DNA of 64,000 nucleotides. Source: Synechococcales cyanobacterium bin31.maxbin.ball.101. GTDB lineage: Bacteria; Cyanobacteriota; Cyanobacteriia; Leptolyngbyales; Leptolyngbyaceae. The translations under genes were made by a program, and so were the position numbers. The notes under the pieces were generated by a model. The model saw only the letters and a program-made list of their open reading frames with translations. It ran no database searches and had not been told where the DNA came from. The DNA is taken from positions 1 through 64,000 of the forward strand of contig JAAFJU010000002.1 of assembly GCA_013298165.1 (NCBI GenBank), in the 5' to 3' direction. Below are positions 1 to 64,000 of this stretch, piece by piece; the first letter of the stretch is position 1; each line of letters starts with the position of its first letter.

Positions 1-1
1 C

Positions 2-1327
2 TATCAGTCCAAGAGTGCAAGTGCCGAAGTGATGGATCACGTGCGTCAGCTTCTGGCGCAGGGTTATCGCATTGGCACCGAGCACGCGAACAAGCGTCAA
101 TTTCAAAATGGTGGATGGAAGACCTGTGCTCCCATTCAAGCCACTTCCGAGTCAGCGGTCCTCGGTGAACTTCAGAACTGTCTGAACGATCACAGCGGTG
201 AATTCGTCCGGCTCATCGGCATTGATCCGAAAGCCAAAAAGCGCGTTCTCGAAAAAATTATCCAACGCCCCGACCAAGCGCTCACTGTGGGCAGTTCGGC
301 GGGTAACTATAGCAATGGCTCCTCCAATGGCAGTTCCAGCTATAGCGCTCCTGCTGTCAGCTACAGCAGTCCCTCCACGGACTCTGGCGTCAACGCTCAG
401 ATTCGCCAAGTGGTTAACCGTGGCGGACGTATTTCTGTGGAATACGCCAACAAGCGTCAATTCCAAAATGGCGGCTGGCAAACAGGTGGTTTCCTCAGCG
501 GCTCGAACGAAGGCAGCATTTTGTCGGCTTTGAACCAGTTCCTTGCGCAGCACGCAGGTGAATATGTCCGCGTTGTCGGCGTTGATCCAGTCGCTAAAAA
601 GCGCTTGATGGAAACGATCGTCCAACGCCCCGGCCAATCCGCTTCCGTCAGCAGCAGTGGTCCATCGGTTCCCGTGAATTCGGTTGCTTCGAGCCAGTTT
701 ACGGCCCCTTCAGTGAATGCAGATTTGGCTAGCCAAGTGCAGCAATTGCTGAATCAAGGTGCTTCGATCGGCCTTGAATTTGCTGATCAGCGTCGTTACC
801 GTGCTTCGTCTTGGAGTACTGTCCCCACGATGTCCGGTCGCAGCGCAGGCGATATCGTCAGCACCATCAATCGCTTTGTTGCAGAGCATCCTAGCGATTA
901 TGTGCGGTTGATCGGGGTTGATACCCGCGCCAAAAAGCGTCTTGCTGAAATCACGATCAGTCGTCCTGGTGGCAAGGTTTCTGCGCCGACGGCGAGTTAC
1001 AGTGCTCCAGCACCTACTGCTTCTAGCAGCTACAGTTCCAATGGCAACTCCAACGCTTCTAGCAGCAATGGACTGAATGCTCAAGCAGCGGACCATGTTC
1101 GTAACTTGGTGCGATCGGGCCACAAACTGACTGTGGAATTCGCCGATGTTCGTCGCTACAAGATCAACTCCTGGCAAGTTGCAGGTGTGGTCAAGGCTAG
1201 CAATGAATCCGGTGCCTTGGATCAAGTGAAGTCGATCGCCAGTGAGTATGCAGGTTCTTACCTCCGACTGATTGGAACCGATGGTTCTAAGCGTCGCGTT
1301 TTAGAAGCCCTGATTCAAAAACCCTAA
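2..1327 (+). CDS. ccmM: CcmM carboxysome scaffold, C-terminal part (5' truncated by window)
   Basis: The frame is open from base 2, so the gene begins before the window; the GTG/ATG codons near 29 are internal. Four copies of the Rubisco small-subunit-like (SSUL) domain lie at about nt 38-285, 393-639, 720-975 and 1083-1324, joined by Ser/Ala/Pro-rich flexible linkers. Each has the pattern G-x-E/V-x-A-(N/D)-x-R-x-(F/Y)...W and ends in VR(L/V)(I/V)G-D-...-KKR-L. In beta-carboxysomes CcmM uses SSULs to cross-link Rubisco into a condensate; its N-terminal gamma-carbonic-anhydrase-like domain would lie upstream and is not visible. The first SSUL has two Cys 18 residues apart, like the redox pair described in S. 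elongatus; the other three have none. ccmN follows, as in ccmKLMN clusters. Confidence 0.96.
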   Translation, partial: YQSKSASAEVMDHVRQLLAQGYRIGTEHANKRQFQNGGWKTCAPIQATSESAVLGELQNCLNDHSGEFVRLIGIDPKAKKRVLEKIIQRPDQALTVGSSAGNYSNGSSNGSSSYSAPAVSYSSPSTDSGVNAQIRQVVNRGGRISVEYANKRQFQNGGWQTGGFLSGSNEGSILSALNQFLAQHAGEYVRVVGVDPVAKKRLMETIVQRPGQSASVSSSGPSVPVNSVASSQFTAPSVNADLASQVQQLLNQGASIGLEFADQRRYRASSWSTVPTMSGRSAGDIVSTINRFVAEHPSDYVRLIGVDTRAKKRLAEITISRPGGKVSAPTASYSAPAPTASSSYSSNGNSNASSSNGLNAQAADHVRNLVRSGHKLTVEFADVRRYKINSWQVAGVVKASNESGALDQVKSIASEYAGSYLRLIGTDGSKRRVLEALIQKP

Positions 1328-1526
1328 GAGATTAGCGGTTTTATAACCTCAATCGTGGGCTTCGGCTCCGCTCAGCCCACAGGATTTTGACTCTGCTCAG
1401 CCCACTAGACTCTGAATCCAGGATTGAGTTTGGCCTTTAGCCCTACTTCATTATCTAGATTCTGTGTCGAGGGCTGAGCGGAGTCGAAGCCCGATCGGGA
1501 ATTCCAACTGTTCGCTGGATGTTTTG
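1328..1526. repeat. ccmM-ccmN spacer with three copies of the CTGAGCGGAGTCGAAG-type inverted repeat
   Basis: Copies lie at about 1355-1380 (GTGGGCTTCGG...CAGCCCAC), 1384-1406 and 1467-1494 (opposite orientation). The GGGCT/AGCCC arms can form hairpins. The third copy sits just ahead of the ccmN ATG and would be translated if a longer N-terminus were used. Such hairpins could tune expression between ccmM and ccmN, but that is inference. Confidence 0.85.
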
Positions 1527-2453
1527 ATGTTTCCTCAGTCTCTTAACTTTCAGCCTGTCAACACCGAGCAATATTGCACGAGTGGCGATGTGACTATTTT
1601 TCCCGGTGCCGCGATCGCACCGGGCGTTTTGTTGCAGGCGGATGTGGGGAGTCGCATTGTGATTCGGGCGGGGGTTTGTATTGGACTCGGCTCTGTGATT
1701 CATGCAAGTCATGGCACCATCACGATTAATGACGGCGCAAATTTGGGTGCAGGCGTGTTGTTGATTGGGGATGTGACGATCGGGGCCAGAGCTTGTCTCG
1801 GTTCGGCAGTCACCGTTATTAATAGTGCAGTGGCAGCGAGAGCCATTTTAGAATCCGGTTTAGTGGTGGGCGATCGCTCTAGAAGAGAGTCGATCGATGA
1901 CATCCTTGACGACATTCCAATGAATTCAGATCAGCAAAAATCCGATCCAATTCCTACAGTTGCTGACTCGTCCCAAACCAGCAATGGATTCCATAGCCCA
2001 AACAATTCTGCTCATCCGATCGTTTCTACCTTTAAATATCCCGAAGAACCGAGTCTCGACATTACTGCTCCTGGCATCGTCCTCGACAACTCCGGTAAAC
2101 CTTGGCAAACCTGCGACCCGAACCCTTGGGATCCCACCGATCGCCCCCCCGGCGAAACCACTTGCCAAATCACCAGCAAACCCAAAGATCCAACGCCCTA
2201 CAATCCAGACTTATTCTCCAGCCACGCCAACGCCTCCCCCTATCCGCCCTACCCCCAGAACCCACCCCTCTCCACCGAAACGGTCTCCTCCTTCAAGTAT
2301 CCCGAACCGATTTCCTATGGCATTCCCCCAGTGACAACTCCAGAAGTCACTGAGGCAGAACCGATCGAAGAACCCGCCACACCGTCAGAACCCAAACCCG
2401 TCTACGGCCAAGACTACGTTAATCGAATGCTGGGTAAACTCTCTGGACACTAG
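1527..2453 (+). CDS. ccmN: CcmN carboxysome assembly protein
   Basis: The N-terminal half (about residues 15-125) is a left-handed beta-helix of hexapeptide repeats (I-G-x-G-S-V-I type units), followed by a long Pro/Ser-rich linker. A short C-terminal amphipathic helix contains VYGQDYVNRMLGKL, matching the encapsulation peptide by which CcmN recruits shell protein CcmK to the CcmM-Rubisco core. Position directly after ccmM supports the call. The start chosen is ATG 1527 (MFPQSLNFQ...): an in-frame upstream start at 1464 would encode a dispersed repeat rather than conserved protein. The resulting protein is 308 residues; CcmN linkers are known to be variable. Confidence 0.93.
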   Translation: MFPQSLNFQPVNTEQYCTSGDVTIFPGAAIAPGVLLQADVGSRIVIRAGVCIGLGSVIHASHGTITINDGANLGAGVLLIGDVTIGARACLGSAVTVINSAVAARAILESGLVVGDRSRRESIDDILDDIPMNSDQQKSDPIPTVADSSQTSNGFHSPNNSAHPIVSTFKYPEEPSLDITAPGIVLDNSGKPWQTCDPNPWDPTDRPPGETTCQITSKPKDPTPYNPDLFSSHANASPYPPYPQNPPLSTETVSSFKYPEPISYGIPPVTTPEVTEAEPIEEPATPSEPKPVYGQDYVNRMLGKLSGH

Positions 2454-2463
2454 ATTGAGTGCC

Positions 2464-2494
2464 GAGGGCTGAGCAGAGTCAAAACCCTTATAAT
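2464..2494 (+). promoter_or_regulatory. Dispersed repeat copy and possible -10 element before Uma2 gene
   Basis: A degenerate copy of the GAGGGCTGAGC repeat (2464-2488) abuts a perfect TATAAT at 2489-2494, 26 bases before the ATG at 2520. No convincing -35 is seen at the expected distance, so the promoter call rests on the -10 only. Confidence 0.4.
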
Positions 2495-2519
2495 AGAACG
2501 ATCGCGTTCTGTCTTCTCT

Positions 2520-3476
2520 ATGACTCAACTGCTATCCAATGCTGAAGAATTAACGGCCAAAGCCATCCGGGCCGGAGCGGAGACCCAGGAAGAACTGGAA
2601 AAGTTCTACGAAAAACTTGAAACCTATGGTCAGGAGCTTGAAGAAGAAGATCCTGAGAGATTCTTCGATGGAGAAATCGACATCAGCCACTTGGTCATTG
2701 AGGACGACAAGCCCGTGGACAATTTTCAATCTGCCCAACAACAACGGCTCTTTGTCGATGCCATTTGTAGTTCCAAAGCCGTTCCAAAGCCGTTTCTAGC
2801 AGAAGCGAATGTGGGATTGTTTCATTATATTAAGAGCCAAGCGATCGTCCCGGACATGTTGCTCAGCATCGGCGTCCAGCGTGCGGAGGATTGGACCGTT
2901 CGTCAGGCGCGATCGTACCTGATCTGGGAGTTGGGCAAAGCTCCCGATGTCTGTATTGAAATTGTCTCCAACAAAGAAGGAGACGAAGTCGGTCTCAGCC
3001 AGAGGTCGAAACAAAAAGGCAGAAAATACACCAAAAAAGATCGCTATGCCTTGGTCGGTGTTCCTTACTATGTGGTCTTCGATCCGCTCCAGCAGTTACA
3101 AAATGAAGCCGAAATGAATGGCGCATTGGCGAGGGTCTGGACCTTGACGGAAGGTCGTTATGTCGAACTCACTTCCAAAGCTGGCCTCCAAAACGTCGGG
3201 GACATGATCTGGCTAGAGACCGTAGCGCTAGGTCTCACGCTTTGGGAGGGTTGTTTTGAAGATGACATCTCACGGCTTTGGCTGCGGTGGTGCGATCGGA
3301 ATGGCCAAGTTCTCCCCACAGGTGCAGAAGGCATGGAACTCGAACGTCAGCGGACGGATGCCGAAACGGTTCGGGCTGAAGCTGAAAAAGAGCGGGCTGA
3401 AGCCGAAAAACTGCGAGCCGATCGTCTGGCCGAGAAACTTCGCGCCTTGGGCATTGATCCGGATAACGATTCTTAG
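2520..3476 (+). CDS. Uma2-family (DUF820) PD-(D/E)XK nuclease-like protein with coiled-coil tail
   Basis: The 318-residue protein has the Uma2 core: VPDMLLSIGVQ (first Asp, about residue 112) and APDVCIEIVSN (PD-x4-E, about residues 145-155), then the beta-strand segment GVPYYVVFDPL. An acidic Glu-rich N-terminal helix precedes the core. The C-terminus is a charged coiled coil of repeated (R/K)AEAE units, common in cyanobacterial Uma2 proteins. Uma2 proteins are very numerous in cyanobacteria and their role is unknown; nuclease activity is inferred only from the fold. This is one of four members in the window. Confidence 0.85.
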   Translation: MTQLLSNAEELTAKAIRAGAETQEELEKFYEKLETYGQELEEEDPERFFDGEIDISHLVIEDDKPVDNFQSAQQQRLFVDAICSSKAVPKPFLAEANVGLFHYIKSQAIVPDMLLSIGVQRAEDWTVRQARSYLIWELGKAPDVCIEIVSNKEGDEVGLSQRSKQKGRKYTKKDRYALVGVPYYVVFDPLQQLQNEAEMNGALARVWTLTEGRYVELTSKAGLQNVGDMIWLETVALGLTLWEGCFEDDISRLWLRWCDRNGQVLPTGAEGMELERQRTDAETVRAEAEKERAEAEKLRADRLAEKLRALGIDPDNDS

Positions 3477-3524
3477 GGTTCAAATCCTCGATACTCTTTG
3501 AATGGTCACAGACGATCGTGAAGC

Positions 3525-4058
3525 CTAATAAATTCGCGAGGTAGAATAGTGTCCCAATACTTCCTGGCCCCATCGGACCAAATGTTCAGTGCCTTCAATC
3601 ATCAATAAATAGTGACCCCGGTTGAGATGATGACGGAAAATACTGGCTGCCGTCCCTTCACCAAAAATCCCCACAAGCCAACCGACCACCGCACCGATCG
3701 TCAGACAAATCCCCCCCAGCACCGGAATCAGCAACAATCGCGGGTTCAATTGAAGCACCTGACTTAAATCCGTATTGCAGATCAGCTCCAATACACAACC
3801 CGCCGCAATTCCCATCGCCCCCGCTAGCAATCCCCAATTAATCGCCTTACGAAACGCAATCTGCCTCGGTCTCAATAATCCGATCCGATCGGGACTGCTA
3901 TAGCCCTGACCGACGATCGCCACATTCTCAGGCGAAATCCCATGGTAATTCAGCAACCGATAGGCTTGAAACGCCGACATTTCATCCGGGAGGACGATGA
4001 CTGCTAGATGAGTTTGCCTAGGAGCCAGACCATTCTTATTTATGAGTCGTCTGATCAC
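3525..4058 (-). CDS. Conserved membrane protein with general-stress-protein-like N-terminal domain
   Basis: 177 residues with a GTG start. The N-terminus (AVIVLPDEMSAFQAYRLLNYHGI...NVAIVGQG) resembles the soluble alpha/beta domain at the start of general stress protein 17M-type proteins. It is followed by two hydrophobic Gly/Ala-rich segments at about residues 73-92 and 105-130, where glycine-zipper-like membrane hairpins are typical, then a short soluble tail. The role is unknown. It is transcribed towards the 3' end of the Uma2 gene and stands alone. Family assignment is from overall pattern only. Confidence 0.65.
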   Translation of the reverse strand: MIRRLINKNGLAPRQTHLAVIVLPDEMSAFQAYRLLNYHGISPENVAIVGQGYSSPDRIGLLRPRQIAFRKAINWGLLAGAMGIAAGCVLELICNTDLSQVLQLNPRLLLIPVLGGICLTIGAVVGWLVGIFGEGTAASIFRHHLNRGHYLLMIEGTEHLVRWGQEVLGHYSTSRIY

Positions 4059-4152
4059 GTCGTTACTGCCTGCTCGAACTAGGATTTATACTCTTTAGCT
4101 TAATCATTAAATCCAAGAGCCGAACGAATCTACCAGTGAATTTAATGATTAT

Positions 4153-4180
4153 TTGACAATCGAATGCCCTACTGTATCTG
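4153..4180 (+). promoter_or_regulatory. Possible sigma70-type promoter for the 2TM gene
   Basis: TTGACA at 4153-4158 is a perfect -35 box. At a 16-base spacing lies TATCTG (4175-4180), a weak -10. It is 46 bases before the ATG at 4226. Confidence 0.35.
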
Positions 4181-4225
4181 TACCATTAGATCAGATAACT
4201 TGAAATCTTCTATTTGGGTGATGTT

Positions 4226-4483
4226 ATGCCTCCTCGGTGGTCTCGTGTTCCAACCCGTAACGATCCAGATTTTCGTCGCTTAGACGATCGGATGACCTTC
4301 GCAACCCACGTCGCGGCCTTTGTAGCGTTTAACTCGGGGGTCTGGTTTTTTAAATTACTCAAACAATCTGATGCAACCTGGCCGCTGTACTTAACAGCTA
4401 TTTGGGCCGCCATCTTTTTTGGTCATGGGATCTATGTCTTTGTGATTGCGAAATATGAAGATCTCCCTAGTTCGGACGGTTAA
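4226..4483 (+). CDS. 2TM domain-containing small membrane protein
   Basis: About 85 residues. A charged N-terminus (RNDPDFRRLDDRMTFATHVAAF) is followed by two hydrophobic helices at roughly residues 28-45 and 50-73, joined by a short loop. The pattern R-x-D-F-x-x-H-x-x-x-F and the second helix W-x-x-x-F-x-x-H match the 2TM domain (PF13239) family of small bacterial membrane proteins. ATG 4226 is preferred to the in-frame TTG 4214. It lies three bases ahead of the next gene, suggesting one transcript. Function is unknown. Confidence 0.75.
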   Translation: MPPRWSRVPTRNDPDFRRLDDRMTFATHVAAFVAFNSGVWFFKLLKQSDATWPLYLTAIWAAIFFGHGIYVFVIAKYEDLPSSDG

Positions 4484-4486
4484 GCT

Positions 4487-4786
4487 ATGAACGTTAATCA
4501 AGTGGTCGAGCAACTCGCCGCAGATATCGGCGATCGGGTTTACATCGATGTAGCAAAGTGGCACTTGTATCTCAAAGATGCCAAGTTACATACGGGGCTT
4601 GCTGAATCCTTTTTACCGATGTGCGAGTCCGGGAAAATCGATGAAACCGCTGTCAAAACCACGTTGGCTGGGGTCAAAGTCAAACTCGGCGGCGGCAAAC
4701 AAGAATTGTCGCTTGCTGACTTGATTCCCGCTGCTGTTGTCGGCGATTTGGTCCGAATCTTAGAGGACTGCGCTCGATCGCTTTAA
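4487..4786 (+). CDS. DUF3181 family protein
   Basis: A 99-residue soluble protein. It begins V-x-Q-L-A-x-x-I-G-D-x-V-Y-I-D-V-A-K-W-H-L-Y-L, diagnostic of the DUF3181 family found in cyanobacteria and plastid-bearing eukaryotes. The start is an ATG three bases after the stop of the 2TM gene, so they are probably co-transcribed. The function is not known. Confidence 0.85.
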   Translation: MNVNQVVEQLAADIGDRVYIDVAKWHLYLKDAKLHTGLAESFLPMCESGKIDETAVKTTLAGVKVKLGGGKQELSLADLIPAAVVGDLVRILEDCARSL

Positions 4787-4802
4787 CCCGATCGAACTCC
4801 CA

Positions 4803-4921
4803 GCCGGACTTCGACTCCGCTCAGTCCTCTAAATCTCTAGCCGGACTTCGACTCCGCTCAGTCCTCTAGACCCCGAGTCGAGGGCTGAGCGGAGTCGTAG
4901 TTTACGTCCTTAGGGACTAGC
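4803..4921. repeat. Cluster of three inverted-repeat copies between convergent genes, including a long form
   Basis: Two head-to-tail copies of CCGGACTTCGACTCCGCTCAG (4803-4829 and 4840-4867) are followed by an inverted copy at 4878-4900. The last carries an extra downstream segment (GTAG...ACGTCC...GGACTAGCCC) that recurs at 62391-62421. The C-terminal codons and the stop of the minus-strand epimerase (4910) lie in this extension. Confidence 0.85.
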
Positions 4922-5968
4922 CCGTTTCACCCCAAGCCCCGGACGATCGCTCGGAATCAGTCGTCCGTGGACTAGGGTTGCACCTTCAAAGGGATCATTG
5001 GTGAGATTTAAATGGCTATCGAGATCGAGGTGATCCGCCAGCGGAGCTAAGTGAGCTAGTGCCGTATTCATTAACGTACTGTCCGAATAGCAGCCAAACA
5101 TGACTTTCAACCCGTGAGCGCGGGCGGTGTGAATCATTTTGATCGCTTCACTGAGACCGCCGGATTTATTGAGCTTGATATTGATCCCATGGACCCGATC
5201 GCTCAACGCTGGAATATCTTGGCTCGTCCAACAACTCTCATCGGCAAAAATGGGTAGCGGCGATCGCTCATACAGCGGCAGCAAATCTTTTTCTAATCCA
5301 GGGGCGATCGGTTGCTCGATGTAGGTCACACCCTGCTCTGCTAGCCAATCCGCCATATGCAACGCCTGGGACAGATCCCAGCCGCCATTGGCATCGATAC
5401 TAATGGACTGAATCCGGGGTGCGGTTGCCTTCACTGCTGTGAACATGGCTTTGTCGGCTTCAATGCCCAGGGGCGATCCCAGTTTGACTTTCAACACCTG
5501 AAGCTCGGGGATCTGAGTCATCCAGTCGCGGGTGCGGGTTTGGGCGGCGGCGGGTGAGCTGATGCCGATCGTCACCGCCGTGGGGTGAATTCGATCGCAG
5601 TCCAGCCCCAAGATCGCATACAGCGGCAAATTTAGCGCCTTCCCAAACCAGTCATACAGGGCTAAATCTAAGCCAGACCTAGCCGCAGAGGGCAGTGCTA
5701 TATCCAACCCATCTAACAAACTCTCGATTTTTTGGCGTTCGGTGGGATGGTAGGGCTGGAGGAGGGGGGCCACCTTCTGGAGGGCGCGGGCGATGTCGTC
5801 TGTGGTTTGGGTTTGGGTGCCGATGCTGAACGGTGAGGCTTCTCCCCAGCCTTCAATGCCATCATGCTCCACCCGCACAAAAAGATTGGTACTTTGCGCT
5901 GTGGTGCCCCGGCTGATGGTTAAGGCAACGCGCTTTTGAACGGTGAAGGTCTGGAGATGGATTTTCAT
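4910..5968 (-). CDS. Dipeptide epimerase (L-Ala-D/L-Glu epimerase type, enolase superfamily)
   Basis: Belongs to the mandelate-racemase/muconate-lactonizing enzyme group. The N-terminal capping domain (W-G-E-A-S-P-F) is followed by the barrel with K-V-K-L-G (catalytic Lys pair), metal ligands in DANGGWD, YIEQP and FADESC, and the second catalytic Lys in INIKLNKSGGLSEA. The DxD-type C-terminal loop DLDSHL is typical of dipeptide epimerases acting on murein-derived dipeptides. ATG 5968 gives 352 residues; an upstream in-frame TTG adds only four. The last residues and stop codon are supplied by an inverted repeat. Exact substrate is inferred. Confidence 0.88.
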   Translation of the reverse strand: MKIHLQTFTVQKRVALTISRGTTAQSTNLFVRVEHDGIEGWGEASPFSIGTQTQTTDDIARALQKVAPLLQPYHPTERQKIESLLDGLDIALPSAARSGLDLALYDWFGKALNLPLYAILGLDCDRIHPTAVTIGISSPAAAQTRTRDWMTQIPELQVLKVKLGSPLGIEADKAMFTAVKATAPRIQSISIDANGGWDLSQALHMADWLAEQGVTYIEQPIAPGLEKDLLPLYERSPLPIFADESCWTSQDIPALSDRVHGINIKLNKSGGLSEAIKMIHTARAHGLKVMFGCYSDSTLMNTALAHLAPLADHLDLDSHLNLTNDPFEGATLVHGRLIPSDRPGLGVKRASP

Positions 5969-6033
5969 GGAGCGACTCAAACGATTGGGTTAATTTTAAA
6001 ACATGCAACCCCGATCGTTTTGGATTTTGAGAC

Positions 6034-6870
6034 ATGAAACGCGATTCAATTTTTTACAAACTCTTTGCCCAGTCACCCAGAAGCCTTTTTGAATTATTGC
6101 CCTCGCCTCCGAAAGAGGCTGATGTCTATCGGTTTGATTCAGTCTCCGTCAAGGAACCGAATTTTGCGATCGATGGCGTCTTTTTGCCACCGAGCGACAA
6201 ACCCGGCATCGTCTATTTTGCAGAAGTTCAGTTCCAGCGTGATCCGATTCTCTACGAGCGCCTCTTCGGAGAATCACTGCTGTACTTCTACCGCAATCGC
6301 CAACGTTTTACAGACTGGCAGGCGGTGCTTATTTATCCTCGCCGATCGACCGAACAAAAGGATACCTTGCCCTACGATTGTCTGCTGGACAGCCGCCATG
6401 TCACTCGGATTTATCTCAATGAACTGGGACCGATCGATGATCTTCCCTTGGGCCTTGCGCTCATGGTTCTCACGATTCAGACGAAGAAAAAAGCTCCCGA
6501 AGTTGCTCGAAAATTACTCGATCGTGCCCAGCGTGAACAGATCCCATCTGAAGCTCGCCGTGACATCATAGGAATGGTAGGAACGATTATTTCCTATCGG
6601 TTTAACAACTTAAATCTGAGAGAGGTTGAAGCCATGATTGCAAGTTCATTCAGCGAAACCCGCGTTTATCGAGATGCCAAAGAGGAAGGCCGTCAAGAAG
6701 GAGCCGAGATGACCCAGAGATCACTTGCTCTAGGGATGTTGGCGGAGAAAATCCCTGTGGAGACGATCGCCCGTATCACCGGATGGACGATTGAAGACCT
6801 GCAATCTCTTGAGAAAGAAGCCAAAAAGACTAAGACTAAAAAAGCTAAGACAACTAAAGCCAAAGCCTAA
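6034..6870 (+). CDS. Rpn/DUF2887-family PD-(D/E)XK nuclease-like protein
   Basis: 278 residues. The N-terminus F-Y-x-L-F-x-x-x-P-x-x-x-F-E-L-L followed by AIDGVFLPP (Asp) and YFAEVQFQRDP (E-x-Q) is the catalytic core pattern of the DUF2887 branch of Rpn (recombination-promoting nuclease) proteins. The C-terminal helical part (LALGMLAEKIPVETIARITGWTIEDLQSLEKEA) is the usual element of such cyanobacterial families, and ends in a Lys/Thr-rich tail from a short repeat. These genes were once called transposases, but there are no inverted repeats here. It converges with the DUF362 gene, overlapping by 4 bases. Confidence 0.82.
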   Translation: MKRDSIFYKLFAQSPRSLFELLPSPPKEADVYRFDSVSVKEPNFAIDGVFLPPSDKPGIVYFAEVQFQRDPILYERLFGESLLYFYRNRQRFTDWQAVLIYPRRSTEQKDTLPYDCLLDSRHVTRIYLNELGPIDDLPLGLALMVLTIQTKKKAPEVARKLLDRAQREQIPSEARRDIIGMVGTIISYRFNNLNLREVEAMIASSFSETRVYRDAKEEGRQEGAEMTQRSLALGMLAEKIPVETIARITGWTIEDLQSLEKEAKKTKTKKAKTTKAKA

Positions 6871-7640
6871 ACCGATCGTCGAAGCCGTTCAATGGCGCTC
6901 ACATAGCTCGGGACTTCCTCGCCCAAGGTTTCGCAAGCCAACCGATCGCAGTCGATTAAGTCGTCCCCCCAGAAGATTCGATCGCTCTTCACCTTATCTC
7001 CCTTGTCCGGCTTCCAGTCGCGACTCAGCAAGCGCTGGTCCGCATCAATCACCGCCCCGTCAAACAGATGGCCGATCGTAAAATACACGTCCTGTAAGAC
7101 TAACGGCACCGAGGGGCGATGGAGTTGTCCTCGTGAATTGGCGCTGCGGGCTTTGTACTTCGATCGGGGGAAAAGCCCGTAGAGATTTTTCAGTGAAGCC
7201 GAAATTAAAACCTCATCTTTGAGAATCGTACGTTTGAACGTCCCCAGCGAAATTCGGCAATCGACTTCCTGAAGTAACTTCGGTGCCCACATGGTTTTAA
7301 ATCGGACAGGGGCGGGCGATCGGTTCTCGTATTCGATCATCTCCAAGTCGTCCGCGTCTAAAATCTGCATTCCCTCATCCAAAACCGAATAGACCCCATG
7401 TTTGGCCACAATGTCCTTCAAGTTAACGGGAGAACAGACCCCTTCGACGATCAAGATCTCCGCTGTGGGATTGATTTCGCGTAGAGCTTTGAGGGTGCGA
7501 TCGAGAATTCCTAAACTCACCGTGACAGGTGCGGCGACCGGATACCCAAGATTGGGCTTGAGCAAAATGCGCTTTGCAGTACGTGCTAAATCAGGCGGTG
7601 TATAGCAAAAGGAAGAGGTTGACGTAACTTGTGCTGACAT
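6867..7640 (-). CDS. DUF362 domain-containing protein
   Basis: 257 residues. ILLKPNLGYP near residue 25, then EILIVEG, KTMWAPKLLQEVDCRISLGTFKRT and SASLKNLYGLFPRSKY follow the DUF362 pattern (K-P-N-x...K-N-x-x-G). DUF362 proteins are of uncertain function; other members carry ferredoxin domains, absent here. The gene diverges from minD with 66 bases between starts. No further functional inference is justified. Confidence 0.82.
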   Translation of the reverse strand: MSAQVTSTSSFCYTPPDLARTAKRILLKPNLGYPVAAPVTVSLGILDRTLKALREINPTAEILIVEGVCSPVNLKDIVAKHGVYSVLDEGMQILDADDLEMIEYENRSPAPVRFKTMWAPKLLQEVDCRISLGTFKRTILKDEVLISASLKNLYGLFPRSKYKARSANSRGQLHRPSVPLVLQDVYFTIGHLFDGAVIDADQRLLSRDWKPDKGDKVKSDRIFWGDDLIDCDRLACETLGEEVPSYVSAIERLRRSV

Positions 7641-7661
7641 GAATCACCTAACGATCGCATT

Positions 7662-7690
7662 TTGACGTATATTCTATAGGCATTTAAAAC
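7662..7690 (+). promoter_or_regulatory. Possible promoter of minD-minE-aroE
   Basis: TTGACG (7662-7667) and TAAAAC (7685-7690) are separated by 17 bases, with the ATG of minD 17 bases further on. The -10 box is weak, so this is a candidate only. Confidence 0.4.
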
Positions 7691-7706
7691 CAAATCCGGC
7701 TAGCTC

Positions 7707-8507
7707 ATGGGTCGCGTAATTGTAATCACTTCGGGAAAGGGTGGAGTCGGTAAGACCACCACCACGGCCAACATCGGTATGGCCCTTGCACAGCGTAACC
7801 GCAAGGTGGTCGTGATTGATGCCGACTTTGGCCTGCGGAATTTAGATCTGTTGCTAGGACTGGAAAACCGAGTCGTCTATACAGCGGTTGATGTCCTGTC
7901 GGGCCAATGCCGTCTAGAGCAAGCCCTCGTCAAGGATAAGCGCCGAGGCAACCTCGTACTGCTCCCTGCGGCTCAAAACCGGACTAAAGATTCGATCAAC
8001 CCGGCTCAGATGCGACAGTTGGTCTCGGCGTTGGGCAAGGTTTTTGATTATGTGTTGATTGATTCGCCAGCGGGGATCGAGATGGGGTTCCAAAATGCGA
8101 TCGCCGCTGCAACGGAAGCGATCGTCGTGACGACCCCGGAAATTTCTGCGGTGCGGGACGCCGATCGGGTGATTGGTCTGCTCGAAGCCAACAATATTAA
8201 AAAATCGGGTCTGATCATCAACCGCATCCGCCCCAAGATGGTGGCGGTGAATGACATGATGTCGGTGGAGGATGTGACGGAGATTCTGGCAATTCCTTTG
8301 ATTGGGGTTGTGCCGGATGATGAGAAGGTGATTGTTTCGACGAATAAAGGTGAGCCGTTGGTTCTTTCGGGAACGCCGACTCAAGCAGGAAGCGCCTTTG
8401 AAAATATCGCTCGTCGAATTGAAGGCGAAAAAGTTGAATTTTTGGACCTTACGGTCAAAGATGGATTCTTATCGAAGATTAAGAGCTTTTTTACGAAGCC
8501 TGTTTAA
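7707..8507 (+). CDS. minD: Septum site-determining ATPase MinD
   Basis: 266 residues, normal length. The deviant Walker A motif KGGVGKTT (residues 11-18) carries the signature Lys, and switch regions IDADFGLRNLD and LIDSPAGIE are intact. The C-terminal FLSKIKSFFTK is the amphipathic membrane-targeting helix. MinD binds the membrane in its ATP form, carries MinC and is released by MinE, placing the division site. minE follows after 20 bases. minC, adjacent in many cyanobacteria, is not in this window; upstream is a divergent DUF362 gene. Confidence 0.97.
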   Translation: MGRVIVITSGKGGVGKTTTTANIGMALAQRNRKVVVIDADFGLRNLDLLLGLENRVVYTAVDVLSGQCRLEQALVKDKRRGNLVLLPAAQNRTKDSINPAQMRQLVSALGKVFDYVLIDSPAGIEMGFQNAIAAATEAIVVTTPEISAVRDADRVIGLLEANNIKKSGLIINRIRPKMVAVNDMMSVEDVTEILAIPLIGVVPDDEKVIVSTNKGEPLVLSGTPTQAGSAFENIARRIEGEKVEFLDLTVKDGFLSKIKSFFTKPV

Positions 8508-8527
8508 GTTCACCCTGCACTCGCGCC

Positions 8528-8968
8528 ATGTTTATCGAACTCCTTGAAAAATTGTTTCCCAACCTGAACGATCGTAACAGTCGTCAGGAAGTGAAAAATC
8601 GTCTACAGCTTGTCCTCGCCCACGATCGATCGGATCTGACGCCCCAAATGATCGAGTCCATGCGGCGCGAGATTTTGGAGGTGGTGTCTAAGTATGTCGA
8701 TCTGGATGCCGATGCAATGGATTTTGCTTTGGAGAATAGCAGTCGCGTGACCTCCTTAGTGGCGAATCTACCGATTATACGGGTGAAGAAGCCGGAGTTT
8801 TATACGGTGAAGGGTGAGGGAATTTCAGAGGAAAGCCCAATGGATGATCTGCCTGAAATTCAAATTGATGAAGCGGCGATCGGGGATTTGCAGCTTGAGT
8901 TAGAGGCGGTGAAGCCGACGAATAGTGAAGTCAGCAGTGAAGTTAAGAGTGAGACTGTAGAATCATGA
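8528..8968 (+). CDS. minE: Cell division topological specificity factor MinE (long acidic tail)
   Basis: Residues 1-100 are a standard MinE: an N-terminal amphipathic segment (FIELLEKLF), then R-x-x-x-K-x-R-L-Q-L-V-L-A-H-D-R (anti-MinCD helix/strand) and the dimerisation domain. MinE stimulates the MinD ATPase and drives oscillation. At 146 residues it is longer than usual; the extra 45 or so residues are rich in Glu, Ser and Val and probably disordered. Its stop overlaps the aroE start (ATGA), indicating translational coupling. Confidence 0.95.
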   Translation: MFIELLEKLFPNLNDRNSRQEVKNRLQLVLAHDRSDLTPQMIESMRREILEVVSKYVDLDADAMDFALENSSRVTSLVANLPIIRVKKPEFYTVKGEGISEESPMDDLPEIQIDEAAIGDLQLELEAVKPTNSEVSSEVKSETVES

Positions 8969-9837
8969 TTTCTGGGAAAACAAGATTGCTCGGCGTGATC
9001 GGACATCCGATCGGTCATTCGTTGTCGCCTGTGATGCACAATGCGGCTTTAGCTCAGATGGCCAGTAGTGATTTTGTTTATGTTGCGTTTCCCATTGCAC
9101 CCGATGATTTGAAAACTGCTGTGTGTGGGTTTGAATCGATCGGCGTTGAAGGCTTTAGCGTCACCATTCCTCATAAACAAGCCATCATGTCAGAGCTTGT
9201 TCATATTAGTGAACTGGCGCAGGCGATCGGTGCGGTGAACACCGTCTGGAAAATGCCCGATGGCTGGCATGGAACCAATACGGATATCACGGGTTTTATT
9301 GCGCCGTTAGTCGAACTCGATTGCGATTGGTCAGAGGTGAATGTTGTTTGCCTGGGTAATGGCGGTGCGGCGCGGGCGATCGTGGCAGGTTGTGCGCAGT
9401 TGGGGGTGCGATCGATTCAAGTCGTTGGCCGATCGGTGGCAAAACTTGAAGAATTTCGGCAGAGTTTTCAATCGATCGATTCAATTCGCGATCGGCTCAG
9501 CATTCACACTTGGGATGCGATCGACAATCTCTTACCGAACGCTGGACTGATTGTGAATACAACGCCGATCGGGATGGCTCCAAATACAGAAGCTTCACCC
9601 CTAACAGCATCGCAGGCGCAGAAGATTCAATCGGGTTCGATCGCTTACGATCTCATCTATACCCCAAGTCCAACGCAGTTTTTGCAACAGGCTCAACAGC
9701 AGGGCGCACAGGTGTTTGACGGGTTGGAGATGTTGGTGCAGCAAGGGGCTGAGGCATTGAAAATCTGGACAGGCAGATCGGAGGTTCCGGTGGCGGTGAT
9801 GCGACGATCGTTGCAAGAAAAGCTAGGGCTACTTTAG
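8965..9837 (+). CDS. aroE: Shikimate 5-dehydrogenase
   Basis: 290 residues. Shikimate-binding SLSPVMHNAAL (19-29), catalytic Lys71 in VTIPHK and Asp107 in GTNTDITGF are present, and the NADPH loop is GNGGAAR (131-137). The enzyme reduces 3-dehydroshikimate in aromatic amino acid and quinone synthesis. The start overlaps the minE stop by four bases (ATGA), so it is expected to be co-translated with minDE. Confidence 0.96.
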   Translation: MISGKTRLLGVIGHPIGHSLSPVMHNAALAQMASSDFVYVAFPIAPDDLKTAVCGFESIGVEGFSVTIPHKQAIMSELVHISELAQAIGAVNTVWKMPDGWHGTNTDITGFIAPLVELDCDWSEVNVVCLGNGGAARAIVAGCAQLGVRSIQVVGRSVAKLEEFRQSFQSIDSIRDRLSIHTWDAIDNLLPNAGLIVNTTPIGMAPNTEASPLTASQAQKIQSGSIAYDLIYTPSPTQFLQQAQQQGAQVFDGLEMLVQQGAEALKIWTGRSEVPVAVMRRSLQEKLGLL

Positions 9838-9896
9838 AGTCTAGAGAGATCCAAGCGAAGGCATTCGTTAACGATTGCGCGATCGGTATTCGTCAA

Positions 9897-10247
9897 CTAC
9901 AAATCAATCTGAGTCAGTGTTTCTTGACTCTCAAGAAACTGCTCCGCTTCCGCCTCAAGCATTTCCACTAACTCCGGATCCATAAATTTGTAATCATCCG
10001 GAATATTTAAAACCTCTAATCGCTTGTAATTTAAAAGCTGTCGGAACTCCGATCGGAGCCGTTGCTGATGCTTCGGCTCCATCACGAAGATGATGTCCGC
10101 CCACTGAATATCTGCTGCCGTCACCGATCGTCTGGCCTTAGGACTGGTGCCTGCCGATCGGACGTTGAGTCCCGGCAGTTTCCGCCAGACGGCTTCTGCG
10201 GTGGGACTACGCCACTGATTACGACTACAAATAAACAGAATGTTCAT
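9897..10247 (-). CDS. Low-molecular-weight protein-tyrosine-phosphatase-like protein
   Basis: 116 residues. The P-loop is at the extreme N-terminus: ILFICSRNQWRSPTAE, with Cys7-x5-Arg13-Ser intact. The second Cys usual in classical LMW phosphatases (CxGNxCRS) is Trp12, and the general-acid loop is altered (DDYKFMDPEL instead of DPY). This shortened subgroup occurs in many bacteria and is annotated as protein tyrosine phosphatase; activity is inferred from the intact C-x5-R. It ends the minus-strand pair whose upstream neighbour is the PvuII-type methylase, 5 bases away. Confidence 0.8.
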   Translation of the reverse strand: MNILFICSRNQWRSPTAEAVWRKLPGLNVRSAGTSPKARRSVTAADIQWADIIFVMEPKHQQRLRSEFRQLLNYKRLEVLNIPDDYKFMDPELVEMLEAEAEQFLESQETLTQIDL

Positions 10248-10252
10248 ACTTT

Positions 10253-11302
10253 CTATTTCCTGAGTTTCTCGAATAACTGAAGTTGTCGATTGGGGGATTC
10301 AATCATGACAGGCTGATTAAACAAGATGCGCTGATAGATTTCCATCCAGTCTTCACTGGAATCTTGATCGGATAAAAACCGAAATGAGGAAGCAGCTAAA
10401 TATTGTCGATCGGATTCAAAGGCTAGCCAATGACGTTTTTCAATATCTGCGATCGATCCTGTTGTATTCGATCCCGCAAAAATATCTAAAACCACATCTC
10501 CAGGATCTGTTAAAAATCGAATAAAAAACTCCGGTAACTTACTGGGAAAGCGGGCTGGATGGGGTTTAATATCGAGTGCTTTACAGGCTCGAAGATATAG
10601 ACTATTGGATTCTGAATTGGAAATTTGCAGTAGATTAGAGGGGATTGCACCTCCATTATTCTTACTGAAATTAGCACTGATGTCATGCCCAGAAGGGCGT
10701 TTCTTCGGGTCGTAAAACTTCTCTGGATCGTCCAAGAGCTTTTTCATTCGATCGCTATACTCTGTCAAAACGTTCGTTACATCAGACTTCGGAAATTCAG
10801 ATTTACTAAACCACCAAACCGTATTTACAGAATCTTTGGCTCGAATTTTACGCTTGTTCACCCACTCGATCGGACTCGGTAATTTGGAAGGATTAAACCA
10901 ATAGAAATCCTCAGCTAAAAAGAATCCGATCTCGTCACAAAAGTGAATTGGAATACGAAAATTATATAAACTACGGACAGGCTTACCCTTCTCATAGGCC
11001 CCACCTAAATCCAACACAAAACTTCCATCAGGCTTCAACTTCTGATAGACAACTGTCGCAAATTCACTCAACCATTGCACATAGTTTGCTTGATTTTGAT
11101 TGCCATACTCCTTTTCCCGCTGGAGTGCAAAGGGCGGACTTGTTAATACCAAATTAATACTCTCATCCGGAAGCTTCTTCAATAATGCCAAAGAATCTCC
11201 CAGATAAGCCGCACCCAACTGCGTCCGATAGGCAGGTGCTACACCGATTTTGTTGAGGTCGATCGGGAAATCAATCTGCAATGGAAGGGTCTGGGTAGGC
11301 AT
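10253..11302 (-). CDS. pvuIIM-like: PvuII-type DNA (cytosine-N4) methyltransferase
   Basis: 349 residues with beta-class motif order: catalytic motif IV TSPPF at residues 54-58 comes first, and the AdoMet-binding motif FAGSNTTG (275-282) lies near the C-terminus. Long stretches (FYWFNPSKLPSPIEWVNKRK, NTVWWFSK, NLLQISNSES, HPARFP-KLPEFFIR) match what I recall of M.PvuII, which makes N4-methylcytosine in CAGCTG. It is divergent from the controller and endonuclease genes, the same arrangement as the PvuII system, and has probable operator boxes in the spacer. Specificity for CAGCTG is inferred from similarity. Confidence 0.93.
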   Translation of the reverse strand: MPTQTLPLQIDFPIDLNKIGVAPAYRTQLGAAYLGDSLALLKKLPDESINLVLTSPPFALQREKEYGNQNQANYVQWLSEFATVVYQKLKPDGSFVLDLGGAYEKGKPVRSLYNFRIPIHFCDEIGFFLAEDFYWFNPSKLPSPIEWVNKRKIRAKDSVNTVWWFSKSEFPKSDVTNVLTEYSDRMKKLLDDPEKFYDPKKRPSGHDISANFSKNNGGAIPSNLLQISNSESNSLYLRACKALDIKPHPARFPSKLPEFFIRFLTDPGDVVLDIFAGSNTTGSIADIEKRHWLAFESDRQYLAASSFRFLSDQDSSEDWMEIYQRILFNQPVMIESPNRQLQLFEKLRK

Positions 11303-11319
11303 ATCTTCTCCAAAATGCT

Positions 11320-11363
11320 ACTTATAGGCTGTAGACCTATAGTCATCATTTTTTAATTATAAG
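11320..11363 (+). promoter_or_regulatory. C-box operator pair and controller promoter of the PvuII-type system
   Basis: Between the divergent methylase (start 11302) and controller (start 11389) lies CTTATAGGC-TGTAG-ACCTATAGTC (11320-11344): two adjacent imperfect palindromes around TATAG, joined by TGTAG, like the tandem C-boxes of PvuII-group controllers. A -10-like TATAAG follows at 11358-11363. In known systems C protein dimers bind here to activate then repress the C-R transcript, delaying endonuclease synthesis. Confidence 0.75.
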
Positions 11364-11388
11364 ATGTGATGTCCAATTTTTAAAACCT

Positions 11389-11610
11389 GTGTTGTCCAAC
11401 GCTCGAACTCTATTTGCAAAGCGATTGAAAGAGCTTCGTCAATCCAGAGGATTCTCCCAGGAGTCCCTGGCCGATCGTGCTGGTTTACATCGAACCTATG
11501 TTGGTTCGGTTGAGCGGGCAGAGCGCAATGTTTCGATCGACAATATGGAACGAATTGCTCAGGCACTAGAGGTTGACATTGCTGAACTTCTACGGAGCGA
11601 TCGTGAATGA
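11389..11610 (+). CDS. pvuIIC-like: Controller (C) protein of the restriction-modification system
   Basis: 73 residues. It is an all-helical HTH_3/Xre protein: [51 protein letters not shown]. The [14 protein letters not shown] recognition segment is typical of restriction controllers. The start is GTG 11389 or the adjacent TTG 11392; there is no ATG, so the exact start is uncertain. It overlaps the endonuclease start by four bases (ATGA), so C and R are translationally coupled. It should autoregulate through the boxes at 11320-11344. Confidence 0.92.
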
Positions 11611-12104
11611 ATTCTCATCCAGATAAAGTGATTCTTGACGAACTCTTTCCCTATATCCAGCGGTATCAAGATTTAGCCTTAAAACATGGCATTAATGATA
11701 TTTTTCAAGATAATGGTGGGAAAATTTTACAGGTATTACTGACGATCGGTTTAGAAAATATTCCAGGTCGGGAAGGTAATGATGCAAAAGATTCAGAAGG
11801 CAATGAATTCGAACTAAAATCTCTTAATATTGCTTTAACTAAGAGTTTCTCAACGCACCATCATATTAATCCTCGAATTATTGAGAAATACCGTCAGGTT
11901 GATTGGATCTTTGCAGTCTATCGGGGAATTAATCTTCTATCCATATATAAGCTGACACCTGTTGCTTTGGAATATTTCTATCAACGCTGGGAAGAAAAGT
12001 GGCATGAGAATGGTGGTAAAGATATCAACAACCCTAAAATTCCACTCAAATATGTGACGGAAAATGGAGAAATGCTGTACTCGGCTGATATAGGTTTGAC
12101 ATAG
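11607..12104 (+). CDS. pvuIIR-like: PvuII-type restriction endonuclease
   Basis: 165 residues, very like R.PvuII (157 residues): [41 protein letters not shown] and [13 protein letters not shown] are shared. The active-site residues fall at Asp59, Glu69 and Lys71, one position shifted from PvuII Asp58-Glu68-Lys70, and the FSTHHH segment that reads the CAGCTG site is intact. The reading frame is complete, so the enzyme is probably active. The C-terminus is about seven residues longer because the frame runs into an 11-bp tandem repeat that supplies the stop codon. Confidence 0.95.
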
Positions 12105-12133
12105 GTTTGACATAGGTTTGACATAGGTTTGAC
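12090..12133 (+). repeat. Four tandem copies of an 11-bp repeat between the endonuclease and menD
   Basis: ATAGGTTTGAC is repeated four times without interruption at 12090, 12101, 12112 and 12123. The endonuclease stop codon (TAG, 12102-12104) is in the second copy and a possible TTG start of menD (12129) is in the fourth. The unit is not a multiple of three, so gain or loss of copies shifts frames but not the endonuclease stop. Confidence 0.95.
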
Positions 12134-12137
12134 AGAG

Positions 12138-13868
12138 ATGACACTTGATTTTCGCAATCTCAATACGCTGTGGGCTTCTGTTCTGGTCGAAACGCTTGTG
12201 CGCTGTGGCTTAAAAACAGCGATCGTTTGTCCTGGATCTCGGTCTGCGCCATTGACGATCGCCTTTGCCCAGCACCCAGATATTGATGCCATTCCTGTTT
12301 TGGATGAACGATCGGCGAGTTTTTTTGCGCTGGGCATTGCGAAACAAACCCATCGGCCTGTGGTCTTAGTCTGCACATCAGGAACCGCAGGCGCGAACTT
12401 TTATCCAGCAGTGATCGAGGCGAGAGAAAGCCGAGTGCCGCTTCTTGTCTTGACCGCAGACCGACCGCTAGAGTTGCGTGACTGTAACGCAGGCCAAGCG
12501 ATCGATCAACAAAAACTATTCGGTGATTTTGTTAATTACTATTGTGAATTAGCTATTCCTGAATTAGATCTGTTGCGTTTACAGTATCTCCGTCAGCGAA
12601 TCGCTCAGTGCTATCAACATTGTCTCTATCCATCATTGGGTTCTGTTCATATCAATGTTCCGTTGCGTGATCCATTGGTGCCGATCGAAGATCCTGCTGT
12701 GATGGATTGGTGCGATCGAATTCCTGCTGATTTCTTCGATCATTTAAACGTACTTGTCAGACCTACGCTTTCCCAGGTTGCGAACCTTCCACCGACAAAC
12801 CGGGGACTCATTATTGCAGGTGTCGCGCAACCGGAAAATCCGGCAAACTATGCCGCTGCGATCGCTAAGATTGTAAATATCACAGGCTTCCCAGTCTTAG
12901 CAGAAGCCATGTCTCCTATTCGTAATTATGTTCATCTTTACGATCGCAACCTTGTTTCAACTTACGATACAATTTTACGTAACTCAGAATTTGCCCAAAC
13001 CCTAAAACCTGATTTTATTCTTCGTATTGGCGAAATGCCCACGAGTAAAGTTCTACGGCAATGGCTTGAAGCCAATACTATTGAAACCTGGATTGTGGAT
13101 GAATGCGATCGGTCTCTCGACGCACTCCATGGCAAAACACGAAATGTTCTCACCTCTGTTGTAGCCTTTGCGAATACATTAGAAAAGCCATTGAAAACTC
13201 AGGATTCAGCATACTGTGAAGCTTGGGAGTCGGCTGAAACTCAGGTGCGCGGGACGATCGATCGGCTCCTACAATCGGAATCTAATCTCTTTGAGGGTAA
13301 AGTCTCTTGGCTGCTATCTCAGATTTTGCCTCCCAATACACCGATGTTTATTTCCAATAGTATGCCTGTGCGCGACATGGAATACTTTTGGAAACCAAAC
13401 GATCGGGCATGCCAACCCTACATTAATCGCGGTGCTAACGGTATTGATGGTTCATTGTCTACGGCACTAGGCATAGCCCACCAAAACCAGTCGGTGGTTA
13501 TGTTGACGGGGGATCTGTCGCTATTACATGACACCAATGGCTTTTTAATTCGATCGCACTTTCAAGGGCATTTAACAATCGTGCTGTTGAATAACAATGG
13601 GGGTGGCATTTTTGGAATGCTGCCGATCGCCCAATTCAATCCACCGTTTGAAGAGTTTTTCTCCACGCCTCAAAACATTGATTTTGAACAGCTCTGCAAA
13701 ACCTATCAAGTCGAGTATGAATTAATCAATGATTGGACAGAGTTGTCTGATCGCCTACAAACCCTTCCCAGTCAAGGAATTCGAGTTTTGGAATTGACGT
13801 GCGATCGGGTCTTCGATGCCAATTGGCGTAAGGAAAATTTTAGGACGATCGCGCTAAAACCAGGCTAG
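12138..13868 (+). CDS. menD: 2-succinyl-5-enolpyruvyl-6-hydroxy-3-cyclohexene-1-carboxylate synthase
   Basis: About 576 residues, a full-length ThDP enzyme. It has CPGSRSAPLT near the N-terminus, DERSASFFALG with the conserved Glu that activates ThDP, TSGTAGANFYPAV, and the C-terminal cofactor motif GDLSLLHD...NNNGGGIFG. MenD makes SEPHCHC from isochorismate and 2-oxoglutarate for phylloquinone, the A1 cofactor of photosystem I. ATG 12138 is preferred; a TTG three codons upstream lies in the tandem repeat. Its promoter must be in or upstream of that repeat, so it may be read through from the restriction genes. Confidence 0.96.
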   Translation: MTLDFRNLNTLWASVLVETLVRCGLKTAIVCPGSRSAPLTIAFAQHPDIDAIPVLDERSASFFALGIAKQTHRPVVLVCTSGTAGANFYPAVIEARESRVPLLVLTADRPLELRDCNAGQAIDQQKLFGDFVNYYCELAIPELDLLRLQYLRQRIAQCYQHCLYPSLGSVHINVPLRDPLVPIEDPAVMDWCDRIPADFFDHLNVLVRPTLSQVANLPPTNRGLIIAGVAQPENPANYAAAIAKIVNITGFPVLAEAMSPIRNYVHLYDRNLVSTYDTILRNSEFAQTLKPDFILRIGEMPTSKVLRQWLEANTIETWIVDECDRSLDALHGKTRNVLTSVVAFANTLEKPLKTQDSAYCEAWESAETQVRGTIDRLLQSESNLFEGKVSWLLSQILPPNTPMFISNSMPVRDMEYFWKPNDRACQPYINRGANGIDGSLSTALGIAHQNQSVVMLTGDLSLLHDTNGFLIRSHFQGHLTIVLLNNNGGGIFGMLPIAQFNPPFEEFFSTPQNIDFEQLCKTYQVEYELINDWTELSDRLQTLPSQGIRVLELTCDRVFDANWRKENFRTIALKPG

Positions 13869-13908
13869 TTTCGCTATGATTTAGATATCATTTTGTAGGA
13901 CATTGACT

Positions 13909-14295
13909 ATGACGATCGATTTGGCTTGCCTGTTGGTGTTGGCGTTGTGGTCTTTGGTGTTGAACCACGCCCCTGCGATCGGAAGGATGAGAACCTTAGG
14001 GCTGGCCTGGGGTGCGGGAAACCGGGAAGAGACGCCGATGGTGGCGGACTGGATTGGGAGAGCCGATCGGGCACAGCGGAATCACCACGATAATTTGCCG
14101 ATGTTGGCGATCGTCATTTTAATTGCCCACGTGACGGGAAAACATAATGAAGTGACGGCGATCGCGTCCGTAGTGATGGTGGTGGCGCGCATTGCCCATA
14201 GTTTGGTCTACATTGCGGGGATGTCGGTGCGGCCTTTGGCTTACTTGCTCTCGATCGTGGCGATGATTGCGATCGTGCGACAAATTCTATTCTAA
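13909..14295 (+). CDS. MAPEG-family membrane protein
   Basis: About 128 residues with four hydrophobic segments. The pattern WGAGNRE...ADRAQRNHHDNLPMLAIVILIAH...ARIAHSLVYIAG is the MAPEG (membrane-associated eicosanoid and glutathione metabolism) signature, including the R-x-x-R-x-x-x-N-x-x-E/D-x-x-P segment. Bacterial members may have glutathione transferase or peroxidase activity, but substrate is unknown. ATG 13909 is preceded by GTAGGA at a suitable distance. Confidence 0.85.
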   Translation: MTIDLACLLVLALWSLVLNHAPAIGRMRTLGLAWGAGNREETPMVADWIGRADRAQRNHHDNLPMLAIVILIAHVTGKHNEVTAIASVVMVVARIAHSLVYIAGMSVRPLAYLLSIVAMIAIVRQILF

Positions 14296-14319
14296 AGCTC
14301 ACAGGCTTTACTCCACAGT

Positions 14320-14351
14320 CCTCCAAACACGTCGTACTGACGGTTTGGAGG
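14320..14351. terminator. Hairpin between convergent genes
   Basis: CCTCCAAAC (14320-14328) pairs with GTTTGGAGG (14343-14351) around a 14-base loop. There is no U-tract on either side, so termination is possible but not certain. It sits midway between the MAPEG and lipoprotein stops. Confidence 0.45.
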
Positions 14352-14385
14352 AGAGCGCCATCTATTATGAATTAAGGAACTGCCC

Positions 14386-14931
14386 TTACTTCTTCTCAAC
14401 GCCGCAATAGGTATTGAACTCAGTGGCGACTGCCTTTTCATCTTTATCGATCGTCTCTAGGGCTGCTGCCGATTTCTGCAAGTCCTTGAGAGAAGATTCG
14501 ATCAGTTTTTTGCCCGCTTCATTGGCTTCCACCGTCGTGAACTTGCCCAGGATATCGGCAATTTCGGTCAACGATTTAGAAGCGCCAGAGTAGATGGTCG
14601 CTGCCCGATCGCGGTAGCCCACGAGCTTTTCATCTTTTAGGTCAACGGCCTTGACGCTGGTGACGAAGCCGTCCAGTTCTCCCACGAGGGTCTTCACTTT
14701 CTCAGACCCTTGCTTTGAAACTTTGCGGAAATCTTCAATGGTTTTGACCTTGCCGCCTTGGGGACTCATTTCCTTACCCACTTCCTCGAACTTCTTACCG
14801 AGTCCAGACGCTTTGTTGATCTGGCTAGAAAGCGCATTACATTGAGCCACCTTGGTGGGACCACAGGCCGTTAGAGTAGACCCGGCAAAGGTGACAACAG
14901 CGAGAGTTTGGACGATCGAGCGGATTTTCAT
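14386..14931 (-). CDS. Cyanobacterial lipoprotein of unknown function (copy A)
   Basis: 181 residues. The signal peptide ends in the lipobox LTAC at about residue 23, so the mature protein should be lipid-anchored. The rest is helical, charged and periplasmic, starting VAQCNALSSQINKASGLGKKFEEV and containing DEKLVGYRDRAATIYSGASKSL, then a late Cys in TYCGVEKK. The second lipoprotein at 18427-19149 shares QCN-L...IN, a K-L-(I/V)-G-(Y/V) segment and a C-terminal Cys, indicating paralogues. The two bracket a tandem ATPase pair on the same strand. No function is known. Confidence 0.75.
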   Translation of the reverse strand: MKIRSIVQTLAVVTFAGSTLTACGPTKVAQCNALSSQINKASGLGKKFEEVGKEMSPQGGKVKTIEDFRKVSKQGSEKVKTLVGELDGFVTSVKAVDLKDEKLVGYRDRAATIYSGASKSLTEIADILGKFTTVEANEAGKKLIESSLKDLQKSAAALETIDKDEKAVATEFNTYCGVEKK

Positions 14932-15129
14932 GAGTTCATTACCATGGCTTGACGAGTGATGAAGGCGCAGGGACTCTCTGAGATTCAGTGAGTCCTTGTA
15001 AAATTCTCCTTTAGAGAAAGAGTACCCCTACTATTGATGATCATATCGTAGGGATTTGAAATCCTCCGTAGGGAGTATTCATCTTACTTTATATTCTAAA
15101 ACTTAGAATTTCATCGCTCACGCTCGGAC

Positions 15130-16680
15130 TCATGCTCGGACGATTGTAATGCTTCTTCCTTGGGGGCTAGTCGCGAGTTCCGTAGAGGCTCGATCGGCGA
15201 TCGGCTCGGCATTGGCGCGTCGATCGAAAATCACCAGCCAACCTGAATCTAAGTCTAATCGTGCTAAATAGCCATCCAATTGGTCTAACCCTGCTGTCTT
15301 TGGATCAGCGCTTTTATCTCGCCAAACTTTCAATTCAATTCCCAGGGTCACATCTCCATATTGCAGACATAAATCCATTCGATCGCGTCCGATCGCATAT
15401 TCCCGTTCCAATCTGCCACCGCCATTAATCACCCGGTGCAAGAATGCCATCAAAACCAAATGAGGCGCGATTTCATGGTAAGCCGCACTATTTAACAGAG
15501 CTTCTCCATGTTGCCGCCAAAAGTTTAAGAATGCCGTCAGGAGAGCCTCAGTATTCAGCGGCCCATCACCATTGAGCCAAGTGGGGCTAATGTGCGGCAA
15601 GCTGTCCTGTGGACCTTGTGCCAAAACTCGGGGCAGAACTTCTCGGTAAATGGGATTTGCGATCGTCATTCCACCTGCGGGATCCCGTTTGAGTAAGCCG
15701 AGGTCAATGAGATATTGCCGATCGTCATTGGAGGTTTCGCCTAGCGATCGTCCCGCCAACATGGGTTCGATGATGGCTTTGACCCGATTCTCTCTTAATC
15801 GTTCGGCAAGGCTATCGAGGTGCGTGTCTTGACGACGAATGAGAATTTCTTTGGCTTGATTGATATGGTCGGGTGTGATTGCAATGGTGGGGTCTTCCAC
15901 GAGTTCTTCAACGATTTCTTTGGCGATCGCATTGACGAGCCAGGGCTGTCCTTGGGTTAGGTCAAAGGCCAGATTGACGGCATGATCAGTAAAAACTTGT
16001 CCGGTGTCGCTGGTGTGTTGTTGATAGAGTTCTCTAACTTCGTCTAAATTGAAATTTCGGAGTGTAATCGATTTTGCTTTGATATTAAAAGGGCTAGCAG
16101 TATTGAGTCGTTCGCTGCCACCAGATGCCACTTTGTAATCCCGCACATCTCGTAATCCGATGAGTCCGATCGATTGAGGAAATCCGTCGGGTCGGTTTGG
16201 AAAGCCACTCCGAAGCTGTCTCAGGACTGAAATTAGGGCTTCATCTTGTAAGGCATCAATTTCATCGATCAGTAATACCAGAGGCTTAGGTAGACTTCTT
16301 GCCCAATCTGCCAAGCCACCTTGAATCCTGGCCCCCGCAGCGGTATCACTCCATGTGGGAGGATGGTATTCCATGGGTAGTTCATATTGTGCCGATTGAC
16401 GCCAACTGTCCAGGATTGCGGCTTCTGCCTGCCCTGGATTATGTCGAAAGGCAGCACCCACCTCAGTGGAGACGATCAATGCGATATATTGACCGCTTTC
16501 CGTCAAACTTTTCGCCAGTGCTAACATGGCAGTGGTTTTGCCTGTTTGTCTTGGGGCGTGGAAGACAAAATAATTTTGCTGGGCGATCAGGCGCGTCAAG
16601 CTCGGGAGCCGATCGCCCGTGGGGAGCATATAGTGAATGTCGGATTTACAAGGTCCGGCGGTGTTAAACCAGCGTTGCAT
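15130..16680 (-). CDS. AAA-like ATPase with C-terminal PD-(D/E)XK nuclease-like domain (copy A)
   Basis: 516 residues. Walker A APRQTGKT (42-49) and Walker B LVLLIDEID (134-142) are intact in the N-terminal ATPase domain. A helical lid region (250-340) and a winged-helix-like segment with MTIANPIYREVLPRVL follow. The C-terminus reads GRDRMDLCLQYGDVTLGIELKVW: Asp436, Glu449 and Lys451 fit the PD-(D/E)XK active site of the DUF1703/PDDEXK_9 group. Similar ATP-binding proteins are common in cyanobacteria without known role; defence or signalling is possible. A close paralogue of identical length lies 95 bases upstream in the same orientation. Confidence 0.85.
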   Translation of the reverse strand: MQRWFNTAGPCKSDIHYMLPTGDRLPSLTRLIAQQNYFVFHAPRQTGKTTAMLALAKSLTESGQYIALIVSTEVGAAFRHNPGQAEAAILDSWRQSAQYELPMEYHPPTWSDTAAGARIQGGLADWARSLPKPLVLLIDEIDALQDEALISVLRQLRSGFPNRPDGFPQSIGLIGLRDVRDYKVASGGSERLNTASPFNIKAKSITLRNFNLDEVRELYQQHTSDTGQVFTDHAVNLAFDLTQGQPWLVNAIAKEIVEELVEDPTIAITPDHINQAKEILIRRQDTHLDSLAERLRENRVKAIIEPMLAGRSLGETSNDDRQYLIDLGLLKRDPAGGMTIANPIYREVLPRVLAQGPQDSLPHISPTWLNGDGPLNTEALLTAFLNFWRQHGEALLNSAAYHEIAPHLVLMAFLHRVINGGGRLEREYAIGRDRMDLCLQYGDVTLGIELKVWRDKSADPKTAGLDQLDGYLARLDLDSGWLVIFDRRANAEPIADRASTELATSPQGRSITIVRA

Positions 16681-16775
16681 TGTAGGGGAGGTTGAGGGGA
16701 TGGGTCTCTACAGATTCTATACGTTATTCGTCCTCAGTTCAGTTCTTGAGTCGTTTCAGACTAATCAAGCATCGT

Positions 16776-18326
16776 TCAGGCTCGGACGATCGTAATGTTT
16801 CTTCCTTGTGGGCTAATCGCGAGTTCTGTCCGAACCCGATCGGCGATCGGTTCGGCATTTGAGCGTCGATCGAAAATCACGAGCCAGCCTGAATCTAATT
16901 CTAATCGTGCTAAGTAGCCATCTAATTGTTCTAGCCCTGCTGTCTTTGGATCAGCGCTTTTATCTCGCCAAACTTTCAATTCAATTCCCAGGGTCACATC
17001 CCCATATTGCAAACATAAATCCATCCGATCGCGACCGATCGCATATTCTCGTTCCAAACTACCGCCACCATTAATGACTCGATGCAAAAATGCCATTAAA
17101 ACCAGATGAGGCGCGATTTCATGGTAGGCGGCACTATTGAGCAACGGCTCTCCATGTTGTCGCCAAAAACTCAGGAAAGCGGTTAGGAGCGCGTCTGTAT
17201 TTAAAGTTCCTTCAGGGGTTAGCCAAGTTGGCATAATCTGCGGAAGAGAGGCGGAAGGCGTGACGGTGAGAACTCGGGGTAGGACTTCGCGATAAATTGG
17301 GTTGGCGATCGTAATTCCCCCTAAAGGGTCCATCCGACACAGTCCTAAATCCAAAACAAATCGAATATCGTCGTTCGGAACATTGCCTAATTCCTGTCCG
17401 GCTAGCATGGGTTCAATAATGGCTTTGACCCGATCTTCTCGCAGTCGTTCCGCTAGGCTATCGAGGTGCGTGTCTTGACGACGAATGAGAATTTCTTTGG
17501 CTTGATTGATATGGTCGGGTGTGATTGCAATGGTGGGGTCTTCCACGAGTTCTTCTACGATTTCTTTGGCGATTGCATTGACGAGCCAGGGCTGACCTTG
17601 GGTTAGGTCAAAAGCTAGATTGACGGCATGATCGGTAAAAACTTGTCCGGTGTCGCTGGTGTGTTGTTGATAGAGTTCTCTGACTTCTTCTAAATTGAAA
17701 TTTCGGAGTGTAATCGATTTTGCTTTGATATTAAAAGGGCTAGCAGTATTGAGTCTTTCGCTGCCACCAGATGCCACTTTGTAATCCCGCACATCCCGTA
17801 ATCCGATGAGACCGATCGATTGGGGGAATGCATTGGGACGGGTGGGAAACCCATTACGAAGCTGCCTCAGGACTGAAATGAGGGTTTCATCTTGCAAGGC
17901 ATCAATTTCATCGATTAGCAGGACTAATGGCTTCGGTAAGCTAAGTGCCCAATTTGATAATCCGACTTGAATCCGTGCTCCTGCATTCGCATCACTCCAA
18001 GCGGGAGGATAAAACGCCTCAGGCAGTTGAAATTCAGCCGCTCGTCGCCAAGTATCGAGCATGGCACGTTCGGCTTGCCCTGGATCGTGCCGGAAAGCCG
18101 CCCCGACTTCGGCAGAAACCATCAGGGCGATATACTCCCCACTTTGGGTCAGCTTTTGCGCCAAGGTCAGCATTGCAGTGGTTTTGCCTGTTTGTCTTGG
18201 GGCGTGGAAGACAAAATAATTTTGCTGGGCGATCAGGCGCGTCAAGCTGGGGAGCCGATCGCCCGTGGGGAGCATGTAGTGAATGTCGGATTTACAAGGT
18301 CCGGTGGTATTAAACCAGCGTTGCAT
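16776..18326 (-). CDS. AAA-like ATPase with C-terminal PD-(D/E)XK nuclease-like domain (copy B)
   Basis: 516 residues, the same architecture as the downstream copy: Walker A APRQTGKT, Walker B LVLLIDEID and nuclease-like Asp436/Glu449/Lys451. The first 60 residues, residues 165-300 and the last 130 are nearly identical between copies. Residues about 60-130 and 305-380 differ clearly, including the segment after Walker A and the ATPase/nuclease linker. The nucleotide sequence is almost identical at 17480-17800 versus 15835-16155. This mosaic implies duplication with later gene conversion or selection on specific parts. Confidence 0.85.
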   Translation of the reverse strand: MQRWFNTTGPCKSDIHYMLPTGDRLPSLTRLIAQQNYFVFHAPRQTGKTTAMLTLAQKLTQSGEYIALMVSAEVGAAFRHDPGQAERAMLDTWRRAAEFQLPEAFYPPAWSDANAGARIQVGLSNWALSLPKPLVLLIDEIDALQDETLISVLRQLRNGFPTRPNAFPQSIGLIGLRDVRDYKVASGGSERLNTASPFNIKAKSITLRNFNLEEVRELYQQHTSDTGQVFTDHAVNLAFDLTQGQPWLVNAIAKEIVEELVEDPTIAITPDHINQAKEILIRRQDTHLDSLAERLREDRVKAIIEPMLAGQELGNVPNDDIRFVLDLGLCRMDPLGGITIANPIYREVLPRVLTVTPSASLPQIMPTWLTPEGTLNTDALLTAFLSFWRQHGEPLLNSAAYHEIAPHLVLMAFLHRVINGGGSLEREYAIGRDRMDLCLQYGDVTLGIELKVWRDKSADPKTAGLEQLDGYLARLELDSGWLVIFDRRSNAEPIADRVRTELAISPQGRNITIVRA

Positions 18327-18426
18327 GGGAAAGGCACGGGGATGGAGATGTCCCTAATTTATCATGCGATTTATCATGCGGGCTGGGAGATTGAAAATCC
18401 CCAGCCTTTGAATCGTTAGGCAATCG

Positions 18427-19149
18427 TTAGGTTTTTGGCATGGGGACATCGCAGGCGGCGCTGACTCGACGCATGATGCTGATTTCTTGGGGTTTGATTT
18501 CTTCATCTAAGTTTTCCATTTCCCGAAGAAACCCTAGAGCTTGGGTCATTTGCGCCATGCGAGCTTTGTGTTCACGTTGCAATCGGGCCATGCGATGGCC
18601 TTCTCCCTCAAATGGGGTTCCCGCAACATCGACGCGGCCATAGTTCATATCCATCTTGAAGGGTTGAGGTGAGGGCGCGATCGAATCACTGCTTGCCACA
18701 GGTGTCGTTTCGCTCATGCTGCCGCCCGATCGCATGGACATTTCAGTAATGCCTGCACCGGGTGCTAACGTTCGGATGGAGTTAATGCCTTTACGGAGGA
18801 TGTTCGATCGTTGGATGTGAAGGAACAGTAGATTGTTTTGGTACACGCCGATGAGCTTGTCGCTAATCTCTTGGTTTTGCAGTTCACTGATTAATGGATC
18901 AACTTCTTGAAGAATTCCTTGCACAGGTGCTGTGATTGCTAGAACCCGTTGATTCAGCTCTGCGGGTGTTTTTGGGGCTTTCTGAGCGGTGGGAATTTTA
19001 AGCTCGGCTGACTTTTTCCAGACGGCATTGATCTTGTTGACGTTTTCGACCAGTTTATTGCACTGAGCTTTTTTCTGAAACGAGCAAGATTGGAGTAACA
19101 GCGTCAGAGACAGGGCGCTGATGGTTAGAACGTTCGATCGTCTTGGCAT
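18427..19149 (-). CDS. Cyanobacterial lipoprotein of unknown function (copy B)
   Basis: About 240 residues from ATG 19149 (MPRRSNVLT...); a start five codons upstream is possible. The signal peptide ends with lipobox LLQSC. The mature part begins SFQKKAQCNKLVENVNKINAVWKK and has SDKLIGVYQNNLLFLHIQRSNIL, matching the pattern of the lipoprotein at 14386-14931. Copy B has an added Ser/Pro-rich middle and a C-terminal helix ending in a Cys (SAACDVPMPK). It is the first gene of the minus-strand block that continues into the two ATPase genes, with 100 bases before the next start. Confidence 0.7.
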   Translation of the reverse strand: MPRRSNVLTISALSLTLLLQSCSFQKKAQCNKLVENVNKINAVWKKSAELKIPTAQKAPKTPAELNQRVLAITAPVQGILQEVDPLISELQNQEISDKLIGVYQNNLLFLHIQRSNILRKGINSIRTLAPGAGITEMSMRSGGSMSETTPVASSDSIAPSPQPFKMDMNYGRVDVAGTPFEGEGHRMARLQREHKARMAQMTQALGFLREMENLDEEIKPQEISIMRRVSAACDVPMPKT

Positions 19150-19358
19150 AGAGATTCCCGGCAATCAGAAGGGCGCTTAAGGGTAAATATTTGACCTATC
19201 CTTCCCAAAAAAGTTCGATTTCTACCATTTTAGTCGGTTCATCCGATCGACTGAGTGAACCCGTTGAGTGCGGTGTGATTCACGATTTCCCTTCCTGGAG
19301 GCTTCGCCAACGTCCCAGTGAAGCGGTAGAGTATACAAGTCCTCTTGCGGCATCTAGC

Positions 19359-20867
19359 ATGGTTACAGATTATTTGGAACGCATTTTGACGGCGCGGGTC
19401 TATGATGTCGCGCAAGAGTCCCCCTTGGAAGTTGCGCCAAACCTTTCTAAGCGTCTCAATAATACTTTGCTGTTGAAGCGTGAAGACATGCAATCCGTGT
19501 TTTCGTTTAAGCTGCGTGGAGCCTATAACAAAATGGCGCAGTTAACCCCTGAACAGCTTGCGAAGGGCGTCATTGCGGCCTCTGCGGGGAACCATGCGCA
19601 AGGCGTTGCACTGGGGGCACAGCGACTGGGGACGGTGGCCACGATCGTGATGCCTGTGACGACGCCACAATTGAAGATTGATGCGGTAATTGCGCGGGGT
19701 GGAACCGTTGTTCTCCATGGTGAATCCTATAATGATGCCTGTGATTACGCAAAGACATTAGAACTTGAAAAAGGGTTGACGTTTATTCATCCGTTTGATG
19801 ATCCCGATGTGATTGCGGGTCAAGGGACGATCGGGATGGAAATTCTTCGCCAATCCCGTCAACCAATCCATGCGATTTTTATTGCGATCGGTGGAGGTGG
19901 TTTGATCTCTGGCGTGGCGGCTTATATTAAACGATTGCGTCCTGAAATTAAGATCATTGGCGTTGAACCTGTGGATTCTAATGCGATGCAGCAATCCTTG
20001 AAAGCTGGACACCGTGTGAATTTGCCCCAGGTTGGATTATTTGCGGATGGGGTGGCGGTGAAGGAAGTCGGGGTGGAAACGTTTCGGCTCTGTCAGCAAT
20101 ATGTGGATGACATTATTTTGGTCGATACCGATGCGACCTGTGCGGCGATTAAGGATGTCTTTGAAGATACGCGATCGATTTTAGAGCCTGCGGGGGCGTT
20201 GGCGATCGCGGGGGCAAAAGCCTATGTTGAGCAAACTGGGATTGTGGACCAAACTCTGGTAGCGATCGCCTGTGGGGCGAATATGAATTTCGATCGGTTG
20301 CGCTTTGTGGCGGAACGGGCGGAGCTGGGAGAGCGGCGGGAGGCGATTTTTGCGGTGACGATTCCGGAGGAGCGGGGGAGTTTTCGCAAGTTCTGTGAAT
20401 GTTTAGGGAAACGCAATATTACGGAATTTAATTATCGAATTGCAGATGCGACGAAAGCCCATATTTTTGTGGGGCTTCAAATTACGAGTCGCCAAGATGC
20501 GACGATGATTCGGGAAGCGTTTGAGGCGCAGGGGTTTCGGGCGATCGATTTGACGGATGATGAGTTTGCGAAGTTGCATTTGCGGCATATGGTGGGGGGA
20601 CGATCGCCGTTGGCGGAGCACGAGTTGCTCTATCGTTTTGAGTTTCCGGAGCGTCCGGGGGCGATGATTTTGTTTTTGAATTCGATGAGTCCGAATTGGA
20701 ATATTAGTTTGTTTCATTATCGGAATCATGGGGCGGATTATGGACGGATTTTGGTGGGGATGCAGGTGCCGCCGTTGGAGATGCCCGAGTGGCAGGCGTT
20801 TTTGGAGACGTTGGGGTATCAATATTGGGAGGAGACTTTGAATCCGGCTTATGGGTTGTTTTTGTGA
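19359..20867 (+). CDS. ilvA: Threonine ammonia-lyase, biosynthetic
   Basis: 502 residues from ATG 19359. The PLP Lys is in SVFSFKLRGAYNKM (Lys51), with SAGNHAQGVALGA and the phosphate loop GGGGLISG. The C-terminal half has two ACT-like domains (FAVTIPEERGSFRKFCE and YRFEFPERPGAMILFL) that bind isoleucine and valine, as in E. coli IlvA. It makes 2-oxobutanoate, the first step to isoleucine. The frame stays open upstream to 19191, but those 56 residues precede the family's normal start (DYLERILTARVYDVA) and include a GGAGGCTTCGCCAACG repeat, so they were left out. Confidence 0.95.
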   Translation: MVTDYLERILTARVYDVAQESPLEVAPNLSKRLNNTLLLKREDMQSVFSFKLRGAYNKMAQLTPEQLAKGVIAASAGNHAQGVALGAQRLGTVATIVMPVTTPQLKIDAVIARGGTVVLHGESYNDACDYAKTLELEKGLTFIHPFDDPDVIAGQGTIGMEILRQSRQPIHAIFIAIGGGGLISGVAAYIKRLRPEIKIIGVEPVDSNAMQQSLKAGHRVNLPQVGLFADGVAVKEVGVETFRLCQQYVDDIILVDTDATCAAIKDVFEDTRSILEPAGALAIAGAKAYVEQTGIVDQTLVAIACGANMNFDRLRFVAERAELGERREAIFAVTIPEERGSFRKFCECLGKRNITEFNYRIADATKAHIFVGLQITSRQDATMIREAFEAQGFRAIDLTDDEFAKLHLRHMVGGRSPLAEHELLYRFEFPERPGAMILFLNSMSPNWNISLFHYRNHGADYGRILVGMQVPPLEMPEWQAFLETLGYQYWEETLNPAYGLFL

Positions 20868-20899
20868 TCGGGTGTTTGGGGTTGGTTGGTTTTTTGGCC

Positions 20900-20926
20900 G
20901 GGTGCGTTGCTGCGCTTAACGCACCC
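20900..20926. repeat. Palindromic repeat GGGTGCGTT...AACGCACCC
   Basis: The arms GGGTGCGTT and AACGCACCC surround GCTGCGCTT. Two related copies with the same TGCGTTAAGCG..GCAACGCA layout are at 49224-49254 and 49317-49343. It lies 33 bases after ilvA and could act as its transcription end. Confidence 0.8.
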
Positions 20927-20988
20927 TACGGTTGGGGGTTCGATCGGGAATTTGGGAAACATAAAACCAAATCTATATTCCGATTTTT

Positions 20989-21552
20989 ATGCTTAAACAG
21001 CTTACAAGACTGGTGATTCCACAGGAGACTCAGACGCCTCTGTCTGCGGCGGAGACTTGGGCGATCGCGGCTAGTGCGTTGCTCACGGTGCTTAATTCTG
21101 GGAGTCATACGACGCTGTCGTCTACGCCGAGAGTGGGACCGAGACTTTGGAAAATGGCGCTGAAGCAATGGTGGGGCATTGAAGATCGGGAAGATGCGAT
21201 CGACCAAATTCAACGCTTGATGGCTGAAGGGCATCGCGTCGGTATGGCCGAACAGTTGGGGCATGAACCCCTGTCTTGGGATTTGAGTCGGGCGATTAAT
21301 ATTGTGCGGTGGTGCTATGGGTCGGAGTATTTCTCTGAATCTGAAAGTCGCACCATGATCATGGATCTCGCTCGTCCCTTGCAACAGCGTTATCAATCTT
21401 GGGCAGAACTCGGGACGGATTATGTGGCCGGACATGATCTTTGGAAAGGGGGACCCGGTGAGGATGTGGATGATGCCCTCGCACAGTTGCTTGACCCAAA
21501 CAATGCCGATAGTCCCTGGAATACCATTCCTTGGAATACGGATTTAGGTTAG
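20989..21552 (+). CDS. DUF1266 domain-containing protein
   Basis: 187 residues, soluble. SAAETWAIAASALLTVLNSGSH at the N-terminus, WWGIEDREDAIDQIQRLMAEGHR, WDLSRAINIVRWCYGSEYFSE and LQQRYQSWAELGTDYVAGHDLW are the conserved blocks of DUF1266. In some bacteria such proteins are linked to polymorphic toxin loci; here it stands alone, and no function can be given. Start ATG 20989. Confidence 0.82.
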   Translation: MLKQLTRLVIPQETQTPLSAAETWAIAASALLTVLNSGSHTTLSSTPRVGPRLWKMALKQWWGIEDREDAIDQIQRLMAEGHRVGMAEQLGHEPLSWDLSRAINIVRWCYGSEYFSESESRTMIMDLARPLQQRYQSWAELGTDYVAGHDLWKGGPGEDVDDALAQLLDPNNADSPWNTIPWNTDLG

Positions 21553-21688
21553 ATTTGACGATCGTGGAACCGATCGCCCTCGATCGGCTCCACTGTTACA
21601 AATTGAATAGAAATACATTCCCAACAGGGATACGGTAGAGTGAAAGCAGTGCGTTATGTGCGTTATGCCTGCTAATCACGGAGTCTCT

Positions 21689-22354
21689 ATGGAAACCCAA
21701 TTCACCCCTTCAACGATCGAGTCTCAAATCGAGCATCAAAATGTCCCCGTTGCGCATCGTGGGTTGCATGACTTCCTTTATAGCTCCGATGGTGAACATG
21801 CTGCTGGGGTAAAAGCAACGATCGCAGTCCCGACGGAAGATACCATCATGACCCTTCAGGATTGGTTTGAAGTAACGGGGGATGTCAAGGTGGCAGGCGT
21901 GTATGGGGTGTTGGATTGCGATCGGCAATTGCAATATGTGAATATTTCCCGCAATGTGTCACTTTCATTACGCAGTCACCAAGCACAACTGGGATCGGAG
22001 CTTTGTGCAAGTGTGCGAGTGTTTCCTTTCCGATCGCCTAAACGAGATGAAATGATGGCGGTGCAAACGAATTGGATTGCGGAAAATGGTACCGTGCCGA
22101 TCGGGAATCAAGATAATGATAATCCCTGGGCAAATGCCACGGGAGCGGCTGCGATCGCGGCCATGACTCCCGCAGAACGCAGTGCTTATGAAGAAAAGAA
22201 ACTTAAACTGCGCAGTGCTATGGCGGATTCAACTCTAAATCGGGAAAAAGCTGCGATGACGACGGCTGAGGACGATCGGCACAACCTAGAGCAAGCCGTC
22301 CAAAGTGATGACTGGAGCAGCGTCATTAATGCTCAAACGCAGGATACTTTGTAG
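21689..22354 (+). CDS. GIY-YIG-like domain protein
   Basis: About 221 residues. ATG 21689 has GGAG eight bases upstream, so it is chosen over the in-frame start at 21656. Residues 60-140 (VAGVYGVLDCDRQLQYVNISRNVSLSLRSHQ) fit a GIY-YIG core: G-V-Y followed by Q-Y-V-x-I-S-R, where the second motif is degenerate and the catalytic Arg is plausible. A similar protein is widespread in cyanobacteria and plant plastids. The C-terminal third is helical and charged. Nuclease activity is uncertain. Confidence 0.65.
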   Translation: METQFTPSTIESQIEHQNVPVAHRGLHDFLYSSDGEHAAGVKATIAVPTEDTIMTLQDWFEVTGDVKVAGVYGVLDCDRQLQYVNISRNVSLSLRSHQAQLGSELCASVRVFPFRSPKRDEMMAVQTNWIAENGTVPIGNQDNDNPWANATGAAAIAAMTPAERSAYEEKKLKLRSAMADSTLNREKAAMTTAEDDRHNLEQAVQSDDWSSVINAQTQDTL

Positions 22355-22416
22355 TTGATAAGATTGGTGTAGAATTGGGATCTAGTTGGTGAATCATATT
22401 GGCGTGGTAAACGATC

Positions 22417-23064
22417 ATGACAACCCTACTGCAAGTTCAGCCTCTTCTAGATATCTGGCAGCCTGCTGGGTGGGATGAGTTTGTACGGCTGGCGGATGAT
22501 CCTCAGTCCGATAAGCTCAAGTGCTACTACTACGATGGCAAGATGAGGTTTGAGCCGATGTCTACGGGAGCAGATCATTCTAGAGACCATGCGTTGATTA
22601 TGTTTGCCCTGTCGTTGTTTGCAGTGACTCAAGGGATTCAGGCGAATGGCCATGACGGTTGTTCTTATCGCAAAACGAGGATGGATGAGTTCCAGCCTGA
22701 CATTTCTTACTATGTGGGTGCGGCGACGGACGCGATTCCTTGGGGAACTAGGGTAGTGAATCTGGATCAATATCCCATCCCTGATTTAGTGATTGAAATT
22801 TCGGATACGTCGCTTTCAGATGATTTGGGAACGAAGCGATTGCAGTATGAGGATTTGCGAATTCCGGAATATTGGATTGTGAATGTTCAGGCGATGCGGG
22901 TTTTGGGGTTTGAGATCACACCGGATGGGATGACACAACGAATTCACGAATCGCGGGTATTAGCTGGGTTGAAATTGGAGATTTTGGAAGAGGCTTTGGT
23001 TCGCAGTCGATCGGAAAGTCAATCAGCGACGAATGCTTGGGTAATGCAGCAGTTTCAGGCTTAG
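22417..23064 (+). CDS. Uma2-family (DUF820) nuclease-like protein
   Basis: 215 residues. FQPDISYYVGAA (first Asp) and PDLVIEISDTSLSDDLGTKRLQYEDLRIPEYWIVNVQ are the classic Uma2 core with PD-x3-E and the conserved K-x-x-x-Y and P-E-Y-W-I-V. Unlike the other members with charged coiled-coil tails, this one ends shortly after the core. Lone gene; converges with purL. Confidence 0.9.
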   Translation: MTTLLQVQPLLDIWQPAGWDEFVRLADDPQSDKLKCYYYDGKMRFEPMSTGADHSRDHALIMFALSLFAVTQGIQANGHDGCSYRKTRMDEFQPDISYYVGAATDAIPWGTRVVNLDQYPIPDLVIEISDTSLSDDLGTKRLQYEDLRIPEYWIVNVQAMRVLGFEITPDGMTQRIHESRVLAGLKLEILEEALVRSRSESQSATNAWVMQQFQA

Positions 23065-23129
23065 GTGTCGATCGAATCTTTGATTAACGATCGCCCATGA
23101 GTATTCCCATAGGCGATCGTCAACTCATA

Positions 23130-25460
23130 TCAAACCGCCATCCGTCGATCGATCGCCTCTCCCCAACTCTCTGTCATTTCAGCAACTGTCACGGTAATCA
23201 CAGATTGATTTTGCACTGCGATCGTCAAAGCATTGCCTTCAACGGTCCCAATACATTCCCAATGTCCTTTCAAACTCCCATTGAGATAGGTTTCCCAGGC
23301 TTGCTGATTCTCCGGAGCCACCGAGGCTACAATGCGCGCACCGCCCTCAGCAAATAGGGCATAGTCAAGGCAGTTCTCAGCGCTAATCAGTTCAACGGTT
23401 GCACCGAGATTTCCGCCGATGCAGGACTCTGCGATCGCTGTTGCCAGTCCGCCTTCCGCACTATCGTGGGCTGACTTAATCCAGCCTCGACGAATGCCTT
23501 CTCGGCAAGCGGATTGGACCGATCGTTCTACTTCAAAGTTCACCACAGGCGGCTGACCTGCGACTAAGTTTTGGATGGCCATTAAGTACTCAGACCCGCC
23601 AAAGCTAATGGCAGACGAATGGGTTCCGCTCGGTAAGCCTAGTAGATAGATCCGATCGCCCACGGATTTGAATCCTTGGCCTACGGTTTTGCTCACGTCT
23701 TCGACCATGCCGACCATGCCGATTACGGGAGTCGGGTAGATCGGGGTGGGATTGCCTTCGTCGTCGAGGGTTTCGTTGTAGAGGGAGACGTTGCCCCCGG
23801 TGACAGGCGTGTCGAACTCGCGGCAGGCCATTGAGATTCCGGTGCAGGCATTGGCGAGTTGCCAGTAGCCGATCGGTTTTTCAGGACTGCCGAAGTTGAG
23901 ATTGTCCGTGACGGCGATCGGTTCCGCACCCACGCAGGACAGGTTTCGTGCGGCTTCTGCCACCGCCATCTTCGCGCCTTCGAGGGGATTGAGATAGACG
24001 TAGCGGGGATTGCAGTCGGTTGTTGCTGCAACGCCACGCAAAGTCGCGGGATGGTCGAAGGTGGCTTTTTCAGTGGCGCTGGCGAGGGCGCGGACACGGA
24101 TGACAGCGGCATCGGCTCCGCCGGGGAAGATGACGGTATTGTTTTGGACTTGGTGATCGTATTGACGATAGACCCAGCGCTTGGAGGCGATCGTCGGGGT
24201 ATCCAACAGTTTCAATAAGACTTGATTCCAAGACAGGCCGTCGATTCCGGCATAGCTCGCTTTGGGTAAAGACTCGGGTTTCCAAGCCCAGGCTTTTTGA
24301 GCATATTCGGGGGGCGTTTCGAGCAGCTTGTGTTCGTAAATCGGTGTGTCGTCTGAGAGGGCCGTTGCGGGGAGTTCGGCGGCAATTTCACCTTTGAACA
24401 TGATTCGGACGATCGATTCAGCAATCACTTCTCCAGCGACAACCGCTTGGAGTTCCCATCTATGAAAAATATCAATCAGTTCCTGTTCACGACCTTTTTC
24501 AGCCACAAACAGCATTCGTTCCTGTGATTCCGACAGCAAATACTCATAGGGCACCATTCCGGTTTCACGAGCGGGGATTTTGTCGAGATCGAGTAGGATG
24601 CCAACGCCTCCTTTCGCGGCCATTTCCGCCGTGGAACAGGTCAATCCAGCGGCTCCCATGTCCTGGGCGGCGACGACGGCTCCGGTTTTGAAGGCTTCGA
24701 GACAGGCTTCGATGAGGGATTTTTCTAGGAACGGGTCGCCGACTTGGACAGCAGGCCGATCGTCGATCGACTCCGCCGACAACTCCGCACTGGCAAAACT
24801 CGCGCCTCCCATGCCATCGCGCCCGGTCGTCGAACCGACGTACAGCACTGGATTACCAATGCCCTTTGCCCCGGATTTCACAATTTCCGGCGTTTCCATC
24901 AATCCTAAGGCCATCGCATTGACCAATGGATTTCCGCTGTAGGCACGATCGAAGTATACTTCACCGCCGACAGTGGGAACCCCAACGCAATTTCCGTAGT
25001 GACTTATTCCAGAAACCACGCCAGAGAAGAGTCTTCGGGTTTTCGCATCGTCCAATGAACCAAATCTTAGGGAGTTCAAAACGGCGATCGGACGGGCACC
25101 CATGGTGAAGATATCGCGCAAAATTCCGCCCACACCCGTCGCCGCCCCTTGGAAGGGTTCCACCGCAGACGGGTGATTGTGGGATTCAATCTTAAATGCC
25201 AGACGAATTCCGTCCCCTAGGTCCACTACGCCCGCGTTTTCCCCTGGACCGACCAAAACGCGCTTCCCGGTCGTGGGGAAATTTTTCAGGAGCGATCGGG
25301 AGTTTTTGTAGCAGCAATGCTCTGACCACATCACCCCGAACATGCCCAGTTCGGCCTTGTTGGGATGGCGACCGAGCCGTCGGCAGATTTCTTCGTACTC
25401 AGCGGGTTTGATTCCTTCGGAGGCGATTTCGGCTGCGGAAAAGGGGGCAGAGGACATCAT
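23130..25460 (-). CDS. purL: Phosphoribosylformylglycinamidine synthase, PurL subunit
   Basis: 776 residues, small-type PurL. The N-terminal catalytic His/Tyr segment is [13 protein letters not shown], followed by ATP/Mg sites [36 protein letters not shown], and two ADP-binding AIR-synthase-like halves. It converts FGAR to FGAM in purine synthesis with PurS and PurQ, which are encoded elsewhere. Start ATG 25460 or 25457. Confidence 0.97.
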
Positions 25461-25565
25461 AGGAAACCTGTGGGAATTTCAACAGCTAACTATTTTGCCA
25501 TTGTTTGGCCCCGAAATCATTGAAGGACGCAGAATTTAATCCACAGACTCATTTCGATATCTCAC

Positions 25566-25680
25566 AGACCCGATCCCCCTAGCCCCCTACCCTTCGGGAA
25601 GTCTTACGCCTAGAAAAAGGGGGAACCGGAACTCAGATCAAAGTCCCCCTTTTTAAGGGGGATTTAGGGGGATCGGGTCT
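25566..25680. repeat. 115-bp imperfect palindrome, MITE-like
   Basis: The ends are inverted repeats: AGACCCGATCCCCCTAG at the left and AGGGGGATCGGGTCT at the right. Inside is a second stem, AAAAAGGGGGA...TCCCCCTTTTT. The sequence type GATCCCCCTAAATCCCCCTT is commonly seen as an abundant small repeat in cyanobacteria. It ends one base before the stop codon of the ABC transporter, so it probably doubles as that gene's terminator. Confidence 0.8.
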
Positions 25681-27441
25681 TTAAGCCTCGATCGCCGCCA
25701 CTAATTCCTGCTGATTCCACAGATCGCGATAAATGCCCGACTGCGTCAAAAGTTCAGAATGCGATCCAGACTGGACGATCGAACCCGCTGACATGACAAA
25801 GATCCGATCGGCCAATGCTGCTGCTGACAATTGGTGTGAAATAAAGATCACGGTTTTGCGCCGGGTTCCAGTCGATAGATTATTCAAAATTTGCGTCGCC
25901 GTTTGATTATCCACACTGGACAACGCATCATCCAAAATCAAAATCTGACTATCTACAATCAACGCCCGCGCCAAAGCCGTCCGCTGTCTCTGACCGCCGG
26001 ACAGCGTGATTCCCCGTTCACCCACCAGGGTATCGTAGCGCTGAGGGAAGTTCAAAATTTCAGGATGAATCTGCGCTTCTTTAGCCGCATGTTCAATGGC
26101 TTCTTCACTGGCCCAAGGGACGCCATAGGCAATGTTTTCACGAATGCTGCTGCTAAATAGGAAACTCTCTTGGGGAACGTAGGCGATCGCCCCTCGCAAA
26201 TCCCGCAGTCGTAATCTTGTAATATCAATTCCGTCTAAAAACAATTGCCCAGGACCAATATCTAACAGACGTGGAATCGCATTGGCTAAGGTGGATTTTC
26301 CAGAACCCACTTCTCCCACGATCGCCACCGTTTCCCCGGCTTTTATCGTGAAATTCACCTCTTTTAGGGCAGGCGGCGTTTTGTCTTCGGATTCGTGGCG
26401 GTAGGTGAGCGATCGGGCCGTGAGTTCGCCTTTGATTTGTTGCGGGGAAAGAGCCACGGCATCGGCGGCATCTTTGATTTTGGGCGTGACCGATAGAATG
26501 GCTTCAATGCGATCGAGACTGACTTCTCCGCGCTGATAAGCCGTAATCGTAAATCCCATGAGTGCCGTTGGAAAGGCCAATTGACCCACAAAGATCAGCA
26601 ACGGAATCAAATCCTGAATCCCAATCTCCCCCCGCTGAATCGCCGGACCCCCAAACCACAAAATAATCAACGTACTGCCATAGGCCAACACCGACAGCAA
26701 CGGAAACAAAAACGTCCGCGTCTGCGCCAATCGCAAGCTCACATCGAACAGCGTCTCATTCACCTCATCAAATGCCCGCCGTTCATTTTCTTCCTGGGCA
26801 TAGATCTTGACCAATGCAATCCCGCTGAGATCCTCTTGAATCAGCTCACTCAAGTCAGAGAGCGACTCTTGCACTTCTTGCTGCTGCTCTCGGAGTTTGT
26901 TACTAAATAAATTCACCACCACTAGCATCAATGGATAGACACTCAATGCTAGCAAACTCAACTTAAGGCTTAAAGAAAACATTGCCGGAAGCGTAAATGC
27001 ATAGGCAAAGACAATATTGGCCGTACTGAGCAATGCAAATCCCATCAGCCGACGAATGCTGTCAACATCACTCGTGGCACGGTTGATCAAATCCCCAATG
27101 GTATTCGCCGAGAAATAGGATGGCTCTAGCAGAAGCAAATGCTCAAAGATGCGCTGTTTTAAATCAAACTCCACTTGGCGACCGACGCCAAAGAGTCTCA
27201 TGCGCGAATACAACCGAATCGCCCACATGATCGAAGCGAGAACAATCACCAATCCCGAATGATAAATAATTCGATCGAGGGTAAATGTCACCTGCAATTC
27301 CCCAAGCGCCTTACGGATTTCTAAGGGAATCACGATCGATAATGCATTCACGAACATTAATGCAAAGACCCCTTGAAGCGCCATTTTCGCATGGGGTCGC
27401 AAATAGCTCATTAACCGTGGAAATCGAGACGATCGTGCCAT
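25681..27441 (-). CDS. ABC exporter, fused membrane and ATPase domains (MsbA/MdlB type)
   Basis: 586 residues, one half-transporter. Six hydrophobic helices in residues 1-310 are followed by an ATPase domain: Walker A GEVGSGKST, Q-loop YVPQESFLF, signature LSGGQRQR, Walker B ILILDDALSSVD and H-loop FISHQ. It should act as a homodimer or with a partner to export a lipid, drug or peptide; substrate not deducible. It is monocistronic. Confidence 0.92.
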   Translation of the reverse strand: MARSSRFPRLMSYLRPHAKMALQGVFALMFVNALSIVIPLEIRKALGELQVTFTLDRIIYHSGLVIVLASIMWAIRLYSRMRLFGVGRQVEFDLKQRIFEHLLLLEPSYFSANTIGDLINRATSDVDSIRRLMGFALLSTANIVFAYAFTLPAMFSLSLKLSLLALSVYPLMLVVVNLFSNKLREQQQEVQESLSDLSELIQEDLSGIALVKIYAQEENERRAFDEVNETLFDVSLRLAQTRTFLFPLLSVLAYGSTLIILWFGGPAIQRGEIGIQDLIPLLIFVGQLAFPTALMGFTITAYQRGEVSLDRIEAILSVTPKIKDAADAVALSPQQIKGELTARSLTYRHESEDKTPPALKEVNFTIKAGETVAIVGEVGSGKSTLANAIPRLLDIGPGQLFLDGIDITRLRLRDLRGAIAYVPQESFLFSSSIRENIAYGVPWASEEAIEHAAKEAQIHPEILNFPQRYDTLVGERGITLSGGQRQRTALARALIVDSQILILDDALSSVDNQTATQILNNLSTGTRRKTVIFISHQLSAAALADRIFVMSAGSIVQSGSHSELLTQSGIYRDLWNQQELVAAIEA

Positions 27442-27541
27442 GGGAGTTGGTAGGTTTCAATATGCAGGGCTAATCATTTTACCGCATCAAGGCGCTCTAT
27501 ACTTATGATAAGAATCCGCCAAATTCAATCGTTGATTTCCC

Positions 27542-28555
27542 ATGACCCACAGAACCGCTCAACTCACACTCCAAGATATTGGCGAACAGGGCTTGCTTCA
27601 ACGCCTCCAGCGCTTTTGTGTAGGCGTAGGAGATGATGGCGCGGTGTTGGCGGTGCGGGGCGATCGGCGCTTGGTGGTGACGACGGATGTGTTGGTGGAT
27701 GGCGTACATTTTAGTTTGGGGCTGGGTGATTCAATCCTGACGACGCCTCCCCATGCGGCGGGCTGGCGATCGGCAGCGGCGAATTTATCGGATTTAGCGG
27801 CCATGGGAGCATTACCGATCGGGATTACGATCGGCCTGAGTTTACCGCCGCAGATGCCTGTGGAGTGGATTGAGTCACTCTACCAAGGTATCTCAGATTG
27901 TTTAGCACCTTGGCGAGTGAATATTGTGGGCGGGGATATTGTTCGATCGCCCCAAGTTTCCCTAGCGATCACGGCTCTCGGCGAAGTTCCACCGCAGTCC
28001 ATCTTGGAACGAAAAGGCGCAAAACCGGGCGATCGGATTGTGATGACGGGCATTCATGGCAGGTCTCGCGTGGGTTTGGAGCTTTTACTAGGACGTGAGA
28101 TCAATCTGGCAAATCCGAACGCTTTGTCAAATCCGAACGCTTGGATTAAAGCTCATCACTATCCGCAACCGCGTTTGGATTTGATTTCACAATTTCAAGG
28201 TTTGGCTTCTGCGGGGATGGATTCGAGTGATGGGTTGGGGGATGCGGTGTTGCAGATTTGCCGATCGAGTCAGGTGGGTGCGGTTTTGGATCGGCAGGTG
28301 ATTTTGGCGAGTCCTGAAATTCAATCCTTAATTCAGGCGGTGGGATTGGAGAAAGCATTGGAATGGGTGCTGTATGGCGGAGAAGATTTTGAATTGATTT
28401 TGTGTATACCAGAGGCAGCAGCGATCGAATTCTGCAAGGCTACCGGAAGTTACGACATTGGTTTCATTACTGCTGAACCTGAGGTTTGGTTAGAAGCTTT
28501 GGACGATCGGAGGATGTTGTCGCTCGATCGGGGTTTCCAACATTTCTCCAAATGA
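27542..28555 (+). CDS. thiL: Thiamine-monophosphate kinase
   Basis: 337 residues. GVGDDGAVLAV, TTDVLVDGVHF, the Mg site NLSDLAAMGA, GGDIVRSP and the C-terminal GMDSSDGLGDAV and YGGEDFELI are ThiL hallmarks. It phosphorylates TMP to TPP. An 18-bp direct repeat (AATCCGAACGCTT, twice at about 28114-28142) lies inside and adds residues NPNALSNPNAW. Start ATG 27542. No TPP riboswitch was seen upstream. Confidence 0.95.
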   Translation: MTHRTAQLTLQDIGEQGLLQRLQRFCVGVGDDGAVLAVRGDRRLVVTTDVLVDGVHFSLGLGDSILTTPPHAAGWRSAAANLSDLAAMGALPIGITIGLSLPPQMPVEWIESLYQGISDCLAPWRVNIVGGDIVRSPQVSLAITALGEVPPQSILERKGAKPGDRIVMTGIHGRSRVGLELLLGREINLANPNALSNPNAWIKAHHYPQPRLDLISQFQGLASAGMDSSDGLGDAVLQICRSSQVGAVLDRQVILASPEIQSLIQAVGLEKALEWVLYGGEDFELILCIPEAAAIEFCKATGSYDIGFITAEPEVWLEALDDRRMLSLDRGFQHFSK

Positions 28556-28609
28556 AATTAGCAAGCAGTTGGATTACAATAAACTAAAGAGAAAGCTGTG
28601 GTGAACGTC

Positions 28610-29587
28610 ATGAATCCTCCCGTTACCCCATCGATTACCCCATCTGAAACTGTACAATCGTCCCCCGAATGGCAACTAAAACCATTGACGCTGCCGACGA
28701 TGTATGACTTGCCGTCTGAAGATCCCGAGGAACCTGGTTTGCCAAATATTTACCATGGATTGCAGCCGCAAGTCCTTGATGAAACACTGTTTTTACCCCA
28801 GTATCCAGCGGACCAAGTGTTTAGTGCGTTTGACCTAAACCTCTATTACGATCCCAATCAAACCGGGTGGCACAAGCGTCCAGATTGGTTCCTATGCGTT
28901 GGGGTGCCGACGCTCTATAAGGGATTGGTGAAACGCTGGAGCTATGTAATGTGGGAAGAAAAAGTCGCACCCACGGTGGTAATTGAGTTTTTGTCGTCCG
29001 GCACAGAGTCAGAAGATCTCGGACGCTTTTGGCCAAAAACACCCCGATCGAGACAGGGAAAACCGCCTGCAAAATTCGTCGTCTATGAAGAGATTTTAAA
29101 AATCCCAAACTATATTGTTTTTGATGAAGACACTCAGCAACTCCGCTTCTTTCGACTAGTGAATGAGCGCTATCAAGAGCAAACCATCGAAGCAACGAAT
29201 CCTCGCCTCTGGATCCCCGAAATCAATTTAGGATTGGGTCTGACGACTTGTACGGTCCGGAAGATTGAAGGATCCTGGTTGCGATGGTGCGATCGAGACG
29301 GGAATTTTTATCCAACTCCCGCAGAGCGTTACCAAGCCGAAACTGAAGCTGCAAAAGCTGAAACCGAAGTGACAAAAGCTGAAGCCGAAGTTGCAAAAGC
29401 TGAAGCCGAAGCCGCAAAAGCTGAAGCTGAAGCCGCAAAAGCTGAAACCGAATCGACAATCGCCCAAATGGAACAACAGCAACAGCAAGCGATCGTGAAT
29501 TTCCTGGGCTTAGGGCTTTCTTCGGAGCAGATTTCGATCGCCTTAGGGGTAGAAATCTCCAAGGTTGAAGCGGTTCGAAATCGGTAG
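28610..29587 (+). CDS. Uma2-family (DUF820) nuclease-like protein with Ala-Glu-Lys coiled-coil tail
   Basis: 325 residues from ATG 28610; GTG 28598/28601 are alternative starts. The core has KRPDWFLCVGVP (Asp) and PTVVIEFLSSGTESEDLG, then PNYIVFDEDTQQL. From residue about 245 there is a perfect low-complexity coiled coil of A-K-A-E-(A/T)-E units, encoded by a 21-base repeat, then a short helix-turn-helix-like end (NFLGLGLSSEQISIALG). It closely resembles the gene at 2520. It ends 5 bases from the convergent cobA-hemD stop. Confidence 0.85.
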   Translation: MNPPVTPSITPSETVQSSPEWQLKPLTLPTMYDLPSEDPEEPGLPNIYHGLQPQVLDETLFLPQYPADQVFSAFDLNLYYDPNQTGWHKRPDWFLCVGVPTLYKGLVKRWSYVMWEEKVAPTVVIEFLSSGTESEDLGRFWPKTPRSRQGKPPAKFVVYEEILKIPNYIVFDEDTQQLRFFRLVNERYQEQTIEATNPRLWIPEINLGLGLTTCTVRKIEGSWLRWCDRDGNFYPTPAERYQAETEAAKAETEVTKAEAEVAKAEAEAAKAEAEAAKAETESTIAQMEQQQQQAIVNFLGLGLSSEQISIALGVEISKVEAVRNR

Positions 29588-29592
29588 TCTAA

Positions 29593-31158
29593 TTACAACC
29601 AGTACTGGGATTGAAACGATCGCACAATCCCTTCCACCAATCCTTCTAAGGTGTATTCCGTCGCTTCTACATCCACACGGCCTAATAATTCTCGACAGGT
29701 TTTTGATGTCTGGGGACCGATCGATGCAATGCAAACATTTTTTAAAACCACAGGCCAATCTGAACCGATCGCTTGTTCAATCAATTGATAAAAATGTTGC
29801 ACCGTCTTTGAACTCGCAAAGGTGATGATGGTGATTTTTCCAGATCGTAAGGCGGCGATCGCAGTGGCATCCGCGACCTTGGGACAGCGGGATTGGTAAG
29901 CGGCGACTTCTCTAACGACAGCACCTGCATTGGTGAATGAATTGACTAAGACTTCACGGCCTCCAGACTCCACACGGGGAAATAAAAGATTTAATCCTGC
30001 GATCGGTTCGGGAAAATGTTCAATCAATGAATCCGCAACAAAATCCGGAGGCGTAAAGTCTGGATAAAATCCCTGTTCTTTTAAAAACTTGGCCGTCTTT
30101 TTCCCGACTACAGCAATCTTACAAGTTGCCAATTTTCGTAAATCTTGGCCTTGAGCTAGAAACCGATCGAAGAAATAATTCACCGCATTTGCAGACGTTA
30201 AAATCAGCCAATCATAGGTTTGAATCGTCGCGATCGCCTGGTCCAACTCAGTCCAATCCGATGGCGGTACAATCTCCAAGGTCGGCATTTCAATCACCGT
30301 TGCCCCTTGCGTTTTTAACAAATCAGAAAAAGTAGTGGATTGCTCCGCCGATCGAGTCACTAATACAGACTGCTGATATAACGCTTTAGATTCAGAACCA
30401 GATTCAGAACCCCCAAAATTGGGGGCTGGGGGCTGTTCGCCCGTCGGCAATAAAAACTCCCGCAACCGCACGACTTCGCCCACCACCATGACGCAGGGCG
30501 AAAGGGTTTCTCCTTTAGTCAATTGCACAATGGTCCCTAACGTCCCGACCCACACCTGCTGCTCGGGTTGCCCTGCCCAACGAACGATCGCAATGGCGGT
30601 ATCCGTCGATCGCCCTTGATGCACCAGCGCATTGACGATCGTCGCCAACGATCGGCCTCCCATTAAAATCACCAACGTGTCCAACCGCGCCAACGTCGCC
30701 CAATCCAAACTCTCCGGTTCATGGGCACTCAGCACCGTAAAACTCCGACTCATCACCGCATCCGTCAAAGGAATACTGGCAAATAACGGCGCAGCGATCG
30801 CACTGGAAATTCCGGGAATCACTTCGTAGGCAATACCCGCCGATCGCAGCGATTGGATCTCCGACGTAGTCCGGCCAAACACAAAAGGATCGCCTGTTTT
30901 TAACCTGACAATGCGAGATTTTCGCCCTGCAACTTCGACCAAAATGCGATCGATTTCAGGTTGTTTTAAACTGGGCTGTCCGCCGCGTTTTCCCACATTG
31001 ATCTGTTCACAATCGCTGGGCAATAGATCTAATAAATCCGCATCAATCAGCGCATCAAAAACCACTACCTCAGCCGTCTTGAGCAAGTCATACCCGCGCA
31101 TGGTCAGCGAGTCGATCGTGCCACAACCACACCCCAAAAGATAAACGATCGCACCCAT
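29593..31158 (-). CDS. cobA-hemD: Fused uroporphyrinogen-III C-methyltransferase / uroporphyrinogen-III synthase
   Basis: 521 residues. Residues 1-240 are SUMT: GKRGGQPS, LKTGDPFVFGR and PGISSAIAAP; the N-terminal loop is GCGCGT rather than GAGPGD, as accepted in cyanobacterial homologues. Residues 265-515 are HemD (LVTRSAEQ, WLILTSANAVNYFF, FASSKTVQHF). A poorly conserved linker joins them. The protein makes uroporphyrinogen III and precorrin-2, feeding heme, chlorophyll, siroheme and cobamide. The genes cbiA and cobS at 44 and 50 kb use the same branch. Confidence 0.93.
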   Translation of the reverse strand: MGAIVYLLGCGCGTIDSLTMRGYDLLKTAEVVVFDALIDADLLDLLPSDCEQINVGKRGGQPSLKQPEIDRILVEVAGRKSRIVRLKTGDPFVFGRTTSEIQSLRSAGIAYEVIPGISSAIAAPLFASIPLTDAVMSRSFTVLSAHEPESLDWATLARLDTLVILMGGRSLATIVNALVHQGRSTDTAIAIVRWAGQPEQQVWVGTLGTIVQLTKGETLSPCVMVVGEVVRLREFLLPTGEQPPAPNFGGSESGSESKALYQQSVLVTRSAEQSTTFSDLLKTQGATVIEMPTLEIVPPSDWTELDQAIATIQTYDWLILTSANAVNYFFDRFLAQGQDLRKLATCKIAVVGKKTAKFLKEQGFYPDFTPPDFVADSLIEHFPEPIAGLNLLFPRVESGGREVLVNSFTNAGAVVREVAAYQSRCPKVADATAIAALRSGKITIITFASSKTVQHFYQLIEQAIGSDWPVVLKNVCIASIGPQTSKTCRELLGRVDVEATEYTLEGLVEGIVRSFQSQYWL

Positions 31159-31192
31159 AGAACCCTACATAGTCACTAGATTTGAACCTGTT

Positions 31193-31918
31193 TTAACCTA
31201 ATGCGATCGCTTTGTCAGGGGGCGCTTGAGTTTCGAGATCGTAGGATTCGAGTTCGCCATCTTCCATATGGATCAACCGATCGGCCACATCCAAAATCCG
31301 ATTGTCATGCGTCACCATCACGATTGCAGAACCGCGATCTTTAGCCAAACTCCGCATGATTTCAACGACATCGCGGCCTGATTTTTTATCCAGGGCGGCG
31401 GTGGGTTCGTCGGCTAGGACGAGTTTGGGATTGGATACCAACGCACGGGCGATCGCTACCCGTTGCTTTTGACCGCCGGAGAGTTCATCTGGGTAGTAAT
31501 TCATCCGGTCTTCCAGTCCGACGGCTTTGAGCATTTCCTCAGCCATTTCAGCCTGCTCTTTAATCGATAGATGAGGATGAATTTCTAAGGCCATCATGAC
31601 ATTTTGTTTGGCCTTGAGGGAATTCAGAAGGTTGTGGGCTTGGAAGATGTAGCCGATGTTGCGCCGTAGAGCCACCCGCTGCGCTTCACTGGAGTTGCGC
31701 AGTTCTTCGCCGAGGACCTTGAGACTGCCCTCCTGGGTCGATCGTAACGCCCCAATCAAGGTCAACAACGTGGTTTTACCTGAACCCGACGGTCCGGTCA
31801 TGATCACGACTTCCCCTGGATCTACATCTGCCGTAATTCCATACAAGATCTGTTTTCGCAGATTGCCGCTGCCGAAATAGTGATTGACTTGATCGATCGA
31901 AATAATAGGTTCTGTCAT
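31193..31918 (-). CDS. devA: DevA-type ABC transporter ATPase
   Basis: About 241 residues from ATG 31918; the frame stays open 29 codons upstream, overlapping devC, but the family starts at this methionine. Walker A GPSGSGKTT, Q-loop FQAHNLLNSL, signature LSGGQKQR and Walker B LVLADEPTAAL are intact. It belongs to the DevA/MacB-like family that powers glycolipid or similar export across the envelope. The permease devC is 62 bases upstream. Confidence 0.9.
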   Translation of the reverse strand: MTEPIISIDQVNHYFGSGNLRKQILYGITADVDPGEVVIMTGPSGSGKTTLLTLIGALRSTQEGSLKVLGEELRNSSEAQRVALRRNIGYIFQAHNLLNSLKAKQNVMMALEIHPHLSIKEQAEMAEEMLKAVGLEDRMNYYPDELSGGQKQRVAIARALVSNPKLVLADEPTAALDKKSGRDVVEIMRSLAKDRGSAIVMVTHDNRILDVADRLIHMEDGELESYDLETQAPPDKAIALG

Positions 31919-31979
31919 GACAACTATCTGCAATAGGAACGTTGATTTGAAACTGTTGGCCTGCGGGATGTCTTCTATT

Positions 31980-33224
31980 CTAGAAAATATCAGCGGGATC
32001 GGCATCTTGGACTTTGCGGACGGCGATCGCCCCTGACACTAGGCACATGGTAATCGCTAGACACAGCACAAAGATTCCCCGCTCGGTGGTCATCAGTAGT
32101 GGTAAGGCTGTCGCGTTACGAGTCCCTGTGTACATTAGAAGACTGAGAAAATAGCCAGGAATGTAGCCCATAATTGAGAGAATCAATGCTTCTTGGAAGA
32201 CAATTTTTAAAAGATATCGGTTTTTATACCCCATTGCTTTTAGGGTTGCGTATTCGGATAAATGATCCGTGACATCGGTGTAGAGAATCTGATACACGAT
32301 CACAATCCCAACCACGAATCCAATCACGGTGCCTAAGGTGAAGATAAATCCGATCGCAGTACTGTTTTGCCAGTATTTACGTTCGACTTCAATGAAACTT
32401 TTTTTACTCAGAACGCGCATCTCCCCGACAACAAAATCCTCGCGGGCTTCTTCGGGCTTGAGGGTTGGATTGACCGTGAATTTGCCGGGGAGGGATTTCT
32501 TAACGCCTTCGAGGGCTTTGTAGAGGTCTGCGCCCGGTTTTAGACTGATGACGCCGATGTTGATGTCGCCTTTATCTCGACGGGTGAAGATGCGCAGGAA
32601 GTTGGCTTCGCTGGTGATGGTGTTGCCGTCTGCACCAAAAGAGGCTCCGAGTTCAAAAAGTCCGGCGATTTTGACTTTACGATCGGCGATTTCCGTCGTA
32701 ATCAGTTCCCCTTTTTTGTCGTACTCCGGGAATTTAGTCGGAATGGGGCCAAACTCTGCCCGTGATTTTTTATCAAATAGGATTTGGTCTTGGAAACGGA
32801 TGAGGCTGCGCGCTTTATCATCAAAGCCTTCGACGCCGATGATGTTGTCATTGGGATCAATGCCTAGAACCATGATCTGTCGGGTTTGGGATTTGGGGAG
32901 TCCTTCCCAGAAGGGATTTTTCCACAGTCCGAAGCCGACGTAGATGGGACTGATTTTGTCTACGCCTTCGACGCCGAGGAGGCCGTAGAGGCGGCGCTGA
33001 GGAAAGTTTTGAATGGAAATTAGGGAGTTCGATCGGGTGCTGATGAGCATGATGTCGCCGTTGACATTTTCATGCAGGCGAATGGCACTGTTGAAAAGCG
33101 CATCCCGGAACCCAAGCTGGACGAACATCAAAAAGACCGCAAATCCAATGCCTGCGATCGCAATGATTAGCCGCATTCGCTCTCGTTTGAGTTGTAGCCA
33201 AGCTAGGGGAATTGCAAACAGCAT
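31980..33224 (-). CDS. devC: DevC-type ABC transporter permease (FtsX/MacB-like)
   Basis: 414 residues. PLAWLQLKRERMRLIIAIAGIGFAVFLMFVQLGFRDALF at the N-terminus is characteristic of DevC. There is one N-terminal membrane helix, a large soluble domain (60-270) and three C-terminal helices with the FtsX motif. It pairs with devA just downstream. The membrane-fusion partner devB, usually upstream, is not next to it: upstream is a MazG-like gene in the same orientation. Confidence 0.92.
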   Translation of the reverse strand: MLFAIPLAWLQLKRERMRLIIAIAGIGFAVFLMFVQLGFRDALFNSAIRLHENVNGDIMLISTRSNSLISIQNFPQRRLYGLLGVEGVDKISPIYVGFGLWKNPFWEGLPKSQTRQIMVLGIDPNDNIIGVEGFDDKARSLIRFQDQILFDKKSRAEFGPIPTKFPEYDKKGELITTEIADRKVKIAGLFELGASFGADGNTITSEANFLRIFTRRDKGDINIGVISLKPGADLYKALEGVKKSLPGKFTVNPTLKPEEAREDFVVGEMRVLSKKSFIEVERKYWQNSTAIGFIFTLGTVIGFVVGIVIVYQILYTDVTDHLSEYATLKAMGYKNRYLLKIVFQEALILSIMGYIPGYFLSLLMYTGTRNATALPLLMTTERGIFVLCLAITMCLVSGAIAVRKVQDADPADIF

Positions 33225-33329
33225 AGGGTTGGGTTTTGAGAGGGGGCGGTGCTGGGATGGCGGTTTTGATTTTAGCGTCTTTACGCGGCGATCGGCCCGT
33301 CTAATCCCGAATTCTATGACTATCGATGA

Positions 33330-33794
33330 TTAGCGATGGTCTCCACTGCCCCCGAGGACGCCGCGTGTTTTGCGGCTTTGGAGCTTTTCGATATTGGTGG
33401 TGAGGATGAGGGCTTGCTCGGCCTGGGGGATGCAGTGGTGCCAGAGATGGTTGAGACAGAAGGCGATGATCATGCGATCGCTCTCGGAGACTTCGCCGTG
33501 ACGATCGCGGTAGATTTTTTTGACGCATTCCGATAGTTCTCCAAGACATCGGAGAATAGGTTCGACGGGCGTGATGGGTTCGATCACACTATCGAGTTTT
33601 AGCCCAGCTTCACTACAGAGTTGGGCGCAGTACCAAGCGACATCTCCGGCTTCTTTAATTTTTTCAGTTTCGTCCGCGATTAAATGTTCGGAGATTTCTC
33701 CGATGAGTCCGAGGGTGGGATACCAGAGGTTGCGATCGCGATCGGGATAGATGGCGGTGTCGCGGGATTGGGTTTGGTAGTCGGCGAGATTCAT
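33330..33794 (-). CDS. MazG-like nucleoside triphosphate pyrophosphohydrolase
   Basis: 154 residues. YQTQSRDTAIYP near the start, YPTLGLIGEISEHL with the E-x-x-E pair, and EAGDVAWYCAQL (E-x-x-D) are the Mg-binding motifs of the all-alpha NTP-pyrophosphatase fold; the C-terminal NIEKLQSRKTRGVLGGSGDHR is typical. Presumed to hydrolyse non-canonical NTPs, by family. Confidence 0.85.
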   Translation of the reverse strand: MNLADYQTQSRDTAIYPDRDRNLWYPTLGLIGEISEHLIADETEKIKEAGDVAWYCAQLCSEAGLKLDSVIEPITPVEPILRCLGELSECVKKIYRDRHGEVSESDRMIIAFCLNHLWHHCIPQAEQALILTTNIEKLQSRKTRGVLGGSGDHR

Positions 33795-33819
33795 GGTGGG
33801 AGAGCTTTAGGAGCTATTA

Positions 33820-34746
33820 CTATACCTCTTCAGGTTCGACCCAAGCTTTGATTTTCGAGTGAAGGCGATTCCCATTCTGGGAGGCTACGCCAACGGCGGT
33901 CATCTCCTCCAGGATCTCCTCGGGGCGATCGGCAACCATCGGTTCAACCGGATCCATTTCAAGGAGTCGGTTTGGGGAGAGGCTTTCTAGGGCTTCCCAG
34001 ACGGCTTCTCTGACGAGGGCTTCGGGTTCACGGCTGATCATGAGCTGAAAGTATTCCAGCAGTTCTTTTTGTTGCTTTAAGGTCTGGGCGATCGTCGTCA
34101 GTTGTCGAACGGCGAGTAATCTTGCGACGGGGTCTTCATGGGAGAGTTTTTCAACCCAATGGGAAAATTCTAGGGTTTCGATCGTTTCTGCTTTGGCGTT
34201 CCACATCTGTCGGATGCTTAATCCTAAGACGCCACAGGTCAAGAGTCCCTGAAGCAAAATTCCGGTGGCGAGCCAGTGGGAGTCGGTTTCAGTCCAGGCG
34301 GCGATCGTCAGGTAGGTTAAAAATGCGGCGCTGCCACCACCGATCGCACTCCATAAAAAGGGCTGATTAATCCCTTCGAGTTGACGTTGGAGTTGTTCAT
34401 TCAGTTGAGGCAGCTTTTCTTTACGCCATTGTGGATCTTGCAGAAGGTACAGGATTACCAGGGTGCCCATACCTGCACCTGTGGAGAGGACGAGCTTGGC
34501 ATTCCAGAAGAGTAAGAGAAGCCCGCCGATGCCTGCAAACCCTGGCTTGCCTTTGACGATCGTGCCTTGAAGCTGTTTCCGCCCTTCAGGGGATGCAAGA
34601 AATGAGGCTGATTCTTGAAACCAGCGCAGGAGATTAGATTTTGCTCTGAACCGGGGGGCGAGTGAGACGAGGGCGCGATTGCTGTTCCGATCGGCGTTAC
34701 CAATGGTGCTGGACGATCGAGACCGATCGGGGACATCGGGAACCAT
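33820..34746 (-). CDS. Conserved cyanobacterial membrane protein with armadillo/HEAT-like C-terminus
   Basis: 308 residues. Three to four hydrophobic segments lie at about residues 70-105 and 130-180. The C-terminal 100 residues are helical: HWVEKLSHEDPVARLLAVRQLTTIAQ and EALVREAVWEALESL look like HEAT/armadillo repeats. Similar proteins are annotated as armadillo-fold in cyanobacteria. The gene's 3' part contains a GGGAGGCTACGCCAACGG repeat (33889-33906) translated as VGVASQ. Function unknown. Confidence 0.65.
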   Translation of the reverse strand: MVPDVPDRSRSSSTIGNADRNSNRALVSLAPRFRAKSNLLRWFQESASFLASPEGRKQLQGTIVKGKPGFAGIGGLLLLFWNAKLVLSTGAGMGTLVILYLLQDPQWRKEKLPQLNEQLQRQLEGINQPFLWSAIGGGSAAFLTYLTIAAWTETDSHWLATGILLQGLLTCGVLGLSIRQMWNAKAETIETLEFSHWVEKLSHEDPVARLLAVRQLTTIAQTLKQQKELLEYFQLMISREPEALVREAVWEALESLSPNRLLEMDPVEPMVADRPEEILEEMTAVGVASQNGNRLHSKIKAWVEPEEV

Positions 34747-34829
34747 GACTCATGCTCCGACAAAAAGAACGTTTTCTATGGTTCTGATTTTAGGGCATTC
34801 CACTCCAAAATGAATTCCTAGAGAAATCT

Positions 34830-35672
34830 TTAGGACGGGCAACGGGTTCGATCGCCTCGGGAGGCACCGCCGTAGACGGCTCCGGTTGAACCTTGGCAGT
34901 TATAGAGGGGAGATTTTGGTGCCTTGCTTTGGGTTAAGGGGGCGGCGTTGCGTTCCCGATCGGCGGTTTTCTTCAGGCCGACTTGCTCTAACAGGTTGAT
35001 CAGTTCCGTCTGGATGGCGCTGTCCTTGGGGTTGAGGTTTTTAGCCGTGACCAGGGTGTCGAGGGCTTCGTACCAGAGGGACGCTTGCGCGTAGACTTGG
35101 GCACGATCGGGGGTGGTGCGCGCTTTGCTGAGGGTTTCTTGGAGGTTTTCGGGTTCTTCTATGCGGGTGATGCCTGCTGAGGGGCTATTGATGCGTTCGA
35201 AGGTTTTGGGGTTGCAGAGGATGGCGACGGACCATTCGTATTTTTTGCCTACGGTTAGTTCTGGTTGGTTGGTGGGGTAGGCGATCGTCTGTAGACCGGG
35301 TTGTTTGGGTTGGATGGTTTGGGACCAGAGGGTGGATTTTCCGATTTCGCGAATCCGGACATCTAAGCTTTGGCTACCGGAGAAGTAGGCGTAGAGGGTG
35401 GGGCGGGGGCTACTGGTTTGGCCGATGTGGCTGGTGGGGGAGAGGGCGGCGATGAAGAGTTTTTCGCTTTGACCGGAGCAGGAGACGCCATCGGCACTGC
35501 GCGTTCCGCTGCCTTCTGTTCGTTGAGGGGTCGATCGTCCAGGGGGCTGGTACTGGACGCGACCTCCGGCTAAAGCTGCCTGTATGGGGGTGCTGCCGCT
35601 AGTAGACAAAAAGGCTTGGATGCTGAGCAGGGCAAGGGCGCTGGTGAATAGGGTGGTGAGTTTGGATGTCAT
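34830..35672 (-). CDS. DUF928 domain-containing secreted protein
   Basis: 280 residues with an N-terminal signal peptide (hydrophobic residues 7-22, then STSGS). The DUF928 core follows: PRPTLYAYFSGSQSLDVRIRE, LWSQTIQP-QPGLQTIAYP, LTVGKKYEWSVAILCNP and a helical C-terminus with TPDRAQVYAQASLWYEALDTL. Such proteins sit with CHAT/CHASE2 proteins in cyanobacteria but here stand alone. The 3' end encodes a repeat (GGGAGGCACCGCCGTAGACG) as GGASRGDR. Confidence 0.8.
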   Translation of the reverse strand: MTSKLTTLFTSALALLSIQAFLSTSGSTPIQAALAGGRVQYQPPGRSTPQRTEGSGTRSADGVSCSGQSEKLFIAALSPTSHIGQTSSPRPTLYAYFSGSQSLDVRIREIGKSTLWSQTIQPKQPGLQTIAYPTNQPELTVGKKYEWSVAILCNPKTFERINSPSAGITRIEEPENLQETLSKARTTPDRAQVYAQASLWYEALDTLVTAKNLNPKDSAIQTELINLLEQVGLKKTADRERNAAPLTQSKAPKSPLYNCQGSTGAVYGGASRGDRTRCPS

Positions 35673-36003
35673 ACTAGGGTCTCCTGAGGGCGGCGCGATT
35701 CTCTATAGTCTTCTAATCTGTCTGTGACAAATCCGAATTGTTTTGGAGTTTCTGTATTTTTCTATGGTTTTTTGGGGCTGGCAGTGATATCAACCCGAGG
35801 GGGCTGTGATCTGACTCGATCGCTTTTCAAAAAGAAGGCGTTTCGGCCCATTAAGTTCCCCATTCTGAGAAAAATGTGGAAAGAAGCTTCAAAATTTGGG
35901 ATTCAGCGAAGCTATACAAATGAAGTTTTCGGCTTATGCAAGCCCTAAGCAATGCCCAAACAGTTATGGCGGCTGGATGCCTTTAAAGAAGATGCTTTCA
36001 AAG
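35673..36003. other. Intergenic stretch between DUF928 gene and chlH end
   Basis: About 330 bases. A 74-codon plus-strand frame (35724-35948) has no recognisable features and no good ribosome-binding site. Nothing else is seen apart from the chlH terminator just beyond. Confidence 0.5.
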
Positions 36004-36041
36004 AAAAGGAGCTAAGCCATTAATGTGGCTTAGCTCCTTTT
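36004..36041 (-). terminator. Rho-independent terminator of chlH
   Basis: AAAAGGAGCTAAGCCA and TGGCTTAGCTCCTTTT form a perfect 16-bp stem with a 6-base loop, 31 bases past the chlH stop, with T-rich flank on the minus strand. Confidence 0.9.
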
Positions 36042-36071
36042 AAAATTAGTAAAAATTAGATTGTTGAATGA

Positions 36072-39000
36072 TTATTCAACGCCTTCAATCCGATCTTCGA
36101 CTTCTTGATAGAGTTCGCGGAGCCGATCGAGGTTCTCGTCACTGGTTTCCCAATAGCCGCGACCGTTCGCTTCTAGCAGGGTCGTGACCATTTTGCGGAA
36201 CGAGTTGGGGTTCAAGTTAAGAAGACGCTCTTGCATTTCCTTATCTTTCATGAAGGTACTGTTGGCATCTTCGTAGACCCAGTTATCCACTGCATCCGCC
36301 GTCGCCGACCAGCCCATGGTGTTGACCAAGCGCTTCGACAATTCACGTACGCCCTCGTAGCCGTGGGACAGCATTCCTTCGTACCACTTGGGGTTCAGGA
36401 GCTTCGTGCGGGAGTCGAGACGGACGGTCTCTGACAGGGTACGAATTTGAGCATTCGCGGTCGTCGTATCGGCCATGTAGGACGTGGGCGCTTTGCCGTC
36501 GTCACGCAGTCTCGATACGATCTTCGTGGGGTCGGAGTCGTAGTAGTGCGAGACATCCGTGAGGGAAATCTCGGACGAGTCTAGGTTTTGGAAGGTCACG
36601 TCGGCGGTCTTGAGGGACGCGCGGAAGAGGTCTTCTTTTTGCTCCATGACGCCGGGATTGTCGGAGGAGAAGGCAAATCCCTTGCGGGCAAGGTACATGT
36701 TTTGCAGTTCTTCTTCGTTTTCCCAGGTGCCATTTTCAACGGCGAGGTTGATGTTGGAGGAGTAGGAGCCGGACGCATTTGAAAACACACGGGTTGCGGC
36801 TTGTCGGACGCTGACGCCGAGCTGGGCGGCTTGGTCGATCGCGTGCTTTCTGACGTAGTTCATTTCCAATGGCTCGTCTGCTTCAGCAGCCATTTTCACG
36901 GCTTGGTCGAGCAGCGCCATTTGGTTGATGAATAGATCGCGGAAGACGCCGGAGCAGTTGACTACCACGTCAATGCGGGGACGACCGAGTTCATTTAACG
37001 GAATTAATTCCAGTTTGTTCACCCGACCGAAGGCATCAGCCACAGGCTTCGTCCCGACCATCCAGAGGATTTGGGCTAGGGATTCGCCGTAGGTCTTGAT
37101 GTTGTCGGTACCCCAGAGGACGCAGGCGATCGTCTCAGGATAAGCGCCATCGTTTTCAGCACGTTGACGATCGATCAACCGATCGACCACTACCTTCGCC
37201 GCATTCACCGCTGCGGTCGTGGGAATGGACTGAGGATCCAAGGCGTGAATGTTCTTGCCTGTGGGCAGGACATCCGGGTTGCGAATTGGGTCGCCACCGG
37301 GACCGGGCATGATGTATTCACCATTGAGACCCGTGAGCAATCCACCGAGTTCATTGTCCGCAACGACCTGTTTTAGACAGAACTGTAGGAATTCAAACAA
37401 CGGCTTGATGGCATCTCCATCGACGTTGCCATAGCCCAGGCTATGCAGAGCCTCCACCCAAGGCTCTTGTTTGCCACCAAACCCGTTAAACAGGTTGCCA
37501 AACATCGACGTTTTGGACACGCGGCCTTCTTCGTCTTGCTGTGCGCGCACCATAGCGGTGACGGCAGCACGACTTGCGGCATTGATGTCGTTGAGCAGTT
37601 GGACATCATCCAAGACACCCAAATCGCTGTTCTTAAAGATGTCGTCGATGTTGCGATAAACGCTGTTAGCGATCACGCGGGTCAGGCTGAGAATACCGTC
37701 TTCTTCCCGATCGAGGCTAGCAATATTAACCAAGGTGGCGATCGCTTCATCGGCAGTCGGCGGTTTGCCAATGGTGTGCAAGCCGCAGGGCAGGAGACGT
37801 GATTCGATTTCCATGATCTTGATGTAGATCTTGCCGACGATCGTGTCGCGCTGATCTTGGGTCAGTTCTGCGGCGCTGCCTTCTGGCAATACCACATCTC
37901 GATCCAAGTTACAGATGCGGGCTTGATCCATGATGGAATCCACGATCTGAACGCCGCGTCCGCCATCTTTAAGCGTTTGGTAAGACGCAATCAACTCACC
38001 CAAGGCTTTCAAACCCTTATACAATCCTGCATTTTCCGCAGGGGGCGTCAGGTAGGAAATCGTCTCAGCGTAGGAGCGACGTTTTGCGATCGTCGCTTCA
38101 GACGGGTTATTGGCTGCGTAGTAGTAAAGGTTGGGAATCGAGCCAATCAGACTGTCGGGATAGCAGGTATCCGACATTCCCATTTGCTTACCGGGCATGA
38201 ATTCCAGAGAGCCGTGGGTGCCAAAGTGCAGCACGGCATCGGCTTCCCACACCCGTTCGAGATAGGTGTAGTAGGCGGCGAACCCGTGGTGAGGGCTGGC
38301 CGATCGGCTGAACAGCAAGCGCATGGGATCGCCTTCATAGCCAAAGGTCGGTTGAACGCCGATGAAGACATTGCCAAACTGTTTTCCGAAGATCAGCAGG
38401 TTTTGTCCATCGGTATTCAGATGGCCCGGAGCAGGTCCCCAGGAGTCATGCAGACGAGTGTGATAGGGCGTCAGACGCTCATACTCTTCGACGGACATGC
38501 GGTAAGCAACGTTCAGGTCAGGGCTGCTGTACTGGGCTTCGGCGTCGTGAAGGACTTCTAACATCAATGCTTTGGAGTCTTCAGGCAAGTCGCCGACGGC
38601 ATAGCCATCACCTTTCAAGCCTTCCAGCACTTTGTAAATGGAGCCAAACACGTCCAAGTAGGCCGCCGTCCCCACGTTTCCTTTATCCGGTGGGAAGCTG
38701 AAAACGGTGATCGCAACTTTTTTCTCGGCTTGCTTTTTACGGCGAAGATTTGCCCATTTCAGTGCGCGTTTTGCAATGGTTTCGACCCGATCCTGCAAGG
38801 TAATGGATTTCCCCGTGGAACCATCACGACCGGACATGACGATCGGTTCGATCGCCCCATCCAACTCAGGCAATGCAATCTGCAACGCCACTTGAATCGG
38901 ATGCAGACCTAAATCACTGTCCTGCCACTCTTCGGTGGTCTGGAACACTAACGGCAACGCCACCATATAGGGACGGTTGAGCTTCTTCAGAGAATCGATC

Positions 39001-40085
39001 GCCTTCGGATGATCTTGCTTAGCAGGGCCACCTACTAATGCAAATCCAGTCAGGGATACAACTGCATCCACGATCGCTTCCTGCTTATTAATCGGCTCGT
39101 AGAAGTACTCATCTACGGGTTTTGAAAAGTCGAGACCGCCTGCGAAGACGGGAATGACCCGCGCACCCATGGCTTCAAATTCCGACACCATGGCCACATA
39201 GTGCGCGTCGTCGCCTGTGACGATATGGGTCCGCTGCATGACGAGACCGATCGTCGGACAGTCGCCCTTGCGCTGGGCCTCAGGCAAGTCCTTACGGGAG
39301 GCGTACCAGTTCAGATACTCCTTCGCATCGTCATACATGCTAGGCGCTAGCGGATGCCAGATGCCCATGTCCAGGTAGGTAATGGGTTCAGCGTAGGAAA
39401 AAGCTGCCGTCTCGTCATTGTCCGATCGGGCGGTATCTTTGCCGTTGAAGACATATTTATCTGCCAACATCAAGAAGAAGTTTTCCAGGTTTTCTTCGTT
39501 GCCGCCCAGCCAATACTGGAAGCTCAGCATGAAGTTGCGGGCATCTTGCGCTTTTTCCATAGGCAAGAATTTCAGCACCGTCGGCAAGGTCCGCAGAAGC
39601 TTCAACATCGCATCTTGGAAACCCGCTCCGGATTTCTCTTTGCGCTTCTTCATGAAGCTGCCAATGACGCTCTTGGACTGGCCGATTTGAGCGAGCGAAA
39701 AACTGCCCATCTTGTTCAGGCGCATGACCTGAGGCATGGAGGGGAAGACCACTGACACATCGAGCTTGTCTTTGATTGGCTCGACGGCGGCGACGATTTT
39801 GTCCGCCAGGTCTTCTAGGAAAATTAGGGAGGCGATGAAAATGTTGGCTTCGGCGACGTCGCGCTTGAAGTCCTCGTAATTACCATTGTCTCGCAGCTCT
39901 TCGATCAGGTAGCCACTAATCTCGATCGCAATGTCGGAGTGTTTGGCGTTGATGGATCTTACAGCCGCAGAAATGGCGCTTTGGTATTGCGGCTCCAGCA
40001 CTACGTACACCACCTTGACAAGCGATCGACCTTTAAGGTCATCCGGCTTGATATGGCGGACGGTCGGCTTAGTGTAAGTGAACAT
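36072..40085 (-). CDS. chlH: Magnesium chelatase subunit H
   Basis: 1337 residues from ATG 40085 ([12 protein letters not shown]), the usual ChlH length. Features: [22 protein letters not shown] at the start, [44 protein letters not shown] with the conserved His/Glu, and [14 protein letters not shown]. ChlH binds protoporphyrin IX and, with ChlI and ChlD and Gun4, inserts Mg to start chlorophyll synthesis. A longer frame back to 40154 has no family support. It has its own terminator; the long leader upstream (40086-40400) is likely regulatory. Confidence 0.97.
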
Positions 40086-40403
40086 GCGGTTCAGACTCCT
40101 TCGATGCTTGTTCTCTTCGATAATCAGTGTTTGACGATCGGCACCCATCCCCAAATCGGGATTCAGCGCCTCCAGATGAAGCTTTACAAACTTTGAATGA
40201 AAGTAAGCCGCTCAACGGTCGTAACGTTTATTAAACCACGAAGCTCTAGACGAGCGCGGAATCAGGGCTAGGAACTGAAACAACTTGATATAAAGAGGGT
40301 TTCTTATATAACGATCTTGTAACAGTTTGACCGGATCAGACTCAAACGATCATTACGAAACTTTATATTTCGTGTGATATTAAAATAATGTTAACCCGTG
40401 ACG

Positions 40404-40634
40404 TTAGGGGTGATGGGAACTGCTGGACGGTTGAATGGGGAAGTCTAGGCGCGCGGTCAGGTGTGGGATGACAGAGACGAGGCACAGTCCGATGAGGAGA
40501 ATGGTGAGGGACTGGAGCGTCGGAAAAATGCCATCACGCAAGAGGCGCGTTAAGGGGTGACTCTGGTAACGCAGCGATCGGATCGAAGTATTTTTAACGA
40601 ATGGCCCAGGGGAATAGCTCTTGCTAGAGAACAT
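40404..40634 (-). CDS. Possible small membrane protein
   Basis: 76 residues. It has a basic N-terminus (SLRYQSHPLTRLLRDG), one clear membrane helix (LTILLIGLCLVSVIPH, about residues 43-58) and a polar Ser/His tail. It lies alone between chlH and apcD. Composition is like a real short protein but I do not recognise a family, so it could be spurious. Confidence 0.35.
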   Translation of the reverse strand: MFSSKSYSPGPFVKNTSIRSLRYQSHPLTRLLRDGIFPTLQSLTILLIGLCLVSVIPHLTARLDFPIQPSSSSHHP

Positions 40635-40821
40635 AAAAAAGACTCAAGAGGAACAGCAGATCGATGCGATCTGCGGGGAATCTACGGTCCGCCTGGATCA
40701 GGCGATGTTCGACAGTTGGCTTTTAATTAGCGGTTGATGACTAATAACTGTCTAATACCTGTCTTAGTGTAGATCTCTGCTGAACCCGTTGGCCAGGTTT
40801 TGGATGTTAAGAATCACAATG

Positions 40822-40861
40822 AAAAAAGCACTCGATGCAAAGAGCGATCGAGTGCTTTTTT
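40822..40861. terminator. Terminator of apcD
   Basis: AAAAAAGCACTCGAT pairs with ATCGAGTGCTTTTTT around a 10-base loop. It lies 35 bases past the apcD stop and is T-rich on both strands. Confidence 0.92.
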
Positions 40862-40895
40862 CAATTTAATCTTAGGCTATGAATCAGATGGGAAA

Positions 40896-41381
40896 TTAGG
40901 ACATCGCCTGGATGATGAAGTCAAAATAGGGCGCAGCAGCAGCGGCATCTGCATCACTCAACAAGTCCAGAGAGGCTGTTTTGAGGCATTTGATCGCATC
41001 TAACATCCCAGGAACCGGAACGCCGAGGGAGTTGTACATTTCCCGGACGCCGACAATCCCGATGCTTTCGATCGGATCCTTGTCGCCTGCCAAAACCCCA
41101 TAGGTCACAAGGCGCAGGTACCAGCCGTAATCACGGATGCAGAGGGCGCGTTCCCGTCCACCAAAGGCATTACCGCCGGGGGCGATGTATTCAGGGTGGA
41201 CTTTCCAAAGGTTTTTAACGGATTCATCAATGATTTTTTTCTCATTTTCTGAAAGCGTCGAAACGATGCGCGTCCGCTGTGCTCCGGTCTGGAAATACTC
41301 TTGCACGCTCTTGAGTTCACCGCTGGTCGGATACCGCAGTTCATCGTCGGCTGTGAGAATAACTTGGCTAACTACGCTCAT
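40896..41381 (-). CDS. apcD: Allophycocyanin alpha-B chain
   Basis: 161 residues, the normal length. Chromophore Cys81 is in [45 protein letters not shown] and [14 protein letters not shown] distinguish ApcD from ApcA (NADAEARYL, GARERIIKQ). ApcD is a terminal emitter that passes energy from the phycobilisome core to photosystem I. It stands alone, as apcD usually does, with a strong terminator. Confidence 0.95.
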
Positions 41382-41514
41382 AGGAGATGTTTTTTAAGGG
41401 CTGTCTTTTTGAATTCTTCTAGTAGTTTATCTACTTTCGGGAGTTTGCAGAAGGGGGAAGCCGAGATTTATGGGAAATCCGTTACATTGCTTAACAAATT
41501 ACGGGGTTCAAAAA

Positions 41515-41597
41515 CGGAGAGGGTGGGATTCGAACCCACGGTACTTGCGTACATCCGATTTCAAGTCGGACGCATTCGACCACTCTGCCACCTCTCC
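41515..41597 (-). tRNA. trnS-UGA: tRNA-Ser (anticodon UGA)
   Basis: On the minus strand: 7-bp acceptor stem GGAGAGG/CCTCTCC, anticodon stem TCCGA/TCGGA with loop CTTGAAA (anticodon TGA), a long variable arm typical of class II (about 14 bases), T arm GTGGG-TTCGAAT-CCCAC and discriminator G. 83 bases; CCA is not encoded. Confidence 0.95.
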
Positions 41598-41640
41598 AGG
41601 TAAAGCTCTCAGTATTCTAGCGTAATTTTTTATGAGAGTT

Positions 41641-42531
41641 TCAGATTTTTTTAGAGATTAAATCGTCTTCATAGATGATTTGGTGCTGATCGTTGAGCCA
41701 GACGATCGCCGCGCTGTCCAATCGATCGTTTTTAATCTGGACCAGGGTGAAACAGCGGTTGGTGGTGTTGGTCTTGGTGGAGTGGATGATGCGGGGGACG
41801 CAGGCGGCGTTTAGATACGTTGTATAGCTTGTCTGGCGCAGGCGTTCGCGCTGGGCGGTGAGGTGACGCAGGCGATGGTGCATATGGCCGAAGGTGACGA
41901 AGACGATCGATTTGCCCAGTTGTTCGGCTTGGTGGATGGCGGCTTCTAGGTCCCGATCGCCGTGATCCCCGCCCAAGGGATTCCAGTCTTTGCCGCAGAG
42001 TGAATCCGGCCGATCGCCTAGGCCAGCGGGTCCGTTATGGCCCATGAGAATAATCTGTTGACCTTGGGCGTCTTGAATTTGTTGGACGATGCGATCGGTG
42101 GATTCACTCTGATTGTGGATGCCGTAGCGATCGCGGTAAAAGCGCTTGCTGTTCCATTCGGCACCGCCGGAACTAAAGGGCCGCCCGCCGACCACGGTGA
42201 GATCCCACTGGGGAAACTCTAGTTTGCTGTAGCCGACGTGGGTGTCTCCGATGAGGTCCAGTTGTATTTGCAGGCGATCTTCAACGGTGCGATCGTAGGG
42301 GGCATTTTCTCGTCCGGACTTGGTGCTGCTGTACCAGGCATCATGATTTCCAAAAATAATCGCCTTGGGCAGATCAAGCTGCGACACCTGCCGCACCACC
42401 GCCACCGATTCATTGCCAAAATCGCCCACAAACAGGACCAAATCGACCTGTAGACTATGTAGCGCCCCATGGTCAGCCTGTTCCCACTGATCATGGACAT
42501 CCCCCACGATCGCAATCTTCAAGTCCTGCAC
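41641..42531 (-). CDS. TIGR04168-type metallophosphoesterase
   Basis: 296 residues. Metal-binding motifs are in order: IVGDVHDQW (D-x-H), FVGDFGNES (GD-x-x-N), FGNHDAWYS (GNHD), LMGHNGP and TFGHMHH. This pattern is that of the cyanobacterial/plant calcineurin-like family TIGR04168. It hydrolyses phosphoesters in principle; substrate unknown. Confidence 0.85.
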   Translation of the reverse strand: MQDLKIAIVGDVHDQWEQADHGALHSLQVDLVLFVGDFGNESVAVVRQVSQLDLPKAIIFGNHDAWYSSTKSGRENAPYDRTVEDRLQIQLDLIGDTHVGYSKLEFPQWDLTVVGGRPFSSGGAEWNSKRFYRDRYGIHNQSESTDRIVQQIQDAQGQQIILMGHNGPAGLGDRPDSLCGKDWNPLGGDHGDRDLEAAIHQAEQLGKSIVFVTFGHMHHRLRHLTAQRERLRQTSYTTYLNAACVPRIIHSTKTNTTNRCFTLVQIKNDRLDSAAIVWLNDQHQIIYEDDLISKKI

Positions 42532-42606
42532 TAAACCCTCTCTCCCAGTTACTTAAACGTTATTCAGAGTGCGTTATTCAAAGCCTTCAACCCCCAAGGC
42601 TTGGGG

Positions 42607-43890
42607 CTACCGATCGTTGAGCCAGGTGGAACGCCATGCCACTTGCGCTTCGGCGACGGACAGTTTGCGTTGATAAACGCGATAGTCACGGGTGAGGGTT
42701 TGGAGTTCCAGGCTGAGTTCTCGAATATTCCGTCTCCAGCGCATTAGGAGGGGATCGTGAAATTCAAGTTCTGAGAGGCGGACTTGCAGGGCGATGACAT
42801 GGGTGAGTTTCGGTACGACGTTGAGGGGACGGCTCTGTTTCTTTTGAGGAGAGGAAGGTTCCTGGGGTTCTGAGTCTGAGTCCTGCGATCGATCGCGATC
42901 GTTAGAAGAATCAGCAGCCTCAGACTCATTGGAATTCTCTTGCGAATCCCGTGAACGATTGTTAGATTTACTGCTGGATCCACTACCAGAGGCATTCCCC
43001 AGTTCCACCAACATCTGAATCACATGGGAAATCTTGGTCGCCCCATCTCCATTGGCCCGAGAAGCGGCTTCCAATGCCCGATCGGGGACTTGGGGTGGAA
43101 TCAATTGCGCTTTTTGCAGAGCTTGATTGACTTGATAGGACGCTAGACAGATCTGTTCTCGAATGGCATGTTCGATGCTGTCCTGCCAGGAGAGGACGCG
43201 ATCGACGGGCGTTTTGGGTTCTTTGGCGGTGATGGCGGCAGCGACTTGGGAGAGGATAGCCTGAAGTTCGCGGGCATCCGCTTCGGTCATGCGGCGGCGT
43301 CCCGTGTCAGAGCCTGAAAATGGGGTGTCATCCTCGTCCTCATCGTCCTCGTCTTCATCCGCATCGTCTTCGTCTAGATCAATCTCTTCTATTTCCTCCA
43401 CATCCCCCAAAATCTCCTGGATGGCCGATCGTTGTGAGGAACCGAGTCCCGGTGCAAAGTCTGCCAACACCGTTGGATCCGTCAGATCTAGGGTAAAGGA
43501 CGTGGTTCCATCATCCTCTTCTTCGTCCTCTTCTTCATCCATGGACATGAACTGCTCCGGTGTCATGGAGAAAAATTCCGGCATTTGGACGGAGGGCAGT
43601 ACAGGGGGTGGAAAGAGCAATATGTCGGAAATAAATCCGGCGGTTGTTTTAGTGATTTTTTGGATCCGTTGCTGAAGGTCGTGGCGTTGGGTCATGGAGA
43701 GGGCCACAAATTCCTGAGGATAGCCTTCAGTACAAATGTGGTAGCAAGCTTGCAAGACTTGCTGCTGAAAAACGCGCACGAGAACTTGAAGGTAGCCGCC
43801 ATAGGTCTGGTCGAGCTTCGCCTTCAATTCATCCGTTTGACGATCGAGGGAGGCGATTTTTTGTGTCAGTTGCTCAACCGATCCGGTCAT
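42607..43890 (-). CDS. Large conserved cyanobacterial protein with Asp/Glu tract, unknown function
   Basis: 427 residues. Residues 1-110 form a helical coiled coil (QLTQKIASLDRQTDELKAKL). Then come two strongly acidic low-complexity runs (DEEEDEEEDD near 116 and 170-195) and a Ser/Asn/Asp-rich stretch (about 300-340). The C-terminus is helical and conserved-looking (LTHVIALQVRLSELEFHDPLLMRWRRNIRELSLELQTLTRDYRVY). Soluble; no membrane segment. The gene diverges from nothing and precedes cbiA by 45 bases, in the same orientation. Confidence 0.7.
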   Translation of the reverse strand: MTGSVEQLTQKIASLDRQTDELKAKLDQTYGGYLQVLVRVFQQQVLQACYHICTEGYPQEFVALSMTQRHDLQQRIQKITKTTAGFISDILLFPPPVLPSVQMPEFFSMTPEQFMSMDEEEDEEEDDGTTSFTLDLTDPTVLADFAPGLGSSQRSAIQEILGDVEEIEEIDLDEDDADEDEDDEDEDDTPFSGSDTGRRRMTEADARELQAILSQVAAAITAKEPKTPVDRVLSWQDSIEHAIREQICLASYQVNQALQKAQLIPPQVPDRALEAASRANGDGATKISHVIQMLVELGNASGSGSSSKSNNRSRDSQENSNESEAADSSNDRDRSQDSDSEPQEPSSPQKKQSRPLNVVPKLTHVIALQVRLSELEFHDPLLMRWRRNIRELSLELQTLTRDYRVYQRKLSVAEAQVAWRSTWLNDR

Positions 43891-43935
43891 GGGGAAAAAT
43901 CCGAAGAATGTCTAGATTATTTTAAGTCGCTTTAA

Positions 43936-45318
43936 CTAGGATATCGCCATCTTGTGCCACACCTGACATTCACTCAGCCATCGCTTCGGAAATTTAGGTG
44001 TCGCACCCCAGTGGAGATGGAGGTAGGATGCCTGAAAACTGCCGCTCCCCCAGCCTTCCAGGACGGGGGCTTCGCTGTCAGATTGTTCTAGCCGTTTTAA
44101 ATGATAAAGCGGGTCGATCGGCGGATGAATGATTTCCGATCGGTGAAACTCATGGCCGCGCAGCCGATCGCCAATGCGTAACATGGGGGTATTGGACTGG
44201 GCGATGGCGTTCCGGTAGCCAAGGGTGAGGCGATTGCCCATGACGGCTTGGGTGGGCAATGCGCCGACCATGGGATAGTCCTGATTTTCAAAGTCGCGGA
44301 TGCTATTTCCCAAGTACATCAATCCACCACACTCCGCGTAAGTCGGCAATCCGGCGACGATCGATTGTCGAACATGGCGGGTAGCGGTTTGATTATCCGC
44401 CAGTTGTGCGGCGAACATTTCGGGAAAGCCGCCGCCGAGATAGAGTCCTTGGATTCCATCAGGAAGTTTTCGATCTCTGAGGGGACTCCATTCGATGAGT
44501 TCAGCCCCCAGCTTTTGGAGTAGTTCTAAATTGTCAGCGTAGTAAAAATTAAAGGCTTCATCTCTTGCAACCGCAATCCGAACCTTCTGTGCGATCGGAA
44601 TCAGGTGTTGCTCAGGTTTTACGATCGGGGCTGGGCGAGTTTCTGTCGCGAGTAAGGGCAAGAGTCGCTCCCAATCAAAACAGCGCAATCCCAGTTCTGC
44701 AAGCTGTTGAAAAATCTGCTTAAGCTGCGGGAGTTCGTCGGTGGGGACGAGTCCTAGGTGACGATCGGGCAAGCTGATGTTGTCTTCGCGGCGCAGGATG
44801 CCGAGGATGGGAAGATTCAGGGGTTCGATGGCGGCTTTGAGGAGGTCGAGGTGCCGATCGCTGGCGACTTTGTTCAGCACGACGCCGATGACATTGACCT
44901 CGGGATCGAAGCTGCGATATCCGTGAATTAGGGCGGCGATCGATTGGGATGTGCTTTGGCAATTGACGACGAGAAGGACGGGAAGTTTGAGATGTTTTGC
45001 GATGAATGCGGTACTGCCAAATCCCATGGGATTAGCGGCTCCGTCAAATAGTCCCATGACGCCTTCAATCAGCGCGTGGGATTGGCTTTGAGAATGATTA
45101 TAAAAGGTTTGCTCGATGTAGTCTTCGGAGGTGAGAACGGGGTCGAGATTGTAGCAGGGCCGATCGGTGATCCGCGCATGAAACATGGGATCGATGTAGT
45201 CAGGTCCGACTTTGAAGGATTGAACCTGAATTTGTTTTTGTCGGAGGGCGGCGAGGAGGGCTAGGGTGGTGGTGGTTTTGCCGCTACCGGAGCGATCGCC
45301 TGCGATGATCAGGGTCAT
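43936..45318 (-). CDS. cbiA: Cobyrinate a,c-diamide synthase (CobB/CbiA)
   Basis: 460 residues. The N-terminal synthetase domain begins MTLIIAGDRSGSGKTTTT (P-loop) followed by VGPDYIDPMFH and EGVMGLFDG. The C-terminal class-I glutamine amidotransferase has the nucleophile Cys in TYAECGGLMYLG and HLHWG at the end. It amidates cobyrinate in pseudocobalamin synthesis. cobA-hemD and cobS in this window serve the same pathway. Confidence 0.94.
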   Translation of the reverse strand: MTLIIAGDRSGSGKTTTTLALLAALRQKQIQVQSFKVGPDYIDPMFHARITDRPCYNLDPVLTSEDYIEQTFYNHSQSQSHALIEGVMGLFDGAANPMGFGSTAFIAKHLKLPVLLVVNCQSTSQSIAALIHGYRSFDPEVNVIGVVLNKVASDRHLDLLKAAIEPLNLPILGILRREDNISLPDRHLGLVPTDELPQLKQIFQQLAELGLRCFDWERLLPLLATETRPAPIVKPEQHLIPIAQKVRIAVARDEAFNFYYADNLELLQKLGAELIEWSPLRDRKLPDGIQGLYLGGGFPEMFAAQLADNQTATRHVRQSIVAGLPTYAECGGLMYLGNSIRDFENQDYPMVGALPTQAVMGNRLTLGYRNAIAQSNTPMLRIGDRLRGHEFHRSEIIHPPIDPLYHLKRLEQSDSEAPVLEGWGSGSFQASYLHLHWGATPKFPKRWLSECQVWHKMAIS

Positions 45319-45403
45319 GAAATGGCGCTATCCAGAGATAAACAATCATTATGAAGGTTCTGGCGGCGATCGTCTACTGATTGTCTACGGCAAGGCTAGC
45401 CCC

Positions 45404-46039
45404 TCACCAAATTCGACTCATGCTCAATATAAACCCCGGCATCACGTCGCCACAATCAATCGAATTTGGTGAATCCAAAACCACTGCATCTCGCTCAGGA
45501 CGATAAACTTCAATCTGTCTGTTTTTGGGATTGATCAATAACCCCAGTCTTACTCCTAGCCGTCGATATTCTTCCATCTTTTCCTGCAACGGTTTCAGAT
45601 TGTCTGTAGCGGATCGCAGCTCAATGACAAAATCAGGGACGATCGGAATAAACCCAACAATCTTCACCCCTTCCAATCGCGACTTTTCAATCCAAGACAC
45701 ATCCGGTGACATCTTTCCGCCCCCGATCTGGGTGAAATCATAGCCTGTCGATGAGTCAAAGGCTTCACCTAGATTCGATTGTCGGTTCCAAATCTCAACA
45801 TCAGCCCCTAAGCTCATATTTCTTTTCCCACTTTCACCACCTGCTGGAGGCGTAATAATCAACTCTCCTTCTTTCGTTAACTCAAGGCGTAAATCTGGGT
45901 TCTGAAGGCAGAGCCGATCGAAATGTTCTGGTGTCACGATCAACTTGACATCGCTAACATCCAAGAGCCATGGCTGATGTGCGATGGTCTGCGATCGTTC
46001 TTCAAGCATCGATTCAGTAGGAATAGCGGCAACGGTCAT
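45404..46039 (-). CDS. Uma2-family (DUF820) nuclease-like protein
   Basis: 211 residues from ATG 46039; the frame extends four codons upstream. LTKEGELIITPPAGGESGKRN, MSPDVSWIEKSRL (Asp) and VPDFVIELRSATDNLKPLQEKMEEYRRLGVRLGLLINPKNRQIEVYRP are the full Uma2 signature. It is the best-conserved member in the window. No tail. Confidence 0.93.
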   Translation of the reverse strand: MTVAAIPTESMLEERSQTIAHQPWLLDVSDVKLIVTPEHFDRLCLQNPDLRLELTKEGELIITPPAGGESGKRNMSLGADVEIWNRQSNLGEAFDSSTGYDFTQIGGGKMSPDVSWIEKSRLEGVKIVGFIPIVPDFVIELRSATDNLKPLQEKMEEYRRLGVRLGLLINPKNRQIEVYRPERDAVVLDSPNSIDCGDVMPGFILSMSRIW

Positions 46040-46204
46040 AAAAACCTCCAACGATCGGTGGGAGTTCGATCCTAGCGGTCTTATTATATCATTCTCGAAA
46101 GCCAGCTCGAATGATCGTACTTGGCCTGATTTGTCTTCGGTAAAACTGTCAGACGATCGGGTAAAATTGGGATATCAATTAATCGCGGAAGGTCGCTAAT
46201 CATC

Positions 46205-47396
46205 GTGACTCCACCCAGTTCTCCCACAAAACATCCTCGTCTCCTATCCTTTACTCTGGATGGTTGGGATGTTTTGGGCGATCGGGTTTCGGTGACATTG
46301 AGTGATGGTGTTGCAGTACTGGTAGGCCGTAATGGGGCTGGGAAGTCTGCAATTTTGGAAGGATTACAGAGAATATCCTTGTATGCGATCGAAGTCGGCA
46401 TATTTGTATATCACTCGATTGATAGAGAAAGTCTTCCAACAATATTAGAGCTTGATATCTTAACCCCAACTAATCGTCAAATCAGATACAACTATGAACT
46501 ACTTACATCCGAAAATGAAGATATTTCAGATTCTATAAGTGATGAAGGAACATCTTGCTCTTGGAATGACAGTTGTCATTATTTAGATGGACAAAAAGAA
46601 CTTATTTGGAAAACTTTAAATGGGAAAACAACGTTATCCGGTCGTGAAATTCCTACTATTTTAGGGATCACTTCTTCAGTTCGACAATTTAATTTTCCAA
46701 AGCAACCACAAGTAGATTTGCCGGATGAAGCTGGATGGGTCTATTCTGTATTGAAGGGAATAAATTTCATCCAGGCCACCCAGACTCGTCATACTCCTAT
46801 CTTTCAGACTCGTGAACGGAGATTATCGTTTCTGAGCATTTCAAAGAAAGGTATTCGTTTTCCATCCAGTTTACCTGATGAACTTTCCGCTAAAATTTTT
46901 CGAATGAAATCAGAAGTGAGAGAAGAACTAGAGCTGATTTGTCAACGGGTTGGTTTAGGGCAGAAGATATTAGTAAAAGAATCTGCTATGGGTGAGCAAA
47001 TTAATGATGAGTTCATCGCTTCAATCTCATTAGATGGTGTGAATTTCGGACTACTTTCTGACGGTACACTTCGAGTTTTATCTATTTTAATTGGGATTAT
47101 TGATTCATCTTCGAGTTCGACGATCATTATCGAAGAGCCTGAAGTACACATTCATCCTGCAATGCTAGAAAAGCTGCTCAATGAGATTGAATCCTATACC
47201 TATGGTGATGGTTTATTGATGTCAACACAGTCTCCACAGGTGGTTGCTTGGACAAGTCCAGATAAGATTAATTTAGTCCATCGATCGGATGGAAAAACGA
47301 TCGTTCGGAAGTTGGGAGCGGTCGAAATTCAAAATGTTATTGAGTACCTTTCTGAGGAAGGTAGTTTAGGCGAATGGCTATATAGCGGGATTGTCG

Positions 47397-47404
<8 letters not shown>
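46205..47404 (+). CDS. AAA-15/21-type ATPase of a candidate two-gene defence system
   Basis: 399 residues, GTG start. Walker A VGRNGAGKSA (40-49), an ABC-like signature (LLSDGTLRVL, about 275), Walker B with catalytic Glu IIIEEPEVHIHP (307-318) and a switch STQSPQ (340-345) place it in the OLD/RecF-like AAA_15/AAA_21 group. The middle (60-240) is divergent and rich in Ser. The gene overlaps the next by eight bases (ATGAGTAA). Stretch 46400-47270 is AT-rich with no CGATCG word, unlike neighbours, suggesting transfer. Confidence 0.85.
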
Positions 47405-49362
<1,958 letters not shown>

Positions 49363-49830
49363 CTAAAAATCGTCATCATCATCCCCACAGCTATCCCAGC
49401 CCGACGACAGCACATCCGCCACCACCGCATCCAAAGCCGCCCGATCGATCGCCCGATCGCCCACAGTCCTCAACAAACTCCCCACAGGAATCAACCGCAG
49501 ACAGCGATCGTCCTGCATCAGATCAAAAAAGCACTGGCCCGCCTCCGTCCCCGCCGGAACCGATCGGCCCAACTGCACATAATCAAAACTCGCCACATTG
49601 AGATAGATTGAGCCATTAGAGACCATCGTTGCACTAGAGGCTTCATTAAAAACCTCCACAACACAGCCCTCACCATGACTCACCATCTCCCCATCCTGGA
49701 AAAACACATACTTCACTCGGCTCAGATCGCCCAGCAACCGTTGCATATCCCGTTTGTCCACCAAAAGACCCGCATCCACAATACAGGGAGCTGGACGCCT
49801 GACACCGCGTGAAATAAACTCGTGACTCAT
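49363..49830 (-). CDS. Conserved cyanobacterial hypothetical protein with acidic tail
   Basis: 155 residues from ATG 49830. The body (SRVKYVFFQDGEMVSHGEGCVVEVFNEASSATMVSNGSIYLNVASFDYVQL) is mostly beta strand, and the end is CGDDDDDF. No membrane segment. I recognise no function; codon use and composition match the neighbours. Confidence 0.7.
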   Translation of the reverse strand: MSHEFISRGVRRPAPCIVDAGLLVDKRDMQRLLGDLSRVKYVFFQDGEMVSHGEGCVVEVFNEASSATMVSNGSIYLNVASFDYVQLGRSVPAGTEAGQCFFDLMQDDRCLRLIPVGSLLRTVGDRAIDRAALDAVVADVLSSGWDSCGDDDDDF

Positions 49831-50021
49831 AGCCAAAAAACTGCAAAATCCTAGAGAATAAAACCAAACTTGCTCATGCTGTTCGACTTATCAAGCCGAT
49901 CGTCCCCTTAAAACAGGTTTCGATCGTCTGAGTCATCGACTCTCTTCTATATTCTGGCACAGCACTCAAATCGCGCCACTATTTTACGAATCTCATCCTA
50001 AACATAAAGAATCATTCACCC

Positions 50022-50804
50022 ATGTATCGACTTCTCCGGGCATTCATTCAGAAATTTTTAGGCGCGATCGTCTTCTATACCCAGATCCCCTTACCCCACA
50101 GCCTGCCCCTCGACTTCGACGGGATCGCGAGGTTTGCGCCGTTGGTGGGGATGGGGATTGGGGGGATTTTGGTCTTGGTGGCTGGGCTACTGCTGGGGTT
50201 AACCCCGATCGCACCGCTTCTACTCGCCACAATTGTGACGGCTTTGTGGGTCTGGATTACGGGGGCGTTGCATTTGGATGGGGCGATGGATACGGCGGAT
50301 GGGTTGGCCTGTATGGACCGCGATCGGCGACTGGATGTGATGCGGGATCCCCATAATGGGGCCTTTGGGATTTTGACGGGGATCGTGATTTTGATGCTGA
50401 AGACGGCGGCGATGGTTCCGGATACGGCGGCGCTTTATAGTCCGGTGATATGGGCGTTGCCGTTGGTCTGTGGCTGGGCGCGCTGGGGACAGTTGATTGC
50501 GATCGTGCGGTTTCCTTATTTACGGGCGGAAGGAAAAGGTAAGTTGCACAAGACGGCGATTCGCGGGTTTCGGGATGCGCTGCCGAGTTTGTTGATTTTG
50601 CTTAGTGGGCAATTGGTGGCGTACTACTGGGGAGTTCTGTCCTTGGAACAGACGGTGATGATGCCGATCGCCGCTTTATTTTTTAGTTGGAGCTTTTCGA
50701 CTTGGATCGATTCCAAGTTTGATGGTCATACGGGGGATACTTACGGGGCGATCGTGGAATGGAATGAAACCTTCTTGCTGTGCGTTCTGGCGTTAACGTC
50801 TTAA
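50022..50804 (+). CDS. cobS: Adenosylcobinamide-GDP ribazoletransferase (cobalamin synthase)
   Basis: 260 residues, polytopic (about six hydrophobic helices). The family motifs FYTQIPLP, ARFAPLVGMGIG and GALHLDGAMDTADGLACM with acidic residues binding Mg, DVMRDPHNGAFG are intact. It joins adenosylcobinamide-GDP with alpha-ribazole (or the adenine equivalent for pseudocobalamin) in the membrane. Monocistronic; an inverted repeat follows. Confidence 0.94.
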   Translation: MYRLLRAFIQKFLGAIVFYTQIPLPHSLPLDFDGIARFAPLVGMGIGGILVLVAGLLLGLTPIAPLLLATIVTALWVWITGALHLDGAMDTADGLACMDRDRRLDVMRDPHNGAFGILTGIVILMLKTAAMVPDTAALYSPVIWALPLVCGWARWGQLIAIVRFPYLRAEGKGKLHKTAIRGFRDALPSLLILLSGQLVAYYWGVLSLEQTVMMPIAALFFSWSFSTWIDSKFDGHTGDTYGAIVEWNETFLLCVLALTS

Positions 50805-50806
50805 TG

Positions 50807-50833
50807 TCGAGGACTGAGCGGAGTCGAAGTCCG
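50807..50833. repeat. Inverted-repeat copy after cobS
   Basis: TCGAGGACTGAGCGGAGTCG then AAGTCCGG: a copy of the dispersed CTGAGCGGAGTCGAAG family between convergent genes, where it may end transcription. Confidence 0.8.
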
Positions 50834-50844
50834 GCTTGTATTGA

Positions 50845-51696
50845 TTAGGGCAACTTGGCTCCGCAGCGCTTGCAAAATTTGGCATCCCCGTCATGGGCCA
50901 GCCAGCCGCAGGATTCGCACACTAGTTCGACTTGGCCCTCCGTCTTCACCAACTGCCGAATCAAATCTCCCAACTGCCAAGGAATCAACACCACCCCCGT
51001 CAAAATTGCGACCACCGTAATTCCCCGCCCCAACTGCGACTTCGGCGTAATATCCCCAAAGCCTGCCGTCGTCACGGTAGAAACGCAGAAGTAAATGGCA
51101 TCTAGAAAGGTCCGAAAGCCGGGATTTGTGGGATGTTCGACTTCATAAATGAGTCCAGCATAGACAAAGACGATCGACACCACGGTAAAAATAATCCGCG
51201 CAAAAATGGCTGCATCTTCGCCCGTCACATAGCCAAATACCGTCCGCCCACCCAAAAAACGGATCAGCTTTAAAATCCGAAACCATCGCAGAATTCGCAA
51301 AAATTCTACATTCCCAAACCCTAATAATGACGGCAAAATTGCCATGAGATCAATTAATGAAAACAGGCTAAATACGTATTTGAAACGCTTTTCTGCACAC
51401 CAAAATCGAAATAAATACTCCACCGTAAACAGCAATAAGATTCCCCGATCGCAGTTTTCTAAAACCGATCGTAGCCCCGGTGAAATGGCATAACTTTCCA
51501 CTACAAAAATGGCGGATGACACCAGCACAGCGCCTGTTAATCCCAGTGTTAAGGCTCGACCGATCGGCGTTTCGATATCATCTAGGTAGAATGCAATTTT
51601 CGATCGTAACCCCAGATTCTCTGACTCTTGAATCCCCGTTTCCTGTATATCCAAACTACAAAGCCTCCAAAATCCAAAATCCAAAATCCAAATCAT
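50845..51696 (-). CDS. Voltage-sensor-like ion channel with C-terminal zinc ribbon
   Basis: Up to 283 residues, ion_trans superfamily, with about six membrane helices. The fourth is RILRWFRILKLIR, charges every third residue as in a voltage sensor. The pore filter reads STVTTAGFGDITP, like K+-channel filters but with AGFGD. The tail is CESCGWLAHDGDAKFCKRCG, a C-x2-C...C-x2-C zinc ribbon. ATG 51696 overlaps the SIS stop (ATGA); the first 14 residues come from an ATTTTGG repeat, so TTG 51654 after GGAGG is an alternative start. Confidence 0.85.
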   Translation of the reverse strand: MIWILDFGFWRLCSLDIQETGIQESENLGLRSKIAFYLDDIETPIGRALTLGLTGAVLVSSAIFVVESYAISPGLRSVLENCDRGILLLFTVEYLFRFWCAEKRFKYVFSLFSLIDLMAILPSLLGFGNVEFLRILRWFRILKLIRFLGGRTVFGYVTGEDAAIFARIIFTVVSIVFVYAGLIYEVEHPTNPGFRTFLDAIYFCVSTVTTAGFGDITPKSQLGRGITVVAILTGVVLIPWQLGDLIRQLVKTEGQVELVCESCGWLAHDGDAKFCKRCGAKLP

Positions 51697-52778
51697 CCAA
51701 TAAACTTCGTCAAATACCTAGGCTGATCTACGTCCAAGTCAAGCGATCGCGCCCAATCGTACGCCAAGAGTTGCAAGGGTAACACCATCAAAAATGGCAT
51801 CAACCAATCGGCAATCGGTTCGACTTCCAATACTTCATCGAGTCCCGGCAGCAAGCCATGATCGCGTGGCCCAATGCCAATGATATAACTCCCAAAAGAG
51901 CGAAATCGATCGAGATCCGATCGAATCTTTTGATCTGACAGCGTAGAACTCGTCATCAACGCAATCACGGGAAACCCCGGTTTCAAAATGGCCATGGGAC
52001 CGTGACAAAAATCTCCCGCCCCAAACCCCTCTGCATGAACGTAGCAGGTTTCCTTGAGTTTTAGCGCTCCTTCGAGGGCGATCGGCTGCATCAAGGCTCG
52101 CCCCAACAGCACCACGGATTCCCTCATCATCCAGTCTAACCCCCAGCCCTCTCCGACCGCTTGAGTTTTGAGTTCAGTCAGGGTGGTTTCGATCGCTTTG
52201 GGAAGCTGGGCAAGGTCCGATCGTAATGCCGCCGCCCTCGTCAAATCCACAATCCCCCTCGATTGGGCTAAATCCACCGCTAGCCGAGCTAAGACTGCTA
52301 ACTGCGCAGTAAAGCTCTTCGTTGCTGCCACTGCTCCCTCGACTCCGGCGGGCGTGACAATGCCTGCATCGGCCATCTGGACTAACGGCGAAGCCTCGAC
52401 ATTGGCGATCGCGAGTACTTTGAATTCACCAGGATGACTCGTTTGGATCTGCGCTAGAGCTTCTAACAAATCTTTGGTCTTGCCGGATTGGCTGAGGGCG
52501 ACGATCGTGGTGCCCGGTTCGAGGAGAGGGGGGCGATCGGTCCATTCTGCGGCATCTAGGACTCGGGTGGGGAGCTTTGTGAGGGATTCAAACCAGTGTT
52601 GGGCGACGAGGGCGGCGTGACGACTGGAGCCACAGGCGAGGAGGACCAATCGTTGCGTTGACGTGGGATCTTGGAGCCAGTCTGGCAACGGCAAATCCAT
52701 GGCTAAGCAATCCGCCACGACCTGCGGCTGCTGCCAGATGTTTTGCAACATCACCGAATCCTTTGCAAAATCGCTCAT
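51693..52778 (-). CDS. GlmS-like SIS-domain protein (no glutaminase domain)
   Basis: 361 residues. Two SIS sugar-isomerase domains: LLACGSSRHAALVAQHW, ALSQSGKTKDLLEAL, VLLGRALMQPIALEGALKLKETCYVHAEGFGAGDFCHGP and the DVDQPRYLTK end, as in the isomerase half of GlmS. The N-terminal glutamine amidotransferase is absent (MLQNIWQQP start). Likely a sugar-phosphate isomerase or aldose-ketose enzyme; substrate not known. The stop overlaps the channel start by four bases. Confidence 0.87.
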   Translation of the reverse strand: MSDFAKDSVMLQNIWQQPQVVADCLAMDLPLPDWLQDPTSTQRLVLLACGSSRHAALVAQHWFESLTKLPTRVLDAAEWTDRPPLLEPGTTIVALSQSGKTKDLLEALAQIQTSHPGEFKVLAIANVEASPLVQMADAGIVTPAGVEGAVAATKSFTAQLAVLARLAVDLAQSRGIVDLTRAAALRSDLAQLPKAIETTLTELKTQAVGEGWGLDWMMRESVVLLGRALMQPIALEGALKLKETCYVHAEGFGAGDFCHGPMAILKPGFPVIALMTSSTLSDQKIRSDLDRFRSFGSYIIGIGPRDHGLLPGLDEVLEVEPIADWLMPFLMVLPLQLLAYDWARSLDLDVDQPRYLTKFIG

Positions 52779-52827
52779 AATGTAAACCGCTCCTTTTCAG
52801 TGGTCCCATCAACGGTCCTCAACGCCC

Positions 52828-53217
52828 ATGCCCGGTTGGAAAATCTCAACAGAATTTAGTTTCTCCGCAGCCCATGTCATTAAAGACTACGACGGACCCT
52901 GTGGTCGAATGCATGGTCATAACTATCTGGTCCGCATTGAAGCCAAAAGCGATCGGCTCCACAGCTCCCAATACTGCCCAAACCCTGTCATGGTAGCGGA
53001 TTATCGCACCTTAAAATGGGCCAAAAAAGACGTGACTAAAGGCGGACTCGATCACTGCATCCTGAACGAAGTCATGCCCCCCGAATACGAGACTACGGCT
53101 GAAATGATCGCCCAATACATCTACGACAAAACCAAAAAAATGCTCCCTGAAGGGATTTCTCTGACGATCGCCATCTCCGAATCCCCCAACGCCTGGGCCT
53201 ATTACGGCGACGACTAA
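52828..53217 (+). CDS. queD: 6-carboxytetrahydropterin synthase
   Basis: 129 residues. FSAAHVIKDYDGPCGRMHGHNY contains the zinc His set (H-x..HGH) and catalytic Cys. DHCILNEV and ISESPNAWAYYGDD are typical. QueD makes CPH4 from dihydroneopterin triphosphate for queuosine. queE is 47 bases downstream, probably one operon. Confidence 0.92.
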   Translation: MPGWKISTEFSFSAAHVIKDYDGPCGRMHGHNYLVRIEAKSDRLHSSQYCPNPVMVADYRTLKWAKKDVTKGGLDHCILNEVMPPEYETTAEMIAQYIYDKTKKMLPEGISLTIAISESPNAWAYYGDD

Positions 53218-53264
53218 CCTATTCGGGGCTGGGAAAGCCAGCCCCTACAATTTTTCTTTTTCCC

Positions 53265-53864
53265 ATGACACAAATTTTACCGATCGTCGAAACCTTCCAC
53301 TCCGTCCAAGGCGAAGGCGCATGGTGCGGAACCAACGCCTACTTCATCCGCCTTGCCCTCTGCGACGTGGGTTGTCCCTGGTGCGATACCAAGATTTCTT
53401 GGAGCGATAAAAATCATCCTAAGATTTCGATCGACCAACTCACCCATCAAGCCAAAGCTACAAACCCCCACTTCGTCGTCATCACAGGCGGCGAACCGTT
53501 GATTCATGATTTGACAGAACTCACCCACGCCCTCAAATCTGAAACCCTCCGCACTCACCTCGAAACCTCCGGCTCCCATCCCTACTCCGGCACCTTCGAC
53601 TGGATCACCCTCTCCCCAAAACCGTTCAAACCTCCCATCGGCGACATTTACGATCATGCCCACGAACTCAAACTGATTATCTCCCAACCCGAAGACTTCG
53701 CCTGGGCCGAAACCCAATCAAACCTCACCAATCCCGAAGCCGTCCGCTACCTCCAACCCGAATGGAATAGCCCCGACAGCCAAACCCTCGTCTTCAACTA
53801 CGTCCTAAAAAATCCCCAATGGCGCATCAGCCTCCAAACCCACAAACTCCTAGGCGTCCAATAA
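53265..53864 (+). CDS. queE: 7-carboxy-7-deazaguanine synthase
   Basis: 199 residues. Radical-SAM Cys triad C33-x3-C37-x2-C40 (LCDVGCPWCDT) and the SAM-binding TGGEPLIH are intact. QueE converts CPH4 to CDG, using [4Fe-4S] and SAM. It follows queD in the same orientation; tgt at 48 kb completes the modification. Confidence 0.93.
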   Translation: MTQILPIVETFHSVQGEGAWCGTNAYFIRLALCDVGCPWCDTKISWSDKNHPKISIDQLTHQAKATNPHFVVITGGEPLIHDLTELTHALKSETLRTHLETSGSHPYSGTFDWITLSPKPFKPPIGDIYDHAHELKLIISQPEDFAWAETQSNLTNPEAVRYLQPEWNSPDSQTLVFNYVLKNPQWRISLQTHKLLGVQ

Positions 53865-53865
53865 A

Positions 53866-53963
53866 CCCGAGTCGCAAACCGATCGAACCCGAGTCGCAAA
53901 CCGATCGAACCCGAGTCGCAAACCAATCGAACCCGAGTCGCGGGCTGAGCGGAGTCGAAGCCC
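53866..53963 (+). repeat. 22-bp tandem repeat ending in the dispersed inverted repeat
   Basis: CCCGAGTCGCAAACCGATCG recurs at 22-bp period three times (the third with CAATCG), then CCCGAGTCGCGGGCTGAGCGG carries the tract into a CTGAGCGGAGTCGAAGCCC copy. Located between queE and flv3. Confidence 0.9.
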
Positions 53964-54126
53964 AACTCATAGATTGAAATCTATGCAATCCTCTTCAGCC
54001 ATAAGCTAACCCAATGAATCCCCTCAGGCATTGCAACTTTACGTATCGCAACATCGGGATCAAAACGGTCATAATAGATTCATAAAGAAATCCAAAATAA
54101 TTAGTCGTTTAGAAGAGGTTAGTCCC

Positions 54127-55860
54127 ATGGTGTCATCCGTCGCAGCTCCAAAGAAAACCGCTCCCAAACAACGTCTGACGCTCCAACATTCTGAAATTGC
54201 TCCCGACACCACGGTGATCCGATCGCTCGACTGGGATCGCGATCGCTTCGACATCGAATTCGCCCTGCAAAACGGCACCACCTACAACTCCTTCCTGATT
54301 CGCGGCGAACAAACCGCCCTGATCGACACCTCCCACGCCAAATTTAAAGACACCTATCTCAAGCTCCTCACTGGACTGATTGATCCAAAAACGATCGACT
54401 ACTTGATCATCAGCCACACCGAACCCGACCACAGCGGCCTGGTCAAAGACGTGATTGCGCTGAATCCTGACATCGTCGTCGTCGGCGCAAAAGTGGCGCT
54501 GCAATTCCTCGACGACCTCGTGCATCAGCCCTACAACAAAAAAATGGTCAAAAGCGGCGAAAAGCTCGACCTCGGCAACGGTCACATCCTAGAGTTCATC
54601 TCCGCCCCAAATCTCCACTGGCCCGACACGATTTTCACCTACGACCACGCCACGCAGCACCTGTTCACCTGTGACGCCTTCGGGATGCACTACTGCGACG
54701 ACTCCACCTACGACGAAGATCTGGACCTGATCTCGGCGGACTATCGGATTTACTACGACTGCCTCATGGGTCCGAACGCGAAGTCGGTGCTGGGTGCGAT
54801 CAAACGGATGAACGAATTGCCTGGAGTCAAGACGATCGCCACGGGCCACGGTCCCCTGATCCAACATCACCTCGACGAACTCGTCGGACGCTACCAGACC
54901 TGGAGCAACGAAAAAGCCAAAGCCGCGAAAAACGTCGCGATCTTCTACGCTGCTGAATATGGTGATGCGGATCAGCTTTCCGGCTATCTCTCCAACGGGA
55001 TTTTAAAAACCGAAGTCCTAGTTGAATCCTTCGATTTGTCTACGGCGGAACTCACGGAAATCCGTCACGCTGTTGAACTCGCCAATGGCATCCTGATTGT
55101 GATGCCGCCCCAAGGCAATGACACCATTTCGATCGCCATCAGCACGATCGTCGCCGCCTCCAACAGCAAGCAAGCCTACGGACTCTGTGAATCCGGCGGA
55201 GACAATGATGAACCCGTTGCAACACTTCGTGCGCGGTTCCAGGAAGCAGGACTCACTGAAGCGTTTCCTCCGATCAAGCTGGAAAATGGCACAGGCACTG
55301 CGGTCTACAATCTCTGCGAAGAATCCGGCGTAGACATCGGCCAATGGCTGACCCGCGATCGTACCGTCCAACAAATGAAAGCCCTCGATGGCGATCTGGA
55401 CAAAGCCCTCGGTCGTCTCAGCGGTGGACTTTACATCGTCACCGCGCAAAAAGGTGACAGTCGCAGTGCGATGTTGGCGTCTTGGGTCTCCCAAGCGAGT
55501 TTCAAGCCCTTGGGGTTGACGATCGCCGTGGCCAAAGACCGGGCGATCGAATCCTTGATGCGGGTTGGCGATAGTTTTGTTCTGAACGTTTTGGAAGAGA
55601 ATAACTATCAACCCTTGATGAAGCATTTTCTGAAACGCTTTGGACCGGGGAGCGATCGCTTTGAAGGCATCGACATTCAAACGGCACAAAACGGCAGTCC
55701 CATTTTGACCACAGCCCTGGCCTACCTCGAATGTGAAGTCAAAACGCGAATGGAATGCAGTGATCACTGGTTAGTGTACGCCTCGGTTTCGATCGGGCGT
55801 CTCTCGAACTCAGAAGCCCGCACCGCCGTCCACCACCGGAAAGTTGGGAACCACTACTAA
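54127..55860 (+). CDS. flv3: Flavodiiron protein Flv3
   Basis: 577 residues from ATG 54127, with GAGG nine bases upstream; the frame stays open further back without support. The metallo-beta-lactamase-like domain keeps the diiron ligands: H97-x-E99-x-D101-H102, H164, D183 and H241. A flavodoxin domain and C-terminal flavin-reductase domain (GGLYIVTAQKG...MLASWVSQASF) follow, as in cyanobacterial class C FDPs. Sequence, including the KVGNHY end, matches Synechocystis Flv3. With Flv1 it reduces O2 to water after photosystem I. Confidence 0.95.
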   Translation: MVSSVAAPKKTAPKQRLTLQHSEIAPDTTVIRSLDWDRDRFDIEFALQNGTTYNSFLIRGEQTALIDTSHAKFKDTYLKLLTGLIDPKTIDYLIISHTEPDHSGLVKDVIALNPDIVVVGAKVALQFLDDLVHQPYNKKMVKSGEKLDLGNGHILEFISAPNLHWPDTIFTYDHATQHLFTCDAFGMHYCDDSTYDEDLDLISADYRIYYDCLMGPNAKSVLGAIKRMNELPGVKTIATGHGPLIQHHLDELVGRYQTWSNEKAKAAKNVAIFYAAEYGDADQLSGYLSNGILKTEVLVESFDLSTAELTEIRHAVELANGILIVMPPQGNDTISIAISTIVAASNSKQAYGLCESGGDNDEPVATLRARFQEAGLTEAFPPIKLENGTGTAVYNLCEESGVDIGQWLTRDRTVQQMKALDGDLDKALGRLSGGLYIVTAQKGDSRSAMLASWVSQASFKPLGLTIAVAKDRAIESLMRVGDSFVLNVLEENNYQPLMKHFLKRFGPGSDRFEGIDIQTAQNGSPILTTALAYLECEVKTRMECSDHWLVYASVSIGRLSNSEARTAVHHRKVGNHY

Positions 55861-56024
55861 GTCCCAAGCCGCTCCCAGCCAGGGTTCGGCTCCGCTCACC
55901 CTTCGATAGATGGGAACTGAATGACTCTGCTCACCCTCCGACCCACAACTACGGGGGCTGAGCGGAGTCAAAGCCCAAACCCCGCAGGCGACCCATAACA
56001 GCTCTAAAGGAAGGAACTACACCT
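55861..56024. repeat. flv3-flv1 spacer with inverted-repeat copies
   Basis: Copies at 55881-55902, a partial at 55921-55937 and one at 55953-55977. A ribosome site (AAGGAAGGA, about 56008-56016) precedes the flv1 ATG at 56025. Confidence 0.75.
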
Positions 56025-57755
56025 ATGCCTACTACCACTACCCGTCCCCGTGATGTTCAAGTCGCCGAAATTGCTCCCAGCACCACCATCATCCGATCGC
56101 GCATCTGGGACCAACTGCGGTTTGAGGCCGAGTATGCCAAAGGTAAAGGTACGACGGTCAACAGCTATTTGATCCAAGCTCGGGAAGTCGCCTTGATCGA
56201 CCCTCCTGGCGGATCCTTCACCGATGTATTCATCGAAGACCTCCAGCAGCATGAGTACTACCAACAGATCGATTACATCATCCTCAACCACATCAACCCC
56301 AACCGCCTCGAAACCCTTAAAGCCTTACTGCCCCTTGCTTATCGGGCTAAAATTGTCTGCTCTCGTCCCGCCGCTAATACCCTCAAAGCCGCATTTCCCG
56401 ACCAAGAACTGCCCATTCTTGCCGTTCGCGCAGGCGATGTCCTAGATCTGGGCGAAGGTCACGAACTGAAATTTATTACCAAACCCACGCCGCGCCATCC
56501 TGACGGCCTTTGCATTTACGACAGCAAAACGAAGATCTTATTCTCCGACAAACTCTTTGGATCCCATGTTTGTAGTGATGAGCTGTTTGACGAAAACTGG
56601 AAAGCGCTTCAGGACGATCGGCAATACTACTTCGACAACATCCACGCCGCCCAATCCAAACAAGTCGAAACCGTCCTCGACAAACTCAGCCTATACAATC
56701 TCAAACTTCTCGCCCCCGGTCATGGTCCCCTGGTGAAGTACAGCGTTAGCCGCCTGCTCATGGACTATCGCGACTGGTGCAACGACCAGACCCAAAAGAC
56801 CCTAACCGCTCTCCTGCTCTACACCTCTGCCTATGGCAACACGGGACTGATGGCCAATGCGATCGGTGCTGGACTCAGTGGTTCGGACGTGCAGGTGATG
56901 GCCATGAACTGTGAGATTTCAACTCCCGAAGAGATTACGGACGCGATCGAAGCCTGTGATGGTTTCATCATCGGCTCTCCCACCCTCGCAGGCCACGCCC
57001 CCACCCAGATCCAAACCGCGTTGGGTCTGATTTTATCTGGTGCGTCTAAAACAAAACTGGCTGGGGTATTTGGGTCCTATGGCTGGAGTGGAGAGGCGAT
57101 CGACATTTTGGAATCAAAACTCCTCAACGCGGGCTATCCCCTAGGCTTTGAAACCCTGCGCTGCAAATTCACGCCGACGCCTGAAGTGCTGACTGCCTGC
57201 AGTGCTGCCGGAGCCGACTTCGCCAAAGCCCTGAGAAAAACCCAAAAAGCGCGTCCACCGATTCAAGCGTCAGCAGCGGAAGCTACGAGCGATCGGACTG
57301 AACTCGCTATGGGCCGCATCATCGGATCCCTTTGTGTTGTCACCCTTCAACGTAGCGATGTGAAATCGGCGATTTTGACTTCTTGGGTGTCTCAAGCGAC
57401 CTTCACACCACCGGGGATCACGATCGCAATCCCCAAGGACGCCGCTGAAAACACTTTGGATCACAGTGGGGATCCCTTCGTCCTCAACGTCCTCCGCGAA
57501 GGTAAAAACCTGCGCCGCCACTTCCAAAAAATCACCACCACAGGCCAAAACCCCTTCCAAGAAGTCGAAATCGACATCGCCCGCAACGGCAGTCCGATTT
57601 TGAAAGACGCGCTGTCCTACCTGGAATGTACCGTCCAAACTCGCATGGACTGCGGGGATCACTGGCTAATCTATGCGATCGTCAACACCGGAAAAGTCCT
57701 AGAAACCAACGGCACCACCGCCGTCCTCCACCGCAAATCCGGCAGCGCCTACTAA
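56025..57755 (+). CDS. flv1: Flavodiiron protein Flv1
   Basis: 576 residues. Same three domains as Flv3, but the diiron site is lost: the motif reads H89-I-N91-P-N93-R94 instead of HxExDH, the next His is Arg157 and Asp is Lys176; only the last His (H233) remains. This pattern and PRDVQVAEIAP, IIRSRIWDQLRFE-EY fit Flv1. It forms heteromers with Flv3 for O2 photoreduction. It follows flv3 by 164 bases, so the pair could be one transcript. Confidence 0.94.
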   Translation: MPTTTTRPRDVQVAEIAPSTTIIRSRIWDQLRFEAEYAKGKGTTVNSYLIQAREVALIDPPGGSFTDVFIEDLQQHEYYQQIDYIILNHINPNRLETLKALLPLAYRAKIVCSRPAANTLKAAFPDQELPILAVRAGDVLDLGEGHELKFITKPTPRHPDGLCIYDSKTKILFSDKLFGSHVCSDELFDENWKALQDDRQYYFDNIHAAQSKQVETVLDKLSLYNLKLLAPGHGPLVKYSVSRLLMDYRDWCNDQTQKTLTALLLYTSAYGNTGLMANAIGAGLSGSDVQVMAMNCEISTPEEITDAIEACDGFIIGSPTLAGHAPTQIQTALGLILSGASKTKLAGVFGSYGWSGEAIDILESKLLNAGYPLGFETLRCKFTPTPEVLTACSAAGADFAKALRKTQKARPPIQASAAEATSDRTELAMGRIIGSLCVVTLQRSDVKSAILTSWVSQATFTPPGITIAIPKDAAENTLDHSGDPFVLNVLREGKNLRRHFQKITTTGQNPFQEVEIDIARNGSPILKDALSYLECTVQTRMDCGDHWLIYAIVNTGKVLETNGTTAVLHRKSGSAY

Positions 57756-57770
57756 ATTCCGATCGACCAT

Positions 57771-57844
57771 CGAGGGGTGAGCGGAGTCGAACCCCGTCAA
57801 CAAAAACAACCGCCCTTCTGAGTAATTCTCAAAAGGGCGGTTGT
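57771..57844. terminator. Inverted-repeat copy and bidirectional terminator between flv1 and the Ycf66 gene
   Basis: The CGAGGGGTGAGCGGAGTCG copy (57771-57796) is followed by ACAACCGCCCTT and AAGGGCGGTTGT (57806-57844), a 12-bp stem shared by both convergent genes. Confidence 0.88.
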
Positions 57845-57866
57845 CTTAAAATTCTAAACTCTAAAT

Positions 57867-58883
57867 TTAACCTTCCTCAATTCGTTTCTCTACTGCCTCT
57901 ACGATCGCATCCCCAAACTCATCCACCACCGTCACCGCCGCCTCAACCGCCCCTTCAGCCGTCTCCTCAGCCACAACGTCCGTCACAACCTCAGGCGAAA
58001 CGCTGGGTTTCACAGCCGTCATGTCATCGGCAGAAATCGAAGCGCTTGTTGGCTTCATGGCGGTCATGTCGTCAGCAGAGATCGAAGCACTCGTCGGTTT
58101 TGCTACCGTGGTCTCTTCTAGATCCCCGAAGTCAAAATCATCATCCATCTCAGGTGCTGGAACCGCAGGTTTGGCTTCGGGTTTCACATCAGATTTCACA
58201 TCAGCCGCTTCGTCTTTGCCCTTGCGAACGTAGACCTCTTTATTCTTCTTCGGCGCATTGAGACCCGTAGCCATCCCCTTGGCCCGATCGAATAACCCAC
58301 CCAGCGGATTCTCAGTCGCAGGCTTGGTAAAGGACTTCATGGCAGGTTTCGCGGCCGTCATGTCAATTTCCGCCTTGGGAGGATTGCCGAAGTCTTCGGG
58401 CTTCAGGGGCACATCCGCTCGTTTCAGTGCCTCAGCCGTCTCTTCAGCCACCGCTGCCCCTGTTTCCGTTCCTGTCTCCACCGCCACTCCCATATCTTGA
58501 ACGGCAGTCTGGGCCTTATTGATAGCTCCCTGAGCTTGAGTTTTGAGCTTGGTGGCCGTCTCGGACTGGGTCAACCCTGTGATCCGATCGCGCCAGCCCT
58601 TGACCTTCCCACTGTTGACCCGATCGCCCTCGGGTGTTGCATTCCAGCGAGACTCGATCGTTTGCCAGCCCAGCCAGCCGATCAGCCCCACGCTGGCCAT
58701 CTGCCCCAGCAGTACACCCCCAGTAATCCGTCCGGCACAGACCCAAAGCACCAACCCATAAAACAACCCCACGCCACTCCAGGCGAGGTCATTCTTGCGA
58801 GACACCTCCGGCAACACAAAGGTCGCACTATATAAGCCCGCACTCGCAACAATCACCAACAGAGCCAAAACATAGGTCAGCAT
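57867..58883 (-). CDS. ycf66-like: Ycf66-family protein
   Basis: 338 residues. The N-terminus has three membrane helices (MLTYVLALLVIVASAGLYSATF, SGVGLFYGLVLWVCAGR, GVLLGQMASVGLIGWLGWQTIESRW), the Ycf66 domain known from plastids and cyanobacteria. A long charged, disordered tail (100-338) follows. It contains the direct repeat KPTSASISADDMTA at about residues 266-293, encoded by a near-perfect DNA repeat. Function is unknown. Confidence 0.85.
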   Translation of the reverse strand: MLTYVLALLVIVASAGLYSATFVLPEVSRKNDLAWSGVGLFYGLVLWVCAGRITGGVLLGQMASVGLIGWLGWQTIESRWNATPEGDRVNSGKVKGWRDRITGLTQSETATKLKTQAQGAINKAQTAVQDMGVAVETGTETGAAVAEETAEALKRADVPLKPEDFGNPPKAEIDMTAAKPAMKSFTKPATENPLGGLFDRAKGMATGLNAPKKNKEVYVRKGKDEAADVKSDVKPEAKPAVPAPEMDDDFDFGDLEETTVAKPTSASISADDMTAMKPTSASISADDMTAVKPSVSPEVVTDVVAEETAEGAVEAAVTVVDEFGDAIVEAVEKRIEEG

Positions 58884-58937
58884 AGCGCCAAGCCTCCAGA
58901 TGCAAAAACTAACAACAACAATCCAATCGCCTAATCG

Positions 58938-59018
58938 CCGGACTTCGACTCCGGACTTCGACTCCGCTCAGTCCTCTACCATCTCCGTGGGCTGAGCGGA
59001 GCCGAAGCCCGAAGCCCA
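58938..59018. repeat. Inverted-repeat copies upstream of the Ycf66 gene and gnd
   Basis: CCGGACTTCGACT is duplicated in tandem at 58938-58977, with the second continuing CCGCTCAGTCC; an opposite copy follows at 58987-59018, ending GCCCGAAGCCC. Confidence 0.8.
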
Positions 59019-59199
59019 CTTTCACAATGAAGGACAAACCCCCGATCGAAAAGGGGGATTTTCCGATCCATCACTTTTCTCTCTCCAGTGCGATCCCAAA
59101 ACTTTCATTCGGTTTTACGCCACCTCCAAAACAGCGCGTTACCCTGTTGAAGGTATAAACGACGATCGTTCTCTAGATTTTAAGTACAACATAAAACTT

Positions 59200-60609
59200 A
59201 TGACTCAAAGCTTTGGTGTGATTGGATTGGCCGTCATGGGCGAAAATCTAGCGCTTAACGTAGAACGGAACGGATTCCCGATCGCCGTCTACAACCGTAG
59301 TCGCGAAAAAACCGATGAATTCATGAAAACCCGCGCCGTCGGGAAAAACGTAAAAGCAGGCTATACCCTCGAAGAATTCGTACAACTCCTCGAACGTCCC
59401 CGCAAAATTCTCATCATGGTCAAGGCGGGCGACCCCGTGGATGCCGTGATTAATCAACTCAAGCCCCTGCTCGACGAAGGGGATATTCTCATTGATGGCG
59501 GCAACTCGCTGTTCACCGACACCGATCGGCGCGCCGCAGAACTCGAAGCCGAAAAATTCACCTTCATCGGCATGGGTGTCAGTGGTGGGGAAGAAGGCGC
59601 ACTAAATGGCCCTAGCCTCATGCCTGGAGGCACCTCCACCGCCTACAAATACCTGGAACCGATCTTGGTCAAGATCGCAGCCCAGGTCAACGATGGAGCC
59701 TGTGTGACCTACATCGGACCGGGTGGCGCGGGTCACTACGTCAAAATGGTCCACAACGGGATTGAGTACGGCGACATGCAGCTCATCGCCGAAGCCTACG
59801 ACCTGTTGAAAAACGTCGCAGGACTGAGCGGTGACGAAATCGCCCAAGTCTTCACCGACTGGAACAAAACCGACGAACTCAACTCCTACCTGATCGAAAT
59901 CACCGCAGACGTCTTCCGCAAAAAAGACGACGACACCGGGAAGCCCCTCGTCGAAGTCATTCTCGACGCCGCAGGCCAAAAAGGCACAGGTCGCTGGACT
60001 GTCAACAATGCCCTAGAACTCGGCGTGGCCATCCCCACCATCACAGCAGCCGTGAATGCCCGGATTCTGTCCTCCATCAAGGCAGAACGCATGGCAGCGG
60101 TAAAGCTGCTCTCTGGTCCAGAAACCAGTTTTGAGGGCGATAAAGCGGCATTTGTGAACCAAGTACGGGATGCCCTCTACTGCTCCAAAATCTGCTCCTA
60201 TGCCCAAGGGATGGCCTTGCTCAGCGCTGCCTCTAAAGCCTACGGGTTTGGGTTGGATTTAGCTGAATGTGCGCGGATTTGGAAGGGTGGCTGCATCATT
60301 CGGGCGGGCTTCCTGGATAAAATCCGTGCTGCCTTCAGTGCGGATCCCCAATTGGCCAATCTTCTGCTCGCCCCCGAGTTTCGCGATACGGTCCTGAGCC
60401 GTCAAGGGGCATGGCGATCGGTCATCATGGAAGCTGCCCGTTCCGGTATTGCCGTCCCAGCCTTCAGCGCCTCGCTGGACTACTTCGACAGCTACCGCCG
60501 CGATCGTCTTCCCCAAAATGTCACCCAAGCCCAACGGGACTTCTTTGGTGCCCACACCTACGAGCGCATCGACAAGCCGGGTGTCTTCCACACCGAATGG
60601 ATGAGCTAA
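59200..60609 (+). CDS. gnd: 6-phosphogluconate dehydrogenase, decarboxylating
   Basis: 469 residues, standard. NADP motif GLAVMGENLALN, GVSGGEEGA, catalytic Lys in GAGHYVKMVHNGIEYGDMQ and WKGGCIIRA are intact. It yields ribulose-5-P and NADPH in the oxidative pentose phosphate pathway, the main dark sugar route of cyanobacteria. It has its own terminator. Confidence 0.97.
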   Translation: MTQSFGVIGLAVMGENLALNVERNGFPIAVYNRSREKTDEFMKTRAVGKNVKAGYTLEEFVQLLERPRKILIMVKAGDPVDAVINQLKPLLDEGDILIDGGNSLFTDTDRRAAELEAEKFTFIGMGVSGGEEGALNGPSLMPGGTSTAYKYLEPILVKIAAQVNDGACVTYIGPGGAGHYVKMVHNGIEYGDMQLIAEAYDLLKNVAGLSGDEIAQVFTDWNKTDELNSYLIEITADVFRKKDDDTGKPLVEVILDAAGQKGTGRWTVNNALELGVAIPTITAAVNARILSSIKAERMAAVKLLSGPETSFEGDKAAFVNQVRDALYCSKICSYAQGMALLSAASKAYGFGLDLAECARIWKGGCIIRAGFLDKIRAAFSADPQLANLLLAPEFRDTVLSRQGAWRSVIMEAARSGIAVPAFSASLDYFDSYRRDRLPQNVTQAQRDFFGAHTYERIDKPGVFHTEWMS

Positions 60610-60632
60610 GGTTCCAAACCTAGATTTCAAAT

Positions 60633-60667
60633 AAAAAACGCCCAAGGACTTAATCCTGGGCGTTTTT
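60633..60667 (+). terminator. Terminator of gnd
   Basis: AAAAAACGCCCA-GGA and TCC-TGGGCGTTTTT form a strong stem followed by T residues, 23 bases past the stop. Confidence 0.93.
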
Positions 60668-62268
<1,601 letters not shown>

Positions 62269-62301
62269 GCAAACCGGGGTTTTGCCATGGGCAACGCTCT
62301 G

Positions 62302-62421
62302 CGAACGGCTCCGCTCACCCCTCAAGCAATGAACTTCGTGGGCTGAGCGGAGTCGAACCCCAAACCCAATGAACTTCGTGGGCTGAGCGGAGTCGTAGCT
62401 TGCGTCCGTCAGGACTAGCCC
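62302..62421. repeat. Inverted-repeat cluster with tandem duplication and long form
   Basis: CAATGAACTTCGTGGGCTGAGC occurs twice (about 62328 and 62368), each with GGAGTCG. The second copy continues GTAGC..GCGTCC..CAGGACTAGCCC to 62421, the long form also seen at 4888-4921. Confidence 0.85.
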
Positions 62422-62445
62422 GAACCCAATCAGCATCAGCGTTCT

Positions 62446-62751
62446 ATGAAGCCATCTATTCGAATTGCTTTGATTTGTACCACCACGATCGCTCCTGGCT
62501 TACTTTTTGCGGGCATTAGTACCTACTATTTATTTCAGGATTGGGCGGCGTTGGACCGATCGTTTCAGCAGTTTGTGAAGGTGAGTCAAACGGCTCAACC
62601 CACCGTGCCTCAATTGCTCATCGCCAAAGCCGCCGAGGACCGTCATCGGATTAATTGCTTTGCGGAGGGCATTGGGGTTTTGGGTGGGTGGGGCATTGCG
62701 GCGATCGGTCTCCACGCCCTTCTCAGCCCAAAAAAAGGTTCTAAAATCTAA
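62446..62751 (+). CDS. Small membrane protein between sqdB and sqdX
   Basis: 101 residues with two membrane helices (LICTTTIAPGLLFAGISTYYLF and GIGVLGGWGIAAIGLHALL), joined by a polar loop. Short Lys tail. It lies between the two sulfolipid genes and is probably co-transcribed; any role is not known. Confidence 0.6.
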   Translation: MKPSIRIALICTTTIAPGLLFAGISTYYLFQDWAALDRSFQQFVKVSQTAQPTVPQLLIAKAAEDRHRINCFAEGIGVLGGWGIAAIGLHALLSPKKGSKI

Positions 62752-62781
62752 AATCCAAAATCCAAAATTCTTACCGCTTCC

Positions 62782-63912
62782 ATGAGAATCGCCCTATTTA
62801 CCGAAACCTTCTTGCCCAAAGTAGACGGCATCGTCACTCGCCTCAAGCACACCGTCGAACATCTGCAACGCCAAGGCCATCAGGTTTTGCTTTTTTCTCC
62901 GGAAGGCGGTCTAAGGGAATATCAAGGCGCACAAATTCAGGGCATTAATGGGTATCCCCTGCCTTGGTACCCGGAACTCAAAATGGCCTTCCCGCGCCCT
63001 GCGATCGGCCATCAACTGAAAAAATTCCAGCCCGATCTAATTCACGTTGTGAATCCCGCTATTTTGGGACTTGGCGGCATTTACTATGCCAAAAAACTCC
63101 GAATTCCCCTCGTTGCTTCCTACCATACTCATTTACCCAAGTACCTAGAACACTATGGTTTGGGGAGTCTGGAAGGGCTGCTGTGGTTTTTGCTGCGCCA
63201 AGCTCACAATCGCGCAAGGCTTAATCTTTGTACGTCGAGTGCGATGGTGAATACGCTGACGGACCATGGAATTCGCAATACGGATCTGTGGCAGCGCGGC
63301 GTTGATACGGAGACTTTTCATCCGAGTTTGGAAAGCTATGAGATGCGATCGCGCTTAACCCAAGGTCATCCTGAGGATCCGCTGTTGTTGTATGTGGGGC
63401 GGTTGGGGGCTGAGAAGGAAGTCGATCGGATCAAGCCGATTTTACAATCTATTCCTAATGCTCGTCTTGCGCTGGTGGGTGATGGACCCAACCGATCGAA
63501 TTTGGAGAAGCATTTTGCGGGAACGAATACGCATTTTGTGGGGTATTTGGCGGGGAAAGAATTGGGTTCTGCCTATGCTTCGGCGGATGCGTTTATTTTT
63601 CCATCGCGGACGGAGACGTTGGGATTGGTGCTGCTCGAAGCGATGGCGGCGGGCTGTCCGGTGGTGGCGGCAAATTCGGGAGGGATTCCTGATATTGTGA
63701 CGCCGGGGGAAAATGGTTATCTGTTTGAGCCGCAGGATGAAATGGGAGCTATTAAAGCCACGCAGCAGCTTTTGGGGGATCGTCAGCAGCGATCGTTCTT
63801 ACGCCAAAACGCTCGTCAAGAGGCAGAGCGCTGGTCCTGGAGCGCTGCAACTCAGCAACTCACCGATTATTACGCCACGACCCTCGGCAGAATTCCCGCG
63901 ATTGTTCCTTAA
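62782..63912 (+). CDS. sqdX: Sulfoquinovosyltransferase SqdX (SQDG synthase, GT4)
   Basis: 376 residues. ALFTETFLPKVDGIVTRLK, VASYHTHLPKY, YVGRLGAEKE and the C-terminal GT4 motif FPSRTETLGLVLLEAMAAGCPVVA are those of SqdX/SQD2. It moves sulfoquinovose from UDP-SQ to diacylglycerol. Gene order sqdB-(small protein)-sqdX. Confidence 0.94.
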   Translation: MRIALFTETFLPKVDGIVTRLKHTVEHLQRQGHQVLLFSPEGGLREYQGAQIQGINGYPLPWYPELKMAFPRPAIGHQLKKFQPDLIHVVNPAILGLGGIYYAKKLRIPLVASYHTHLPKYLEHYGLGSLEGLLWFLLRQAHNRARLNLCTSSAMVNTLTDHGIRNTDLWQRGVDTETFHPSLESYEMRSRLTQGHPEDPLLLYVGRLGAEKEVDRIKPILQSIPNARLALVGDGPNRSNLEKHFAGTNTHFVGYLAGKELGSAYASADAFIFPSRTETLGLVLLEAMAAGCPVVAANSGGIPDIVTPGENGYLFEPQDEMGAIKATQQLLGDRQQRSFLRQNARQEAERWSWSAATQQLTDYYATTLGRIPAIVP

Positions 63913-63927
63913 TTCCGGCCCCAAAGA

Positions 63928-63961
63928 AAAATTCCCTCCAGACCTAAATCCGAAGGGAATC
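63928..63961 (-). terminator. Terminator for a minus-strand gene beyond the window
   Basis: ATTCCCT and AGGGAAT pair around a 16-base loop. Read on the minus strand it ends in a T-run (AATTTTTC), so it probably ends a convergent gene to the right. Confidence 0.6.
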
Positions 63962-64000
63962 CCCTAAATTGACCTAAACCCGATCGTCCCAAAACGACTA

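Follow-up and report, generated by a model that had tools for sequence, protein, structure and literature searches.

Two genes of equal length lie in tandem on the reverse strand of the window, the 64,000-nucleotide stretch of DNA analyzed here. Copy A (16776..18326, −), the first gene of the pair, encodes a 516-residue protein that combines an AAA+ ATPase, a winged-helix-like domain, and a PD-(D/E)XK nuclease. Copy B (15130..16680, −) follows it, also encodes 516 residues, and aligns with A without gaps at 82.6% nucleotide and 86% amino acid identity. The 95-nt spacer between them (16681..16775, −) has little similarity to the region upstream of A; a possible common element lies near CCATCCCC. 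This layout agrees exactly with the preliminary description of the locus in coordinates, lengths, and spacing. The pair is flanked by two lipoprotein-like genes (14386-14931 and 18427-19164), the second of which is weakly similar to relatives of the first (~27%, E 0.005). Together, A, B, and the 18427-19164 gene occupy a segment of ~4.25 kb (15075..19321) that two congeneric genomes lack at the corresponding ilvA/lipoprotein junction. No match for the 18427-19164 gene turned up in three congeneric genomes, so it may have been gained or lost together with A and B. Neither terminal repeats nor a target duplication was detected at the segment ends, as would mark a transposon or insertion sequence; the longest direct or inverted match between the end zones is 6 nt, where chance alone gives a median of 7 for direct matches. 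A transposon with terminal repeats was thus rejected. About 3 kb from A/B, within a stretch of lower GC content (42%), is a PvuII-type restriction-modification pair (10253-12104). It is composed of an N6_N4 methylase on the reverse strand (10253-11302; N6_N4_Mtase in Pfam at E 4.8e-40) and, on the forward strand, a PvuII endonuclease homologue (11607-12104) that matches PvuII chains in the PDB at E 1e-69 or better.

An AlphaFold2 model built from 54 family members (pLDDT 86.9, pTM 0.80) places Walker A (GKTT, residues 47-50) and Walker B (DEID, 139-142) in an alpha/beta domain with predicted strands at 37-41, 66-71, 134-139, and 170-174. A helical lid follows, which is the arrangement of an AAA+/STAND-like P-loop ATPase. 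The C-terminal domain (codons 401-516; 16779..17126, −, in A and 15133..15480, −, in B) is predicted to run from a helix (405-418) through three strands (422-429; 434-441, bearing D436; 444-453, bearing E449 and K451) to a second helix (461-475, with Q467) and a last strand (479-486). This predicted strand order, with its catalytic residues, is that of a PD-(D/E)XK fold and bears out the assignment made earlier from the sequence. Both copies retain K48, T49/T50, D139, E140, D436, E449, and K451, so the Walker and nuclease motifs are intact, as had been noted. D436, E449, K451, and K48 are conserved in 154 to 156 of 156 full-length relatives; for the Walker and nuclease residues as a whole, the range is 152 to 156 of 156, with mostly conservative changes among the exceptions.

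Divergence between A and B is concentrated in two blocks. The first, V1 (codons 51-140; 17907..18176, −, in A and 16261..16530, −, in B), runs from where the Walker-A helix ends as far as Walker B and in A takes in predicted helices at 82-100 and 118-129. The second, V2 (codons 294-400; 17127..17447, −, in A and 15481..15801, −, in B), covers the winged-helix-like domain and a linker helix; A carries V2 class 6, and B carries V2 class 7. Synonymous divergence (dS) is saturated in both blocks. It drops to 0.095 over codons 1-50 and to 0.155 over codons 169-293, with an intermediate value of 0.75 in codons 141-168. These values match the earlier delineation of diverged blocks at 60-130 and 305-380 set against a conserved N-terminus and a conserved 165-300 block. 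The nuclease end, previously called nearly identical, is so at the protein level (96% amino acid identity) but shows moderate synonymous divergence (dS 0.44 in codons 401-465 and again in 466-516). A further N-terminal position, V0 (codons 11-40; 18207..18296, −, in A), is near-identical between A and B and is replaced in some pairs elsewhere. A and B share identical runs of up to 101 nt, whereas random placement of the differences gives a median longest run of 31 and a 99.9th percentile of 63. Differences at 4-fold degenerate sites alone are also clustered (p < 1e-4; 0 of 10,000 shuffles), and protein-level constraint therefore does not explain the mosaic. Uniform divergence of A and B is ruled out by the clustering and the block-wise dS.

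Different parts of the pair have different histories. Trees from backbone columns recover A and B as sisters (support 100/100), whereas V2 columns reject this pairing (log-likelihood difference 50, p-AU 3.5e-5). The V2 of A groups with class-6 sequences, nearest to one from genome G034, and the class-7 V2 of B recurs in all three of the other full-length copies of its own genome. V1 import is less clear than V2 import in this pair, since the V1 blocks of A and B are mutual closest relatives, joined by a path of 0.46 as against 0.06 on the backbone. No recent cassette donor for either gene was found in their own genome (G000), and the exchange is therefore not recent. The gene conversion proposed in the preliminary description may accordingly have been either import of a cassette or homogenization of the backbone around old cassettes. 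Recombination between copies is itself well supported by the block-tree conflict and, across the family, by block replacement at orthologous loci of two congeneric genomes and in tandem pairs from several genera; for several of these replacements, near-identical candidate donors lie within the same genome.

Matching the proteins to known families gave no formal assignment. In the ATPase region of A and B, Pfam models AAA_35, AAA_16, and AAA_22 match below their cut-offs, and the C-terminus received no Pfam assignment. AAA_35 (PF14516) scores 26.7 bits for A and 24.2 for B against a cut-off of 27; it matches all 54 aligned members over the ATPase region at E <= 0.01 (best 2.7e-10), and, unlike the A and B proteins, the model stops short of a nuclease. 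A profile search of the PDB returned no relevant match. The closest architectural parallel is DUF1703, which joins AAA-ATPase_like (PF09820) to PDDEXK_9 (PF08011) in the order AAA+ domain, helical region, and C-terminal PD-(D/E)XK, according to its description (Knizewski 2007, PMC1913061). The predicted structure of the window proteins has this domain order, and they share with DUF1703 a single polypeptide of ~520 residues, a Q in the second core helix of PD-(D/E)XK, and an arginine-bearing Walker A (RPRRFGKS in DUF1703, APRQTGKT here). However, neither PF09820 nor PF08011 matched A or B in Pfam, and PF08011 had no match in G000. With A and B below the cut-offs for both DUF1703 and AAA_35, we did not file them as members of either. 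A full-length homologue (L208, 27% identical) is likewise below threshold for AAA-ATPase_like (24.7 of 26.1 bits) and PDDEXK_9 (19.9 of 25.5 bits), and through it, the family is loosely connected to the DUF1703 architecture. Canonical DUF1703 genes form a separate set in G042. Profile comparison with three of these proteins alone was not significant, with the nuclease motifs aligned. The G042 cluster (L237, C5:283000-300500) comprises PF08011 genes. Two copies are identical; the third is most divergent around nt 1000-1200 within the gene (40-48% identity), which may point to a comparable variable block.

The family is sporadic in Cyanobacteria. G000 holds A, B, three further full-length copies, and one partial copy at a contig end. 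At E <= 0.001, matches occur in 13 of 58 relatives, a few of these hits being partial and weak, and in at least 37 of 386 cyanobacterial genomes sampled across the phylum, in a search that considered up to three candidates in each genome. Relatives at 60-72% identity are found across the phylum and in Chloroflexi and Myxobacteria, the members from the latter two at 60-65%. Several cyanobacteria carry copies on plasmids. None was found in phage and viral collections, a result that is neutral with respect to defense and led us to reject a phage or viral origin. Some genomes carry many copies. In G278 there are 45 matches in 4.1 Mb, with head-to-tail runs of five and seven genes plus decayed fragments; its congener G103 has 23. 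No clean empty site was found in G103 for the flanks of the G278 arrays. In these two genomes, seven loci (L199, L202, L203, L205, L211, L212, and L217) have near-identical upstream sequences of ~50 nt even at different sites, which suggests that each copy may carry its own promoter along. At L217 (G103, 4246-5787), the copy abuts, at its downstream end, sequence that by eye resembles the 3′ part of psbA, and the G278 counterpart differs; the junction is possibly a recombination or insertion scar. Neighbors of family copies are mostly non-defense genes. A conserved operon partner was rejected because the copies have no conserved neighbor, as was a defense-island location, given that matches to defense models are scattered among the 135 adjacent genes. 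No PADLOC-DB model scored better than E about 0.01 (mad8, E 0.041; PDC-S01, E 0.0086).

Near-identical gene pairs show that the same blocks are replaced throughout the family. At one orthologous locus of G278 and G103 (L199_4271 and L211_4160), only V2 is strongly replaced: identity per 100-nt bin is 61, 48, and 79% in V2, compared with 88-100% in the rest of the gene and 97-100% in the flanks. At another (L195_4493 and L209_4208), only V1 is strongly replaced (80 and 54%, versus 93-99% elsewhere in the gene). One tandem pair in G278 is ~99-100% identical except in V2, and a pair in the nearly complete genome of Sphaerospermopsis kisseleviana NIES-73 (L087_8227/10001) combines a backbone at 98-100% with a V2 at 64%. 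L201_4301/5918 differ mainly in V2, and L037_9391/11054 mainly in V1. For an unbiased scan, we took 87 gene pairs (30 disjoint) whose median 40-codon bin was at least 93% identical and scored any 20-codon window below 75% identity as replaced. Replaced windows fell at codons 11-40 (V0), 61-160 (V1), and 301-390 (V2); adjoining windows (281-310 and 381-410) were replaced in at most 1-2% of pairs, and none of the 87 pairs had replaced windows at codons 151-290 or 401-516. The shorter V0 block is swapped in some lineages only.

Cassettes also reassort. A seven-gene array (L192) contains the V1/V2 combinations (25,29), (25,61), (1,29), (1,61), and (1,68). Each of V1 types 25 and 1 is found with each of V2 types 29 and 61, a four-gamete result that indicates independent reassortment. 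Family-wide, about eight larger V1 classes and four main V2 classes are mixed and common to several genera, and median amino acid conservation is 60% in V2 versus 71-72% in blocks M and C. For several swaps, a cassette copy that is 95-100% identical exists elsewhere in the same genome as a candidate donor. Judging from these sequence comparisons, the architecture and the exchange of cassettes appear practically certain. A diversity-generating retroelement was considered an unlikely source of the variation, as the differences take the form of whole divergent cassettes, synonymous sites included, and not of scattered adenine changes.

The explanation we judge best, and hold with moderate confidence, is that A and B belong to a family of single-gene ATPase-nucleases that is multi-copy, spreads horizontally, and has cassettes diversified by recombination. 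The sequences show that the ATPase core and predicted nuclease remain constant and that V1 and V2 are exchanged as units by homologous recombination, both between paralogues and between strains. Within the AAA+ domain, V1 occupies predicted helices after strand 2, between the two Walker motifs, and V2 is the winged-helix-like domain that joins ATPase to nuclease. The outcome is a combinatorial set of V1 and V2 types in each genome. Together, V1 and V2 may form a surface that recognizes a variable target or trigger; most likely, such recognition would alter the state of the ATPase and then release or aim the PD-(D/E)XK nuclease. The most likely setting would be conflict with phages or mobile DNA, where several specificities per genome may be favored. 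Where replacement occurs, together with the free reassortment of V1 and V2, suggests that the cassettes probably set recognition or partner specificity, in line with the partner or target recognition raised in the preliminary description. We give a role in conflict or defense an even chance. Both cassettes are acidic (median pI 4.7 for V2 and 5.1 for V1 in 156 full-length relatives), a weak argument in favor of a protein ligand or partner over direct recognition of DNA. The small number of main V2 classes, four, speaks against an open-ended target repertoire. The poor PADLOC-DB scores, the mostly non-defense neighbors, and the lack of a conserved partner gene also weigh against the explanation.

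Acidic and probably protein-facing surfaces, few V2 classes, and many paralogues per cell (the 45 matches of G278) would also suit V1 and V2 as self-association surfaces whose diversity prevents dead hetero-oligomers among co-expressed copies. Within one array, however, copies coincide in V1 or V2 type, and in some cases in both, and so would not be insulated from one another; free V1/V2 reassortment also argues against contact between V1 and V2 of different subunits. We regard this explanation as unlikely. Slightly less probable still is neutral concerted evolution, in which conversion homogenizes copies and its tracts stop at heterologous V1 and V2, with no selection for diversity. The conserved segments that flank each cassette are where crossovers must fall, the backbone is homogenized within arrays, and conservation of V2 is just moderately below that of M and C. 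Against this, codons 151-290 and 401-516 are never replaced among the 87 pairs, intact cassettes have moved at otherwise near-identical loci, and V2 classes are common to several genera and reassort with V1.

That the ATPase-nuclease drives its own homing-like or transposon-like spread, with the arrays as by-products, is doubtful. Such a selfish gene would account for the sporadic and multi-copy distribution, interphylum transfer, plasmid copies, decayed fragments, and the junction lacking the window segment in two congeneric genomes. Yet that segment contains another gene and has no terminal repeats or target duplication, many sites are common to G278 and G103, no boundary sequence is conserved across genomes, and self-spread fails to explain swaps confined to V0, V1, and V2. 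Finally, an assembly artifact of collapsed repeats, conceivable for repeated copies in the 356-contig assembly of G000, is extremely improbable for the window and largely refuted for the family, given that the longest identical A/B stretch is only 101 nt and that the same mosaic is seen in genomes that are single-contig or nearly complete (G278, G103, and S. kisseleviana NIES-73).

Avs-type STAND NTPase nucleases hold an NTPase and a PD-(D/E)XK effector in one chain, as is predicted here, and have a large C-terminal sensor domain. The 516-residue window protein has none, and any sensing would have to use V0, V1, or V2. In its evolutionary pattern, the family works like HsdS, the specificity subunit of Type I restriction systems, for which exchange of target recognition domains is described in Furuta 2011 (PMC3077401). 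HsdS also has two variable blocks within conserved segments that are exchanged and recombined independently, as the four combinations in L192 demonstrate for our family. The likeness is one of working and not of homology: the variable blocks here are inside an ATPase-nuclease, and no methylase partner was found. For DUF1703, expansion of paralogues, recombination within genes, and copies on plasmids have been reported in Cardinium and Simkania. Siozios 2019 (PMC6387759) described 25 DUF1703 paralogues in Cardinium cCpun, with intragenic recombination and no known function. Fixed, independently reassorting V1 and V2 cassettes are not described for DUF1703 in the accessible parts of these sources. 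Multi-copy, recombining ATPase-nucleases are thus already known; in our coverage of the literature, which is incomplete and does not prove novelty, we found no account of a fixed, independently reassorting cassette structure or of the family as cassette-swapping.

Multi-copy AAA+/PD-(D/E)XK proteins have been on record since 2007, with no function given in the literature we found. Cassette exchange makes the role of these ATPase-nucleases directly testable: the fixed cassettes indicate which residues are likely to determine specificity, and gene pairs differing only in V1 or only in V2 are natural experiments. Recombination between paralogues would then join HsdS domain exchange and diversity-generating retroelements as a means by which conflict proteins are diversified in bacteria. 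More tentatively, and with less confidence than in the family-level reading above, the shuffled V0, V1, and V2 blocks may constitute a combinatorial repertoire of immune nucleases, each encoded by one gene and numbering up to dozens in a genome, that renews target recognition in Cyanobacteria and some Chloroflexi and Myxobacteria. If true, the family would represent a bacterial immune repertoire built through domain shuffling.
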